53,539 nt of DNA from Acidimicrobiaceae bacterium (lineage in GTDB: Bacteria; Actinomycetota; Acidimicrobiia; Acidimicrobiales; RAAP-2): the NCBI GenBank assembly GCA_003167415.1, contig PMTF01000008.1, positions 62,812 to 116,350 on the forward strand, given 5' to 3'. The translations under genes were made by a program, and so were the position numbers. Under the pieces are notes generated by a model. That model was not told the origin of the DNA, ran no database searches, and saw only the letters and a program-made list of their open reading frames with translations. Of this stretch, positions 1 through 53,539 are shown piece by piece (the stretch's first letter is position 1; each line of letters opens with the position of its first letter).

Positions 1-587
1 ACCATCTTGACGAAGTGCCCGGCCCCGTTGGGCCCGCAGTGCAAATAGCCCAACTGCGCCGTGCCGTCGGTGCGTGTGCGCCCCGGTGTCGCGGCGGTGC
101 CGTCCTCGCCGGGCGCGATCGTCCGAAAGACCGGATCGAGGCGAGCGACCACGTCGTCCTCGCCTCCGATCATGAGGCTGTAGCCGCGTTCCAGTCCCCA
201 AACTCCGCCACTCGTGCCGCAGTCGACGTAGTGCACGCCGCGCTCGGAGAGTTGCTTGGCGCGAGCCATGTCGTCGCGGTAGTACGAATTGCCGCCATCA
301 ATGACGACGTCGTCGGCATCCAGATACTGCACCAGTTCCGTTAGTGCGTCTTGAGTGATCGCGGCCGGCAGCATGAGCCACACCGCGCGAGGCCCGTCCA
401 GCTTTGTGACGAGGTCCTCGAGTGACGAAGCGCCCACGACGCGTTCACCCGAGAGCTTCTGGACGGCCGCGACGTTGACGTCGTAGACCACACAACGGTG
501 ACCATCGCGCACGAGCCGCTGGACGAGGTTCGCGCCCATCCGTCCGAGCCCCACCATTCCCAATTGAATTGGTCGGTCAGTTGTCAT
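1..587 (-). CDS. gnd: 6-phosphogluconate dehydrogenase (decarboxylating), N-terminal part
   Basis: Catalyses oxidative decarboxylation of 6-phosphogluconate to ribulose 5-phosphate in the cytosolic pentose phosphate pathway. Only about 195 N-terminal residues lie in the window; the gene runs off the left edge. The Rossmann glycine motif GMVGLGRMG is at about residues 10-18, the [11 protein letters not shown] motif at about 96-106, and the substrate-binding segment CGTSGGVWG at about 123-131, followed by GAGHFVKMV. The ATG at 587 lies 11 bp inside the 3' end of pgi, so the two genes are probably translationally coupled. The sequence looks like the shorter, YqeC-like actinobacterial form, but that cannot be settled without the C-terminus. 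Confidence 0.93.
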
Positions 588-2226
588 GCCTGTCCCCATT
601 CCTCTTCAGTCGTCGATACAGCCTGATCAGTTCGTTGGTCGATGAGTCGTGGTTGAGACTCGGCTCAGCGTCAGACGAGAGTTCCGGGATTATGGCGACG
701 GCCAACACCTTGCCGAGTTCGACGCCCCACTGATCGAAGGAGTCGATATCCCAGAGCGCACCTTGGGTGAAGACCGAGTGTTCGTAGAGGGCGATGATTG
801 ATCCGAGGATTCGTGGCGTGAGGATCTCGGCCAACAGCACGTTGCTCGGTCGATTGCCTTCCATGACGCGGTGGGCCACGATGGACTCGGGCGTTCCCTC
901 GGCGCGGACTTCTTCGGCGGACTTGCCGAAGGCGAGCGCCTGAGCCTGCGCGAAGACGTTGGAGGACAGGATGTCGTGGTGCTCGCCGAGCGGATTGAGG
1001 CTCTTGGCGAATCCAATGAAATCGATCGGAATGACCGTCGTTCCTTGATGGATCAGTTGATAGAAACTGTGCTGGCCATTCGTGCCCGGCTCGCCCCAGT
1101 AGAGAGCGCCCGTGTCGTAGTCGACGGCGGTTCCCTCGAGGGTCACGTGCTTGCCATTCGACTCCATGGTGAGTTGTTGCAGGTAGGCCGGCAGTCGCTT
1201 CAAGTACTGCTCGTAAGGCATGACGCCGACGCTCGCGCAACCGAGGAAGTCGCGATTCCACAGGGCGAGCAATCCCATCAGCACCGGGAGGTTCTCTTCG
1301 AACGCAGCCGTTCGAAAGTGTTCGTCCATGGCGTGGAACCCGTCGAGCAGCTCGAAGTAGTGCTCCGGTCCGATCGCGAGCATCGTCGAAAGACCGATGG
1401 CTGATTCCATCGAGTATCGACCACCGACCCAGTCCCAGAACACGAACATGTTCTCGGTGTCGATGCCGAAAGCCGCGACCTTTTTCGCGTTCGTAGACAC
1501 CGCGACGAAGTGTTTCGCGACGGCCGATTCGTCGCCGAGTTGTTCGATCAGCCAGCGGCGCGCGGACGTCGCGTTGGTGAGCGTCTCGAGCGTGCCGAAG
1601 GTCTTGGACGAGATGATGAAGAGTGTCTCGTCGGCCTGGAGATCGCGCAGGGCCTCGACCATGTCGGTCGAATCAACGTTGGACACGAAGTGGAACGTGA
1701 GATCGCGTCGCGAGTAGAAGCGCAACGCCTCGTAGGCCATCACCGGGCCGAGGTCCGAGCCGCCGATGCCGATGTTGACGACGTTTCGAATCGACTTGCC
1801 GGTGTGACCTTTCCACTCACCTGATCGCACGCGAGTGGCGAATGAACTCATCTGGTCGAGGACGGCATGGACCTCGGCGACAACGTCGACGCCGTCGACG
1901 ACCAGCGACGCGCTCTTGGGCATGCGCAGGGCGACGTGGAGTACCGCACGATCCTCCGAGACATTGATGTGCTCACCTCGGAACATCTGATCTCGGCGCT
2001 CACCGAGACCGGACTCGTTCGCGAGTTCGATGAGTAGTCGCACCGTCTCGTCGGTGACTCGCTGCTTCGAATAGTCGAGATGTATGCCCTCAGTCTCGGC
2101 GTGCAGGCGCTCACCACGCTTTGGGTCCTCCGCGAAGAGGGTCCGCAGGTTCGTCGCGCGAAGGGTGTTGATGTGGGCCTCGAGCGCCAACCAGGCGCTT
2201 CGTTGGCGAAGGGGGAGAGTGGTCAT
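577..2226 (-). CDS. pgi: glucose-6-phosphate isomerase
   Basis: Interconverts glucose 6-phosphate and fructose 6-phosphate, linking glycolysis to the pentose phosphate branch that gnd serves. The 549 residues match the usual full length of bacterial Pgi. Visible family motifs are [10 protein letters not shown] at about 152-161, the phosphate-binding [10 protein letters not shown] at about 206-215, GGRYS near 270, and the [16 protein letters not shown] region near 385. The ATG at 2226 follows a short upstream gap. The 3' end overlaps the start of gnd, consistent with a pgi-gnd transcription unit. Confidence 0.97.
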
Positions 2227-2354
2227 GAGAAAGTCCTCGGAGTTAGTTCATGGGAGAAGATGTGACTCCTCCATCATTTCAGTTTGACAACTTCGCGGAA
2301 CACAAACGAATCCGCGACAATGCTCACACGGGGTGTCGATCACGTGAACGACGA

Positions 2355-3461
2355 TCAACGGGTCTGACTCGCGGGTGGGTCGGCCTCGCCGGTGAGCGGA
2401 AGGGTCGGCGGAACGTCGAGACGGGCGACGCCAATCCGGAAGTCGTTCATCCCGTAGTAGACGTCCAGTCGGTCGGGCTCGCCGATGTCGTCGCGACGGT
2501 CAATCGCCGTCGGGAAGACGACGTTGGAGGGCGTGCCCCGAGGACCCATGGAGGGCTGGGGCGAAAGAACCGGGTGGGTCGAGCGGTAGAGGAGTTCCTG
2601 GGGATGGTCCTTCGCCAGGACCATTACGCCGGCCGAGTACGTGAGTTGGTGCGCATCGCTGTCGGGCGCGGCGACGTCGGCCACACCGTGATAGATGAAG
2701 AGCCATCCGTGTTTGGTCATGACCGGCGGAGCCCCGCTGCCAATCTTGAGTAACTCCCAGTCCGAGACCGGCGCGGCCAATCGGTGATGGGACGTGAAAT
2801 GAGCAAGTGGATACGGCACGTCGCTCGGGACCGCCGGCGTGTAGGAGATCCAGATGCTTTCGCGATGCAAGTCGATGTCGCGGTCCTCTTCCATCAGCAT
2901 CGTGTCTTCAGGCAGCGTGCCCGGGAAGAGGGGCCGATGAAGAATGGCCAGCTCAAGTTGCTCCGAGGGATTGGGAACGGCGAGCGGGAACATCGCGGCG
3001 TCCTTGTTGTCTACGCCGTCGAAGTGGATTCCTTCGTAGGGCTCGAAGGTCGCCAGACCGAGCCGTTCCCAGTGCATTAAGTCATAGGAGAACGCGAGCG
3101 CGATGCGCGGACCGAAGGGCGAGAAGGCCGTGTAGGTCATGACGTAGCGCTCCAACGGCTCAACGTAAGTGACGCGGGGGTCCTCGCACCCTCCGCCGTC
3201 CGGTCGCAGTTCGTAGGGCATCTCGGGCTCGAGGGCGATGCCGAGTCGTTCGATGTCGCACGGCTCGCCGCTCGAGTCGAACTGCACACGGGCGATGCCG
3301 ATTCGCGAGTAGTTGCCCTTCGCGACGAGTCTCGGAAAGAGGTAGAGATGTCCGTCCGGTCCCCGGGCGCCCGCGGGATTCAAGATGCCGCCGGCCTCAG
3401 TGGCGTTGCCCGGCTCCGGCTCAATCACCAGGTCCAGCGGGCGCATGGCGAAGCCGCTCAC
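2355..3461 (-). CDS. GH130-type glycosidase or mannoside phosphorylase
   Basis: A 368-residue cytosolic protein with the five-bladed beta-propeller pattern of glycoside hydrolase family 130. Characterised members phosphorolyse beta-1,4- or beta-1,2-mannosides, releasing mannose 1-phosphate; some members are hydrolases. Visible landmarks are NPAGARGPDGHLYLFPRL near residue 28, GGGCEDPRV near 90, and the YEGIHFDGVDNKDAAMFP block near 142. The start overlaps the stop of the HAD phosphatase by four bases (ATGA), so the two are probably co-translated. A role in recycling a mannose-containing oligosaccharide into sugar phosphates fits the pgi and gnd neighbours but is inference, and the exact linkage cannot be read from sequence. 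Confidence 0.82.
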   Translation of the reverse strand: MSGFAMRPLDLVIEPEPGNATEAGGILNPAGARGPDGHLYLFPRLVAKGNYSRIGIARVQFDSSGEPCDIERLGIALEPEMPYELRPDGGGCEDPRVTYVEPLERYVMTYTAFSPFGPRIALAFSYDLMHWERLGLATFEPYEGIHFDGVDNKDAAMFPLAVPNPSEQLELAILHRPLFPGTLPEDTMLMEEDRDIDLHRESIWISYTPAVPSDVPYPLAHFTSHHRLAAPVSDWELLKIGSGAPPVMTKHGWLFIYHGVADVAAPDSDAHQLTYSAGVMVLAKDHPQELLYRSTHPVLSPQPSMGPRGTPSNVVFPTAIDRRDDIGEPDRLDVYYGMNDFRIGVARLDVPPTLPLTGEADPPASQTR

Positions 3462-4240
3462 GACGGCTTTCCGGGCGACGTGATCTGCACGTCGTCAATG
3501 CCGAGGCAGGCGATCACCGTTTGAATCACGCGCGCCGTCTCCCAAGGGTCTCGCACGATGATGCTGTCGACGCCCGCTTCTTGCGCCGGGTAGTCGTTAC
3601 CGCCGGGAAAGATGGCGTCGCCGGCGAAGAGCATCTCTTGGACGGGAATCCCGAGCTGATCGCGCAGCTTGGCGATGCCGTAGGCCTTGTCGATGCCGGG
3701 TTTCGTCACGTCAATCGAGGTGGTGCCGCCCATGTGAATGGCGAACTCCGGCAGCATCGGCTGGAGGATCGCGATGATCTTGGTGCGCTTGGCGAAGTCC
3801 GGGTCCCATTTCGCCTTCGCCTCGAGTGGCGCCTCTTGACCGAGCACCGAGAGCGTGATCTGACTACCGCGGTCTTCGATCGCCTGGCCCCAGATCTTGT
3901 CGACCTTGGTGCCTGACTGATCGTAGGCGTCTTGGAGCGCCTTTATGATCCGCGCACGCTCGTCGACGCTGAGGTCCTCGGAGTAGACCTTCGACCAATG
4001 ACCGACGTACTCGTAGAACTGCGTGCCGCAGGTCGGCAAGAGAAAGAGATCCTTCAACCGTTCGTCGTCCGGGAGGTTGGCGAGTAGTTGTTTCTGGAAC
4101 TGTGACCAGTCGCCACCGGAGATGACGGCCACCTTCATGACGCCCAACAGATCGTGCAATAGAGCGGCGACGTCGGCGCCCAGGGGCGACTTACTCGGCG
4201 CGAGGGTTCCGTCGAGGTCGAATACGAAGAGCTTCTTAAT
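3458..4240 (-). CDS. HAD-IIB family sugar phosphatase or phosphomannomutase-like protein, ATT start proposed
   Basis: A haloacid dehalogenase superfamily protein of about 260 residues. The catalytic DxDGT motif is right at the N-terminus (LFVFDLDGTLAPSK), followed by VISGGD (motif II) and FAGDAIFPGGNDYP (motif IV), with an inserted cap typical of HAD-IIB phosphatases and eukaryotic-type phosphomannomutases. The open frame continues upstream to 4594 but the extra residues are low-complexity and unlike the family. No ATG, GTG or TTG is suitably placed; an ATT codon at 4240 sits six bases after a strong GGGAGG ribosome-binding site and puts the DxD motif where the family has it. Substrate unknown; linkage to the GH130 gene suggests a mannose or oligosaccharide route (inference). 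Confidence 0.75.
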   Translation of the reverse strand: MKKLFVFDLDGTLAPSKSPLGADVAALLHDLLGVMKVAVISGGDWSQFQKQLLANLPDDERLKDLFLLPTCGTQFYEYVGHWSKVYSEDLSVDERARIIKALQDAYDQSGTKVDKIWGQAIEDRGSQITLSVLGQEAPLEAKAKWDPDFAKRTKIIAILQPMLPEFAIHMGGTTSIDVTKPGIDKAYGIAKLRDQLGIPVQEMLFAGDAIFPGGNDYPAQEAGVDSIIVRDPWETARVIQTVIACLGIDDVQITSPGKPS

Positions 4241-4429
4241 GGCGTTCCTCCCGGTGGGGCCCCTCGGCGGGCTATCGGCGTCGAAAACTTCATCGACCTT
4301 GCACCACCCTAAACGAGCGAGAATGCTTGAGGCATTGACGTCCCAAGGGTCCGGCCCTTTCGCCAACCATCCTTTGCTCGGTCGATCGGACTGAACGAAA
4401 GATTCGGAACTATCCGGACAGTATTGAGT

Positions 4430-5356
4430 ATGAGACGATTCTCGAGATCGACGGTCGGCCGGAGTGTGCTGATTGCAGTCGCTCTCGGCGTCGCGTGCCT
4501 CGGACTTCCTTCCATCAGTGCCCTCGCGGCTCCAGCGACGACCACGACGCTGCCCGCGACGATCGTCGCCGCGGGCAATGCTTACGCGCTGCACCTTTTG
4601 AACGCGCAGCCGATACCTTCAGAGGCTCGTGAAGTCACCTCCCTCCCAACACCACTCGCTCCGAACGGCGACGTGGGTGAGTCGGCGGGCGTTCGACAAG
4701 CGCACCATTTGTATCTATTGCCCCAATCGGTTTCCGTCGATCAGTACGTGCGCGCACATTTACCGGACGGAGAAAAAGTTACGGAGACCGGATCAGGCAA
4801 CGCGCCGAACACGTACCCCGTTTACAACCTTGGCCTATCACTTCTTTGCGTCAGTTCTCACATCACGTTCTGCGGCGTCTATTACCAGACAACCGAGGCG
4901 AAAAATGGTGAGCAAGAGTTGCGCGTCGACGTTCAGGTGATTTACCTCCCCATCGTCCACGCCACAATGCCCACGAGCGGCGTGGTGACGGTCACCGGTT
5001 ACGGACAGACTTCGTTGATGGACGGGTCAAGCAATCCGACTTCGGTCGTCCTGACGCACCACCAAGCACTCACCTTGCGAACCGTGGTCGCCGAACTGAA
5101 GGACTTTGGCGGTGGCATGTGCATGGAAGATTCGTTGATGTTGAAGATCAACGTGGTGAAGGGCGGCAAAGTGGTGTGGGCGGCAACGGCCGACGAATGC
5201 CCCGGCGCCCTCACGATCACTTCAGCGAAGGCGAATCTGACTCTCTACGATCGATCATGCTCGTTCTGGCACGTCGTCGATTCTTTCTTCGCATCCGGTA
5301 CCGCCAATGGTACGAAGTCAGACAGCAAAGTCTGCGTCGATTCGCAGGACGGTTGA
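4430..5356 (+). CDS. secreted protein of unknown function
   Basis: About 308 residues starting with a typical export signal: basic MRRFSRSTVGR, a hydrophobic stretch VLIAVALGVACLGL, then a likely cleavage after ALA-AP and a short Thr-rich linker. The mature part has several cysteines (near LLCVSS, TFCGVYY, GGMCMED, DECPGA, RSCSFW, SKVCVD), compatible with disulfides in an exported domain. I do not recognise the family. A TTG two codons upstream is an alternative start; I prefer the ATG. No strong ribosome-binding site precedes it. Its last 112 bases overlap the 3' end of the opposing MFS gene, which is unusual and worth noting for both gene ends. Confidence 0.6.
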   Translation: MRRFSRSTVGRSVLIAVALGVACLGLPSISALAAPATTTTLPATIVAAGNAYALHLLNAQPIPSEAREVTSLPTPLAPNGDVGESAGVRQAHHLYLLPQSVSVDQYVRAHLPDGEKVTETGSGNAPNTYPVYNLGLSLLCVSSHITFCGVYYQTTEAKNGEQELRVDVQVIYLPIVHATMPTSGVVTVTGYGQTSLMDGSSNPTSVVLTHHQALTLRTVVAELKDFGGGMCMEDSLMLKINVVKGGKVVWAATADECPGALTITSAKANLTLYDRSCSFWHVVDSFFASGTANGTKSDSKVCVDSQDG

Positions 5357-6615
5357 TTCGTCGGGATCCTCGTTAGTGACTGGTCGGCCGTCGCGACGTC
5401 AAGTTCTTCGATCGCGGCGATCGGACCGAAGTTCGGCTCGCCGGCGATCGGCAACAGCATGATGAGCGCGCTGATCGAAACGACGACGGCGATGATCGTC
5501 AACTCCCCTCGATATCCGAGAATGGTCACGAGAATCGCGCCCAGAGCTATCGACATCGTCTGCGGGAGTGATGCGATCAAGTCGAAGGCCGAGAAGGCTC
5601 GTCCCTGAAGCTCGGCCGGTGTTCGAAGTTGCAAGAGCGTGTAGGCACCCACCAGAAGCGGCGGTAACGCCACCCCGAAGACCACGCCGCCCATCAACAC
5701 GAAAGCGAGTGAACCACCTTCGAGGAGCAGTGACCCAATCACGATGCCAACCAGGCCGATCCCGCACAGCCACCGTTCGCCGACTCGTCGCATCGAGGGC
5801 GCCGATAGTGGTCCGCCGATGAGCGCTCCGACCCCCTGGACGGCCATCAAGACTCCGATGAAGCTTGGACTGCGGTGCAGTTCGTTGCTGGTTATGGCGA
5901 AGATCGCCGTCTCGAGGAAGCCAATGACACTGAGCGCGACCGCTAACGAGATTGCCATGCGCCGAAGGATTGGCGTTCGCGCCACGTGGTGGAAACCGGC
6001 CGAGATTTCCGCCAGAAAATGTTGCGGTGATCGAATCGGCTTCTCTTCGCGCACGTGCAAGGCGAGGACCGACCAACCCGCGATGACGAACGTGGCCGAG
6101 TCCAACGCGGCGATCCAGTGACCGCCGACGACGACAAAGAGGCCGGCACCGACAAGGGGGGCCACGAGTCGGAAGCCTTCGCGGACCGTTCGCAAGAAGC
6201 CGTTGGCGTCGCCGAGTTGCTCCGGAGGCAACAGCGTCGTCAAGAAGGCCGACTGCGCCGAACCGATGAAGTTGCCGGCGAAGCTGTAGAGGAACATCGT
6301 CAGATAGATGATCCAAATGTCCGAAGAGTTGTGCACGAAGAGCAGCAACATCACGAGTGCCGCGCTGACGAAGTTCACGCAGATGAGCGTGGGGCGACGG
6401 CGCACGCGGTCGACCACCATGCCGGCGAACGGTGAGAACAGCGCCGCCAAGGGAAAGAAGAGAAAGGTCAAACCGGCGTCGGCGTTCGAGTGCGTCAGTT
6501 CCTTGACCCAAATGCCCAGGGCGAGAAACATGGCGGTGTCACCGAAGAGCGAGAAGCTCTGGCCGATGAGATAAACCCTCGCGTCCCGCGACTTGGCCAG
6601 GTCACGCATCGTCAC
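5245..6615 (-). CDS. MFS efflux transporter
   Basis: A 456-residue integral membrane protein of the major facilitator superfamily, with about 12 hydrophobic helices and the conserved loop 2-3 motif (FAGMVVDRVRRRPTL near residue 65). The N-terminus, DARVYLIGQSFSLFGDTAMFLALGIWV, is typical of the DHA-like exporters called MFS transporter in actinobacteria. It overlaps the stop of the ArsR-like regulator by four bases (ATGA) and lies downstream of it, so the regulator probably controls efflux. The C-terminal tail of about 60 residues is hydrophilic and overlaps the opposing secreted-protein gene; it may be lineage-specific. Substrate unknown. Confidence 0.87.
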   Translation of the reverse strand: MTMRDLAKSRDARVYLIGQSFSLFGDTAMFLALGIWVKELTHSNADAGLTFLFFPLAALFSPFAGMVVDRVRRRPTLICVNFVSAALVMLLLFVHNSSDIWIIYLTMFLYSFAGNFIGSAQSAFLTTLLPPEQLGDANGFLRTVREGFRLVAPLVGAGLFVVVGGHWIAALDSATFVIAGWSVLALHVREEKPIRSPQHFLAEISAGFHHVARTPILRRMAISLAVALSVIGFLETAIFAITSNELHRSPSFIGVLMAVQGVGALIGGPLSAPSMRRVGERWLCGIGLVGIVIGSLLLEGGSLAFVLMGGVVFGVALPPLLVGAYTLLQLRTPAELQGRAFSAFDLIASLPQTMSIALGAILVTILGYRGELTIIAVVVSISALIMLLPIAGEPNFGPIAAIEELDVATADQSLTRIPTNQPSCESTQTLLSDFVPLAVPDAKKESTTCQNEHDRS

Positions 6616-7244
6616 TGTGGTCCTCCCGGAAGTCGCACGGGGTAGGTGAACATAAGGGCTTCGACGGGCAATGCCCCTTCACTTCGCGCCGACGGATCGG
6701 AGAGTCGGTCGAGGAAGCGATTGAAGACTCCGAGGATCTCGTGGGTGACGGCTTCGAGTTCAGCGGGGGTGACCCAAAGTATGGTTTCGACATTCTGCGA
6801 GGCCTCCTGCCAGACTTTGGGAAAACTGGCCTTCGCATTTATGAAATCCGCGAGGCGACTCATCGCTCGATCGAAGACCATTCGCTCGAGGCTTTTCGCG
6901 GCAACACTGGTTTCCGGATCCTCCGTGACGTCGCTGAATCGCATGCCGACGTTGATGATCTTCCACGGGCGAAGTCGTCCTGGACCGGCGTCAGCCTCTT
7001 CGACGAAGCCGTACTTAGCCAATTGGCGAAAGTGAAATGAACAGGTGGTTGGTGACTCGCCAATGAGTTCGCCGGCCGCGGTCGCGGTGAGCGGCCCATC
7101 AAGCGCCAGCGCTTCGAGCAGGGCCAGTCGCACCGGATGTGTGAGCGCCCGAAGAGTCTTTGGGTCGTTGACGTCGCGGAGTTCAGATACGGAGTCAGCG
7201 TTCGCCGCAACTGGAGTTTCGGAGTGAGGACTATCTGGTGTCAT
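6612..7244 (-). CDS. ArsR-type winged-helix transcriptional regulator
   Basis: About 210 residues. The N-terminal winged helix is recognised from LRALTHPVRLALLEALALDGPLTA and TTCSFHFRQLAKYGFVEEA (about residues 29-85), a pattern of ArsR/HTH_20 regulators that often sit beside MFS exporters. The C-terminal half is an unassigned helical effector region. I chose the ATG at 7244 because the longer open frame to 7472 runs through a repeated operator-like sequence. It is followed directly by the MFS gene. Autoregulation through the repeats at 7247-7292 is likely but inferred. Confidence 0.84.
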   Translation of the reverse strand: MTPDSPHSETPVAANADSVSELRDVNDPKTLRALTHPVRLALLEALALDGPLTATAAGELIGESPTTCSFHFRQLAKYGFVEEADAGPGRLRPWKIINVGMRFSDVTEDPETSVAAKSLERMVFDRAMSRLADFINAKASFPKVWQEASQNVETILWVTPAELEAVTHEILGVFNRFLDRLSDPSARSEGALPVEALMFTYPVRLPGGPQ

Positions 7245-7246
7245 AA

Positions 7247-7292
7247 TTCGAGAGTACCCTATCGAGAGAGTTCTGTCGAGAGAGTACTCTCG
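7247..7292. promoter_or_regulatory. repeated CGAGAG operator-like sequence upstream of the ArsR-like gene
   Basis: Immediately upstream of the regulator start the motif TCGAGAG occurs three times, at about 7248, 7262 and 7275. The last copy continues into the 12-bp perfect palindrome GAGAGTACTCTC. Repeats in this position suit binding of the ArsR-type regulator to its own promoter. No footprint evidence is available. Confidence 0.55.
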
Positions 7293-7688
7293 AACTTTCC
7301 AGATACCTTGACCGTGATGCTCGTCTTCACCCTTGCGCTCGTGGCTGACGCTCTTGTCAACGCCTTCCTCGTCACCTGAGCAACGGTTCAAGACGCGCGG
7401 CACGCTTCTGCTGTAGAGCGCGCCCTCGGTGCTTCGCCGAGTCAAGTCGGTTTGGCCCTCATGGTGGCGCAATTACTTCCTGCGATCCCTAAAGCATTTA
7501 TAGGAATCCGCTTTGGCCCCGCGCTCTTCGGTGCGGTCAGCCATGATTCGGCGGTGCTGCCATCGGAACGCGTGCTTGGGGCGGTTCTACTTCTCACTCT
7601 CATTGTCGTGTCAGCCTTAACGGCCATTCCAGCTTGTATTGGTGCGCGCCGATCCGTTGCTGCGATCCTTCAGTCCGAAACCGTTTGA
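7293..7688 (+). pseudogene. remnant of an FtsX-type ABC transporter permease
   Basis: One continuous plus-strand frame gives the last approximately 130 residues of an FtsX-like permease (MLVFTLALVADALVNAFLVT, then ATVQDARHASAVERALGAS, then LTAIPACIGARRSVAAILQSE). A TGA at 7377 replaces what is usually Trp in the LVTWATV segment of the family. Everything upstream, including the extracellular domain and first helices, is missing and replaced by the ArsR promoter region, and no ATP-binding partner is adjacent. The fragment is therefore a decaying C-terminal piece rather than a functional gene. Confidence 0.75.
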
Positions 7689-7768
7689 GTGAGCGCCCTA
7701 TAACGTCACGAGTGCAAGAGACGCTACGAATCTGGTCACCGTCCGCCGCGAACGAGGAGTTCTCTTCG

Positions 7769-8098
7769 ATGAAAGGTACTCAAGTGGAGAAGCGATTAGT
7801 AACACGATACGCAACCAAGTCCAAAGTCGCGGCCGACGAAAATCAAAAGCGGGTTGAAGGCGTCTTCAAGGAATTGGAGAACACGAAGCCGGACAACATC
7901 AGCTATATCGTTCTGCGTCTTGCGGACGATTCGTTCCTTCACGTGTCGTTTCACAACCACGGTGAGGATGAGACCAACCCGATCTCGGCGACGCCAGCGT
8001 TCGCTCATTTCCAGGACGGTCACGAGAGTCGTCGTGATGGCGCTGTGAGTCAAACGAGTGCAATGCTCGTTGGCTCGTACATCACTGACATCGGTTAA
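7769..8098 (+). CDS. small conserved protein, ABM-like (dimeric alpha-beta barrel)
   Basis: A 109-residue cytosolic protein. The segment [22 protein letters not shown], then [13 protein letters not shown] and [13 protein letters not shown], follows the pattern of the small antibiotic-biosynthesis-monooxygenase-like proteins in actinobacteria. Those typically read YxxxxxxADEN...VxxVFxEL...F.LxDG.TFVH...NPL..LPAFxxF. The start is the ATG at 7769 with GAGGAG about nine bases upstream; a GTG five codons later is an alternative. The function of this subfamily is not established, and no partner is visible. Confidence 0.6.
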
Positions 8099-8142
8099 TT
8101 CGCACGAGAAACCCGTCAATCGATGTTGATACCCCTCCCTTC

Positions 8143-9162
8143 ATGATCCCTCTCTCCGTACTCGATCTCGCGACGGTCGCCACCGGTTCGACGCCGGCAC
8201 GAGCTTTTGCCGAAACGACCGCCGCGGCAATTGAGGTCGAGCGTCTCGGTTACAAGCGACTGTGGGTGGCTGAACATCACGGGATGCCCGCCGTCGCCAG
8301 CTCCGCACCGGCCGTCCTCATTGCGCACCTCGCGAACGCGACTTCCACCCTGCGAGTCGGTTCTGGCGGGGTCATGTTGCCGAACCACGCACCGCTGGTC
8401 GTGGCCGAACAGTTCGCGACGCTCGAAGCGTTACACCCCGGTCGAATCGACCTCGGGTTGGGACGCGCACCGGGCACGGATCACGTCACTGCTCGAGCGT
8501 TGCGTCGCTCGCTCGACCTCGGTGCCGATCGTTTTCCGGACGACGTCGTTGAACTCATCAAATATCTGTTGCCCAACACTGGCGTACCGGTTCATCCCTT
8601 CGCGAATCCCGGAAACGGCTATTTGCCAGAGCTGTGGTTGCTTGGTTCGTCGACGTTCAGTGCCCAGCTGGCGGGCGTTCTGGGTCTGTCGTTCTCATTT
8701 GCGTACCACTTCGCCCCGGCGCAAGTGGATGCGGCCCTCGCGACGTACCGTGCGAATTTTCGGCCTTCGATCGTCCTGCGTGAACCTCAGGTGATGGTGG
8801 CCGCCTCCGTCATTTGCGCTCCGAGCGAAGAGGAGGCCAAGTGGCTCTCCGGATCGTCGGCGCTCAGCATCGTGCAGATGAGAACCGGTCGCCCGGGTCT
8901 GCTGCCCTCGCCGCAAGAAGCCGCGGCGTATTCGTTTACTCCGATGGAAGAAGCGATTGCCGCCGAAGCCATGTCGACCCATCTGATTGGCGATCCGGAC
9001 ACTGTCGCTTCGGGACTCCTTCATTTGCAACAGCGAACGGCGGCCGACGAGTTGATGATCTCGACTCGAGTCCATTCACTCGAAGCTCGACTCGAATCGC
9101 TTGCGCTCGTGGCCCGGGCCTGGGGGACGGCCGGGACACGTGGGGCAGGATCGGTCAACTGA
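8143..9162 (+). CDS. LLM-class flavin-dependent oxidoreductase (luciferase-like monooxygenase)
   Basis: A 339-residue TIM-barrel enzyme of the bacterial luciferase superfamily, using FMN or F420. Recognisable segments are the N-terminal [31 protein letters not shown] near residue 35, [42 protein letters not shown] near 70-110, and [17 protein letters not shown] near 285. This is the MsnO8-like, alkanal-monooxygenase-like branch with HEHG-type active-site context (AEHHG). The substrate cannot be inferred. It appears monocistronic, converging on the cysteine dioxygenase gene. Confidence 0.9.
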
Positions 9163-9177
9163 CAGCGCCGAGACGAA

Positions 9178-9741
9178 TTAGGAGCGCTGTTCTCCGCGTT
9201 GTTCTTCGGCCACGAACTCACGAGCCACGAAACCGAAACGGGTGCGATCGTACACCGTGAGTCCGCTGAGGGGTGGTGAATAAGCGTGGATGCTGGCGGC
9301 CGGTTGGCCGGATTCGTAGATCACGTCGTGAACATGCTCGGGACCGAAGCAGCCGCTATCGCCCGCCACGTAGTGGCGATCTCGGACGCTGACGTGGTCT
9401 ACGGCGCGATACGTTTCGTACAGAGCGCCGGCGGTGACGGTCCACGCGCCCGACGAACCACCGTGGTCGTGCCAATCGGAAGACTGTTCACGCTCCCACG
9501 TGAGCAACCGTACTTCGTAGCTCTCAGTAGCGAACAGTTGGAGCCACCAGCGATTCACTTCGTCATCGACCAGCAAGTCTTCGAACAAGTCGGGCCGCGC
9601 CGCAAGAGCGTTGGTGACCTTCTCGAGCGTGTCCGTGTCGAGTCGGCCCGTGGGCAACTGCAGCGACTCGAAGAACTCGCGAAGCTCGTTGACGCGTGAC
9701 TCCGGCGCTTCGCTGAAAATGGTTGCGACGTTGAGTGACAT
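9178..9741 (-). CDS. cysteine dioxygenase family protein
   Basis: A 187-residue cupin. CDO-type enzymes oxidise cysteine to cysteinesulfinate at a non-haem Fe(II) held by three histidines. Visible are the HxH pair in SDWHDHGGSSGAWTV (about residue 92), the downstream ligand in GPEHVHDVIYE (about 134-143), and the tail HAYSPPLSGLTVYD. The length matches bacterial CDO. It sits next to metX/metY, so the cluster covers sulfur amino acid synthesis and turnover, although cdo and metX converge and are separate units. An AT-rich inverted repeat lies upstream. Confidence 0.88.
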   Translation of the reverse strand: MSLNVATIFSEAPESRVNELREFFESLQLPTGRLDTDTLEKVTNALAARPDLFEDLLVDDEVNRWWLQLFATESYEVRLLTWEREQSSDWHDHGGSSGAWTVTAGALYETYRAVDHVSVRDRHYVAGDSGCFGPEHVHDVIYESGQPAASIHAYSPPLSGLTVYDRTRFGFVAREFVAEEQRGEQRS

Positions 9742-9778
9742 GATGCCTCCTTAACTGGTTGCAATCAATATACATCTA

Positions 9779-9799
9779 TTCCTAGTGAAATAATAGGAA
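9779..9799. promoter_or_regulatory. inverted repeat upstream of the cysteine dioxygenase gene
   Basis: TTCCTA and TAGGAA are separated by nine AT-rich bases, about 40 bp upstream of the cdo start and about 160 bp beyond the metX stop. The position suits an operator for cdo; a weak terminator hairpin for metX is less likely because of the distance. Confidence 0.3.
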
Positions 9800-9960
9800 A
9801 TATGAAGGCCTGGTCCATCGAGGATCATTTGCCGAACGAGAAAGCGGTTCGGACCTGCGCTTTTGTTGGTCGATTGCTCGGTCAGCCGGTGAACTTCGTT
9901 GCCGAGTTAATCAATGAAAATGACGAAGAGGCTATGCGCTCGGCTTACCTCCGCGCGACG

Positions 9961-12401
<2,441 letters not shown>

Positions 12402-12410
12402 CTATTGATT

Positions 12411-12432
12411 GGTTCGCGATCAGTCACGAACC
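12411..12432 (-). promoter_or_regulatory. inverted repeat in the metY leader
   Basis: GGTTCG and CGAACC with a 10-base spacer lie just upstream of the metY ribosome-binding site. This could be an operator or a leader hairpin for the metYX operon. I looked for a SAM riboswitch on this strand and saw no convincing core. Confidence 0.35.
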
Positions 12433-12597
12433 GAATGAATCATTATTTATAACAAAGTCGATGGTTTTAATCAAGTTTAGGAAGTCGAGAAACAATAGCC
12501 GCTGTAAGTAGGTGGCTGACGACAAATTCCGCGTCTGCGGCAGTCCGCGGTCGCGACTCTCGTTTAGTGACACCCTTTGCCCCGTGCGCGCCGAATT

Positions 12598-14196
12598 TTA
12601 GAGTCGTAGTTCGGCGGGGTCCTGGCCCAGTACAGACCGCTTCCAGTCCGTGATGTCAACGACGACGATTCCTATACCGATGACATCGTTCCCAATCGTG
12701 ACGGGATACAGATTGGTCAACCAGGAGTGAGTTACACCGGGGTTGGCTGAAGTTTGCCCCGAGACTTCTCGATTGGCAACCGGTGAATTCGTTTCGATCA
12801 CGTGTCGATAGAGGGGCTCAAGTTGGGGCCACAGCGTGGGGACGACTTCGGCGATCGTTCGACCCAGTTGCTCGGACACTTCCTTACCATGGACGGCGGC
12901 GAGCATGGGATTCACTCGCACAAAACGAAAGTCGCGATCAACGAATCCCATTCCCACAATGGACGTCGATTGGTACCTTTCGAGAATCGTAAGCGCGTCG
13001 GTGGTGGCGCGATCGGTCGCGCGGACGTAGGCCGCTACCCGGCGTTCATCGTCTCCGGCCGGGGCAACCCCGGCGTCGTTGGGGACAATCGTTGTGAGTG
13101 GCGTCGTCGCGGACCGGCCACGACCGTGCAACTTCACTTCGTACAGGCGTCGGTCGGCTTCACGTACGATCTGTCTCGCGATGGGTTGTGATGGATCCAA
13201 TTCGGCGTAGCCCACGCTCACCGTCGGCCGACCGGACGCCGTGGCCGCGACGCTCATTCGTGCAGCGATCTCGGCGGCGTCTTGAATGGATGCCATTGGC
13301 AATATGACCGCGAACTCGTCACCGCCGAGTCGTCCGACGGTGTCGAAACTTCGGCTTGCTTTCCTTAGAGTGCGTCCCACGTTGCGCAGAGCATCATCGC
13401 CGGCCAGGTGACCGTAGGTGTCGTTGAAGGCCTTGAAGAAGTCGAGGTCCATCATCAAGAGGCTTAAGGGCTCTCCCTGGCGTAGCGCACGATGGATCTC
13501 AACTTCGAGTCGTTGGTAGAAGGCTCCATGATTGAGACAACCGGTCAACGTGTCAATCGTCGCCAACGTCGAGAGTTCGGTTCGTAGATCGATTTCGTCG
13601 TCCAGCAGTCGAGTGCGAGCTGCCGAGACTCCTACCGCAACCACCACCAACCCCACGAGCGCCATGGCAAACATCGCGATGACCGACGCCGATCGATGGA
13701 CGTCCCGGTCGAAGAGCCAGACGTACGTGAACTCTCCCAGCGTCGCGACGCCGCACGCGATTACCTGTCGCACTTCGAGCGCCAAGGCTGCGCTGACGAT
13801 GGGCAGCGCCAGTAGAAAAACGAGCGGACTATCGATGCCGCCGTCGAAGTGAATTGACACCGTCAAAATAACTCCCGCGAGGAGCGTCCATCCGAACGAA
13901 TACTGCGATCGCAAGGTCATTGAGGCGAATCGATCGGTGAGAGGTATGCAGGCCACCAACGCGAGGAGAGTGACTGAGGTGAGAGTAACCAGGAATACTC
14001 GATGCGGCTCACTCAGTGTCAGGAGGAAGTACACGAGTGTGGCGACGGTTTCGCCGGTGAACACGAGGATTCCGACGCGAAGATAGTGGGACCAGAAGCG
14101 CTTCGTATGCTCTCGCCCGTCGAGGCGGCTCGGTATGGGACTCTTCGCCTCGGCGTCATCGTCGAGGGAATCTCGATGGTGGGCGTTGATCATCAT
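12598..14196 (-). CDS. membrane-bound diguanylate cyclase with C-terminal PAS domain
   Basis: About 532 residues. The N-terminal 190 residues hold five or six hydrophobic helices (HYLRVGILVFTGETVATLVYFL, TLLALVACIPL and so on). They are followed by a full GGDEF domain: DTLTGCLNHGAFYQRL, MMDLDFFKAFNDTYGHLAGD, and the intact active-site RLGGDEFAV. RSFD lies five residues before GGDEF, the classic RxxD inhibitory site. A PAS-like domain follows (YQSTSIVGMGFVDRDFRFVRVNPMLAAVHG). Having PAS after GGDEF is less usual. The protein should make c-di-GMP at the membrane. The start is the first ATG of a pair at 14196/14193, with GGAGGGG upstream. It is the last gene of the GNAT-HDAC-USP run. Confidence 0.9.
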   Translation of the reverse strand: MMINAHHRDSLDDDAEAKSPIPSRLDGREHTKRFWSHYLRVGILVFTGETVATLVYFLLTLSEPHRVFLVTLTSVTLLALVACIPLTDRFASMTLRSQYSFGWTLLAGVILTVSIHFDGGIDSPLVFLLALPIVSAALALEVRQVIACGVATLGEFTYVWLFDRDVHRSASVIAMFAMALVGLVVVAVGVSAARTRLLDDEIDLRTELSTLATIDTLTGCLNHGAFYQRLEVEIHRALRQGEPLSLLMMDLDFFKAFNDTYGHLAGDDALRNVGRTLRKASRSFDTVGRLGGDEFAVILPMASIQDAAEIAARMSVAATASGRPTVSVGYAELDPSQPIARQIVREADRRLYEVKLHGRGRSATTPLTTIVPNDAGVAPAGDDERRVAAYVRATDRATTDALTILERYQSTSIVGMGFVDRDFRFVRVNPMLAAVHGKEVSEQLGRTIAEVVPTLWPQLEPLYRHVIETNSPVANREVSGQTSANPGVTHSWLTNLYPVTIGNDVIGIGIVVVDITDWKRSVLGQDPAELRL

Positions 14197-14291
14197 TGGC
14201 CCCCTCCGATGACTGGCAAGACGCTCTTTCGACGCATGAGAACCACCGACGGGCGCGGCCACTCCTCACCTACGACACCTAATAGTGTGAA

Positions 14292-14435
14292 CTACCTTCG
14301 AATTTTCATCGTTGAGCCGTCGATGGGAGTAGGGCCGAACGTCATCATTCCCTGCAGATACGGCCAATCCGTTACTTGGGCGCCGAATTGAATCGGCACG
14401 TCCTTGGCAAGTCGTCGGTCGAATTCGCCCTCCAT
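14292..14435 (-). CDS. small ORF, 47 residues, uncertain
   Basis: Between the USP and diguanylate cyclase genes a minus-strand frame encodes 47 residues (MEGEFDRRLAKDVPIQFGAQ at the start, ending DGSTMKIRR). The mix of charged and aromatic residues (VTDWPYLQGMMTFG) looks protein-like and it fills most of an otherwise empty gap, but its ribosome-binding site is weak and I know no family. It is listed because it would be part of the acetylation/USP operon if real. Confidence 0.3.
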   Translation of the reverse strand: MEGEFDRRLAKDVPIQFGAQVTDWPYLQGMMTFGPTPIDGSTMKIRR

Positions 14436-14485
14436 AGTCGCTCTGGTCAAATGAATGGCCACGGTGGAGGAATGTTCGTCGATCC

Positions 14486-14908
14486 TCAGTGATCGACGTA
14501 GGTCGAAGGAACCACGACGACCGGAACGGTCGCGTGTTCCGCGACCTCGAGGCTGGTGCTGCCCAAGAGAAGTCCGTCACGCTTACCTTCGCCCCGTGAA
14601 CCCACGACGAGCGCGTCGGCGTTGACTGGTGCGCACGCCATGCGCAAGAGCACCGAACACGCGTCACCATTGGTGACCAGCCATCGAAGGCGGCTCTCAT
14701 CGAATGCATACTCCTTCGCGAGACCGAGAAGTTCCGGCGGTAGCACGTCTGGCGAATACCGAGCTCGGAGGTGTTCGAGTAAGCCGGTCGCGTGGACGAT
14801 CGTCACGGTGGCGTCGACTTCACGCGCCGCGCGTAGCGCCCAGCGCACTGCGATCGTTGAGTCGAGCGATCCGTCATAGCCCACCGCAAGGTTCCGGAAA
14901 GTTTTCAT
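14486..14908 (-). CDS. universal stress protein (UspA family)
   Basis: A 140-residue single-domain Usp. The N-terminus is VGYDGSLDSTIAVRWALRAA, and the ATP-binding signature G-2x-G-9x-G-S/T is intact in GSRGEGKRDGLLLGSTS near residue 103-119. The C-terminus is the usual strand HATVPVVVVPS. It overlaps the stop of the HDAC-type gene (ATGA) and so is in one operon with a GNAT and a deacetylase. In mycobacteria a Usp is a known substrate of a cAMP-controlled lysine acetyltransferase, so this Usp is a natural candidate target here (inference). Confidence 0.92.
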   Translation of the reverse strand: MKTFRNLAVGYDGSLDSTIAVRWALRAAREVDATVTIVHATGLLEHLRARYSPDVLPPELLGLAKEYAFDESRLRWLVTNGDACSVLLRMACAPVNADALVVGSRGEGKRDGLLLGSTSLEVAEHATVPVVVVPSTYVDH

Positions 14909-15948
14909 GGCGTCTCCGTTTCATCACTGTGCCGCAACATCTCGATCGCCACCAGGCGGGACTGTCTCGTCCGCGCAACGTGGTCCGCTCCCGGACCTCC
15001 GTTCGAAGGGGGTTCGTCTTCTTGGGGGTGTCCGAGGGCTGTGCTCAATGTCGCGAGGATGGACGAGCGCAGCGCTTCGAGGTTGTAGCCGCCCTCGAGA
15101 AAGAAAGCAACCCGCCCAGGACGTGGCGCGCAATCCATCACGTAGTTCGTCATCAATCTGAAGTCCCCACTGGTGAGACAAAGATCGGCCATTGGATCGT
15201 CGCGGTGAGCGTCAAAGCCGGCCGATACCAACACCCACGTCGGATTGAACTCGGCGATCACCGGCCCGGCAATCTCACTCATCGCCCGCAGCATGACATC
15301 GCCCTTCGCGCCGGGGGGCAGCGGTAAGTTCACCGTCCGGTCATTCGCATGTCGACCGCCGACTTCGCTCGCCGAACCACTTCCGGGAAAGAGCGGCCAT
15401 TGGTGGGTGGAGACATAGAGGACGTCAGGTTCGTCCCAGAAGATCTGCTGGGTCCCGTTGCCGTGATGCACGTCCCAGTCGACGATGAGTACCCGTTCCC
15501 CCAGCCGTAAAAGTTCGGCGGCGGCCACCGCAATGTTGTTCAAAAGACAAAAGCCCATCGCACGATCGGCGAGGGCGTGATGTCCGGGCGGTCGGGCGGC
15601 TACGAAGCCAACGCCGTCGTCGCGACGGCGTAATTCGTCGATGACTTTGAGCCCGGCGCCAGCCGCGTATGTGGCGATGGTCCAGGAGTCGAACGTGGCG
15701 TAGGTGTCGTCATCAATATTGCCGCCGCCCGCATAGCAAAAGGCGCCCAGCTCATCGAGATAGTTGCCGTTGTGAACGCGAACGAGTTCCGCGCGGCTGG
15801 CGGTGTAACTCTCCGCGACAACGAGCTCGCTTCCCAGTCCGAGGTCATCCACGGCGGCCATCGCAGCCACCATTCGTTCGGGTCGTTCCGGATGCCCGAT
15901 ATCTTCGTGGCCCGAGTCGCTATAGGGCCCATTGATGACCAGCACCAT
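14905..15948 (-). CDS. HDAC-type deacetylase (histone deacetylase / AcuC / acetylpolyamine amidohydrolase superfamily)
   Basis: A 347-residue Zn-dependent deacetylase. Active-site elements are all present: RPPGHHA with the His pair at about 123-124, the zinc ligands in DWDVHHGNGT at about 157-166, SAGFDAHRDDP with Asp about 246, and the transition-state Tyr in LEGGYN at about 288. The sequence resembles bacterial class II-like HDACs. It starts three bases after the upstream GNAT gene and overlaps the Usp gene, so the three should be co-transcribed. Alternative substrates are acetylpolyamines or acetylated small molecules. Confidence 0.93.
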   Translation of the reverse strand: MVLVINGPYSDSGHEDIGHPERPERMVAAMAAVDDLGLGSELVVAESYTASRAELVRVHNGNYLDELGAFCYAGGGNIDDDTYATFDSWTIATYAAGAGLKVIDELRRRDDGVGFVAARPPGHHALADRAMGFCLLNNIAVAAAELLRLGERVLIVDWDVHHGNGTQQIFWDEPDVLYVSTHQWPLFPGSGSASEVGGRHANDRTVNLPLPPGAKGDVMLRAMSEIAGPVIAEFNPTWVLVSAGFDAHRDDPMADLCLTSGDFRLMTNYVMDCAPRPGRVAFFLEGGYNLEALRSSILATLSTALGHPQEDEPPSNGGPGADHVARTRQSRLVAIEMLRHSDETETP

Positions 15949-15951
15949 GGG

Positions 15952-16581
15952 CTAACTCGTTCCGACCGCACGCTCGTCGAGCGCGGCGCTGGAACTGTCC
16001 CGTTCAATCGAGAATCGCACACTGATCTGTCCGCCGGACACTGACGAAGTGACCGGGAAGGCCGAGTGTCGAAAGACGGACATCATGTCACGGTTCTCGA
16101 ACAGTGTTTCAGCCATGAACGTCGTGATGCCCCTTTCGCGAGCGGCGTTCGCCAGGGCGTCGAGGAGGATACGTCCGAGTCCCAAATGCTGGTAATCGTC
16201 CCGGACCACGAAGGCCACCTCGGCCCCAGTCGTTGTCGGTTCTCGATCGTAGCGTCCGACCGCCACTAGATCATCGCCATCTTCAACCACAAAGGCCATG
16301 CGGTCTATGTAGTCAATTTCCGTGAGGTGCGCGACCTCCTGGAGTGAGAGTTCAGGATGAATCGAGAAGTATCGACGATAGATGGAGTTAAACGACAGTT
16401 TGTGGTGAAACGCAACGAGTTTGGCAGCGTCAAGGCTTCGTATGGGGCGTAGGTGCAAGGAGGCGCCGCTCCGTACCACGATGTCGGTCTCCAATTCGAC
16501 CGGGTAGCGACCGGCGACGAGATGGGCGCGCACGTGGCCATCGCTCTCATGCGGTTGAATTGGTTCGCCGATGTCGTTCAT
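15952..16581 (-). CDS. GNAT family acetyltransferase, likely protein-acetylating
   Basis: 209 residues. A GNAT domain covers roughly residues 35-190, with the acetyl-CoA loop in FVVRDDYQHLGLGRILLDAL. LRPIRSLDAAKLVAFHHKLSFNSIYRRYFSIHPELS is the N-terminal motif shared with the acetyltransferase parts of actinobacterial Pat-like enzymes. No cAMP-binding domain is fused here, unlike mycobacterial PatA. A close paralogue lies at 26583-27176. First gene of the operon GNAT-HDAC-USP(-small ORF)-diguanylate cyclase. A 28-bp sequence about 100 bp upstream also occurs before the paralogue. Confidence 0.88.
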   Translation of the reverse strand: MNDIGEPIQPHESDGHVRAHLVAGRYPVELETDIVVRSGASLHLRPIRSLDAAKLVAFHHKLSFNSIYRRYFSIHPELSLQEVAHLTEIDYIDRMAFVVEDGDDLVAVGRYDREPTTTGAEVAFVVRDDYQHLGLGRILLDALANAARERGITTFMAETLFENRDMMSVFRHSAFPVTSSVSGGQISVRFSIERDSSSAALDERAVGTS

Positions 16582-16682
16582 GACGTCACGCGGACCGCTT
16601 GAGATCTGATCCGCAAGGTCTCAACCGCACGACGGTTTTCCAGGCTTAGCAACGGCATGACTCCATGGTCGCCTCTTGAGGT

Positions 16683-16710
16683 CGTCACCCATTAGGGACG
16701 AAGGTCATTT
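16683..16710. promoter_or_regulatory. shared upstream element of the GNAT genes, copy 1
   Basis: This 28-bp stretch matches 21 of 28 positions of the stretch at 27230-27257 upstream of the paralogous GNAT, in the same orientation relative to the gene. The core AGGGACGAAGGTCA resembles one half and part of the second half of a DosR/DevR box (consensus GGGAC, 4 bases, GTCC). Part of the similarity could be leftover from duplication. Confidence 0.45.
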
Positions 16711-16814
16711 ACTGGTCACGGTACCCGTATCGAGCGTCTGGGGATGAGCTCAGTGGAAATCTGTCGGCGCACCGAAGAAGATGACCGAAGGCTACATTTC
16801 GTTTCTGGCGACGT

Positions 16815-18467
16815 TCACTCGCCTTTAAGGTCGCGGAGGGTGAAGAGCTTGACGCCGAGGCCCGCAGTGAGCATTGCAATGGCCGCCATAATCGCGTTGG
16901 TGGTCCAGTCAATCGGCGTGGCGGGAGCCGCCGCCATCTGATGGAAAGCGGAAAGGTCAAGAATCCAGTGGTTGATACGCACCCCTCCGCCCACTATTTC
17001 GACGAGGAAGAACCACACCAATAATCCGTACGTGACGACGTTCACGTACCGGGGCGCAATGGTCAGCGCGAACACGCCAAACCCGAACACCACCAGGGCG
17101 GGAACGGCAACATTCAACCCGGCGCCGAGCATCGATAGAAGATTCACGTGAGCGTGATCGCTTACGGCGCCGGTCCACGTCGCGATACCGGCCAGCAACC
17201 CACCCATGACGATCGCTACGACGCCGAGGGCAATCCGACCGCCGAGCCACGAGGACCTCGAAAAGGGTTGGACGAGGAGATTGTCAAGTTGTCCTCTCGA
17301 TTCCTCTTTGCGGGCTACCGCGACTTGACTGACGGCGACGAAGGTTAGCGCGACGGACATGATCAGGAGCGCCACGCTCAAGTACGCTTCGGCCCCTGAG
17401 ACCCCGAGGCGCGCAAACACCGATCGCAGACTCGGGGAACTGGTGATAATTTTGCCGCCCGACTTCGCGATGCTGCCGAGCAGAAGTCCGTAGGCGGCAA
17501 TCGAGACCGCCCACGCGATCAGGGCCGAACGAGACAAGTAGAGAGCGAGGCCAAGGGGGTTCGACGGAAGTTGGCGGATCGATGAAATGGTTGAGCGATC
17601 CGCGAGTATGCCCGCGCCGAGGTCTCTGCGTCCCGCGAGATTGACTGTCGCTACGGCCATGACAATGACGAGACCAACGATGGGCACGAAGGCGATAGGT
17701 CGCGGACTGGTGAGCGGTTGAAGTTCTTCGATCCAGCCGAGCGGTGTGACCCAACGTAGCCAGGCCAGATTGGATCCCGAATCGGCGATCATCCGCAGCG
17801 CGTAACTGACGCCGAGGATGGCTGACGCGAAACTGGCCGCTTGACGTCGCGACGTCGAAAGCTGACTGCAGAGTGATCCCACCGCAAGAAACATGATGGC
17901 GCCGCTCGCGACGGACAAAGCAAAATAGATTGCCCCGCCTGTGCCGATACCTACCTTGGATGAACGACCGACCGCCGCGGTGATGAGCGCAGTTGAGACG
18001 AAGAGCGCGAAGCCCCCAGCGCAAAGTCCCAGGAGCGCTTGTTGGGCGGCACCGCGACGCGTGACTTGACCGACCAGGAGAAGCTCCCAGCGTCCGGCGT
18101 CCTCCTCGCCGCGCGTCATCTTGGTGCTCGTGAGTATGCCCCACACGGCGCCGATGATCGCGAGTACCGCGAGACACTTCCACGCGGTGTAGCCCGGTAC
18201 GGTTCCAATCTGGTTCGCGGGTCCGACAAGGGCACTGATCCCGGTGTTGTGTGCGAACTCATCGACCAAGATTTGCCGAGCCGCCGGGGTCTTGTAGCTC
18301 GTCGCGTACGCCAACGCTTGAGTCGCGACGTACAGGCCGAAGACGACGCCCCATCCGGCACCCACTCGAATCGACTTTCGAGCGGTGAGGAGCGCGATGA
18401 CAGTGCGCGACGAGCGGTCGATTCGCGCCTCTCGCCGAAGCGTCAAATTACTGCCCTCGGTCAGCAT
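16815..18467 (-). CDS. ABC-2 type exporter, two-domain permease
   Basis: About 550 residues with roughly twelve hydrophobic segments in two similar halves of six. This is the architecture of the large actinobacterial ABC-2 permeases that act with a single ATPase in drug or peptide export. Landmarks include GYTAWKCLAVLAIIGAVWGIL, EEDAGRWELLLVGQVTR and EESRGQLDNLLVQPFSRSSW, the repeated EE-GR-ELLL motif typical of the family. The chosen start at 18467 has GAGGTGG five bases upstream and overlaps the ATPase stop by 20 bp; a start at 18494 is also open. Substrate unknown. Confidence 0.85.
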   Translation of the reverse strand: MLTEGSNLTLRREARIDRSSRTVIALLTARKSIRVGAGWGVVFGLYVATQALAYATSYKTPAARQILVDEFAHNTGISALVGPANQIGTVPGYTAWKCLAVLAIIGAVWGILTSTKMTRGEEDAGRWELLLVGQVTRRGAAQQALLGLCAGGFALFVSTALITAAVGRSSKVGIGTGGAIYFALSVASGAIMFLAVGSLCSQLSTSRRQAASFASAILGVSYALRMIADSGSNLAWLRWVTPLGWIEELQPLTSPRPIAFVPIVGLVIVMAVATVNLAGRRDLGAGILADRSTISSIRQLPSNPLGLALYLSRSALIAWAVSIAAYGLLLGSIAKSGGKIITSSPSLRSVFARLGVSGAEAYLSVALLIMSVALTFVAVSQVAVARKEESRGQLDNLLVQPFSRSSWLGGRIALGVVAIVMGGLLAGIATWTGAVSDHAHVNLLSMLGAGLNVAVPALVVFGFGVFALTIAPRYVNVVTYGLLVWFFLVEIVGGGVRINHWILDLSAFHQMAAAPATPIDWTTNAIMAAIAMLTAGLGVKLFTLRDLKGE

Positions 18468-19365
18468 TCGCCACCTCAGCCGTTGGCGATCCATAGTGCG
18501 ATAAGAACAGTTCTTCGAGAGACGGCTCGCGACTCAAGAGTTCGATGACACCGGTACTCGCAAACACCTGGAGCAGGGGTTCGATCGAGCCACGAACCTG
18601 GCATCGAACTCTGGAACCTTGCACTTCGACCATCGAGACCCCCGCGATCCGAGTGACGTCCGGGACATTTCCTTCAAACGTCGCTTCAACGGTGAGGGCT
18701 GACAGATGTCGCATCTGGGTCATGGTGCCCATTTCCACGAGTTCGCCAGAGCGCAGAATGCCTATGCGGTCACAGAGCGCTTCAACCTCGCTCAATATGT
18801 GCGATGACAACAGCACGCTCTGGCCGCGCTCCTTCGCCTCATGCACGCAGAGTCGAAAGGCCTGTTCCATGAGCGGGTCGAGGCCGCTGGTCGGTTCGTC
18901 CAGGATGAGCACGTCGGCTCGTGTCATCAATGCGGCGACCAATATGAGTTTTTGTCGGTTGCCCTTGGAGAGTGCACGGACCCTCTTGGTCACGTCCAGA
19001 CCGAAGCGGTCGATAAGAGTGACCCGATAGTCCTCGTCGACATGACCGTGCACTCTGCCCAAGAGGTGCAGTGTCTCAGCGCCACTCAGCGTGGGCCAAA
19101 GACTGGCTTCGCCGGGTACGTACGCGAGCCGGCGGTGGGCTTGAACGGTCTGACGACGGGAATCCATTCCAAAGATCTCGGCGCGGCCCGCCGTCGGGAT
19201 GAGCAAACCGAGTAGCAGCCGAATCAACGTTGTCTTGCCCGCGCCATTGGGGCCAAGGCAACCCACGACTTCTCCCTCATTGACCTGCAGGTTTAATCCG
19301 CGGAGCGCACGCGTAGAACCAAAGTCCTTGCGAAGATCGAAGGTTTCAATCGCCGGTGTCGTCAT
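18448..19365 (-). CDS. ABC transporter ATP-binding protein (ABC-2 exporter)
   Basis: 305 residues. Walker A is GPNGAGKTT near residue 39, the signature is LSKGNRQKL near 138, Walker B is VLILDEPTSGLDP near 158, and the switch His is in LLSSHILSEVEALCDR. A C-terminal regulatory domain of about 80 residues follows, typical of drug and peptide exporter ATPases. GGAGCGCC precedes the ATG at 19365. It forms a pair with the overlapping permease at 16815-18467. Confidence 0.94.
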   Translation of the reverse strand: MTTPAIETFDLRKDFGSTRALRGLNLQVNEGEVVGCLGPNGAGKTTLIRLLLGLLIPTAGRAEIFGMDSRRQTVQAHRRLAYVPGEASLWPTLSGAETLHLLGRVHGHVDEDYRVTLIDRFGLDVTKRVRALSKGNRQKLILVAALMTRADVLILDEPTSGLDPLMEQAFRLCVHEAKERGQSVLLSSHILSEVEALCDRIGILRSGELVEMGTMTQMRHLSALTVEATFEGNVPDVTRIAGVSMVEVQGSRVRCQVRGSIEPLLQVFASTGVIELLSREPSLEELFLSHYGSPTAEVANADRGQ

Positions 19366-19759
19366 GGGCGCTCCTCTAATTACATTTTTTCATTGAAACC
19401 GTCATTGTGTCCAATGTTCCTTCGACAAAACCACACCGTCACATTGACTATGGCTGACCACATCAGGTGCAGCTCCCGGATGGTCGGGGCCATTGGTCCT
19501 GTTTTCGAATCGGGTGTTCTCCCTTGTCAATCGTCGTGGCAAGCGCGTCAATCGTGCAAGACATCCGTAATTGGCCCAAAATTTGAAGACTCCTTCAAGT
19601 ACGCGACAACGGTTCGAATCGCCGAAGTGAACCATGGACGTCCCGATGGAGTATTCGGGCTTGGTCGAGACCCGACAATGGTTGAGTGCGTGCGGGCCAG
19701 CACTATCGTTTCATGTGTAGTCGGCACGAGATTTTCAGGGAGAATTGCGGAGGAGACAA
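19366..19759. other. intergenic region between divergent ABC ATPase and USP genes
   Basis: No convincing gene. It holds the promoters of two divergent units. At 19653-19672 there is a loose inverted repeat (TCGGG and CCCGA). A GGGGCC-ATT-GGTCC stretch near 19486 resembles a DosR half-site pair but is out of register by one base. Confidence 0.4.
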
Positions 19760-20230
19760 GTGAGTTCCGTTCAGCAGGACAAGAAGGAATCGAGCGCTCG
19801 CGTTATCGAAGGGCACCGAATTGTGGTGGGAATCGATGGCTCACTCGCCTCACTTTCTGCGCTGGAATGGGCAGCGCGTCAAGCGGAACTCACGGACGCG
19901 TCACTTGAAATCGTGGCGACGTGGGATTGGCCCACCGGTTTGGGTTGGTCAATAATCCCCGAGGGCTACGACCCTGCCGCCGAGTTGCTCAAGATGATCG
20001 ACCCTCTTATGGTGTCCCTTCGAACAGCGCATCCGAAAATCGTGGTGGAGTCGAAGATTATCGAAGGTCACCCGGCACCGGTGCTCATTAGAGAATCGAA
20101 AGGTGCCGACCTACTCGTCATCGGCAGTCGCGGCCATGGTGAATTTATCGGAATGCTCCTTGGCTCTACGAGCGAACACTGTGTCGCGAACGCTGCGTGC
20201 CCGGTGGTGGTGTTTCGAGGGAACGCCTAA
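19760..20230 (+). CDS. universal stress protein (UspA family), second copy
   Basis: 156 residues, GTG start with GGAGGAG directly upstream (a longer frame to 19745 is unlikely). Usp fold with IVVGIDGSLASLSALEWAARQA at about 23-44 and the ATP-binding signature GSRGHGEFIGMLLGSTS near the C-terminus. The central WDWPTGLGWSIIPEG loop is characteristic of actinobacterial stand-alone Usps. It is followed four bases later by the cNMP/CBS/nucleotidyltransferase gene, so it probably reports to or is controlled with a cyclic-nucleotide and adenylate sensor. Confidence 0.92.
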   Translation: MSSVQQDKKESSARVIEGHRIVVGIDGSLASLSALEWAARQAELTDASLEIVATWDWPTGLGWSIIPEGYDPAAELLKMIDPLMVSLRTAHPKIVVESKIIEGHPAPVLIRESKGADLLVIGSRGHGEFIGMLLGSTSEHCVANAACPVVVFRGNA

Positions 20231-20233
20231 CAA

Positions 20234-22087
20234 TTGGCGGGCGCACCTGACATTGTCGAGTTTCTTCGTAAATTTCCGCCGTTCGCCGGACTCGAATCGG
20301 AGACTCTCGAAGTACTCGGCAGGGGAGTGGAGGTCGAGTTCCACGCCGCCGGTCAGATCATCTTCTCGAAAGGTGTCGGGCCGGTCGAAGCCCTTCGAGT
20401 GATTCGTTCGGGTTCTGTCGAAGTCATCAACGATGACCAGGTTCTAGATCTGATGGAGGTCGGAGAAATGTTCGGCCATGCCTCGATGCTATCTGGCCTC
20501 CCAACGGGGTTCGAGGCGCGGGCCGCCGAAGACACGCTCACGTACCGCATTCCGGCACAAATAGCTTCTCAAGTACTTGCCGGTCCTGAGACATTGCGTT
20601 ACGTCACTCGTTTGATCCTTGAAGACCGTTACCATATTCGGTCGGGACCATCACGCGAGTCGATTCGGGATCAGCTCCGTAAGCCCGTACGTGACGTCAT
20701 TCGAAATGCGCCAGTTATCTGTACGCCCGATACAACAATTCGTGAGGCGGCGAGCCAGATGACGATGATCGGTGCCAGCGCTCTCATCGTCGATCTCGGT
20801 AACTCAGTTGGCATCGTGACCGACGGGGACCTGCGTTCGAGGGCGCTCGCCAGTGGATTGTCCGGCGACGCACCCGTATCGGTGGTGATGTCGGCGCCAG
20901 CATTCACCGTGACCGATGACCGGCCGGGCAGTGAAGTCCTCTTGGACATGCTCGACCGGGGAATCACGCACTTTCCGGTCATCTCGGCATCAGGACGAAT
21001 TATCGGAATTGTCGAAGACCACGACCTCATAGCCGTTGAGAGCACAACGTCGTTCCACCTTCGCCACGCGATCTCGAACGCGAGAACGGTTGACGAACTC
21101 GTCGCGACGTCATCGAAATTGCGGCCCACGGTGGTCAGCCTTCACCGCGGTGGCATGACCGCACTCGACGTCATGTCGGTCTTCTCGATTGTTGCGGACG
21201 CGCTGACGCGGCGATCGCTCGACTTTGCAATTGCACAGGTTGGTGTGCCGCCGACGCGCTTCACCTGGCTCGCTCTGGGTAGCCAGGCTCGACGTGAAGC
21301 GATGCCGAGTTCCGATCTCGACAGTGCGATTGCTTGGTTCGGCCAGGACGAAGACGATGAGCCACCGATTCGAGAGTATTTCAAAGAGGTGACGACTATT
21401 GCGACAGACGCGCTCATGCGGTGCGGATTTCGTCCCGATGAGCACCGAGTCAATGCATCGGATCCGCTGTTCGTCAGATCACTTTCTTCGTGGCAGCGCG
21501 AAGCCCATTCCTTTCTCGATGATCCCACGCAGAAGAAGGCTCTGGTGTTGGTGTCGGTTCTCGTCGACAGTCGTCCGGTGTGGGGTGTCGAATCGGAGCC
21601 TCTCATCGCTGACACGTTTCGATCGGCTCGCGCCTATCCGCGGCTACTCCGCCTCCTTGCCCAATTCGCGCTTTCGCACAAACCGCCGGTCGGTTTCATT
21701 CGGGGTCTCGCCATTGATGTCTCGGGTGAGGGCCGCAGCCGGCTGGATCTGAAGAGCGCGGCCGTGGTACCAATCACTGACTTAGCCCGTTGGGCGGGCA
21801 TGGCTGCCGGGGTGGCGTGTGCGTCGACCACCGCGCGACTGAGTGCGGCGAACGATGGCGGAACCCTCTCAGCGTCCGATGCTCTTACATTGCGAGACGC
21901 GTTCGAACTTACCTGCCAGTTGCGTCTCGACCACCAAGTCGCCCAAATCGAACATGGACTCGAGCCGGGCGACGTCATCACCCTCGACGAATTGAGCCCT
22001 TTGAACCGGACGTACCTGAAAGAGGCTTTCCGCGCCGTTGTCTCGGTGCAACGGCGCGTCGCGAACGACATCTTCTGGAATGTTTAA
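20234..22087 (+). CDS. cNMP-binding, CBS-pair and DUF294 nucleotidyltransferase signalling protein
   Basis: 617 residues in four parts. A cyclic-nucleotide-binding domain (about 5-125, with VGPVEALRVIRSGSVEV and LMEVGEMFGHASML) comes first, then two CBS domains (about 145-275: VICTPDTTIREAASQMTMIGAS and APAFTVTDDRPGSEVLLDML). A DUF294 GlnD-like nucleotidyltransferase follows (ALGSQARREAMPSSDLDSAIAW, with the G-S and DxD residues), then a DUF294 C-terminal helical domain. The layout suggests control of a nucleotidyl transfer by cyclic nucleotides and adenine nucleotides; the target is not known. The start is TTG, with no better option nearby. The exonuclease gene overlaps its stop, a pairing seen in many bacteria. 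Confidence 0.88.
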   Translation: MAGAPDIVEFLRKFPPFAGLESETLEVLGRGVEVEFHAAGQIIFSKGVGPVEALRVIRSGSVEVINDDQVLDLMEVGEMFGHASMLSGLPTGFEARAAEDTLTYRIPAQIASQVLAGPETLRYVTRLILEDRYHIRSGPSRESIRDQLRKPVRDVIRNAPVICTPDTTIREAASQMTMIGASALIVDLGNSVGIVTDGDLRSRALASGLSGDAPVSVVMSAPAFTVTDDRPGSEVLLDMLDRGITHFPVISASGRIIGIVEDHDLIAVESTTSFHLRHAISNARTVDELVATSSKLRPTVVSLHRGGMTALDVMSVFSIVADALTRRSLDFAIAQVGVPPTRFTWLALGSQARREAMPSSDLDSAIAWFGQDEDDEPPIREYFKEVTTIATDALMRCGFRPDEHRVNASDPLFVRSLSSWQREAHSFLDDPTQKKALVLVSVLVDSRPVWGVESEPLIADTFRSARAYPRLLRLLAQFALSHKPPVGFIRGLAIDVSGEGRSRLDLKSAAVVPITDLARWAGMAAGVACASTTARLSAANDGGTLSASDALTLRDAFELTCQLRLDHQVAQIEHGLEPGDVITLDELSPLNRTYLKEAFRAVVSVQRRVANDIFWNV

Positions 22088-22769
22088 GGTGAGGCGCCCG
22101 ACTTTGTTCCGAAAGGGAGCGTCACCAGAGGCAGTGTTATACGCTCGGGCGCCGAGGGACAAGGGCAAGACTCCGTGGCGCGACGCTCGCTACTGCGTCG
22201 TGGATCTTGAACTGAGCGGTCTGGATCCACTCAACGACGAAATCATCTCTTTCGCCGCGGTACCAATTGATAACGGCCGCGTCATTGCCGGCGGTGCGTT
22301 GTACGGACTATGTCGACCAACTCGACCCTTGCCGGAGGAGTCAATACTTATCCACGGGCTGCGCACGGTCGATCTCGATGAGGCACCACCGTTTGACGAA
22401 GCGATTCAGCCACTTCTGTCGGCGATGGCGGGAAGGGTGATTGTCGCGCACATGGCCTGGGTCGAGCGGTCGTTCCTCAGTCGAGCGTTCGAGCGACAGG
22501 GAATTCGCCTTCGCGAACCGATCCTCGATACGTACGAACTCGGCCGACTATTGGCGCTCGCGAGCGAGGAACCTTCCGCACCGATGGATCTCGGCGAACT
22601 CGCTCAGAGCCTGTCGCTGCCGGTTCACCGGCCTCATCACGCGCTTGGAGATGCCCTCACGACGGCCCAGGTGTTTATCGCGATCGTGACCCACCTGGAC
22701 GAACTGAGTTCCGAAACGGTGCGGTCCCTGGCTCGGGCCGAACAGCGCTCAAACGCACGCCTTCATTGA
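22080..22769 (+). CDS. 3'-5' exonuclease (DEDDh, DnaQ-like)
   Basis: 229 residues. The DEDDh motifs are VVDLELSGLDP near residue 35, VIVAHMAWVERSFL near 122, and HRPHHALGDALTTAQ near 185, so the catalytic Asp/Glu/Asp/His/Asp set looks complete. It resembles the polymerase III epsilon-like nuclease encoded next to DUF294 proteins. The ATG at 22080 overlaps the upstream stop by eight bases, indicating translational coupling. The substrate, RNA or DNA, cannot be told. Confidence 0.9.
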   Translation: MFKVRRPTLFRKGASPEAVLYARAPRDKGKTPWRDARYCVVDLELSGLDPLNDEIISFAAVPIDNGRVIAGGALYGLCRPTRPLPEESILIHGLRTVDLDEAPPFDEAIQPLLSAMAGRVIVAHMAWVERSFLSRAFERQGIRLREPILDTYELGRLLALASEEPSAPMDLGELAQSLSLPVHRPHHALGDALTTAQVFIAIVTHLDELSSETVRSLARAEQRSNARLH

Positions 22770-22786
22770 CGCGTTTCTTGACACCG

Positions 22787-23173
22787 TCACGAAGGGAGTA
22801 GTGACTGAATGGGTGAGTTGTCAAATCGCGCGGGTGGAGAAGATTGTTCACTCGCGCGGCGCTCGAGATTGAGGGCAATCTCTTTGAGTGAAACGTCGAG
22901 ACTCTCGGCGCAACTGATCAGTCGCTCCTTGAAGACCATCTGTGCGTACGATCGAACCTGCTCGCCACAGGCGATCACCAGCTCCTCTTCTATGAGATGA
23001 ATCTGCCGCTCGATCGCCGAGAAGAGCTGGGCGGCGATCTCGATAAGTCGCTCGACGTCATCTTGGATACTCCCGCTCTCAGCAGTGACCAGGGGCGCAG
23101 GCACCTCGTGCAAGTAATCGGTACCCCCGTCGGCGCCTTCGTCGGTCAGCGTTTCAAAGCTCCTCGATAGCAT
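22787..23173 (-). CDS. hypothetical helical protein downstream of csbD
   Basis: About 128 residues, acidic, with a long predicted helical stretch (DDVERLIEIAAQLFSAIERQIHLIEEE) and no signal peptide. I do not recognise the family. Its ATG at 23173 lies 20 bp inside the 3' end of the CsbD gene, so it is probably translated with it and may belong to the same stress response. It converges with the exonuclease gene only 17 bp away. Confidence 0.5.
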   Translation of the reverse strand: MLSRSFETLTDEGADGGTDYLHEVPAPLVTAESGSIQDDVERLIEIAAQLFSAIERQIHLIEEELVIACGEQVRSYAQMVFKERLISCAESLDVSLKEIALNLERRASEQSSPPARFDNSPIQSLLPS

Positions 23174-23330
23174 CCTTCACCTTTTCTTCCACCTGCTTGA
23201 GGTGGCCCTTATGTTGATCGTTCGCCCCGTCGGTTTCGAGATCCCGGTTTCCAATGGCTCTTCCGGTGACTTCCTTGGTCTTGCCTTTGGAGATTTGAAA
23301 CATATTCTTGGCTCTGGTCAGTATTTTCAT
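23154..23330 (-). CDS. CsbD family stress protein, copy 1
   Basis: 58 residues, highly charged and without cysteines. MKILTRAKNMFQISKGKTKEVTGRAIGNRDLE and then QHKGHLKQVEEKVKDAI match the CsbD (YjbJ-like) pattern of small general-stress proteins. The ATG at 23330 is preferred; a TTG four codons upstream is possible. A second CsbD is encoded at 25700-25873. Confidence 0.8.
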   Translation of the reverse strand: MKILTRAKNMFQISKGKTKEVTGRAIGNRDLETDGANDQHKGHLKQVEEKVKDAIEEL

Positions 23331-23338
23331 GTCCCAAC

Positions 23339-23716
23339 TCAAACTCTCCCGGCAGACATCTGTCTTGCCGATTCATTGCCCGCTTTTCTTGATTCGATAG
23401 AACATGTGGCCACTCGCGGTGTATACGCACCGCGACGCCCGTGACCACATGAGCAAAATTGATCATCGCAAAAACCAGTGTGTGTTGATCGCGATCCGAA
23501 AGATGTCGACTGAGCCAGCTGGCGCGTGCCGAAATTGACGACCGGAATCCGATTGAACTGTGTGGTGTTTTCCAGTAGCGACAGCCTCGTGGTCTCGTTG
23601 CGGGTACCCGACGTGCGAACCTGGACGTCCGTCAAGTTGGATCGTCGCGGTGGCGAAATCAGAATCGACGAAATCCCGAAGACCGCGACGCCGGTAAGGA
23701 GTCCAGAAAAACTCAC
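23339..23716 (-). CDS. possible small membrane-anchored protein, weakly supported
   Basis: From a GTG at 23716, with AAAAGGAA upstream, the frame begins VSFSGLLTGVAVFGISSILISPPRRS, a plausible membrane anchor, then about 100 residues of unremarkable sequence. Its leader carries a terminator-like hairpin and an upstream block related to that of the gene at 26168-26431. The C-terminal part has a composition like non-coding DNA, so the reading frame may be shortened or decayed. Confidence 0.35.
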   Translation of the reverse strand: MSFSGLLTGVAVFGISSILISPPRRSNLTDVQVRTSGTRNETTRLSLLENTTQFNRIPVVNFGTRQLAQSTSFGSRSTHTGFCDDQFCSCGHGRRGAYTPRVATCSIESRKAGNESARQMSAGRV

Positions 23717-23738
23717 AACGCGTTCCTTTTCAAAAGGG

Positions 23739-23797
23739 CCTGACATGATGTCAGGCCCGAAGGATGCGGGATCTAGACGTCCTCGAAGCACAGTACC
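23739..23797 (-). promoter_or_regulatory. 59-bp leader element, copy 1, with terminator-like hairpin
   Basis: Read on the minus strand, this block aligns without gaps to 26452-26510 at 43 of 59 positions (hand alignment). It contains an extended -10-like TGGTACTGT, then GGACGTC, GCATCCTTC, and a hairpin whose perfect arms (GGGCCTGACAT and its complement, 23736-23758) are followed by TTTT before the ribosome-binding site of the gene starting at 23716. That is the layout of a leader attenuator. Confidence 0.5.
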
Positions 23798-23933
23798 AGA
23801 GTCGTGCCCGGTTCTGAGAGGCCCAATTTCTGGGAGTGGCCCATTGTGGTGTCTGACAAATCCATCTCCGGACGAGGCGCTTCAGTGAACCGTGACGGCG
23901 CGGCTCGCTGGCTGCGCTGTCACCGGCGATTCG

Positions 23934-24674
23934 TTAGGAACCCTTGGGTTTGGCCCACTCGTCAAGATCGATCGCGTGGATTGACTTGGTAACGAGGCGC
24001 GTGGCGAGGTCGGTGAGACCCTCGTTGTGGTTTCTCGCGTGGGCCCGCAATCGATTGAATGCCTCGTCCATATCGCAGCCCGTCGATTGGCGTATCATCC
24101 CCTTGGCCTGCTCGATGATGACACGGCTATTGAGGGCGTTACTCAACTGAGCGTTCAACGTACCGGCGTCCAGTGTCGACCGGTGTTGAAGAATGGCGAT
24201 GGTCGCGACGTCGGCGAGACCTTGGGCCACTATCACGTCATCATCGGAGAGTGTGCCTTGATGCGTCCGAAAGAGGTTCAGCGCGCCAATCGTGCGACCT
24301 CGGAGGCGCATCGGAAGACTGTGGACCGCCCGGAAGCCTTGCGCAAGGGCTCGTGGCGTAAACAGCGGCCAGCGGCCATCGGTTTCGCTGAGTGCATGAT
24401 TCGTGATGGCGAGCCCATCGCGAAAACAGTCGACGCAGGGACCCTCATTCGTCTGAATTTGAAACAGCTCGAGTACGGTCATCGATTCACTCGACGAAGC
24501 CACGAATTGGAGTTCACCAACGGGTGATGCCAGCATCACCCCAGCGGCATCGACGTCGACCGCCTCCACACAGCGAAGGCTCAGGACGGTGAGCACGTCA
24601 ATGACGTCGTAGTCGTCGACGAGGTTGTCCGCCAACTCCACCAGCGTGGCGATTAAGAGCGATTCTCGTTCCAT
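23934..24674 (-). CDS. GAF-ANTAR domain regulator, copy 1
   Basis: 246 residues. A GAF-like sensor occupies about 20-165 (TVLSLRCVEAVDVDAAGVMLASPVGELQFVASSS, then GFRAVHSLPMRLRGRTIGALNLF), and a C-terminal ANTAR domain about 180-235 (NSRVIIEQAKGMIRQSTGCDMDEAFNRLRAHARNHNEGL). ANTAR domains bind paired RNA hairpins and prevent transcription termination. It lies 76 bp downstream of a second GAF-ANTAR gene. The GAF ligand is not deducible. Confidence 0.93.
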   Translation of the reverse strand: MERESLLIATLVELADNLVDDYDVIDVLTVLSLRCVEAVDVDAAGVMLASPVGELQFVASSSESMTVLELFQIQTNEGPCVDCFRDGLAITNHALSETDGRWPLFTPRALAQGFRAVHSLPMRLRGRTIGALNLFRTHQGTLSDDDVIVAQGLADVATIAILQHRSTLDAGTLNAQLSNALNSRVIIEQAKGMIRQSTGCDMDEAFNRLRAHARNHNEGLTDLATRLVTKSIHAIDLDEWAKPKGS

Positions 24675-24750
24675 CGGACTCTCCTGCCTTTTAGCCGAAC
24701 GCCATCATATATGGGCGCCAGACGTGGGGGCGTTTGGCACCCGTATTGTA

Positions 24751-25491
24751 CTACCCATTAATTACACTTTCCACATCGTCGACCCAAACTCGCGTATCCG
24801 GATCGAGGTGGGTCGAACCTGAAACCACACGATCGGCGAGCTCCGACAGTTGGCACCCAACTCCAAACGCGTGGGCCCGCAAGACGACGAGCGCATCCTT
24901 GACCGACATCGATCCTTGGACCGCCAGCATTCCGGTTGCTTGATGGACGCGAAAGTCCAACATCGACGCTCCATCCAATTCCCCAACCAGGCTCTCGTGC
25001 GAACCACCAGCCTGTGTTGCCAAAATCGCTCGACCAATTACCGAGGCCATGAGGTACGCGTCGGAATCCTGTTCTGCGTTGAGTGGTCCGGGCGTGGATC
25101 GAAAGAGGCTCAGCGCTCCAAAGCGGATAGCACCCAATCGAACGGGAAAGCCAAAGACCGCTCTCGCACCCAAGGCGACGGCTTCGGGCCTGTACGTTTC
25201 CCAATTGGAGGCGCTCTCCTTGAGAAGGTTGGTGTCTTCGTTGGCGTCACCATGACTTGCGTCCACTGCCGGACCTTCGCCCAGGGTTATTTCGAGATCC
25301 ATGAGCGCGCCCGCCGCGTTATTGCTCGTGCATAAGGACGTGAGATCGTCGCCGTCGCTGATCATGGCGATGCCGGCCCCGTCAAGCGCCATGAACTCGG
25401 CCGCCACCGCACAAAGTGCGAAACCGTTGGCGCTCTCTCGTTCGCGACGCTCCATCAGCGTGAAGATATCGAGGAGACGATGAACAGTCAC
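24751..25491 (-). CDS. GAF-ANTAR domain regulator, copy 2
   Basis: 246 residues with the same design as its neighbour: a GAF-like part (CAVAAEFMALDGAGIAMISDGDD, then ALGARAVFGFPVRLGAIRFGALSLF) and an ANTAR domain (FRVHQATGMLAVQGSMSVKDALVVLRAHAF) near the C-terminus. The two proteins are clearly paralogous yet diverged, so the duplication is old. Likely an RNA-binding antiterminator. Two related leader elements with hairpins flank the pair and are candidate targets (inference). Confidence 0.92.
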   Translation of the reverse strand: MTVHRLLDIFTLMERRERESANGFALCAVAAEFMALDGAGIAMISDGDDLTSLCTSNNAAGALMDLEITLGEGPAVDASHGDANEDTNLLKESASNWETYRPEAVALGARAVFGFPVRLGAIRFGALSLFRSTPGPLNAEQDSDAYLMASVIGRAILATQAGGSHESLVGELDGASMLDFRVHQATGMLAVQGSMSVKDALVVLRAHAFGVGCQLSELADRVVSGSTHLDPDTRVWVDDVESVING

Positions 25492-25625
25492 TTTGACTTC
25501 CCACTCACTTTCGGGATTTCGATTCGCGTAATGCCAAAACGTCGATTCCGAGGTTGTGTCGGGGCCAACTTGACGCCCTTTCCCCGTGTGCGTTGGTGCT
25601 CGTCATTTGATTGTTTGTCCTAACG

Positions 25626-25665
25626 TCGTCGACAAGGATCAAGGGGGCTTGACCCTTGTCGACGA
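25626..25665. terminator. 40-nt near-perfect hairpin between csbD copy 2 and GAF-ANTAR copy 2
   Basis: Arms of 12 bp (TCGTCGACAAGG and its complement), one mismatch, then 5 bp more (TCAAG and CTTGA) around a GGGG loop. It lies 35 bp past the CsbD stop. There is no T-tract on either strand, so it may be a transcript 3' end, a processing site, or an RNA target rather than a classical terminator. Confidence 0.5.
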
Positions 25666-25699
25666 GAACTATGCAGCGCTCGCCGAGTGCCTTGCGGAT

Positions 25700-25873
25700 T
25701 TAATCATTAAGAGCATCCGTTGCTTTCTCGCCGGCCTGCTTCACGTGGCCCTTCATTTGATCGACGTTGCCTTCGGCCTCAAGTTGGGCGTCGCCAGACG
25801 TTTTTCCGGCGGTCTCCTTGAGCTTGCCCTTGGCTATCTCAGCCATGTTCTTGGCTTTCTTCTTTTTGCCCAT
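25700..25873 (-). CDS. CsbD family stress protein, copy 2
   Basis: 57 residues: MGKKKKAKNMAEIAKGKLKE, then TAGKTSGDAQLEAEGNVDQ, then MKGHVKQAGEKATDAL. This is a textbook CsbD sequence, with the Lys-rich start and the GDxxLExEG pattern. It is about 40 percent identical to copy 1. CsbD proteins accumulate under general stress; their biochemical role is unknown. Located upstream of the two GAF-ANTAR genes on the same strand, with a long hairpin in between. Confidence 0.88.
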   Translation of the reverse strand: MGKKKKAKNMAEIAKGKLKETAGKTSGDAQLEAEGNVDQMKGHVKQAGEKATDALND

Positions 25874-25978
25874 CGTCACCCCATGTCCCGTTGAGAAAAA
25901 TCGTTTCTCTCGCCGTTTCTTTGTAAACGTAAGACCGCCTTGGTCGAACGCAGATCCACTCCGATTGTCGCCAATGCC

Positions 25979-26050
25979 TCAACGCCGCACCATAAACACG
26001 ATGAGAACGATGATGAGAATCAATACGACTGCTCCGCCTCCTATGTACAT
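25979..26050 (-). CDS. very small membrane protein, 23 residues
   Basis: ATG at 26050 preceded by AAAGGAG at good spacing; the product MYIGGGAVVLILIIVLIVFM plus VRR is a single hydrophobic helix with a positive end. Similar tiny hydrophobic proteins (MYIGGG-type starts) are common near CsbD genes in actinobacteria, as far as I recall. Probably a stress-related membrane peptide; function unknown. Confidence 0.55.
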   Translation of the reverse strand: MYIGGGAVVLILIIVLIVFMVRR

Positions 26051-26167
26051 TGCATGCACTCCTTTCTGATCTGTGTGGTGTTCTCTTGACGAAAAGATCG
26101 TCCTCTGGGAATCCTCGTATTAGTTCGGGCAGTTGTCGGCGACGACGCGTGCATCGACCGGGTTTCG

Positions 26168-26431
26168 CTACTTAGAGTCTTCGTGCACCGAACTCGAATT
26201 TCCGGCCGAGTCGACCACTTGACGGTCCAGCGAGTGCCGGGAAGATCGCTCGGGACCTCGCGATACCGCGAAGACGATCGCTGAAACGACAAACCCAAAT
26301 GCCCCGGCAATCATGAGGATCAGTCCCACGGTCGAGAGGCGAAAACCCGTTCCTTGATAGGTAACGGCCCAGTACATTATTGCGCCCGCCGCGGCTGCGA
26401 TAGCGCTGAGCACCATTCCTGGAAGTCCCAT
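26168..26431 (-). CDS. small membrane protein, DUF6458-like
   Basis: 87 residues with two transmembrane helices (VLSAIAAAAGAIMYWAVTYQ and TVGLILMIAGAFGFVVSAIVF) and a hydrophilic Ser-rich tail. The hairpin of GxIxxWAV..., ...STVGLILMIAGAFG matches the actinobacterial DUF6458 family. AGAAGGAG lies six bases before the ATG at 26431. The 5' leader holds copy 2 of the 59-bp element. Function unknown; the surroundings suggest envelope stress. Confidence 0.68.
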   Translation of the reverse strand: MGLPGMVLSAIAAAAGAIMYWAVTYQGTGFRLSTVGLILMIAGAFGFVVSAIVFAVSRGPERSSRHSLDRQVVDSAGNSSSVHEDSK

Positions 26432-26451
26432 GTCACTCCTTCTTCTGCTTC

Positions 26452-26510
26452 CCTGACGCAATGTCAGGTGAGAAGGATGCGAGGTCTTGACGTCCTAAGC
26501 GCAGCGTAAC
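26452..26510 (-). promoter_or_regulatory. 59-bp leader element, copy 2
   Basis: Ungapped relative of 23739-23797 (43 of 59). It shares the extended -10-like TGTTACGCT, GGACGTC, GCATCCTTC and a CCTGAC / GTCAGG hairpin, but here the stem is only six bp and no T-tract follows. It sits between the probable promoter and the ribosome-binding site of the gene at 26168-26431. Confidence 0.5.
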
Positions 26511-26582
26511 ACCCAATGGGCGACGGCACTACGGTCGACAAAGAAATTGTGTTGCCTTTGTCTCGGGTGAATCGCCGAACCC

Positions 26583-27176
26583 TTACGTCGGTTCAATTGA
26601 GAGGCGCACACTAATCTCGCCGAATTCCGATGAGGTGGTCATCGGGAATCCCGAGTGGCGAAATACCGCCAACATGTCGCGATTCACCAGCATCGTTTCG
26701 GCGCAGAGCGTCGTGATCCCTCTCGCCCAGGCGGCTTCGGCGAGGGCGCCGAGCAGTCGGTGACCGAGACCCAGGTGCTGGTAGTCGTCGCGTACCACGA
26801 AGGCGACCTCGGCCGTGGGGGACTGGGGATAGCGGTCGTAGCGTCCGACGGCGACGAGCTCCTCGCCGTCTTCAATCACGAGGGCCAATCGATCGACGAA
26901 ATCAACCTGGGTAAAGTGCCGCACCTCGTCGGCGGAGAGCACCGGATGCAACGAAAAATAACGACGGTAGATGGAGTCGAACGAGAGATGAGCATGAAAG
27001 ACCACGAGCTTCTCCGCGTCTTCACTGCGGATGGGCCGCAGTCGGAACTTGGCGCCCTCCGTCACCCTGACCTCGGCGATCAACTCCTCCGGATAACGCC
27101 AAGGGAGAAACTGTTCGCGATTCGTTTCCTCAAGCAATGTCACGAGACCAACTCCGGGTCGACGTGCGACGGGCAC
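26583..27176 (-). CDS. GNAT family acetyltransferase, paralogue 2
   Basis: 197 residues, well over half identical to the GNAT at 15952-16581 (shared LRPIRS-DA-KLV-FH, LSFxSIYRRYFSxHP, and VAFVVRDDYQHLGLG). The acetyl-CoA loop QHLGLGHRLL is intact. It is alone on its strand and has a related 28-bp upstream element. A second writer beside the GNAT/HDAC operon suggests two inputs to the same acetylation system, or different substrates. Confidence 0.88.
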   Translation of the reverse strand: MPVARRPGVGLVTLLEETNREQFLPWRYPEELIAEVRVTEGAKFRLRPIRSEDAEKLVVFHAHLSFDSIYRRYFSLHPVLSADEVRHFTQVDFVDRLALVIEDGEELVAVGRYDRYPQSPTAEVAFVVRDDYQHLGLGHRLLGALAEAAWARGITTLCAETMLVNRDMLAVFRHSGFPMTTSSEFGEISVRLSIEPT

Positions 27177-27229
27177 GATCGTCGGTCCGATTGATTCGAT
27201 GTCATGTATCCATTTTCTTCGCCCACGAG

Positions 27230-27257
27230 CGATGCCCCTCAGGGAAGAAGGTCACTT
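27230..27257. promoter_or_regulatory. shared upstream element of the GNAT genes, copy 2
   Basis: Counterpart of 16683-16710, 21 of 28 positions matching, about 55 bp upstream of the second GNAT start. Its core is AGGGAAGAAGGTCA. A common regulator of the two genes is the simplest reading; relic homology is the alternative. Confidence 0.45.
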
Positions 27258-27312
27258 TCGCACGACGTCACTTTCGCTGTTGAAGTCGAGGAACCGCGAG
27301 AGGCATTGAATC

Positions 27313-27335
27313 GGGACCTTTTACTCTGATGTCCC
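27313..27335. promoter_or_regulatory. GGGAC / GTCCC inverted repeat upstream of the alcohol dehydrogenase
   Basis: GGGAC and GTCCC separated by 13 bases, about 230 bp upstream of the ADH start. GGGAC is also the core of the element near GNAT copy 1. The spacing is not that of a canonical DosR box, so this is only a candidate operator. Confidence 0.3.
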
Positions 27336-27562
27336 TAAAGGAGTGACATCTACGGTGGAATTGTGTCCGCAATTGTCGAGACCAAAAGTATGGTGACGCG
27401 AGCATCGCCATATTGCCGCTTTTCCTCATTTGGCGTTGCTTCGCCTTACCTCGCGTCCATCGAAGGAACGATCGCGACAGTCCACCATTCAAGAGGACAC
27501 GTTGATTCGTGCTCAAGGCACCTAACCGCGTTCAAATATCACAAACCAAAGGAGAAAGAATC

Positions 27563-28615
27563 ATGAAGGCACTTGTCTACAAAGGCCCCGGCAAGAAGAG
27601 CTGGGAAGAGGTACCCGATCCGGTCATCCAGAAGCCGACCGACGTGATCGTAAAAATGGTCGCCACTACGATATGCGGCACTGACTTGCACATTCTCAAA
27701 GGTGACGTGCCCGAAGTCGAAGTTGGTCGAATTCTGGGGCACGAAGGCATCGGTGTGATCACCGAGATTGGCACGGGCGTGACGCAACTGGCCGTCGGCG
27801 ACAAGGTGATCTTGTCGTGCGTGAGCTCTTGCGGACGATGTTCCAACTGCCGCGAGGGCCTCTTCGGTCACTGTCTCGACCCCGAAGGCATTGCCGGGAT
27901 CGGTTGGATCTTCGGCTACATGATCGACGGCACGCAGGCCGAGTTGGTCCGCGTCCCGTTCGCCGAGAATTCGGTCTACAAGATGCCCGAGAGTCTGACG
28001 GAGTCCGAAGGCATATTGTTGTCAGACATTTTGCCGACCGGGTTCGAGATCGGTGTGCAATACGGCGACGTGAACCCGGGCGACGTGGTCGCGGTCATTG
28101 GTTCGGGTCCGGTCGGACTCGCTTCAGTTATGACCGCTCGTCTTTACGGCCCGTCGAAGATCATCGCGATTGACCTCGACGACAGTCGTCTCAAGCGTGC
28201 CGCTGACTTCGGCGCGACCGACACGGTCAACTCCGGCGACTCGGACTGGAAAGCACAGGTACTCGCCCTAACCGACGGCCAAGGCGTCGACGTCGCCATT
28301 GAGGCGGTCGGTGTGCCGCAGACCTTCACCATGGCCACGGAGATCGTGCGCCCCGGCGGTAGCGTCGCCAACATCGGTGTCCACGGCAAGCCGGTGGAGC
28401 TAGCCCTCAACGAGCTCTGGATCAAAAACATCGACATCTCGATGGGTCTTGTGAACACGAACACGCTCGCCATGTTGTTGAAGCTCGTCACGCAGAAGCA
28501 GTTGCCGGTGGAGAGTTTCGTCACCCACGAATTCTCCTTCGACCAGATCCTCCAGGCCTACGAAGTCTTTGGGAACGCGGCCGAGCACGACGCTCTGAAG
28601 GTCCTCATTCATTAA
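27563..28615 (+). CDS. zinc-dependent alcohol dehydrogenase
   Basis: 350 residues of the medium-chain dehydrogenase family. The catalytic zinc region is ICGTDLHILKGDVP and GHEGIG, and the structural zinc cysteines are in CVSSCGRCSNCREGLFGHC. The cofactor fold is AVIGSGPVGLASVMTARLYG, followed by IAIDLDDSRL, where the Asp suggests NAD. It resembles the isopropanol/secondary-alcohol type. AAAGGAG precedes the ATG at 27563; the frame upstream to 27509 is not needed. Situated beyond the stress cluster and possibly part of an oxygen-limitation response; that is inference. Confidence 0.93.
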   Translation: MKALVYKGPGKKSWEEVPDPVIQKPTDVIVKMVATTICGTDLHILKGDVPEVEVGRILGHEGIGVITEIGTGVTQLAVGDKVILSCVSSCGRCSNCREGLFGHCLDPEGIAGIGWIFGYMIDGTQAELVRVPFAENSVYKMPESLTESEGILLSDILPTGFEIGVQYGDVNPGDVVAVIGSGPVGLASVMTARLYGPSKIIAIDLDDSRLKRAADFGATDTVNSGDSDWKAQVLALTDGQGVDVAIEAVGVPQTFTMATEIVRPGGSVANIGVHGKPVELALNELWIKNIDISMGLVNTNTLAMLLKLVTQKQLPVESFVTHEFSFDQILQAYEVFGNAAEHDALKVLIH

Positions 28616-28677
28616 AGCGTCGCCACGTCACGGGGACGATTCGTCATAGTGCTGGACGACGTTATGGCGAACGCCCC

Positions 28678-28690
28678 GTCTCGGCGAGAC
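28678..28690 (+). terminator. possible terminator after the alcohol dehydrogenase
   Basis: Arms GTCTCG and CGAGAC around a single G, about 60 bp after the stop, followed at some distance by a TTTTC tract. The stem is short, so this is tentative. Confidence 0.35.
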
Positions 28691-28820
28691 GTACTAATCG
28701 TTTTCGTTTCGGATATGAACGGACGGGTACACCGGTCCCCGATACCCTTTCGCGTCTACGCGACTGCGTTGAAATGATCGTTCCCGTCGCGGTAGGGACC
28801 GCGCGACTTCGATGTCCGGG

Positions 28821-28840
28821 AAGCCCTTGTTTCCGGGCTT
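28821..28840. terminator. hairpin at the 3' end of the tetR gene
   Basis: AAGCCC and GGGCTT with an eight-base loop, overlapping the stop codon of the TetR gene by two bases. Probable end of the tetR transcript, possibly bidirectional. Confidence 0.45.
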
Positions 28841-29474
28841 ACCCGCCAACGCCCTTGGTAGCTGTCCCGGCGTGATTTGTCAACAACCCGGCGACCACGG
28901 TATCGACGACCGCTTGAGCGAAACCATCACTGAGCGGGAGGTGGGATTGTAGGAGACGGTGGTAGGCGGCCCCGTAGAGCAAATCCAGCACCACTTCTGC
29001 GTCAACGTCGTCTGACAGTTCGCCACGTTCGATGGCTCGATCGATCATGACGCGGTGGTGCGTGCGCACTCGCACGACGAAGCGATCACGCCAGACCTCG
29101 GCTAATTCTGGATCGCGCTGGACCTCTGCGACGAGTCCCGCCAGGGTGCGACCCATCACGGTTCCTTTGATCACCTTGATAAATCTGCGAAGTGCCGCCA
29201 GCAGGTCTTCGTGGAGGGATCCGGCGGAGGGGATTGGCTGTAGTGCGAGAAATTGGTCCGAGAATGCTTCGAAGACCAACGTGCCCTTCGTCGGCCATCG
29301 TCGGTAGATGGTGGTCTTGCTGACCTTGGCGCGCAGGGCGACCTCATCAATGGTCAGGTCCACGAAGCCGCGCTCGTTCAACAACTCATTTGTCGCAGCG
29401 ATGATGGCCTGGTGCGAACGCTCACTACGAGGTCGACCTCGTAGTGCCGGTGCGGATGTTGTGGGTTCAGTCAT
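28839..29474 (-). CDS. TetR family transcriptional regulator of the MFS efflux gene
   Basis: About 211 residues from the ATG at 29474. The N-terminal helix-turn-helix reads ELLNERGFVDLTIDEVALRAKVSKTTIYRRWPTKGTLVFEAF (about residues 31-72), diagnostic for TetR/AcrR. The C-terminal part carries a ligand-binding helical domain of the TetR_C_11-like kind (AALRRFIKVIKGTVMGRTLAGLVAE). It is divergent from the DHA2 exporter, with a 20-bp operator-like palindrome between them. Probably represses both; inducer unknown. Confidence 0.92.
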   Translation of the reverse strand: MTEPTTSAPALRGRPRSERSHQAIIAATNELLNERGFVDLTIDEVALRAKVSKTTIYRRWPTKGTLVFEAFSDQFLALQPIPSAGSLHEDLLAALRRFIKVIKGTVMGRTLAGLVAEVQRDPELAEVWRDRFVVRVRTHHRVMIDRAIERGELSDDVDAEVVLDLLYGAAYHRLLQSHLPLSDGFAQAVVDTVVAGLLTNHAGTATKGVGG

Positions 29475-29477
29475 GTC

Positions 29478-29518
29478 TTGACAGGTTACCATAGTTAGGG
29501 TACGATACGTGTCGTACC
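29478..29518 (+). promoter_or_regulatory. promoter and TetR operator for the DHA2 exporter
   Basis: -35 TTGACA (29478-29483), 17-bp spacer, -10 TACGAT (29501-29506). The -10 lies inside the near-perfect 20-bp palindrome GGTACGATACGTGTCGTACC (29499-29518; one mismatched pair). Binding of the adjacent TetR protein here would block the exporter promoter directly. Confidence 0.8.
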
Positions 29519-29536
29519 GTAAATAAGGAGAAGCCG

Positions 29537-31096
29537 ATGACCCAAGTTCAGACCGACCGAAAAGGCCGCCTGCGGCCCTATCACAGTGAAATTATCGACG
29601 TCAGCGACTTGAACTGCGCTCCCTCGCCGACACCGATCGCTTCTACGGTGACGACGTCTGTCGAGCCAGACAGCGAGAAGGAACAAGCGGCCGGACTGTC
29701 CAAGTCAGCGCTCACCTTGGTTCTGCTGGCGTCGTTCATGGTGGTCTTGGACTTCAGCATTGTCAACGTGGCCCTGCCTTCGATCCATCGCGCGTTGGGT
29801 TTCGGAGGTAATTCGGTGCAGTGGGTCGTAACGGCGTACGCCATCACTTTCGGCGGCCTCTTGATCTTGGGCGGACGCATCGCTGACACCTTTGGCCGGC
29901 GGTCGCTGTTGATCGCCGGATTGCTGATCTTCGCTGCCGCGTCGCTGGCCGCCGGTGTGGCCGATGACGCTGTCTTGCTGGTCGTGGCACGAGCCGTCCA
30001 GGGTGTCGGCGCGGCGATTGTGGCGCCCGCGTCACTGTCGCTCATTACCGCACGACTTGGGGAGGGCCCACAACGCACCAGGGCCCTCGGACTTTACGGC
30101 GCCACGGCGTCGATTGGGTTCGTGGCGGGACAGGTGCTGGGCGGCGTACTCGTGCAGTACACCAGTTGGCGATTGATCTTCTTAGTGAACGTGCCGGTGG
30201 GTATTGCCGCCGCCGTATGGGCCCCTCGGTTGATCACCTCAGTCCGGCGCAGTTCGAAGTCGACTCACCTCGACGTGACGGGCGGAGTACTCATCACGCT
30301 CGCGGTGGCGGCCGGCGTCTTCGCTGTTTCCGAGGCGCCCGTTCAGGGCTGGTTCGATCCGTTCGTGCTGGCGGCGCTGGTCGTCGCGGCGTTGGCGATG
30401 GGCAGTTTCGTCGCGGTCGAGCGCGTGCAGACGGCACCGCTCATCGATCTCTCGCTGCTGCGCCGGCGAGGACTTCGCACCGCCGCCATCCTCACTTTTG
30501 TGATGGGTGCATGCACGGCGGGAGAACTGGTGGTGCTGTCGGTGTATCTGCAGCAGGCGCTGCACGATTCACCGTTGGCGGCCGGCCTGGTCATCGCCCC
30601 CCAAGGGGTCGTTGGTTTCATGACCGGCATGTTCGGTGCCCGACTGGTTGGACGCATTGGCATGCGTGCTTTACTGGTCGCCGCCACGGCATCGATGGGC
30701 GTGGGCTTCTTGATACTGGCTCACCTGCCTTCGAGCGGTCATTACAGCCCGGTGTTCTTCGCGGTCGTGCTGGTGGGCTTCGGAGTTGTGGGCACCGTGT
30801 TCGGCACGACCGTCATGGCCGCCAGCGGCATGGCCCAGAGCGACCAGGGATTGGTCGGTGGCGTGGTGAACACCACTCGCCAAGTTGGTGCCGCCGTGGG
30901 CGTGGCCGCACTCGTCGGCATCGCCGAGGGCGCCCGCGCGCGCGCCGGCGTCGCCACACTCAGCGGCGACCGCACCGCCATGACGGTCGCGGCTTTGGTC
31001 GGTTTCATCGGTACGGTCGCTGCGTGGTACGGGGCTCGAACGAGCGCGCCATCGGATCTTTCGACATCGACGATTGGCGAGCGGTCCGGTCACTGA
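29537..31096 (+). CDS. DHA2-type MFS drug exporter, 14 transmembrane segments
   Basis: 519 residues with about 14 hydrophobic segments. The motif LDFSIVNVALPSIHRALG near residue 72, WVVTAYAITFGGLLILGGRIADTFGRR near 95-120, and the segment-5 motif GATASIGFVAGQVLGGVLVQYTSWR are all of the DHA2 (EmrB/QacA) family. An unusual hydrophilic N-terminus of about 55 residues precedes the first helix. AAGGAG lies upstream of the ATG. Expected to export hydrophobic cations, antibiotics or dyes; the substrate is not known. Controlled by the divergent TetR gene. Confidence 0.92.
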   Translation: MTQVQTDRKGRLRPYHSEIIDVSDLNCAPSPTPIASTVTTSVEPDSEKEQAAGLSKSALTLVLLASFMVVLDFSIVNVALPSIHRALGFGGNSVQWVVTAYAITFGGLLILGGRIADTFGRRSLLIAGLLIFAAASLAAGVADDAVLLVVARAVQGVGAAIVAPASLSLITARLGEGPQRTRALGLYGATASIGFVAGQVLGGVLVQYTSWRLIFLVNVPVGIAAAVWAPRLITSVRRSSKSTHLDVTGGVLITLAVAAGVFAVSEAPVQGWFDPFVLAALVVAALAMGSFVAVERVQTAPLIDLSLLRRRGLRTAAILTFVMGACTAGELVVLSVYLQQALHDSPLAAGLVIAPQGVVGFMTGMFGARLVGRIGMRALLVAATASMGVGFLILAHLPSSGHYSPVFFAVVLVGFGVVGTVFGTTVMAASGMAQSDQGLVGGVVNTTRQVGAAVGVAALVGIAEGARARAGVATLSGDRTAMTVAALVGFIGTVAAWYGARTSAPSDLSTSTIGERSGH

Positions 31097-31167
31097 CGGG
31101 CTTCCAAACCCGTGCCGGGGGAGTTGGACGAATCCATCTAATCGTCTCGTAACTTGCCAACCATTGG

Positions 31168-31285
31168 GCACCGCGCGGTGCACCTGATGAACCAAATTAA
31201 TCGGGGAGACGTTGGAGGCGAATAATGGCTGCTCATTAGTGGATGGCTGCGCCGGGCTGGACCGTCTACTTTTCCGGCGCGCCGG
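31168..31285. other. GC-rich palindromes between the MFS gene and the surface protein gene
   Basis: Two perfect palindromes: GCACCGCGCGGTGC at 31168-31181 and CCGGCGCGCCGG at 31274-31285. They lie in a 267-bp spacer with no gene. They could be operators or termination structures. Nothing else stands out. Confidence 0.35.
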
Positions 31286-31363
31286 CGACGATCGGCCCCC
31301 TTTTCTTTTACATGGCTACAATGGCGCGAGATGCCCGGGCAGAAGGGCGAAACGTGACGGTTA

Positions 31364-33613
31364 ATGAATAATGATGGATTCGGATATGGAGTTCACAAGA
31401 GCCTGAGACGCGCTCGCAGAATCGCGAAAAAGTTGTTCCACACTTCGAGTCGCGGGATCGCCATCGTGACCGCGGCCTTGCTGGTCGGGACGCTCGGCAT
31501 GGGAGTCGCCCGGGCCGCGGTCAGTTCGGAGAACCTCTACTCGACGCTCTCGATCAGTCCCAGTCCGGCCTTCGTTTCGAGTTCCGGCGGCTCGGTCGAC
31601 TTCACCGTCACCGTAACCGTGGAGAGCGGACCCGCCACACCGGTCTCGGGCGATTCGGTCTCGCTGGTTTCGACTCCTAGCTTCACGGCTCCTGCGATAT
31701 TCACCAGCCCGCAGGTCACCGACTCCAACGGCGAGGCGACCTTCGACGTCGCTTGTGCCGGGTACTGCTTGCCCGGCGACACCATCGCGTTCAGCGCATC
31801 TGATGCGTTCGGCCTCACCCTGGGCCCAGTCACTGAGAATGTGGGCCTGATCGAGTTCGCCGGCAACAGCTACGCCGGCCAGACCGACACGCTGCTCATC
31901 CAGGACCTCACCGGCATCGCGACCGAGAACCAGCCGGTCGCCTTGCGACTGAATGGTGAGTCGGTGACGCTCTCGGGCTGCACCACCGACGGCACTGGAT
32001 CGCTGCCCGGCGACGGGGACGTCGGCGCGTGCACCTTTACCGTGCCCCCCTTACTCGGCAGTGCCGCGGCAAGCATCCCCGCCGTTGTCACCGTTGGTTC
32101 GGAAGCCTTTGACCTCAACTTCGCGCTCCTGGCGACGCCGTCACTGAGCCTGTCTTCCAGTAGTGGGGTCGGGGGGACAGCCGTGGTCGTGAACGGACCG
32201 GGGTTCGCTGGTGATGCGTCGGTGACCGTGAGCTTCACCCCTTACGGGGGCTCCTCGTCGACAGCGTCGACCTCGTGCTCCACCGACGGCGACGGGAACA
32301 TCCTCAACACCGTGAACGTCGTCTGCCAGCTCACCATTCCCGTCAACGCGACACTGGGCGCGGGCACGGTGTCGGCCGCGGACTATCCGACGGCTAGCGC
32401 CACCTTCACCGTCACCGGGTCCTCTGCCCCCGTCGTCCTCGACGTCCTCCCGGGCGAGTTGCCCGGGGGCACCGTCGGAATCGCCTACAACCGCACCGTC
32501 ACCGCTTCAGGGGGCACCGCTCCCTACACCTACAGCGTCTCATCGGGGTCGCTCCCGACAGGGTTGAACCTCGACGCCTCCACCGGTGCCATCACCGGCA
32601 CCCCCACGGCAACTGGAACCTACAGCTTTGAGATCACGGCCACCGACTCGGCCTCAATCCCCAATACGGGCTCGATGAGCTACACGGTGACCATCGCCGC
32701 CGCCAACGTCGCCCTCACCCTTGCTCCGACCTCGCTGGAGATTGGCACTGTCGCCACGCCCTACGACGACAGCGTGGTGGCCTCGGGGGGTACCCCTCCC
32801 TACACCTACAGTGCCACCGGACTGCCGGCGTGGCTGAGCCTCAACTCCACGACCGGAGCCCTTACCGGCACGCCCACGACGCCGGGGCCGGTTGACTTCA
32901 CTGTCACCGCTACCGACACCTCGACGCCCGAACAGACGGTGAGCCTGAGCTACACGATCGACGTCGACTCCGCGACGACCGCCGCCCCACCGACGCTGCC
33001 TACGACCCCAATCATCACGAACCTGCCGGCAATCGGCGCGTTCGGTGGCGGCTTTAACGCGATCGTGAGCACGAACGGCGATGGAGCCCGGTCGGTGACC
33101 TCCTCGACAACCATCGTCTGCACCGTGAAGGGGCTCTCCGTGAGTTACGTCGGCGTTGGTACATGCTCGCTTACCGCACACGTGGCGGCGGGAACGATCT
33201 ACGCGGCGGCGAACGGGAGCGTACAGAGCTTCACAATCCGCAGGGGCGGGTCCGGGGTGCTCTCGCTCTCGCCCTCGCCACTGGCCCTCGGGGACGTGCC
33301 GAAGGGCCAGTACGGCGAACCGGTGACGGTGACCGTGACGAACCTGACCACTGGGCCGATCGTGGTCGGCAAGGCCGTCGCGATCCAGGGGACCACCCTC
33401 TCGAACTTTAGGGAGGCCCTGGCCGAGCGGACCGACTTCGCCCTGAACACGTGCAGTTCCGTGACTGCGCTCGCCGGCGGTGCGAGCTGTGACTTCGCCA
33501 TGACGTTCACGGCGGGCAAGCTCGGCGCGCTGAGCGGCACGCTCGCGATCAAAAAGTCCAACGGCGGCAGCGTGCAGGGATCGGTGCCGTTCACCGCGAA
33601 CGGGGTCCAATAA
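31364..33613 (+). CDS. secreted or surface protein with Ig-like (He_PIG) repeats
   Basis: 749 residues. A long basic N-region (KSLRRARRIAKKLF) and hydrophobic core IVTAALLVGTLGMGVARA form a signal peptide. The mature protein is rich in Ser, Thr, Val and Gly. An invasin-like N-terminal part (SVDFTVTVTVESG... DSNGEATFDV) is followed by two He_PIG-type repeats at about 360-540, with the motifs SGGTAPYTYSVSSGSLP and STGAITGTPTATGTYSF. The C-terminus resembles bacterial Ig/choice-of-anchor folds (GALSGTLAIKKSNGG). No LPXTG or transmembrane anchor is seen. Its base composition is GC-richer than that of its neighbours. Probable adhesion or envelope role. Confidence 0.8.
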   Translation: MNNDGFGYGVHKSLRRARRIAKKLFHTSSRGIAIVTAALLVGTLGMGVARAAVSSENLYSTLSISPSPAFVSSSGGSVDFTVTVTVESGPATPVSGDSVSLVSTPSFTAPAIFTSPQVTDSNGEATFDVACAGYCLPGDTIAFSASDAFGLTLGPVTENVGLIEFAGNSYAGQTDTLLIQDLTGIATENQPVALRLNGESVTLSGCTTDGTGSLPGDGDVGACTFTVPPLLGSAAASIPAVVTVGSEAFDLNFALLATPSLSLSSSSGVGGTAVVVNGPGFAGDASVTVSFTPYGGSSSTASTSCSTDGDGNILNTVNVVCQLTIPVNATLGAGTVSAADYPTASATFTVTGSSAPVVLDVLPGELPGGTVGIAYNRTVTASGGTAPYTYSVSSGSLPTGLNLDASTGAITGTPTATGTYSFEITATDSASIPNTGSMSYTVTIAAANVALTLAPTSLEIGTVATPYDDSVVASGGTPPYTYSATGLPAWLSLNSTTGALTGTPTTPGPVDFTVTATDTSTPEQTVSLSYTIDVDSATTAAPPTLPTTPIITNLPAIGAFGGGFNAIVSTNGDGARSVTSSTTIVCTVKGLSVSYVGVGTCSLTAHVAAGTIYAAANGSVQSFTIRRGGSGVLSLSPSPLALGDVPKGQYGEPVTVTVTNLTTGPIVVGKAVAIQGTTLSNFREALAERTDFALNTCSSVTALAGGASCDFAMTFTAGKLGALSGTLAIKKSNGGSVQGSVPFTANGVQ

Positions 33614-34361
33614 TGGGCATTGGAACAGAACGAACCGATCACATTGATGGTCCGGGGCAGTGCCTTTGTGAGCGCTGAAGCCACTCCGATTCGTCATTCG
33701 GTGTCGCGACCTTTCCCGTGCTGCACCTATGCGTCGGCCAAACGTCCGCCCAAGCCGAGGCACAGAGCGGCCCGGCTCATCACCTTTACCACGAACTACT
33801 AGTTGGCGGCGTGCCCGCGGGAGTCATCTCGCCGATGGAAGTGTTGGTCAGCGAGCAGTAAGCGAGTGCCACTGTGAAGAAGTTGCGCACGGTGCCTGGA
33901 GTTGAAACGGCGGCGCTACCGAGCGGTACTAATGGCACGAGGGCGAGTGAGTCCGACGTCATCGTCGTCCCGAGGATCGAGACCGTGAACAACGCGACGT
34001 TGGGCCCCGGAACCCATCCCCCAAAATGGTGCATTCATGTGAGGGGTCGGTCTTGCCTCGCTGCCACCTTCGCTCACTTGTGAGAGCCCGGAACCATTCA
34101 AGATCATCCCCATTGGACTGGGCCGTGGATTCCGACTTCAAAGTCATTCTCCTTTAGTCCGGACCTGAAGATTGGGTTCGGCGCTGGTGAAAGTGGTATC
34201 AAACATCTCACGAAACGGGCAAGAGATTAATTCAGAGTTTGTGGCAAACTCGTCGTACGCAACGTGGAACATCTCGATTTCCGAGCGACGTAATTTTGGG
34301 GTAATTTTGCGCGAGCGACACTCGTCAATCGATATTTGACACTTCAGAGAAGGTGGAATGC
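33614..34361. other. intergenic region with no convincing gene
   Basis: About 750 bp. Short frames on both strands near 33786-34083 contain Val/Thr/Pro-rich stretches (for example VVPRIETVNNATLGPGTH on the plus strand), but no start, ribosome-binding site or recognisable family supports either. Perhaps the debris of an exported protein like those on both sides. Confidence 0.4.
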
Positions 34362-34856
34362 ATGAAGGACCTTGCGAAACAATCGAATCGATTCGCCATC
34401 CACCGATTGGCCAACGTTGCTCTGTTTGCGGTGCCTTTATTGGCGATGACATTGGTCTCGATGATCGTTCCCGTTGCGAGCGCTTCAGCGTCTACCACCA
34501 ACTCCTTGGTAGTAAGTGGAGCTCTGTCAGGCACGTTGAAGATCGGTCCCGTCACTGAATGCAGCGGGAGCACGAAATACGCGCAGCTGAGTTCATTTTC
34601 TACGACGCTTTCTTCAAAGAAATACAAGAAGTGGTCGATAACCATCTCGTTGACCAAGTCCGGTGCCGCCGCCAAGAAGTTCAACTCCTCGACCGCGACT
34701 TTCGTGCTGCAAAGCGGACTGAACGGCTGGGTCGCGACGAAGGGAACGATGACGCTCGGGAACAATTCCGGTAAGGTCAACCTCACATTGGGCGCTCATG
34801 AGGGCACCGCAAGTGGCACCGTTTACGTGAAGGGCAGTTGGAAATGCGCCGGTTAG
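34362..34856 (+). CDS. small secreted protein of unknown function
   Basis: About 164 residues. Signal peptide: RFAIHRLANVALFAVPLLAMTLVSMIVPVASASAS. The mature part is a Ser/Thr/Lys-rich beta-type sequence (GTLKIGPVTECSGS, AHEGTASGTVYVKGSWKCAG) with only two cysteines, one near each end, which could close one disulfide. AAGGTGG precedes the ATG at 34362; the GTG and other ATG just upstream are alternatives. I do not recognise the family. Confidence 0.6.
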   Translation: MKDLAKQSNRFAIHRLANVALFAVPLLAMTLVSMIVPVASASASTTNSLVVSGALSGTLKIGPVTECSGSTKYAQLSSFSTTLSSKKYKKWSITISLTKSGAAAKKFNSSTATFVLQSGLNGWVATKGTMTLGNNSGKVNLTLGAHEGTASGTVYVKGSWKCAG

Positions 34857-35042
34857 CTTCTGGCGGGTCGCTAGGAAGGTAGCCGTTCTGGGTCTGGTTG
34901 TTCTTGAAATGAACTTCGAGATATTTGTTTGTCGGTGTGACATTCTTCGATGACGGGCGGACAGTGTGCCCAACGATAGACGACTGCCCTGTCATTTCTG
35001 AAAGTGTGGCGCCAACATTCACGGAGGTAACGTGCCATTGAG

Positions 35043-36470
35043 ATGAATACGACCAACCCACGTGACGAACTGCGGGCCGTCGTCGGCGCCGACTGGGCGA
35101 CGTTTTCTCCAGACCACAACATCGACGACCTCCATGACGAATCACTCCACCGCACGAACGTCGAACCTTTCGCCGTCGTGCGACCGAGCAGTACCCAAGA
35201 AGTATCGGCAATCGCGAAGATCGCGAGTCGACACGGCCTGGCGATGACGGCACGGGGCTCCGGCACCGGGCTATCAGGCGGCGCGACACCAGTAGCGGGC
35301 GGGATTGTCATCAGCTTCGAGCGAATGAACCGGGTACTGAGTTTCGACGCAAACGATCATGTGGTGGTTGTGGGGCCGGGACTGACGTTGCGCGAGTTGG
35401 GTGAGTATCTTCTTTCGACCGGTCTTCGCTACCCCGTCTACCCAGGCGAACTCTCCGGATCGATTGGTGGCAACGTGAACACCAACGCGGGGGGAATGCG
35501 GGCCGTGCGACATGGTGTTACACGTCACCACGTACTAGGGCTCGAGCTCGTGCTCGCCGACGGAACAGTGCTGCGTACCGGTGGTCCGATCGTTAAGTCC
35601 TCGTCTGGCTACGACCTCACACAGCTGGTCATCGGTAGCGAAGGAACACTCGCGCTGGTGACCGAAGTCACCTTGAAACTCTCACCGGCACTCGCACACT
35701 CCGCAACGGTGCTCGTGCCGTTCGCGTCACTCGACGCGATCACGCGCGTGGTACCGACGGTCGTGGCGTCCGGATTGCAGCCGTCGATGCTCGAGTACCT
35801 CGACGTGCGAACGATGTCATCCGTCACGTCGGCGGCGTCACTTGAACTCGGAGTGGAAATGACCGTTGCCGAAAGGGCCTTGGCCTATCTGATCGTCGTC
35901 CTCGAAACGCGCACCAAGGAACAGTTAGACGACGACGTGGTCGGCCTCGGCACCATGCTCGAAGCAGCCGGTGCTCTGGACGTTTATGTGTTGCCCGAGC
36001 ACGCCGCGTCTCGACTCATCGAGGCCCGTGAACGGCTGTTCTGGGTATCGAAAGATGCTGGCGCCAAAGAGATCGTCGACATCGTCGTGCCGCGCTCGGC
36101 GGTGCCGTCGTTCCTCGAGGAGGTCGCTCGTATTGGCGCGCGACACGCTACCTTCATCACCGGTTGTGGTCACGTCGGCGATGGCAACATTCACCTCGCG
36201 GTGTTTCTACATGACGACGACGAGCGTGAGGCTTTGTTGCGCGAACTGTTCGTCGTGGGCCTCGGACTTGGTGGACAGATCTCGGGCGAACACGGCATTG
36301 GTTGCGACAAGCAGCAGCACTATTTAGCCCTCACCGATCCCACCGTGCTGGAGCTTGAGCGAGGCATCAAGCGAGTGTTCGACCCGCAGTCTCTCCTCAA
36401 TCCGTTTCGATTGTTCGATGATCGAGTTGAGGAAGGGTTCTACCTCGCCGAGTCACTGGACACGTGGTAA
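35043..36470 (+). CDS. FAD-linked 2-hydroxyacid oxidase (GlcD/LDH-like)
   Basis: 475 residues. The FAD-binding PCMH-type domain includes ARGSGTGLSGGATPVAGG near residue 75, GSIGGNVNTNAGG near 140 and VIGSEGTLALVTE near 200. A C-terminal oxidase domain holds the metal/substrate motif GCGHVGDGNIHL near 380 and the closing SGEHGIGCDKQQ near 420. These match D-lactate or glycolate oxidases (GlcD family). No GlcE/GlcF partner is adjacent, so it is likely a stand-alone D-lactate/2-hydroxyglutarate-type dehydrogenase. It is not DprE1 despite a DprE2 gene 5 kb away. Confidence 0.92.
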   Translation: MNTTNPRDELRAVVGADWATFSPDHNIDDLHDESLHRTNVEPFAVVRPSSTQEVSAIAKIASRHGLAMTARGSGTGLSGGATPVAGGIVISFERMNRVLSFDANDHVVVVGPGLTLRELGEYLLSTGLRYPVYPGELSGSIGGNVNTNAGGMRAVRHGVTRHHVLGLELVLADGTVLRTGGPIVKSSSGYDLTQLVIGSEGTLALVTEVTLKLSPALAHSATVLVPFASLDAITRVVPTVVASGLQPSMLEYLDVRTMSSVTSAASLELGVEMTVAERALAYLIVVLETRTKEQLDDDVVGLGTMLEAAGALDVYVLPEHAASRLIEARERLFWVSKDAGAKEIVDIVVPRSAVPSFLEEVARIGARHATFITGCGHVGDGNIHLAVFLHDDDEREALLRELFVVGLGLGGQISGEHGIGCDKQQHYLALTDPTVLELERGIKRVFDPQSLLNPFRLFDDRVEEGFYLAESLDTW

Positions 36471-36710
36471 TGACGCCGTCATTGCGGCGCGAGGTTCGTC
36501 TGATTCGGCCGCCATGTATCGGGAGTATCTCATTGCACAGAATGTAAGTCGACAGTGTTCTGACGCCACGCCGTCACTCAGCACCGTTCCGCTCCCGGTG
36601 AATCTCATTGGAGCGTTGGTGATTATCGCATTCCGGCTTCTTCGTGAGCGCCATCGACAGCCACTTGCGTATCGCGCTCGGCGCTATCACCATCAACTCG
36701 TTCGTGTCTC

Positions 36711-37457
36711 ATGGCGACAGTAGGGTCGTTCCAGGTGGATAGTTCTAAACAATCGACTTTCGAAGTGTCGAACCTCCGTGTCGTGCGGAATGGCAACGAA
36801 ATCTTAAAGTCGATTTCATTTCATGCAGCTCCCGGCGAGCTCATTGGCCTGCTCGGGCCAAGCGGCAGCGGCAAAAGCACTCTGATGCGTTCACTCCTCG
36901 GCGTCCAGGCGATCACCGGCGGATTCGCGCGGATCTTGGAGTCCGCCGCGGGGTCACCGTCGCTGCGCGGCCGACTCGGATATATGGCCCAAAGCTCGGC
37001 CGTCTACCTCGACCTCACCGTCGAGGAAAACATTCGCTACTTTGCCGGCGTACTGGTCCAGTCTTCTTCTGAGGTCGCGCGCGTTATCGACGTCGTCGCT
37101 CTCAACTCTTTCTCCCACCGGCTCGTGTCATCGTTGTCCGGCGGCGAGCGAGCGCGCGTGTCGCTTGGTGTCGCTCTATTGGGATCTCCCCCCGTTCTGA
37201 TCCTGGACGAACCGACCGTTGGACTGGACCCGATACTGCGGCGTGACCTTTGGCGCACGTTCGATGACCTCGCCAAGACAGGTGCCACCGTCATCGTGTC
37301 GAGCCACGTGATGGATGAAGCGGCTCGTTGCGCCAGGTTGCTACTGTTACGCGACGGGACGCTACTGTTCGACGGCACACCATCGTCGCTGTTGGCCGCT
37401 TCCAATGCGTCCGGCTATGACGAAGCGTTCGAGCGTCTGATCGAAGGTGATCGATGA
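36711..37457 (+). CDS. ABC transporter ATP-binding protein (ABC-2 exporter, second system)
   Basis: 248 residues. Walker A GPSGSGKST near residue 46, signature LSGGERARVSL near 141, Walker B VLILDEPTVGLDP near 161, and the H-loop SSHVMDEAARC. The tail EGDR overlaps the permease start (ATGA). Short ATPase of the DrrA/NodI-like type. The ATG at 36711 has a poor ribosome-binding site; GTG 36735 is an alternative. Exports an unknown substrate. Confidence 0.92.
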   Translation: MATVGSFQVDSSKQSTFEVSNLRVVRNGNEILKSISFHAAPGELIGLLGPSGSGKSTLMRSLLGVQAITGGFARILESAAGSPSLRGRLGYMAQSSAVYLDLTVEENIRYFAGVLVQSSSEVARVIDVVALNSFSHRLVSSLSGGERARVSLGVALLGSPPVLILDEPTVGLDPILRRDLWRTFDDLAKTGATVIVSSHVMDEAARCARLLLLRDGTLLFDGTPSSLLAASNASGYDEAFERLIEGDR

Positions 37458-38179
37458 GCCTACGGCGAACACTGCTCACCACAAGGCGCATCCTCGAACA
37501 GTTGCGCCATGATCCGCGGACTCTCGCACTGTTGCTGCTCGTCCCAACAGCGTTGGTGGGTCTCCTGGCGTGGTCCCTGATCAACCATCCCGGTGCCTTC
37601 GACTCGGTGGGCCCGAAACTGCTCGGCGTGTTTCCTCTCATCGTCATGTTTCTCGTCACGTCAGTCATCACTCTGCGAGAAAGGACCGTCGGAACGCTTG
37701 AGCGTCTTTTCACGCTGCCCCTGACAAAGGCGGATTTCGTCGCGGGCTACGCAATCGCCTTTGGCGCCCTCGCCTTGGTCCAAAGCCTGCTCGTCTCCGT
37801 CCTTTCCTACACCTGGTATGGACTGGCCCATCAGGGAGTGCCGTGGCGCATCAGCATGGTGGCGCTCTGCGCCGGTCTGCTCGGCACGGCCTTCGGATTG
37901 GCGCTGAGTGCCGTGGCCCACACGGAGTTCCAGGCCGTTCAGTTCATGCCGGCGTTCATCCTGCCTCAGCTGCTACTTTGCGGCCTTGTCATACCCGTCA
38001 GTCAGCTTCCCTCCGTGCTGCGCGGTATCGCTGATGTGCTGCCGATGACGGCCGCCGTGCATGCCATCAGCCCGCTGAAGTCGAATCAGTACTACGTTGG
38101 CCAATTCGCCATCATGCTCGCGTACATCTTTGCCGCGCTCATTGTTGGAGCGGGCACCCTTCGTCGAGTGACCAAATAG
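37454..38179 (+). CDS. ABC-2 type permease (second system)
   Basis: 241 residues with six hydrophobic segments (ALLLLVPTALVGLLAW, FPLIVMFLVTSVITLRERTVGTLERL and others). The sequence RERTVGTLERLFTLPLTKADFVAGY is the ABC-2 hallmark loop. Its start overlaps the ATPase stop by four bases, giving a compact two-gene exporter. A 54-bp repeat lies after its stop. Confidence 0.9.
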   Translation: MSLRRTLLTTRRILEQLRHDPRTLALLLLVPTALVGLLAWSLINHPGAFDSVGPKLLGVFPLIVMFLVTSVITLRERTVGTLERLFTLPLTKADFVAGYAIAFGALALVQSLLVSVLSYTWYGLAHQGVPWRISMVALCAGLLGTAFGLALSAVAHTEFQAVQFMPAFILPQLLLCGLVIPVSQLPSVLRGIADVLPMTAAVHAISPLKSNQYYVGQFAIMLAYIFAALIVGAGTLRRVTK

Positions 38180-38311
38180 CGTCAGTCGCGAATCACACCC
38201 ATCCAGGTTCAGAGTTAAATTGCAGCCGTGACTACGCCAAACCTCAACGGAGTGCTGAATTGTGCCGGGAAAGCGGGAGCCTATTTCATTTCCAAGATGT
38301 TGTCGTCGCTC

Positions 38312-38365
38312 GTCGGTCTCGTCTCGTGGTGTTGCAGAAATATGAGGCCTAAAATGAAGCCTGTT
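38312..38365. repeat. 54-bp dispersed repeat, copy A
   Basis: Identical to 49391-49444 at 53 of 54 positions and related to 49096-49147. Contains GTGGTGTTGCAGAAATATG and a GGCCT / AGGCC-type hairpin (here one position altered). It lies in a convergent gap between the ABC permease and the SGNH hydrolase genes, 10.7 kb away from the other two. No target-site duplication is obvious. Confidence 0.8.
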
Positions 38366-38406
38366 CGGACGGTAGCCGCCGCCCATCGACGGCCACCCCG
38401 TAACGC

Positions 38407-39636
38407 TTAATTCGGATTCTGCGTGGTCGATGTTGTTGAAACCTGAATGAAGAGAGCGTCAACGGCTCGCGCCATTGTTTCGTGCACAACCTGTTTCGGG
38501 TGAAATGATTCGTTGGCCGCAATGTTCGCCAGGAATACATTTCCTTCATACGAGGGACACGAAACGAAGGACCGAAGCGAAAGTAGGTGAGCTAAGTCGA
38601 AGTGACAGTTCTCGACGATTGTCGTCAGCGGCGAACCCACGGAAACTCGAAGTGCATTGATGTCGGATCGCCCATTGGTAGCGAGGTTGCAGGGAATTGC
38701 GGCGGCCTTCGTCAGGCTGTTGACGTCAACCAGTCGAATATTGTCTCCCAGTGCGCTCACGTCACTGACCGCACTTGCGATGGCGGCGTTCAATTCATTC
38801 TCCACGCGATTGAACTCTGAGATCTGACTCGCTGAATAACCAACGTTCAATTGTGCGGATCTCACCTTGAACAGTGAGGAAAGACTGATTCCGCGCGCGA
38901 CGGGACAGAACGCTGGAGGGCTCTCGGTGAACAGTTGCGGGTAGTTCAGTACCGCCAGCTCAGTATTTGGTGCGTGATCGAAGATCTGCTCGTAGACGTG
39001 TTCCAGCGCGGCCACTTCTTTGGAAGTTCCGCTCGTAACGGCGAAGAGAGAATTCGCAGCGGCGAGGTACTCATCACACGTTGTGCTCTCACGTACTATG
39101 CCCGATTGCGTGTAGCTCCTCGTCGTGCGATGGACTGTCACGCTCGCACGGAGGTCTAAGCACGCGAGCAGGACATTTGAAAAATGAAGATCGTCTCCCC
39201 CGACGGTCACCGTGACCCAACGCGTTGCTGACGACAGTGCATTTAGTTGGGCTGGCTCGCCGTTCTCTCCTTTCAAAAGGTCCTTTGACGTTGCGCCCGA
39301 GCATGCAACGAAGCCACCGGACCCGTAGGTTTCAAATTGACCAAGATCTATGTTGAGGCTCGCCGCCACCAAGACGGGATACGCCGTCACGCTTCGATGA
39401 CATCCGTCATTATTCGAAGGAGAAATGTACGTCGTCGCGTTGGACTGCAGGCCTTCCCCGGATGCGTAGGAATCTCCGAGTGCCACATATTCTGACGAGG
39501 CCGCAACATGGTTGTTCAAGCTCGCCACTGAGACAGTGCCGAAACTAATTGGAACTGTCGCCAAGAGGCCACACGTAGTGACGAGTTTGAGAACTCTCAG
39601 TAAAGGACTAGTCGTCTCGCGCATTGTTTTACACAT
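38407..39636 (-). CDS. secreted SGNH/GDSL hydrolase
   Basis: About 400 residues. A hydrophobic N-terminus (LLRVLKLVTTCGLLATVPISF) suggests export. Block I of the SGNH family is YVALGDSYASGEG, with the nucleophile Ser near residue 56. Block III shows VTVGGDD (the Gly-Asn position is GG-D here), and the C-terminal NESFHPKQVVHE holds the His. Cysteines occur in pairs. Lipase/esterase-like enzymes of this kind act on envelope lipids or extracellular esters. The exact start (39636 or 39624) is uncertain because the ribosome-binding site fits neither well. Confidence 0.8.
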   Translation of the reverse strand: MCKTMRETTSPLLRVLKLVTTCGLLATVPISFGTVSVASLNNHVAASSEYVALGDSYASGEGLQSNATTYISPSNNDGCHRSVTAYPVLVAASLNIDLGQFETYGSGGFVACSGATSKDLLKGENGEPAQLNALSSATRWVTVTVGGDDLHFSNVLLACLDLRASVTVHRTTRSYTQSGIVRESTTCDEYLAAANSLFAVTSGTSKEVAALEHVYEQIFDHAPNTELAVLNYPQLFTESPPAFCPVARGISLSSLFKVRSAQLNVGYSASQISEFNRVENELNAAIASAVSDVSALGDNIRLVDVNSLTKAAAIPCNLATNGRSDINALRVSVGSPLTTIVENCHFDLAHLLSLRSFVSCPSYEGNVFLANIAANESFHPKQVVHETMARAVDALFIQVSTTSTTQNPN

Positions 39637-39808
39637 TCTCCGATGAAACAGATCAAGAGGATCTAACCAACCATGGCACGGAGAACTCTGTCAGTCACTC
39701 AGTCTCCAGTGTCTGGAATCAGAACCGAGACGTCGGATCCTCGACATAAGGGAGGGTTCGTCAAATGGGGCCCAGAACCCCGTCGTTCCCCCCAGTAATT
39801 AATTCCCG

Positions 39809-40165
39809 TCACTCCTCAATACCGAAACTGATCACCCGGTTTGGATGGATGAGTATGGTCGATCTTCGCGGATCATCGTTCGGAACCGGCTCAGCCGTTC
39901 CTCGCACTTCTACCATTCTCGGTTTCCACGGTTCAACTGATTCAAGGTCGTCTACCACGAACGCCACTTGACCGTTTGCCACAACATTCTTGTACTTCTG
40001 TGAGCCACCCATGTTGAAGCCGCCAATCTCGAACGTGCCGGTTTCTGCGACGAAGGTGAAGCCAACGGGGTTGTTTTGGAGTGTTCCGTCAGGTCGTAAC
40101 GTTGCCAGGCGACCGAGGCGCTGGCTATTGAGATATTTGATCTGGGCACTTGTAAATTCCGCCAT
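39809..40165 (-). CDS. pyridoxamine 5'-phosphate oxidase-like (PPOX class, F420-type) protein
   Basis: 118 residues in a split-barrel flavin fold: YLNSQRLGRLATLRPDGTLQNNPVGF near the N-terminus, then QKYKNVVANGQVAFVVDD and RMVEVRGTAEPV. The size and motif match the actinobacterial PPOX class F420-dependent proteins; the cofactor and substrate cannot be read off. AAGGAG precedes the ATG. It lies 72 bp downstream of the DprE2-like gene on the same strand. Confidence 0.82.
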   Translation of the reverse strand: MAEFTSAQIKYLNSQRLGRLATLRPDGTLQNNPVGFTFVAETGTFEIGGFNMGGSQKYKNVVANGQVAFVVDDLESVEPWKPRMVEVRGTAEPVPNDDPRRSTILIHPNRVISFGIEE

Positions 40166-40237
40166 TATTTCTCCTTATTTGCCGTGGGACACGGCGTATG
40201 TGGTTGAATTTCAAGTCGCCGGCTACCCCGACGCGAG

Positions 40238-41005
40238 TTAGTTGGCCATGACCTTGCGCCAAAGTGGTGCGGGCAAGTGGCGCAGCGCGAAGAAGACGTA
40301 ACGCAGGATTGGCGGGCTCCAGATGACGCGCTCTCCGCTCGCCAGCCCCTTCATCACGTTCTCGGCGACCTCGTCGACCCCGGTCGTGAAGGGCCGCTCG
40401 GGAGTGCCTGTCGTCATCTTCGAGCGCACGAAGCCCGGGCGCAGCAACTGCAGGGTGACCCCGGTCCCCTCGAGCGAGTCGGCGAGGCCGTTGCAGAGTC
40501 GGTCGAGGCCGGCCTTGGTCCCGTCGTAGAGGTAGGCGACCCGGCGCACGCGTACCGCCGCGACCGAGGACATCACGAGGATCCGGCCGCCGCCTTGAGT
40601 CACGAGGCGCCGGCGCACTTCGGCGAGGGCCGCGACCGGCCAGGCGAAGTTGACCGTGGCCATCAGACCCGCGGCCTCAGCGTCGTCGTCCATGGCGAAC
40701 TGGTCGCCGAGGATCCCGACGGCCACTATCACCAGGTCGACCCGGTCGCCCACCTTCTCGAAGGCCTCAGAGACCGTGGCCCTGGCGTTGGCGACGTCCC
40801 TTGCGTCGAAGAGCACGGTGCCGGTGGTGGTGGCCCCGTACTTGTGAGTCTCTTGCGCCGCGGCGTCAAGGAGATTCTGGTTGCGCCCGGCGAGCACCAC
40901 GGTGTGGGCGCGAGCGGTGCAGAGCCTGCGAGTCACCGCTCGGGCGATGTCCGAGCTCCCGCCCAGCACGACGACGGTCTGGGGATGTCCGAAGGCGTTT
41001 TTGAT
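40238..41005 (-). CDS. short-chain dehydrogenase, DprE2-like (decaprenylphosphoryl-2-keto-ribose reductase), ATC start proposed
   Basis: A 255-residue SDR. The Rossmann motif VVVLGGSSDIARAV, the NAD-site VAVGILGD, and the catalytic MSS...YDGTKAG (Ser, Tyr, Lys) are present. Segments RVRRVAYLYDGTKAGLDRL, LLRPGFVRSKM and YVFFALRHLPAPLWRK closely parallel mycobacterial DprE2, which makes decaprenylphosphoryl-arabinose for arabinan. No partner DprE1 is in the window. No ATG or GTG precedes GHPQTVVVLGG; an ATC at 41005 has AGGGAG six bases before it and gives the family N-terminus, while GTG 40969 would lose 12 residues. The gene is noticeably GC-richer than its neighbours, a sign of possible transfer. 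Confidence 0.78.
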   Translation of the reverse strand: MKNAFGHPQTVVVLGGSSDIARAVTRRLCTARAHTVVLAGRNQNLLDAAAQETHKYGATTTGTVLFDARDVANARATVSEAFEKVGDRVDLVIVAVGILGDQFAMDDDAEAAGLMATVNFAWPVAALAEVRRRLVTQGGGRILVMSSVAAVRVRRVAYLYDGTKAGLDRLCNGLADSLEGTGVTLQLLRPGFVRSKMTTGTPERPFTTGVDEVAENVMKGLASGERVIWSPPILRYVFFALRHLPAPLWRKVMAN

Positions 41006-41089
41006 GGCTATCTCCCTGTGTGCTGTAAGCGACGGGCGAGGTTGCTCTCGAGCCTGACCTAAGATTGAAGTTAGACGGGACGGTGTCGC

Positions 41090-42460
41090 TTGGACGTACA
41101 GGTTATCGATGTACGGGCGTGCCTCTGGTGGCGTCCGCTAAATGTCGCGTTCGTGGGCGAGAAGCGCGGGTCCGCGCACATGGTTGAGTTTCAATCTCAA
41201 CTGTTGGATTCGTTTCGTGACCAGGGTCACACCATTGTGACCACGAGCGAGGCAGATATAGATCTGTTGATCGATATCGCCATGATTCCTGACGGACCTG
41301 AACCATTGGTGCAACGCATTCAGGAGCGGTCTCAGCCACTGATGTTGACCGTTATGAAGGACTATCAACTCAAACGTCGACCACATAATTTGGTCGTTCT
41401 CGTCGGCGTGGAAGAGTCGTTGGGTTCCTGGTCTCACGTTGATGTGGTTTCAACGGCACGTGTCGCCATGGGCAAAATAGGTTCTTTTAAGATCGTCTTC
41501 GTGTCCGGCTCTGAGGCGGATGAGGTCACGTACTGTACCCTCGAGGGGGGTCATCCCACGGAGACGCACGCGAAAGTCGACGGGTTACGTGACCGGCTTG
41601 TGACGAGCGCGAGCGCTCGAGAAATTGGCGGACAGTTCGATGTCAATAACGACGCCATCACGCAGGCAGCGTGGAACGACACCAAGATTCCCGATGAGAT
41701 AGTGCGTGCGGGGCACCGCATGCATCAATTGGGATTGTTGCCTCAGCCCCAAAAGATTTCGGACTACGTGTCTCCACGAATGGCTCGCGTGTACGAGCGG
41801 TACTTGGGTCTCAAGGGTTTTAGTGAGGGCATGCTGTTCGCCGTGGATCCCCTCACGGGGACCACGATGGTGACGGCTTCGGGTAGTTGGGATGTCGACA
41901 AACGGGCGTTACATCGTGATGAAGTCACTGCGCTTTCAGGAATCGTTGGGGGGCGAGTGCAAGTCCAAGCTCCCTTCGGCGTTCGGCCCAAGGGACCTTC
42001 TGTAGAAGCGCTTGAAGTATTGTCACTTCTTGACGCCGTCCCAAGAATCCGGTTATCCCCCGATGGTGCGAACGGTTGGCGACTCGACCCCAACGGCCAG
42101 ATCGAGGTGCCGATCATCAGATCCGGGATCCACGCTCATATTGGCGTGGCGTTCGCGGACGACGCAGTAGTGGAAACGATTGAGCCTGATCGGAAAAACT
42201 ATCCTTACGGCTTTGGCTGCGGGACCGACTTGATGTGCGAAGTCGCCCGAAGTACTGTCGAGCGTTCCTCAGCGATTAATGATCCAAAGGATCGCCGACG
42301 ATACGTTCGTTGGCCCATGTTGTACCACGGTGAGATGGTGGTAGAGCTCTGGAAGGAGGGGGCCGAGCCCGTGACGTTTGAGGGTCTCCTCGATTTATTC
42401 GATAATGCTAAGAGCAACGCCATCAAATTCCGCTCCGATCACGTTGATCAACCTCGTTAG
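41090..42460 (+). CDS. protein of unknown function next to a ComB-like phosphatase
   Basis: 456 residues, soluble, no signal peptide. I do not recognise the family. An N-terminal alpha/beta part looks Rossmann-like (LNVAFVGEKRGSAHMVEFQSQ, then NLVVLVGVEESLG and KIVFVSGSEADE). A second part has many Gly, Asp and His (VDPLTGTTMVTASGSWD, RSGIHAHIGVAF, YPYGFGCGTDLM). The TTG at 41090 is the only sensible start; ATG 41180 would truncate the first strand. Its stop is followed immediately by the start of the ComB-like gene, so the two are one unit and may act in one pathway. Confidence 0.65.
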   Translation: MDVQVIDVRACLWWRPLNVAFVGEKRGSAHMVEFQSQLLDSFRDQGHTIVTTSEADIDLLIDIAMIPDGPEPLVQRIQERSQPLMLTVMKDYQLKRRPHNLVVLVGVEESLGSWSHVDVVSTARVAMGKIGSFKIVFVSGSEADEVTYCTLEGGHPTETHAKVDGLRDRLVTSASAREIGGQFDVNNDAITQAAWNDTKIPDEIVRAGHRMHQLGLLPQPQKISDYVSPRMARVYERYLGLKGFSEGMLFAVDPLTGTTMVTASGSWDVDKRALHRDEVTALSGIVGGRVQVQAPFGVRPKGPSVEALEVLSLLDAVPRIRLSPDGANGWRLDPNGQIEVPIIRSGIHAHIGVAFADDAVVETIEPDRKNYPYGFGCGTDLMCEVARSTVERSSAINDPKDRRRYVRWPMLYHGEMVVELWKEGAEPVTFEGLLDLFDNAKSNAIKFRSDHVDQPR

Positions 42461-43216
42461 TTGACTGAACTTGTAAAGTCATTCAATTCATTCCAGTTCA
42501 AGACGGGAACATACCGCGGCACTACGATGACTCCAGCCAGGTACCTCGCGAGATGGGAATTGGAAGAAGTGCGAGGAGTGGTCGTCGTGGTTGACGTCCT
42601 TAGAGCCTTCACGACCGCCGCGTACGCGTTCGCATCCGGAGCATCCGCCGTATGGCTCGTTGGAACCGTGGAGGAAGCCCTTGATCTGTCTCGCGAGATA
42701 CCAGACGCTCTCACCATGGGTGAGGAGCACGGTCGTCGACCTGACGGATTTGACTTTTCGAACTCACCCGTCGGGGTTGCCAGCGCCGATCTCGAAGGGC
42801 GGGTTCTCGTGCAACGCACATCAGCTGGTACCCAAGGCGCAATCGCGGCGACGAACGCTGACAGATTGTTTGCCTCGAGTCTCGTTTGTGCCTCGGCCAC
42901 GGCCCGGGCTGTTAGAGACACTGGTCTTGGAGTTCCCACCTACGTAATTACCGGCCGTTTTCCAGATTTCCCCGATGGCGGAGAGGACGACCTCGTCACT
43001 GCACAGTTGATTGAACGTGCTCGACTCGGAGAGGCGCTTGAGACCGTCGCAACGAGAGACGCAGTCGCACGTTCAGTGTGGGCGCAAAAGATGGGCAAGA
43101 TGGACGTGAATGACGTACATCAAGATGACATCGCATATTCAGTCGATGTTGACAAATTCGATTTTGCGATGGAGGTGGAGCGGGTCGACACCCGACTTCG
43201 TTTGATAGCGCGATAG
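42461..43216 (+). CDS. ComB family phosphatase (2-phosphosulfolactate phosphatase-like)
   Basis: About 230 to 251 residues (start uncertain: TTG 42461 or ATG 42527). ComB enzymes remove phosphate from 2-phosphosulfolactate in coenzyme M synthesis. Visible family motifs are VVVVDVLRAFTTAAYAF with DVLRAxT, MGEEHGRRPDGFDFSNSP, VLVQRTSAGTQG and GEDDLVTAQ. No ComA or ComC is nearby, and most bacterial members have no proven substrate; the partner gene may define it. An 8-bp-arm terminator follows its stop. Confidence 0.85.
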   Translation: MTELVKSFNSFQFKTGTYRGTTMTPARYLARWELEEVRGVVVVVDVLRAFTTAAYAFASGASAVWLVGTVEEALDLSREIPDALTMGEEHGRRPDGFDFSNSPVGVASADLEGRVLVQRTSAGTQGAIAATNADRLFASSLVCASATARAVRDTGLGVPTYVITGRFPDFPDGGEDDLVTAQLIERARLGEALETVATRDAVARSVWAQKMGKMDVNDVHQDDIAYSVDVDKFDFAMEVERVDTRLRLIAR

Positions 43217-43252
43217 GTCGAGCGCTACATTCGAGCCAACGGAATTAAATTC

Positions 43253-43273
43253 AAAGCCCTTGACCAGGGCTTT
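43253..43273 (+). terminator. terminator-like hairpin after the ComB-like gene
   Basis: Perfect arms AAAGCCCT and AGGGCTTT with a five-base loop, about 37 bp after the stop. It ends two bases before a 36-bp direct repeat. There is only a short T tract. Confidence 0.65.
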
Positions 43274-43274
43274 A

Positions 43275-43310
43275 GTGGGCCGCCCGGGTCTCGATCCCGG
43301 CACCTTGGGA
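43275..43310. repeat. 36-bp direct repeat, left copy (possible attachment-like site)
   Basis: Matches 49274-49309 at 35 of 36 positions in the same orientation. The core is CCCGGGTCTCGATCCCGG with CCGGG / CCCGG arms. On the minus strand it looks like the T-arm and acceptor end of a tRNA (GGTGGCCCACCA-like in the right copy), but no 5' half exists. The two copies enclose about 6 kb of accessory genes. Confidence 0.75.
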
Positions 43311-43642
43311 GTGTTTCCACACTGTCTACGACTGTCGTTCAGCATCCAGTTTTGGTGGCCAACAGAAGTTGAGTGTGCGCCAACGTTTTCTGATGTCCTG
43401 GCTGATTTGAAGCCGTGGCTAGACAATTGGCTAGACCTTCGATTCATTCAAGGGACGATCATCGTTGAATGTCGTGGAGCGCAATGACACAAGCTCCGAA
43501 AAGGCGCCTCGTTCATGCGGGCTCGCTCGGAGTCGTTTCTATCGGCAACAATCTCCATTCGAAACTAACTGCGGGGCTGGCGTAGAAGGCAACGGGTTTG
43601 AGGTGCGCCTATTCTTCTAAATAGAAAACTCTGGAGGAAATT

Positions 43643-43798
43643 GTGAGTGCCGCGGACGAGATTGCAAAGCTCGCCCACTTGACTACCGGTACCGGTGTGG
43701 CCAGGCGGACGTCCCATCGCTCAGTGGTCGCGACTTGCGGCGGGGTTCGCCGACGACCTCGGCACGGGCAAGTGACGCAGACAAGGAGAGGGCGATGA
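43643..43798 (+). CDS. small ORF coupled to the DUF2182 gene
   Basis: 51 residues from a GTG with GGAGG five bases upstream. The first residues (SAADEIAKLAHL) recall the SHOCT pattern DEIxKLAxL, then it becomes Arg-rich. The stop overlaps the DUF2182 start (ATGA). Either a small coupled leader peptide or a frameshifted SHOCT remnant. Confidence 0.4.
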   Translation: MSAADEIAKLAHLTTGTGVARRTSHRSVVATCGGVRRRPRHGQVTQTRRGR

Positions 43799-44583
43799 AA
43801 CCACGTCAGTCGGCGCGACACGGCGAACTGTTTACTTCCTGGCAACGAGAGGTGTGGCCGCGTCACCAACGACTTACAGCGGGCGGAAGTGACGCAGCCA
43901 TCTCGAACCATTCGATGCTCTACACGGCATGCACGACTACGGCGATCTTGGGATTCGCCAGCGCGTGCTGGATCTTCGCGGCGCACGAGATGGAGGGGAT
44001 GAACAGGGGCGTCGCAACCCAACTCGGCGCATTCGGGTTCTACATCAGCGTGTGGGTAGCGATGATGGCAGCAATGATGCTCCCCGGAGCGATTCCTGCG
44101 ATACTTCGCCGTCGCGACACCACTGCGCGTTTGCTCACCGCGACCGTCTTTGCCGCAACGTATATCACTGTCTGGGCGATGGTCGGTGTCGCCGTGTACG
44201 TGCTGTACGAGCCTCACGGCACGATGGCCGCTGGAGTCGTCACGATTGCGGCTGGCGTCTATGAACTGACACCCATCAAACGGCACTTTCGCGATCGATG
44301 TCGTGATTGCGTTCGATCCGGCATGGTATTCGGGCTTGACTGCGTGGGCTCGAGCATGGGGTTGATGGCGATGCTCATCGTGCTCGGGGTGATGAACGTC
44401 ATCTGGATGGCGATCATCGCTGTTGTCGTGGTCGCCCAAAAGCTTCTGCCCGCCAGGTTCATTATCGATGTTCCTCTGGCGCTCGCGATCATTGGACTCG
44501 GCGTCGTGATCCTGGCTGACCCCTCGTCGATCGCGGGGCTCGTGCCCCACACCGCTCATATGCCAATGATGAAAGGAAGGTAA
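43795..44583 (+). CDS. DUF2182 family membrane protein
   Basis: 262 residues with about seven hydrophobic segments. The family motif MMAAMMLPGAIPAI is present (residues about 95-108), and Cys/His residues in the soluble loop (KRHFRDRCRDCVRSGM) suggest metal handling; DUF2182 proteins are annotated as predicted metal-binding integral membrane proteins. AAGGAGAGGGCG lies before the ATG. Overlaps the upstream small ORF and is followed six bases later by a DUF899 gene, a pairing often seen. Confidence 0.85.
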   Translation: MKPRQSARHGELFTSWQREVWPRHQRLTAGGSDAAISNHSMLYTACTTTAILGFASACWIFAAHEMEGMNRGVATQLGAFGFYISVWVAMMAAMMLPGAIPAILRRRDTTARLLTATVFAATYITVWAMVGVAVYVLYEPHGTMAAGVVTIAAGVYELTPIKRHFRDRCRDCVRSGMVFGLDCVGSSMGLMAMLIVLGVMNVIWMAIIAVVVVAQKLLPARFIIDVPLALAIIGLGVVILADPSSIAGLVPHTAHMPMMKGR

Positions 44584-44589
44584 CAGCCA

Positions 44590-45354
44590 ATGACTCATCA
44601 CCAGATCGCAACACGAGAAGAATGGCTTGATGCGCGGCTCAAAGTGCTTCAGGCCGAGAAGGCATTGACGAGACGAAGTGACGAAGTGGCTGGAATGATT
44701 CAGGATCTGCCGTGGGTTCGTATCGACAAGGAGTATCAGTTCGAGACCGAGGCGGGCACGGTGTCGCTCGTCGACCTCTTCGAAGGACGTTCGCAGCTCC
44801 TCGTCTACCATTTCATGTTCGGTCCCGAGTACGAAGTCGGGTGCCCGTTGTGCTCAGCGATCGCAGACGGATTCAATGGTTCTGTCGTCCATCTCGCGCA
44901 CCACGACGTCACTCTCTGTGCCGTGTCACGCGCGCCGTTTTTCAAGCTGCAAGCGTTCAAGCGACGTATGGGCTGGAGTTTCCCCTGGGCATCCGCGTTC
45001 GACGGCGATTTTAACTTTGATTTCCACGTTTCGCATACTGATGCGGAGTGGCAGTCCGGAGCCGTTGAGTACAACTACCACAAGACGGATTTCCGTCCGC
45101 CGGTCGGGGAGGAGCACTCGTACGACGAGCATGCCGCCCCAACGGGTACGACCTGGGATACCTACCGGCGAGAAGGACCGGGCATGAGCGCATTCGTGCT
45201 CGAAGATGGCGTCGTCTATCACACCTATTCGACGTACGAACGTGGTGTCGACATCCTCTGGGGGGCGTATCAGTGGCTTGATCGTGCTCCCTTAGGACGC
45301 AACGAGGCTGACATGTGGTGGCGCCACCACGATATGTACGACGTCGAGGCGTGA
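44590..45354 (+). CDS. DUF899 thioredoxin-fold family protein
   Basis: 254 residues. Recognised from the N-terminal THHQIATREEWLDARLKVLQAEKALTRR and WVRIDKEYQFETEAG, and the HFMFGPEYEVGCPLCS segment, where a CxxC thioredoxin-like pair (CPLC) sits. Then VSRAPFFKLQAFKRRMGWSFPW. A soluble protein, usually annotated as DUF899 or thioredoxin-like, of unknown function. In an operon with DUF2182, so redox and metal chemistry could be linked. Confidence 0.9.
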   Translation: MTHHQIATREEWLDARLKVLQAEKALTRRSDEVAGMIQDLPWVRIDKEYQFETEAGTVSLVDLFEGRSQLLVYHFMFGPEYEVGCPLCSAIADGFNGSVVHLAHHDVTLCAVSRAPFFKLQAFKRRMGWSFPWASAFDGDFNFDFHVSHTDAEWQSGAVEYNYHKTDFRPPVGEEHSYDEHAAPTGTTWDTYRREGPGMSAFVLEDGVVYHTYSTYERGVDILWGAYQWLDRAPLGRNEADMWWRHHDMYDVEA

Positions 45355-45454
45355 GGAGACTCGTCCAACCGCTGTAACTGAATGCATTCCTGCGCGGGCG
45401 CCGTCTGCCAGTTGGAGATTGCCATTCGAGATGGCCGTTATCCGGCCGATGGAA

Positions 45455-45937
45455 CTATTCAAGTCCCGAGGCCCACGCGCTCTCGAGTTGGTCGTCCTCC
45501 ACGATGTCCGGTAGCGCCGCCGTCGAGGCCGGCGTGAACATCGTGTCGCCGATACGGTCAATTATCGCGACGAGTAACACGACGGGCCACACGATGGCGT
45601 GCAACGACACCGCGACGGCGAGACTGACCAGAATGATCGTGCGCACGCCGTCAACGACGATCATCGTCTTTCGTCGATCGATTCGATCGGCGAGCGCACC
45701 CGCGGGTAGTCGCACCGCGAAGGCCACGGCGGCACTCGACGTACCGACAACGCCCGCGATGATGGGGGAGTGCGTGAGGGCGAGTATCAACAAGGGATAC
45801 GCGAGTGCACCGATCTGCGAGCCAAGGTCAGACAATACTTGGCCAGTCCAGAGCAGTTGAAAGTTTCTGTTCCGGCGAAGGGGAAGAAACGTGACGTTGT
45901 CCTTCTGCTCCACTTCGGGACCGTCGGACTCACTCAT
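45455..45937 (-). pseudogene. truncated MFS transporter, N-terminal fragment
   Basis: 160 residues of an MFS exporter: RNFQLLWTGQVLSDLGSQIGALAYPLLI, the motif GALADRIDRRK near residue 87, and two more helices, then a stop after SAWASGLE where a full-length protein would continue for another 250 residues. No continuing frame is seen downstream. Most likely a deletion pseudogene that lost eight helices. It still begins normally, with an intact N-terminus. Confidence 0.75.
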
Positions 45938-46217
45938 CGTTGAGCGAAGATACCATTAGGGTGAAAGTCGAATTCGACGTCATATTCGTTGCGCCCGTAT
46001 CGTTGCGAACACTTTCGCTCTTGGCTGATGGACACTGAACAATCATGGCCTTGGCTAGACGTCGCAGAAATAGCGATGGGTTTGATGGAGTCGAAATCGT
46101 TTCCATTGTCGTCATTTCCCTATCGAGTCTGATCTAAGAATGTCGCGCGAGGCGGAGGCCCAATTTGGTTCTGCTCGCCTTTACCTGGGAATAATGTTTC
46201 GGGCACGAAAGTGCTCC

Positions 46218-46236
46218 AGGCCTAAAAAGAGGCCCG
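46218..46236. repeat. 19-bp core of the dispersed repeat
   Basis: AGGCCTAAAAAGAGGCCCG is identical to 49129-49147 in the copy B repeat. It forms a GGCCT / AGGCC hairpin with a six-base loop, in the 345-bp gap at 45938-46282 between the truncated MFS and the TetR gene. No gene is seen in the rest of that gap. Confidence 0.6.
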
Positions 46237-46282
46237 ATTATGGTCCGGCGGTCAAGACACGTTGTCTTGCAGTTGCCCTGAT

Positions 46283-46957
46283 TCAATTCTGAAGTCGAGC
46301 TAACTCGAGGCCATCAAGAATCAGGTCGAGGCCGAATTCGAATTCCATGCCGTAGTCGTAGCCCGGCCTTAAAACGTGTTCCACTGCGAACTCGGTGAGG
46401 TGTGGGTACTCCATAGGGAGTAGTTGCTTGGCAAATACCTCGGCAACTTCGGCGGGTATCTCTGCGCCCTCGAAGGGAAGACTGGATTCCTGTTGTGCGA
46501 AACCGTATATGTAACTGTCGATGAGAGAAAAGGCGTGCGCAGTCATCTCGATTGTGAATCCCGCGTTTCGAAGACATCCGAGCACGGCGTTGTGGTGACG
46601 CAACGTGGCCGAGCCAGGAGAAGTTCGCGACTGCATCAGTGTGATCGCCCAAGAGTGACGCGACAACGCTTGACGAGTCGACATCGCTCGGATTCGCATT
46701 GCCGTTTTCCATTCGTTGTCTTCTGAAGGAAGTTCGATCTCATTGAAGACTGTGTCGACCATGCCGTCGAGGAGTTCTTCCTTGTTAGTGACGTGATTGT
46801 AAAGCGACATCGCTTCGACGCCGAGGCTCTCGCCGAGCTTGCGCATGGTGAGCGACCCAATCCCATTCTGATCGGCAAACGCGACAGCTGCGTGTAGGAC
46901 CCGCTCCCCGCTCAGCGGAATCCGCTTATTGGCCACACCCCTGTTTGACACGCCCAT
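46283..46957 (-). CDS. TetR family transcriptional regulator of the DUF4386 operon
   Basis: About 224 residues. [51 protein letters not shown] (about 17-64), with the TetR signature. The rest is a TetR_C-type ligand domain. The ATG at 46957 has GGAG just upstream; a TTG at 46966 is open. It is divergent from the DUF4386-DUF4389-MDMPI operon, with a striking palindrome between them. Likely repressor of that operon and of itself. Confidence 0.9.
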
Positions 46958-46974
46958 ATTCTCCAATTATTTAC

Positions 46975-47017
46975 TTGACAACCTTACGTTGTAAGTCTAT
47001 AGTACTTACAACGTAAG
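46975..47017 (+). promoter_or_regulatory. promoter and TetR operator for the DUF4386 operon
   Basis: -35 TTGACA (46975-46980), 17-bp spacer, -10 TATAGT (46998-47003), a near-consensus promoter. Over it lies an inverted repeat with perfect 14-bp arms, CTTACGTTGTAAGT (46983-46996) and its complement (47004-47017), and a seven-base spacer that contains the -10. This should be the TetR binding site. Confidence 0.85.
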
Positions 47018-47044
47018 TCAACATCCAATAAAGGAGCCGTCAAT

Positions 47045-47689
47045 ATGACTAACCGCACACTTCAGATGCCCGCAGCGATGAACAGGCGTGGGTCGACCAC
47101 GCCATCGACCAGGAATACCGGAGTCCTCGTAGGACTGTTCTTCCTCGCTGCCACCTTCACCTTCGCGATCGGCAACGCGCTCATCCACTCGTACTTCTCG
47201 AGCGCGACGCCGCACAACGCCGCTCGCATCGCCGGCGTGCTCCTTCTGGGCTGCTGCGGCTTAGTGGTCGCGGCAAACGGTACGGCGATGCGGCGAATCC
47301 TCTCGCCGCTTACACCGATTCGCTCGCGGGCTTACTTTGCCCTAAGGGTGACGGAGTGCCTCACACTCGTGGCCGTCGGCGTCTACTTCCTGACCGGCCA
47401 CGCGCAGTGGAACGCGTACGTGCTTGCGGTCTACTCAGTATCTGGTGCCGCGGGCCTCGTCCTATCGTCTGCCCTGCTGACATCGAGGATCGTGCCGAGA
47501 AAACTATCCATGCTGGGCGTCATTGGCTATCCGGTCTTCTTGGTGGGAAGCGTCTCGGCCATGTTCAACCTGATCGACATCACACACGGCGCAGGGATGC
47601 TTGCGCTGGTCCCCGGCGGCCTTTTCGAGCTGATCCTGCCGATCTGGCTCTTCACCAAGGGGTTCGCTTCCCACCAGATCGAGGGCTGA
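47045..47689 (+). CDS. DUF4386 family membrane protein
   Basis: 214 residues, about six transmembrane helices (GVLVGLFFLAATFTFAIGNALI, AGVLLLGCCGLVVAANG and others). The pattern of helix 1 and MFNLIDITHG near the end match DUF4386. AAAGGAG precedes the ATG. First gene behind the TetR-controlled promoter. Function unknown. Confidence 0.85.
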   Translation: MTNRTLQMPAAMNRRGSTTPSTRNTGVLVGLFFLAATFTFAIGNALIHSYFSSATPHNAARIAGVLLLGCCGLVVAANGTAMRRILSPLTPIRSRAYFALRVTECLTLVAVGVYFLTGHAQWNAYVLAVYSVSGAAGLVLSSALLTSRIVPRKLSMLGVIGYPVFLVGSVSAMFNLIDITHGAGMLALVPGGLFELILPIWLFTKGFASHQIEG

Positions 47690-47793
47690 CCGAACTCCCT
47701 CATTCCGCGGTGGTATCCACATCCCTCCCGTCGTCCTCTTGATTTCTTTATGCAGTTAGCCCGTTCCACTTACACCTAAACCAAGGAGTCCTA

Positions 47794-48390
47794 ATGTCCA
47801 CGTCCGCCCCCTATCCCTTGCAGCTCGAGCTCCACGCCGACCGTAACATCACCCAATGGCGGCCGCTGGTGCAGTGGCTGCTCGCCATTCCACACCTGCT
47901 CATCGCCTGGGCGCTGCGCACCTTGCGCCAGGTCCTGACTCTGATCAGCTTTTTCGCGGTGCTGTTCACTACGCAGATCCCGCGCCCACTTTTCGATGCC
48001 ATCGTTATGACCTATCGCTATGAGTGGCGGGCCATGAGCTACGCCTTCTTCATGCACGAGGACTACCCTCCGTTCGACTTCGACCTCTCCTGTGACGACG
48101 ACGGGGTGGAGCCCCACACGTCACTGTGTCTGACCTATCCTGAGTACCTCGAGCGGTGGAAGCCGCTATACAAGTGGTTCCTCGCCATTCCTCAATACGT
48201 CGTTCTGGCGGCACTGTGTATCGCCGCCTGCGTGGGTATCGTCATCGGCTTCCTCGCCGTCCTTGTCACCGGGGAGTACCCGGAAGGGATCCGCGCCTTC
48301 CTCGTCAGCGTCTATCGCTATGCCCTGCGGGTCGAGGCCTACGTCGGCTTCCTCACGGATGGCTACCCGCCCTTTAGCCTCGACGCTTGA
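47794..48390 (+). CDS. DUF4389 family membrane protein with two repeated units
   Basis: 198 residues. Two similar halves: YPLQLELHADRN...WRPLVQWLLAIPHLLIAW and, 110 residues later, WKPLYKWFLAIPQYVVLAAL, each ending in a segment like PRPLFDAIVMTYRYEWRAMSYAFFMHEDYPPF or RAFLVSVYRYALRVEAYVGF. These are the DUF4389 signatures. An internal duplication is evident. Located 104 bp after the DUF4386 gene and probably in its operon. Confidence 0.85.
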   Translation: MSTSAPYPLQLELHADRNITQWRPLVQWLLAIPHLLIAWALRTLRQVLTLISFFAVLFTTQIPRPLFDAIVMTYRYEWRAMSYAFFMHEDYPPFDFDLSCDDDGVEPHTSLCLTYPEYLERWKPLYKWFLAIPQYVVLAALCIAACVGIVIGFLAVLVTGEYPEGIRAFLVSVYRYALRVEAYVGFLTDGYPPFSLDA

Positions 48391-48432
48391 GGCAGGACCC
48401 GACATCAGCTTTTTTGAACGAAAGGACAGTTC

Positions 48433-49080
48433 ATGCCCACCGTGACTGATTTCTGGACCGACGTGCACCAGGAACGCCAAGCCCTATTGAAGTACCTCGA
48501 GACACTCACACCCGAGCAGTGGGATATCCCTTCGCTCTGCGATGAATGGCGAGTCCGGGACGTCGTCGGACACATGGTGAGCGAGACCCAAATGACTGTT
48601 GCTCAGGCTGCCTGGGGGTCCATTACATCGGGTTTCCGAATCAACCGGTATATCGCGAAGGATGCCCGACAGCGAGGCGCGGCCCCCGTCACGAAGCTTC
48701 TCGCGGACTTCCGAGGCGTGGTCCTCGCTCGCACCCATCTGCCCGGCCTGTCGTCGTTGTCCATGCTCGAGGACATAGTCATCCACCAAATGGATATTCG
48801 CCAACCGCTCAAGCAACACCGCGACATTCCCAATGGGCGAATGATCCCCGTCGCCGGGGACCTCTGGACCAACCGCTTCTTTCCTGGCCCGAAACTGTTT
48901 CAGGGCATTCGCGCCATTGCGACTGACGCGGATTGGTCGGCCGGCGACGGTCTGGATGTCACCGGGCCTATTGAGGCGCTGGTCCTCACCTTGGCCGGCC
49001 GCTTTGCCGCGGTTGACCAGCTGCAAGGTGATGGAATGGCGACCCTGCGTATGCGGGCAGATGCTCTCAGTGGGCAGTGA
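48433..49080 (+). CDS. MDMPI/DinB-type maleylpyruvate isomerase family protein
   Basis: 215 residues of the mycothiol-dependent maleylpyruvate isomerase N-terminal fold (DinB-like helical bundle): FWTDVHQERQALLKYLETLTPEQWDIPSLCDEWRVRDVVGHMVSE near the N-terminus, with the conserved His (VGHMV) and a second in EDIVIHQMDIRQPL as likely metal ligands. AAAGGACAG precedes the ATG. In actinobacteria this family uses mycothiol or acts in detoxification. The last gene of the TetR-controlled operon; its C-terminus lies 16 bp before a dispersed repeat. Confidence 0.85.
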   Translation: MPTVTDFWTDVHQERQALLKYLETLTPEQWDIPSLCDEWRVRDVVGHMVSETQMTVAQAAWGSITSGFRINRYIAKDARQRGAAPVTKLLADFRGVVLARTHLPGLSSLSMLEDIVIHQMDIRQPLKQHRDIPNGRMIPVAGDLWTNRFFPGPKLFQGIRAIATDADWSAGDGLDVTGPIEALVLTLAGRFAAVDQLQGDGMATLRMRADALSGQ

Positions 49081-49095
49081 CGAAGCGCAGTCCTT

Positions 49096-49147
49096 GTCGA
49101 CCTGGTCGCGTGGTGTTGCGGAAATATGAGGCCTAAAAAGAGGCCCG
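49096..49147. repeat. 54-bp dispersed repeat, copy B (diverged)
   Basis: Related to 38312-38365 and 49391-49444, with about seven differences over 52 bp by hand alignment. Retains CGTGGTGTTGC, GAAATATGAGGCCTAAAA and the GGCCT / AGGCC hairpin. It directly follows the MDMPI gene. Confidence 0.7.
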
Positions 49148-49273
49148 CGACATATCATTGGCGCGGATTACGTCAATCGATGACGCGAATTTCGAATTTC
49201 TTCACATTCCTTCTGGGGAAACGCGACCGTCGTGATCTGCGAACACGGAACGAACATTTAAGAATTCAGAATG

Positions 49274-49309
49274 GTGGGCCACCCGGGTCTCGATCCCGGC
49301 ACCTTGGGA
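49274..49309. repeat. 36-bp direct repeat, right copy (possible attachment-like site)
   Basis: Partner of 43275-43310 (one difference). Read on the minus strand, the copy extends as CTTTTAATCC before the repeat, like an anticodon loop (TTT) and stem, and ends in GTGGCCCACCA. It therefore looks like the 3' half of a tRNA-Lys, but the T-loop is not canonical and there is no 5' half, so I do not call a tRNA. Confidence 0.7.
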
Positions 49310-49390
49310 TTAAAAGGAACCTTCCATCGGTTGTTCTGTGTCGGTTTCGTTGCGCATGTCTATTCTTTTCAAGAAAACGTGTTGTTTTGA

Positions 49391-49444
49391 GTCGGTCTCG
49401 TCTCGTGGTGTTGCAGAAATATGAGGCCTAAAATGAGGCCTGTT
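49391..49444. repeat. 54-bp dispersed repeat, copy C
   Basis: Nearly identical to copy A at 38312 (53 of 54) although 11 kb away, and about 300 bp after copy B. Hairpin GGCCT / AGGCC included. The near-identity over that distance implies recent duplication, gene conversion or strong constraint. Confidence 0.8.
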
Positions 49445-49784
49445 GGAATCTACGGGTTGCCGCATTAGACAGACTCGATGTGAGATTCAATCGTGACGCG
49501 TGGCCAATTCATTTCGCTGTAATCGCAACTACAAGTTTGAGCGCTCGATGAACCTTGGATTCCATGGTCACATCAATTGCCAGGGTGATGTACTGGTGCG
49601 GTCGTCGATGAAGGAGTTGAAGCAGTCGGCTGCGGACCCCAGGCGACGACGCCACCAGCAAAAAGAGCCGACACTATCAATGCAAGAAGCCCTCGAGTAA
49701 GCCATGCGCGAGCCTGCATTAAGTCCGTGTGCTTATTTTGGCTCGACCAGCGACGAAAAGAGAATTTGAATTAAAGTTGCCATC
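49445..49784. other. AT-richer intergenic stretch, no gene recognised
   Basis: Short frames exist (for example from 49500) but show no family or ribosome-binding site. Base composition falls visibly here and stays lower through bioB. Confidence 0.4.
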
Positions 49785-49805
49785 TTTGGTGATACGTTCA
49801 CCAAA
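49785..49805. promoter_or_regulatory. 21-bp palindrome overlapping the CADD-like gene start
   Basis: Perfect arms TTTGGTGA and TCACCAAA with the spacer TACGT. The right arm ends on the A of the ATG at 49805. No ribosome-binding site is seen, so the transcript may be leaderless or nearly so, with a repressor bound over the start. A candidate NrtR-like or other operator. Confidence 0.55.
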
Positions 49806-50440
49806 TGACAAATCACCTTGCAAACTCACTTGAATTGGCAATTACTGATCGAAAATTATTGAGCCATCCGTTTTATCAGCGATGGGAAGCAGGTGAACTA
49901 TCGTTTGATGAGTTGCGTCACTATGCCGAACAATATCGGTACTTCGAGGAGATGCTCCCTCGGTTCCTTGGACATCTGGCCGAAGAATTGCCCGAGGGCG
50001 CTGTTCGTGATTCCGTGCTTATGAATTTGAAAGACGAAGTAGCGGTGCCTAGTCACCTTGAACTCTTCGAACAATTTGCGACTTTTTATGACGCATTGGA
50101 GGCGCCTATATCGCTTGCCATGCAGCGTCTGGTCAACGCCTATTTTGAAGTCCTCATTGAAAGTCCTGCGGCCGCGCTCGCTGGTCTTTGGGCTTACGAG
50201 AGCCAAGGTACCGGAATTGCGGATTCAAAGGCCGAAGGACTCGAACGGTACTACGGCGCAAACAGCGATGCGCTTGCATTCTGGTTAGCGCACGGATCAA
50301 TTGAAGGGGATCATGCAAAGTGGACACTTGAAGCGCTCGAACTGCTTAAGCCGGATGAAAACGTCGTTCACCACTCGGTACGAATCATTGCTGACGCGTG
50401 GTGGGAGTTCTTGGACGAGCGTGAATTGGTGCCGAAGTAA
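49805..50440 (+). CDS. CADD-family haem-oxygenase-like di-metal oxidase, putative p-aminobenzoate synthase
   Basis: 211 residues; TenA/PqqC-like all-helical fold. The closest family I recognise is CADD (Chlamydia protein associating with death domains). Recognised metal ligands are Glu78, His84, Glu132, His163, Glu167 (Asp in Chlamydia) and His170. Tyr24 in SHPFYQRW, Tyr40 in RHYAEQY and Lys142 in ADSKAEGL match the Chlamydia tyrosines and lysine; there Tyr27 and Lys152 are consumed as source of the ring and amino group of p-aminobenzoate. Thus a self-sacrificing pABA synthase is plausible but not proved; other members of this fold do different oxidations. Gene composition is AT-richer than the rest, which suggests transfer. 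Confidence 0.75.
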   Translation: MTNHLANSLELAITDRKLLSHPFYQRWEAGELSFDELRHYAEQYRYFEEMLPRFLGHLAEELPEGAVRDSVLMNLKDEVAVPSHLELFEQFATFYDALEAPISLAMQRLVNAYFEVLIESPAAALAGLWAYESQGTGIADSKAEGLERYYGANSDALAFWLAHGSIEGDHAKWTLEALELLKPDENVVHHSVRIIADAWWEFLDERELVPK

Positions 50441-50505
50441 GTTTTTTTTTCAAGCGCCTTGGTCATGAACCAACGATGTAGGTGACACTAGCCACACAAT
50501 TTTAA

Positions 50506-50802
50506 CTGAGAGGCCCAGGAGTTCGACAGCATACGTCGATCATTCACTCCGGACGCGACCGCCTTCGCGCAAAGCTCACCTACACCAACATCGCCTTTGC
50601 GTTCGTGCCGGCAACGTTCACGATAGCGGAACTGCGTTCAGTTTACGAAGCGTGCCTCGGTCACGCTGTGTCGTCAACAAACCTGCAGCGCGGTTTACTG
50701 CGGCGAGCAGTCATTGAGTCCACGACGTCAGCGGCACTATCGTCTTCGTCCGGTGGCCGCCCCGCGACAGTGTACCGATTTCGCAATCGAACTCTTAGGT
50801 GA
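50506..50802 (+). pseudogene. remnant of an NrtR-like Nudix regulator (C-terminal winged helix only)
   Basis: A frame of 98 codons from just after a stop at 50503. The sequence LRAKLTYTNIAFAFVPATFT, then IAELRSVYEACLGHAV, then NLQRGLLRRAVIE and GGRPATVYRFR, is the linker and winged-helix domain of Nudix-related regulators. There, IxELxxVYEAxLGxxxxxxNFxRxLL is typical. The preceding Nudix domain is absent, with only 65 bp to the CADD-like stop. Either a truncated gene or a stand-alone winged helix from an internal GTG at 50605. It precedes bioB by 120 bp. Confidence 0.6.
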
Positions 50803-50882
50803 CGGATCCGTTTGCCGCGTTTCGCCCGCCGCTATTCGATTCAGAGTTCTGAGGTCATTGGTTGGTTCGCCGTCGGACATGT

Positions 50883-50911
50883 TTGACATATTGAGATTTC
50901 ATTTAATGTCA
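50883..50911 (+). promoter_or_regulatory. promoter-like sequence and 6-bp dyad upstream of bioB
   Basis: TTGACA (50883-50888) and TAATGT (50904-50909) with a 15-bp spacer form a possible promoter. TGACAT and ATGTCA, 16 bp apart, make an inverted repeat over it. Wide-spaced dyads are typical for biotin-repressor (BirA) operators, but the arms here do not match the known consensus TTGTAAACC. Confidence 0.35.
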
Positions 50912-50921
50912 TGATTGGTGG

Positions 50922-51998
50922 ATGAAAACTGAATTGAGTGCACTGCTTGATGACTTGATGGTCAAAGCATTGGATCGGCGACCGCCAACAAAGACACAAG
51001 CGTTGGAGTTGCTATTGACGAGCGACGACGATCTCCTCGATGTTGTAGCGGCAAGCGGCCGCGTGCGACGGCACTTTTTTGGAAATAGAGTCAAATTGAA
51101 CCTCATTATCAATATGAAGAGTGGTCTGTGTCCAGAAGACTGTTCCTACTGTTCGCAGCGCAGCGGTTCAAAGGCAGACGTACTCAAATATAATTGGATT
51201 GATCCTCTCGTAGCGGCCGAGACGGCAGATCGAGCGGTGGCCAGTGGGGCGAAGCGGGTCTGCCTCGTGGCGAGTGGTCGCGGTCCAACTGATCGAGACA
51301 TCGGACGCATCGCGGAGACCGTGTTGGCAATCAAAGAACGCCAACCCCATGTAGAGGTTTGCACGAGTCTCGGCCTCTTGACTAAGGAGCGAGCCCAACG
51401 TTTGTTGGAAATTGGCGTGTTCGCGTACAACCACAATTTGAACACGAGCGAGGCGAATTATGGCGAGATCTGCTCGACTCACACCTTCGCAGATCGCCTC
51501 GACACCGTAAACATTGCTCGCGATGTGGGCCTCTCGCCGTGCTCGGGAGCGATATTCGGAATGGATGAGAGCGATGAGGATATCGTCGACTTAGCCGTCG
51601 ACCTTCGTGCTCTTGATCCGGACTCGGTTCCCGTAAACTTTCTCATCCCTTTCGATGGCACGCCCATGGGTGGCAAATGGCAGCTCACTCCCCAGCGATG
51701 TCTTCGCATCTTGGCCCTCTATCGATTCTTCTTTCCGGACGTTGAAATTCGGATTGCCGGTGGGCGTGAGATTCACTTGCGAAGTCTGCAAACTCTCGGA
51801 CTTCACTTGGCCAATTCGATTTTTGTCGGTGACTACTTGACGAGCGAGGGCCAGGCCCGGAAGCTTGATTTCGCCTTGATTGCTGATGCGGGATTTGTGG
51901 TTGAGGGCCTAGAGGAAGTTACTTTGCCATCCGCCCGTCACGACTTGGTGACTCTGCGACGCAGAGGACCGGGGACCGAGATGCCGGCCAATGTCTAA
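50922..51998 (+). CDS. bioB: biotin synthase
   Basis: A 358-residue radical SAM enzyme inserting sulfur into dethiobiotin. The cluster motif is CPEDCSYC (residues about 70-77) in [19 protein letters not shown]. Also visible are [52 protein letters not shown] and the conserved Arg in [12 protein letters not shown], the ligand region of the second iron-sulfur cluster. Length is usual. ATG with GGTGG just before. The rest of the biotin pathway is absent from the window. Confidence 0.95.
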
Positions 51999-52197
51999 TT
52001 CATTTTAGTCAAGAGACTTCGCTCTGCACCGATGAGTGAATTGACCTCGTACTCGAATTGGGACAGGAGGCGGTACGTTCGAAAGCGCGAGCGGTTGTGC
52101 AATCTTGGCAGTCGCGTGGACGCGACTTGCTGTACGTCCGGATTCAAATGCGAATATAGATTGCGGGAGTTTAACAAGGCCGGTACCATATGGGGCC

Positions 52198-53094
52198 ATG
52201 GCAACGACTGATTCCACTGCGGAAGGTCATGCTCTAAAGTTCGACGACTGGTCAAAGGGACTCATCCTCACCGTGCGATCCCCAGACCGCGTCGGGATCG
52301 TCGCCGGTTTGGCCGCCAGCATTCAGTCCGCAGGTGGCAATATCGTCGAGCTGGACCAGCACACGGACGTCGTTGAAGGTGACTTCGGTTGCCGCATCGA
52401 GGTCGCTGGGTCCGTGGACGCTTTGGAACTCGATCGGCGTCTCAAAGATATTCAATCATCACTCTCGACGATCTACACCCTGACCCCGGTGGCTCGGCGA
52501 CGTTCGCGAGTGGTGGTGCTGTGTTCCTCGACCCTTCACTGCCCGAGCGATCTCATTGCGCGAAGCGCCATTGGACAGTTGGACTGTGACGTCGTCGCGC
52601 TCGTGAGTGATCAGACGACGGCGCGTGAACTGGCCGAGCGCTACGGTGTGCCGTTCACACACCTCCCAATAAGGGAGGACCGCGCCGAACAGGAGCGCCA
52701 ACTCGGCGAAGTGCTCGAAAGTCTCGAGCCCGACTTGATCGTGCTAGCCCGTTACATGCGAGTTCTTCCCGCCTGGCTTGTGAGCCACTATGAGCAGCGC
52801 ATCATCAACATTCACCACTCATTCTTACCGGCATTCATCGGGTCCAATCCTTACGCTCGAGCTCACGAACGCGGGGTGAAGATCATCGGGGCGACGGCGC
52901 ACTACGTCACTTCTGAATTAGACGGTGGGCCAATCATTGCTCAAGACGTCGTCCATCTCTCGCACCGCGACGACGTCGCCGACATGACGCGCCGCGGCGC
53001 AGACATTGAGCGTTCAGTGCTCGCTTCGGCGATCCGGCTGCACCTGGAACAGCGCGTCATCGTGTTCGGATCGCGCACGTGCGTCTTCGATTGA
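52198..53094 (+). CDS. purU: formyltetrahydrofolate deformylase
   Basis: Hydrolyses 10-formyl-THF to formate and THF, balancing one-carbon pools and feeding purine synthesis. 298 residues: an N-terminal ACT domain (LILTVRSPDRVGIVAGLAASIQSAGGNI at about 22-49) and the formyltransferase fold, with LIVLARYMRVLPAWLV, the catalytic NIHHSFLPAF (Asn, His), and ELDGGPIIAQD (Asp). ATG at 52198 (GCC ATG G context) is preferred to the longer frame from 52105. Starts about 200 bp after bioB; folate use ties in with the putative pABA synthase upstream. Confidence 0.93.
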   Translation: MATTDSTAEGHALKFDDWSKGLILTVRSPDRVGIVAGLAASIQSAGGNIVELDQHTDVVEGDFGCRIEVAGSVDALELDRRLKDIQSSLSTIYTLTPVARRRSRVVVLCSSTLHCPSDLIARSAIGQLDCDVVALVSDQTTARELAERYGVPFTHLPIREDRAEQERQLGEVLESLEPDLIVLARYMRVLPAWLVSHYEQRIINIHHSFLPAFIGSNPYARAHERGVKIIGATAHYVTSELDGGPIIAQDVVHLSHRDDVADMTRRGADIERSVLASAIRLHLEQRVIVFGSRTCVFD

Positions 53095-53302
53095 CTTGAC
53101 TCTGGATTCTAATTATGAGACGACGAAGCTTGCGGAGTCAGCCAGGTGCCATGCGAACAACGTCAAGGTCTTCTCGGGCTTGCAGACCATGTTTCGACTT
53201 ACGTACCGAGCGTGTTCCCGTCTCTCCGGGAGCTGCCGCTTAACCTTTTTCCGAGAAAGTAACCGGCATTCTTGGAGATCCAATCAAGACTTTGGTAAGC
53301 AC

Positions 53303-53360
53303 TTGACAACATGTCGTTCGACCGATAGTCTGACTTAGTGGTCTGGAATCGATTCCAGAC
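53303..53360 (+). promoter_or_regulatory. promoter with a perfect 20-bp palindrome at the transcription start
   Basis: -35 TTGACA (53303-53308), 17-bp spacer, -10 TAGTCT (53326-53331). The perfect palindrome GTCTGGAATCGATTCCAGAC occupies 53341-53360, i.e. at or just after the expected start site. An ideal repressor site for the secreted protein gene downstream. Confidence 0.7.
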
Positions 53361-53390
53361 ATTCGGTCTTTAATGCGGGGGGTTTTTGTG

Positions 53391-53539
53391 ATGTCGTGGC
53401 GTTCGGGAAGTTCGTTCCTCGGCAAGCGTGTAGGCCAATCTCGCGGCGCTCGCGTGGCGGTGACGGCGGCGCTCGTGGCGGCGCTGCTGACGGTGGCGAC
53501 TGGGGTGGTCAGCGCGTCCGCGCAGCCAGGGGAGTTGAC
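53391..53539 (+). CDS. secreted protein, N-terminal part only
   Basis: The frame is open to the right edge. ATG at 53391 has GGGGGG about nine bases upstream (an in-frame ATG at 53373 is an alternative). MSWRSGSSFLGKRVGQSRGA is a basic n-region, followed by the hydrophobic VAVTAALVAALLTVATGVV and a likely signal peptidase site at SASAQ. The mature protein is beyond the window, so family and function are unknown. Its high GC contrasts with the stretch before it. Regulated by the palindrome promoter just upstream. Confidence 0.7.
   Translation, partial: MSWRSGSSFLGKRVGQSRGARVAVTAALVAALLTVATGVVSASAQPGEL

Follow-up and report, generated by a model that had tools for sequence, protein, structure and literature searches.

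The window analyzed here is a stretch of 53,539 nucleotides that forms part of a 116-kb contig in a 2.66-Mb draft genome (G000; 29 contigs, 96.6% complete, 3.2% contamination). On its plus strand, at positions 49805 to 50440, lies an open reading frame for a 211-amino-acid protein that sequence, profile, and model matches point to as a CADD-like haem-oxygenase-like dimetal oxidase (HDO) and predicted self-sacrificing p-aminobenzoate (pABA) synthase. The ATG is at 49805; the initial annotation placed the start at 49785, which lies 20 bases ahead of this ATG in a different frame. Between this gene and bioB, a frame at 50509 to 50799 (+) matches the winged helix of NrtR (PF21906, 45.6 bits, approximately positions 50593 to 50781), has no Nudix part, and is probably what truncation has left of a Nudix-type regulator (NrtR). 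On the other side, between the gene at 48433 to 49080 and the CADD-like gene, a 50-nt direct repeat (49096 to 49145 and 49391 to 49440; 88% identity, spacing of 295) sits within a 2-kb AT-rich stretch. A tRNA or structured RNA serving as an upstream integration site was considered and rejected: ARAGORN found none in the window and Rfam none at 48000 to 53539. A permissive Rfam search of 49000 to 49810 also gave none, and a guessed tRNA-like pattern returned nothing.

Pfam assigns Haem_oxygenas_2 and TENA_THI-4 to the 211-aa protein. The best curated model is TIGR04305 (fol_rel_CADD, NCBIfam) at 120.5 bits (E = 7e-35), which does not reach its cut-off of 200 bits; nor does the BesC model NF042919 (22.8 bits against a curated 500). 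Single-sequence matches among PDB entries were CT610 (E = 4e-20), the "4-aminobenzoate synthase" 9pj4 (E = 1e-19), and BesC (E = 1e-7), and a profile built from 36 homologues ranked 9pj4 first (E = 1.6e-38), followed by CADD (E = 4e-34) and BesC (E = 9e-15). Residues of 9pj4 match the NePabS numbering at an offset of 21. Judged from sequence, the similarity to CADD is beyond chance. The AlphaFold model (mean pLDDT 96.5) has the all-helical haem-oxygenase-like fold, and Foldseek ranked CADD first, with a TM score of 0.92. Reexamination of the Foldseek matches with VIA-align gave a Z score of 30.6 for CADD (rmsd of 1.2 Å over 205 residues), the next being HrmI at 25.2.

All the residues expected of a self-sacrificing pABA synthase were found, with one exception in the putative radical path. 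The 36 homologues used here are the window protein and relatives from the same taxonomic family; a first sample of 120 genomes had 45 with a match, and 36 of these supplied the set. Alignment with CADD confirmed the counterparts of CADD Tyr27, Tyr43, and Lys152 that the initial annotation had pointed out. These are Tyr24 (49874 to 49876), equivalent to the sacrificial tyrosine (NePabS Tyr25); Tyr40 (49922 to 49924), equivalent to the second, essential tyrosine (NePabS Tyr41; excerpts of PMC11965152); and Lys142 (50228 to 50230), equivalent to the amine donor (NePabS Lys159). All three are present in 36 of 36 homologues, and the Tyr/Tyr/Lys set is retained down to 40% identity. The six metal-ligand positions of pABA synthases, three histidines and three carboxylates, are likewise occupied, as had been claimed, by Glu78 (50036 to 50038), His84 (50054 to 50056; 6 residues from Glu78 compared to 7 in CADD), Glu132, His163 (50291 to 50293), Glu167 (50303 to 50305), and His170 (50312 to 50314), the last three within 50291 to 50314. 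The Glu-to-Lys spacing of ten also holds, from Glu132 to Lys142. Tyr131, the counterpart of CADD Tyr141 and NePabS Phe148, directly precedes Glu132 (codons at 50195 to 50200). Among the 36 homologues, Tyr24, Tyr40, Tyr44, Glu78, His84, Tyr131, Glu132, Lys142, Phe159, His163, and His170 are invariant; the ligand at position 167 is Glu or Asp, and the other five ligands are identical. The exception is position 88 (50066 to 50068), where CADD and NePabS (Trp99) have the radical-path tryptophan and the family has Phe in 35 of 36 and Leu in one.

How these positions behave in an enzyme is described in excerpts of PMC11965152. In NePabS, Tyr25, Tyr41, and Lys159 are essential, Tyr25 being converted to glycine and Lys159 to aminoadipate, and replacement of Tyr45 by Phe or of Trp99 by Phe (W99F) reduces activity. 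Trp99 is helpful in NePabS and is not known to be a defining residue of pABA synthases. Tyr44 (49934 to 49936) is the counterpart of NePabS Tyr45 (PMC11965152, in part) and may belong to the radical path. The excerpts also report that an F148Y variant of NePabS accepts Fe/Fe or Mn/Fe and that F177Y shifts the enzyme to Mn/Fe. Since the window protein has Tyr131 at the NePabS 148 site and Phe159 (50279 to 50281; CADD Tyr170, NePabS Phe177) at the 177 site, both in 36 of 36 homologues, mixed use of Fe/Fe and Mn/Fe is predicted.

The gene is under purifying selection. Compared with its closest relative, L109 (72% identity), pN is 0.165 and pS is 0.739 (saturated), which means that selection acts on the CADD-like protein. 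To place the protein, 117 CADD-related rows were assembled from the window, 10 other rows, and 106 of 110 further loci (L221, L222, L225, and L226 had no hit and were omitted), some genomes being represented twice. Of the 117, 105 have the Tyr/Tyr/Lys set; ten rows are other HDOs that do not have it, and two are fragments. When 60 of the rows were placed in a tree, set-bearing proteins separated at 97/96 from the eight other HDOs included, and the 40 members of the window's group formed a single clade at 99/96. A 43-row tree that includes 9pj4 gave the same picture, with the split from other HDOs at 98/90 and the window's clade at 100/98. Therefore, the window protein falls among CADD-type proteins, away from HDOs devoid of the Tyr/Lys set, and its group is a subclade beside the TIGR04305-type proteins. 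It is not filed under TIGR04305 because the 200-bit cut-off is not reached, yet it resembles the tested pABA synthases and is predicted to function as they do. None of 120 family genomes exceeds the cut-off, and the subclade is mostly below it. At the base of the clade are L182, L186, and L187, two of which were measured against TIGR04305 and scored 202.0 and 195.8 bits. L199 to L204, whose phylum is that of a record titled Chloroflexi, are above the cut-off and bear the same Tyr/Tyr/Lys set.

Record titles, which may be wrong, give some idea of distribution among the best 80 of 150 relatives. The closest among named records carry Acidimicrobiaceae MAG titles and isolate names such as palsa, bog, and fen, and by title the window's group also occurs in Dormibacterota, Chloroflexi, and single MAGs of other phyla. 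Some unusual members were seen. A side group consisting of L011 to L013 (which belong to another family of the class), L207, L211, and L224 has the Tyr/Tyr/Lys set and odd ligand positions, with other residues at 78 and 170 in L011 to L013, L211, and L224 and at 78 only in L207; the metal site may be rearranged there, or the alignment may have slipped. In each of the genomes G368, G308, and G333 (phylum of G285), 4 to 11 CADD-related HDOs were matched, none reaching the TIGR04305 cut-off, which makes for a large pool of unassigned HDOs. G586 has three CADD-like matches, of which two score just 130 to 135 bits. A scan of viral contigs confirmed no relative of the CADD-like protein, and the plasmid relative seen was a single Burkholderia glumae plasmid protein with 25% identity.

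The initial annotation had suggested a genome-wide search for pabA, pabB, and pabC, and this search recognized no pabB or pabC in G000. PF00425 matched two proteins, an isochorismate synthase (MenF) that exceeds its cut-off and a TrpE-like protein whose best models are TrpE (521 bits for a cut-off of 693 and 496 for one of 518), compared to 286.5 of 328.4 bits for pabB; because the TrpE-like protein is below the TrpE cut-offs too, its assignment rests on the best score. PF01063 matched one protein, IlvE, above cut-off, and the PabBC fusion of G238 found no match in G000 at 1e-50. A shared TrpG/PabA-type amidotransferase is present and adjoins trpE. Clustered elsewhere in the genome are folE, folP, folB, and folK, each above its cut-off, so that dihydropteroate can be made, yet G000 has no recognized PabB or PabC. 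G000 also has two DHPS homologues (L229 on contig C23 and L230 on contig C5), both above the TIGR01496 cut-off; the second lies away from the folE-folP-folB-folK cluster, and two matches are usual in the 120 sampled family genomes. The proposal of a CADD-like putative pABA synthase in an actinobacterium is thus supported by the absence of a recognized PabB or PabC, by the four folate genes, and by the tree. Two outcomes had been named that would speak against it, a complete PabABC route and placement in another haem-oxygenase-like clade, and neither came about, since no pabB or pabC was recognized and the protein groups with the CADD type.

Across the family, the distribution of the two pABA routes is less simple. 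In the first sample of 120 genomes, 45 have the CADD-like protein, and in 7 a single open frame contains PF00425 next to PF01063. Two of these fusions (G161 and G238) were scanned, and aminodeoxychorismate synthase was the best model for both, with TIGR00553 at 326.1 and 320.2 of 328.4 bits; PabBC is therefore named here by best models and domain order, scores being just below cut-offs. A full census of 172 genomes (PabBC match at 1e-50, CADD-like profile at 1e-10) found the CADD-like protein in 63 (matches in G184 and G588 are weak, and those in G588 and G559 partial) and PabBC in 12. The two never occurred in the same genome, compared to 4.4 expected (hypergeometric P = 0.0033; P = 0.0042 without G184 and G588), in a test that ignores relatedness. 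With the 101 best genomes (≥90% complete), exclusion is weak (overlap of 0, 2.4 expected; P = 0.045, again ignoring relatedness). Genera g1, g93, and g87 contain both genes in different genomes, and 30 genomes of the window's genus, its own included, match the CADD-like protein.

The swap of CADD for PabBC across the family is not strict, however. Forty carriers were reached through named loci, 14 of them census genomes and 26 outside the census, the latter screened by PF01063. At least 2 of the 26 have either PabBC (G282, with aminodeoxychorismate synthase models best and TIGR00553 at 327.7 of 328.4 bits, just under cut-off) or a PabC-like protein (G292, 234.6 of 273). PF01063 matched in 34 of the 40 carriers, with two or more matches in 13, and four low-scoring matches were classed. 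The classed matches in G272 and G287 turned out to be class-II branched-chain aminotransferases, as did the second match in the family genome G130. Extra PF00425 matches were present in three sampled carriers, G163, G185, and G196. The largest class in the census has neither PabBC nor the CADD-like protein (97 of 172 genomes, and 59 of the 101 best; unfused divergent PabB was covered in the first 120), and folP is nevertheless present in 120 of 120 sampled genomes, in 119 above cut-off. This means that a missing PabBC alone does not make CADD the source. The reading we offer for these 97 genomes is pABA salvage or an unrecognized route.

The surroundings of the gene add little to its function. 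PurU and bioB nearby had been taken as a folate/vitamin context, and this could not be upheld. Forty neighborhoods of 4.8 to 19 kb were clustered by protein similarity: a bioB relative occurs in only 1 of 40 (the window's), PurU in 2 of 40 (the window's and that of L072, 42% identity), and a direct check found folE, folP, folB, folK, and trpE in none of the 40. A vitamin gene context was therefore rejected, the bioB neighbor not being conserved. No recurring neighbor family beyond generic ones was found when 55 same-strand neighbors of at least 150 aa were scanned with Pfam, the most frequent being NAD_binding_8 (4 of 55). Gene order changes between groups and is mostly stable only within groups of close relatives. 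The gene of L109 adjoins genes read by eye as lon and TIGR03083-like.

The gene had also been thought to be acquired together with an AT-rich segment. The AT richness is real: the gene has a G+C content of 0.50 (GC3 of 0.50) compared to 0.59 for the window, the two 1-kb blocks of 49001 to 51000 are the lowest in the window (0.505 and 0.521; other blocks are at 0.528 to 0.536), and the window copy is at 0.50 compared to 0.54 to 0.66 in 21 measured relatives. Arrival from afar does not follow, as the gene nests among same-genus genes and 63 of 172 family genomes carry it. With the window copy more AT rich than the 21 measured relatives, the data are compatible with transfer over a short range and equally with local drift.

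Taken together, the window protein is very probably a functional pABA synthase of the self-sacrificing kind, belonging to a CADD subclade of its own. It would be the sole recognized source of pABA in its host, replacing PabB and PabC, and would presumably be needed in vivo. Of the initial annotation, the observation and the pABA synthase reading stand; the vitamin context and the origin from afar do not. From the residues and the fold, we infer how the reaction would run, by which radical path and with which metals. The carboxylate/histidine dimetal site (Fe/Fe or Mn/Fe) would react with O2, and the oxidizing equivalent would reach Tyr24 through aromatic residues, perhaps Tyr131, Tyr40, and Tyr44. 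The C-alpha/C-beta bond of Tyr24 would then be cleaved, leaving glycine; the freed ring would be oxidized by O2 to the carboxylate, and Lys142 would donate the amine. The yield would be at most one pABA per protein, which FolP would couple to the pterin. In the tested enzymes, O2 activation, long-range tyrosine oxidation, C-alpha/C-beta scission, an O2-derived carboxylate, and a lysine-derived amine are described in excerpts of PMC11965152 and PMC13108848.

Other explanations were weighed against this one. The protein could be a different HDO acting on a small-molecule substrate, as BesC, UndA, and PqqC do, with Tyr24, Tyr40, and Lys142 in another role. Its TIGR04305 score is below cut-off, Phe88 replaces the conserved Trp, and it has a weak similarity to BesC (E values of 1e-7 and, by profile, 9e-15). 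We nevertheless consider this improbable: all ten rows outside the CADD side are without the Tyr/Tyr/Lys set, the set is kept to 40% identity in the window's relatives, and the nearest fold is that of CADD and the nearest solved sequences are CADD and 9pj4. A contig foreign to this genome, that is, a binning artifact, is hardly credible. A draft of 29 contigs with 3.2% contamination and AT-rich local DNA would allow it, but the contig is 116 kb long, 30 same-genus genomes and 63 of 172 family genomes match, and the nearest relative among the best 80 of 150 is titled as an Acidimicrobiaceae MAG.

A more serious question is whether a protein able to make pABA is also the main source of it. The host could instead depend on salvage, or on a TrpE-like protein and an amidotransferase serving both pathways together with an unrecognized lyase. 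The 97 of 172 relatives with neither route, all sampled genomes having folP, fit such a situation, as do the shared TrpG/PabA type of the amidotransferase beside trpE and the failure of the TrpE-like protein to reach curated TrpE cut-offs. However, that protein scores best against TrpE (521 bits) and falls short for pabB, a second class-IV aminotransferase was not found in G000, and salvage alone would presumably not select for retention of the gene. This alternative is therefore judged unlikely, and the window protein as a working pABA synthase remains the preferred reading. For the family as a whole, we tentatively suggest, as a possibility short of an even chance, that the pABA branch is in flux in these Acidimicrobiia. 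A subclade enzyme whose radical path has changed (no Trp, Tyr131/Phe159, Fe/Fe or Mn/Fe) may replace PabBC in about one-third of the genomes, and more than half, having neither, may live on their neighbors' pABA or use another route.

If the window protein and its subclade work as proposed, they would explain pABA supply in uncultured Acidimicrobiia that have folP and no recognized PabB or PabC. More than half of the 172 family genomes match neither pABA route, a gap in the known supply, and the TIGR04305 cut-off overlooks this family's copies (0 of 120 genomes over it). A deep subclade of environmental origin in which the sacrificial residues are invariant, the radical path differs, and the F148Y change occurs naturally also offers an independent test of which residues are needed and of metal choice. 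The tested self-sacrificing pABA synthases described in excerpts of PMC11965152 and PMC13108848 are CADD and NePabS, and, to the extent that the literature was searched, nothing specific to this route in Acidimicrobiia or actinobacteria was found.

Comparison with known systems shows where the window protein stands. BesC, PqqC, TenA, UndA, and HrmI have the overall fold in common with it (Z of 18.8 to 25.2 among 50 rows) but only 9 to 22% identity, and absence of the Tyr/Lys set was seen in ten other HDO rows. TIGR04305 members above the cut-off (L199 to L204) have the same Tyr/Tyr/Lys set, whereas the window's group is a clade of its own, the window protein scoring 120.5 of 200 bits. CADD (CT610 of Chlamydia trachomatis, Mn/Fe) is 27 to 30% identical and has in common the fold, the counterparts of Tyr27, Tyr43, Lys152, and Tyr141, and five of six identical ligands; the window protein differs in having Glu167 for Asp178, Phe88 for Trp, and Phe159 for Tyr170. 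Homologues of CT610 show linkage to folate genes (excerpts of PMC1971073), whereas the window's group has no folate genes nearby (0 of 40 neighborhoods). NePabS (NE1434 of Nitrosomonas europaea, Fe/Fe; PMC11965152, in part) has Tyr25, Tyr41, Tyr45, Lys159, and Phe177, all with counterparts in the window protein, which in turn has Tyr131 for Phe148, Phe88 for Trp99, and shorter loops.
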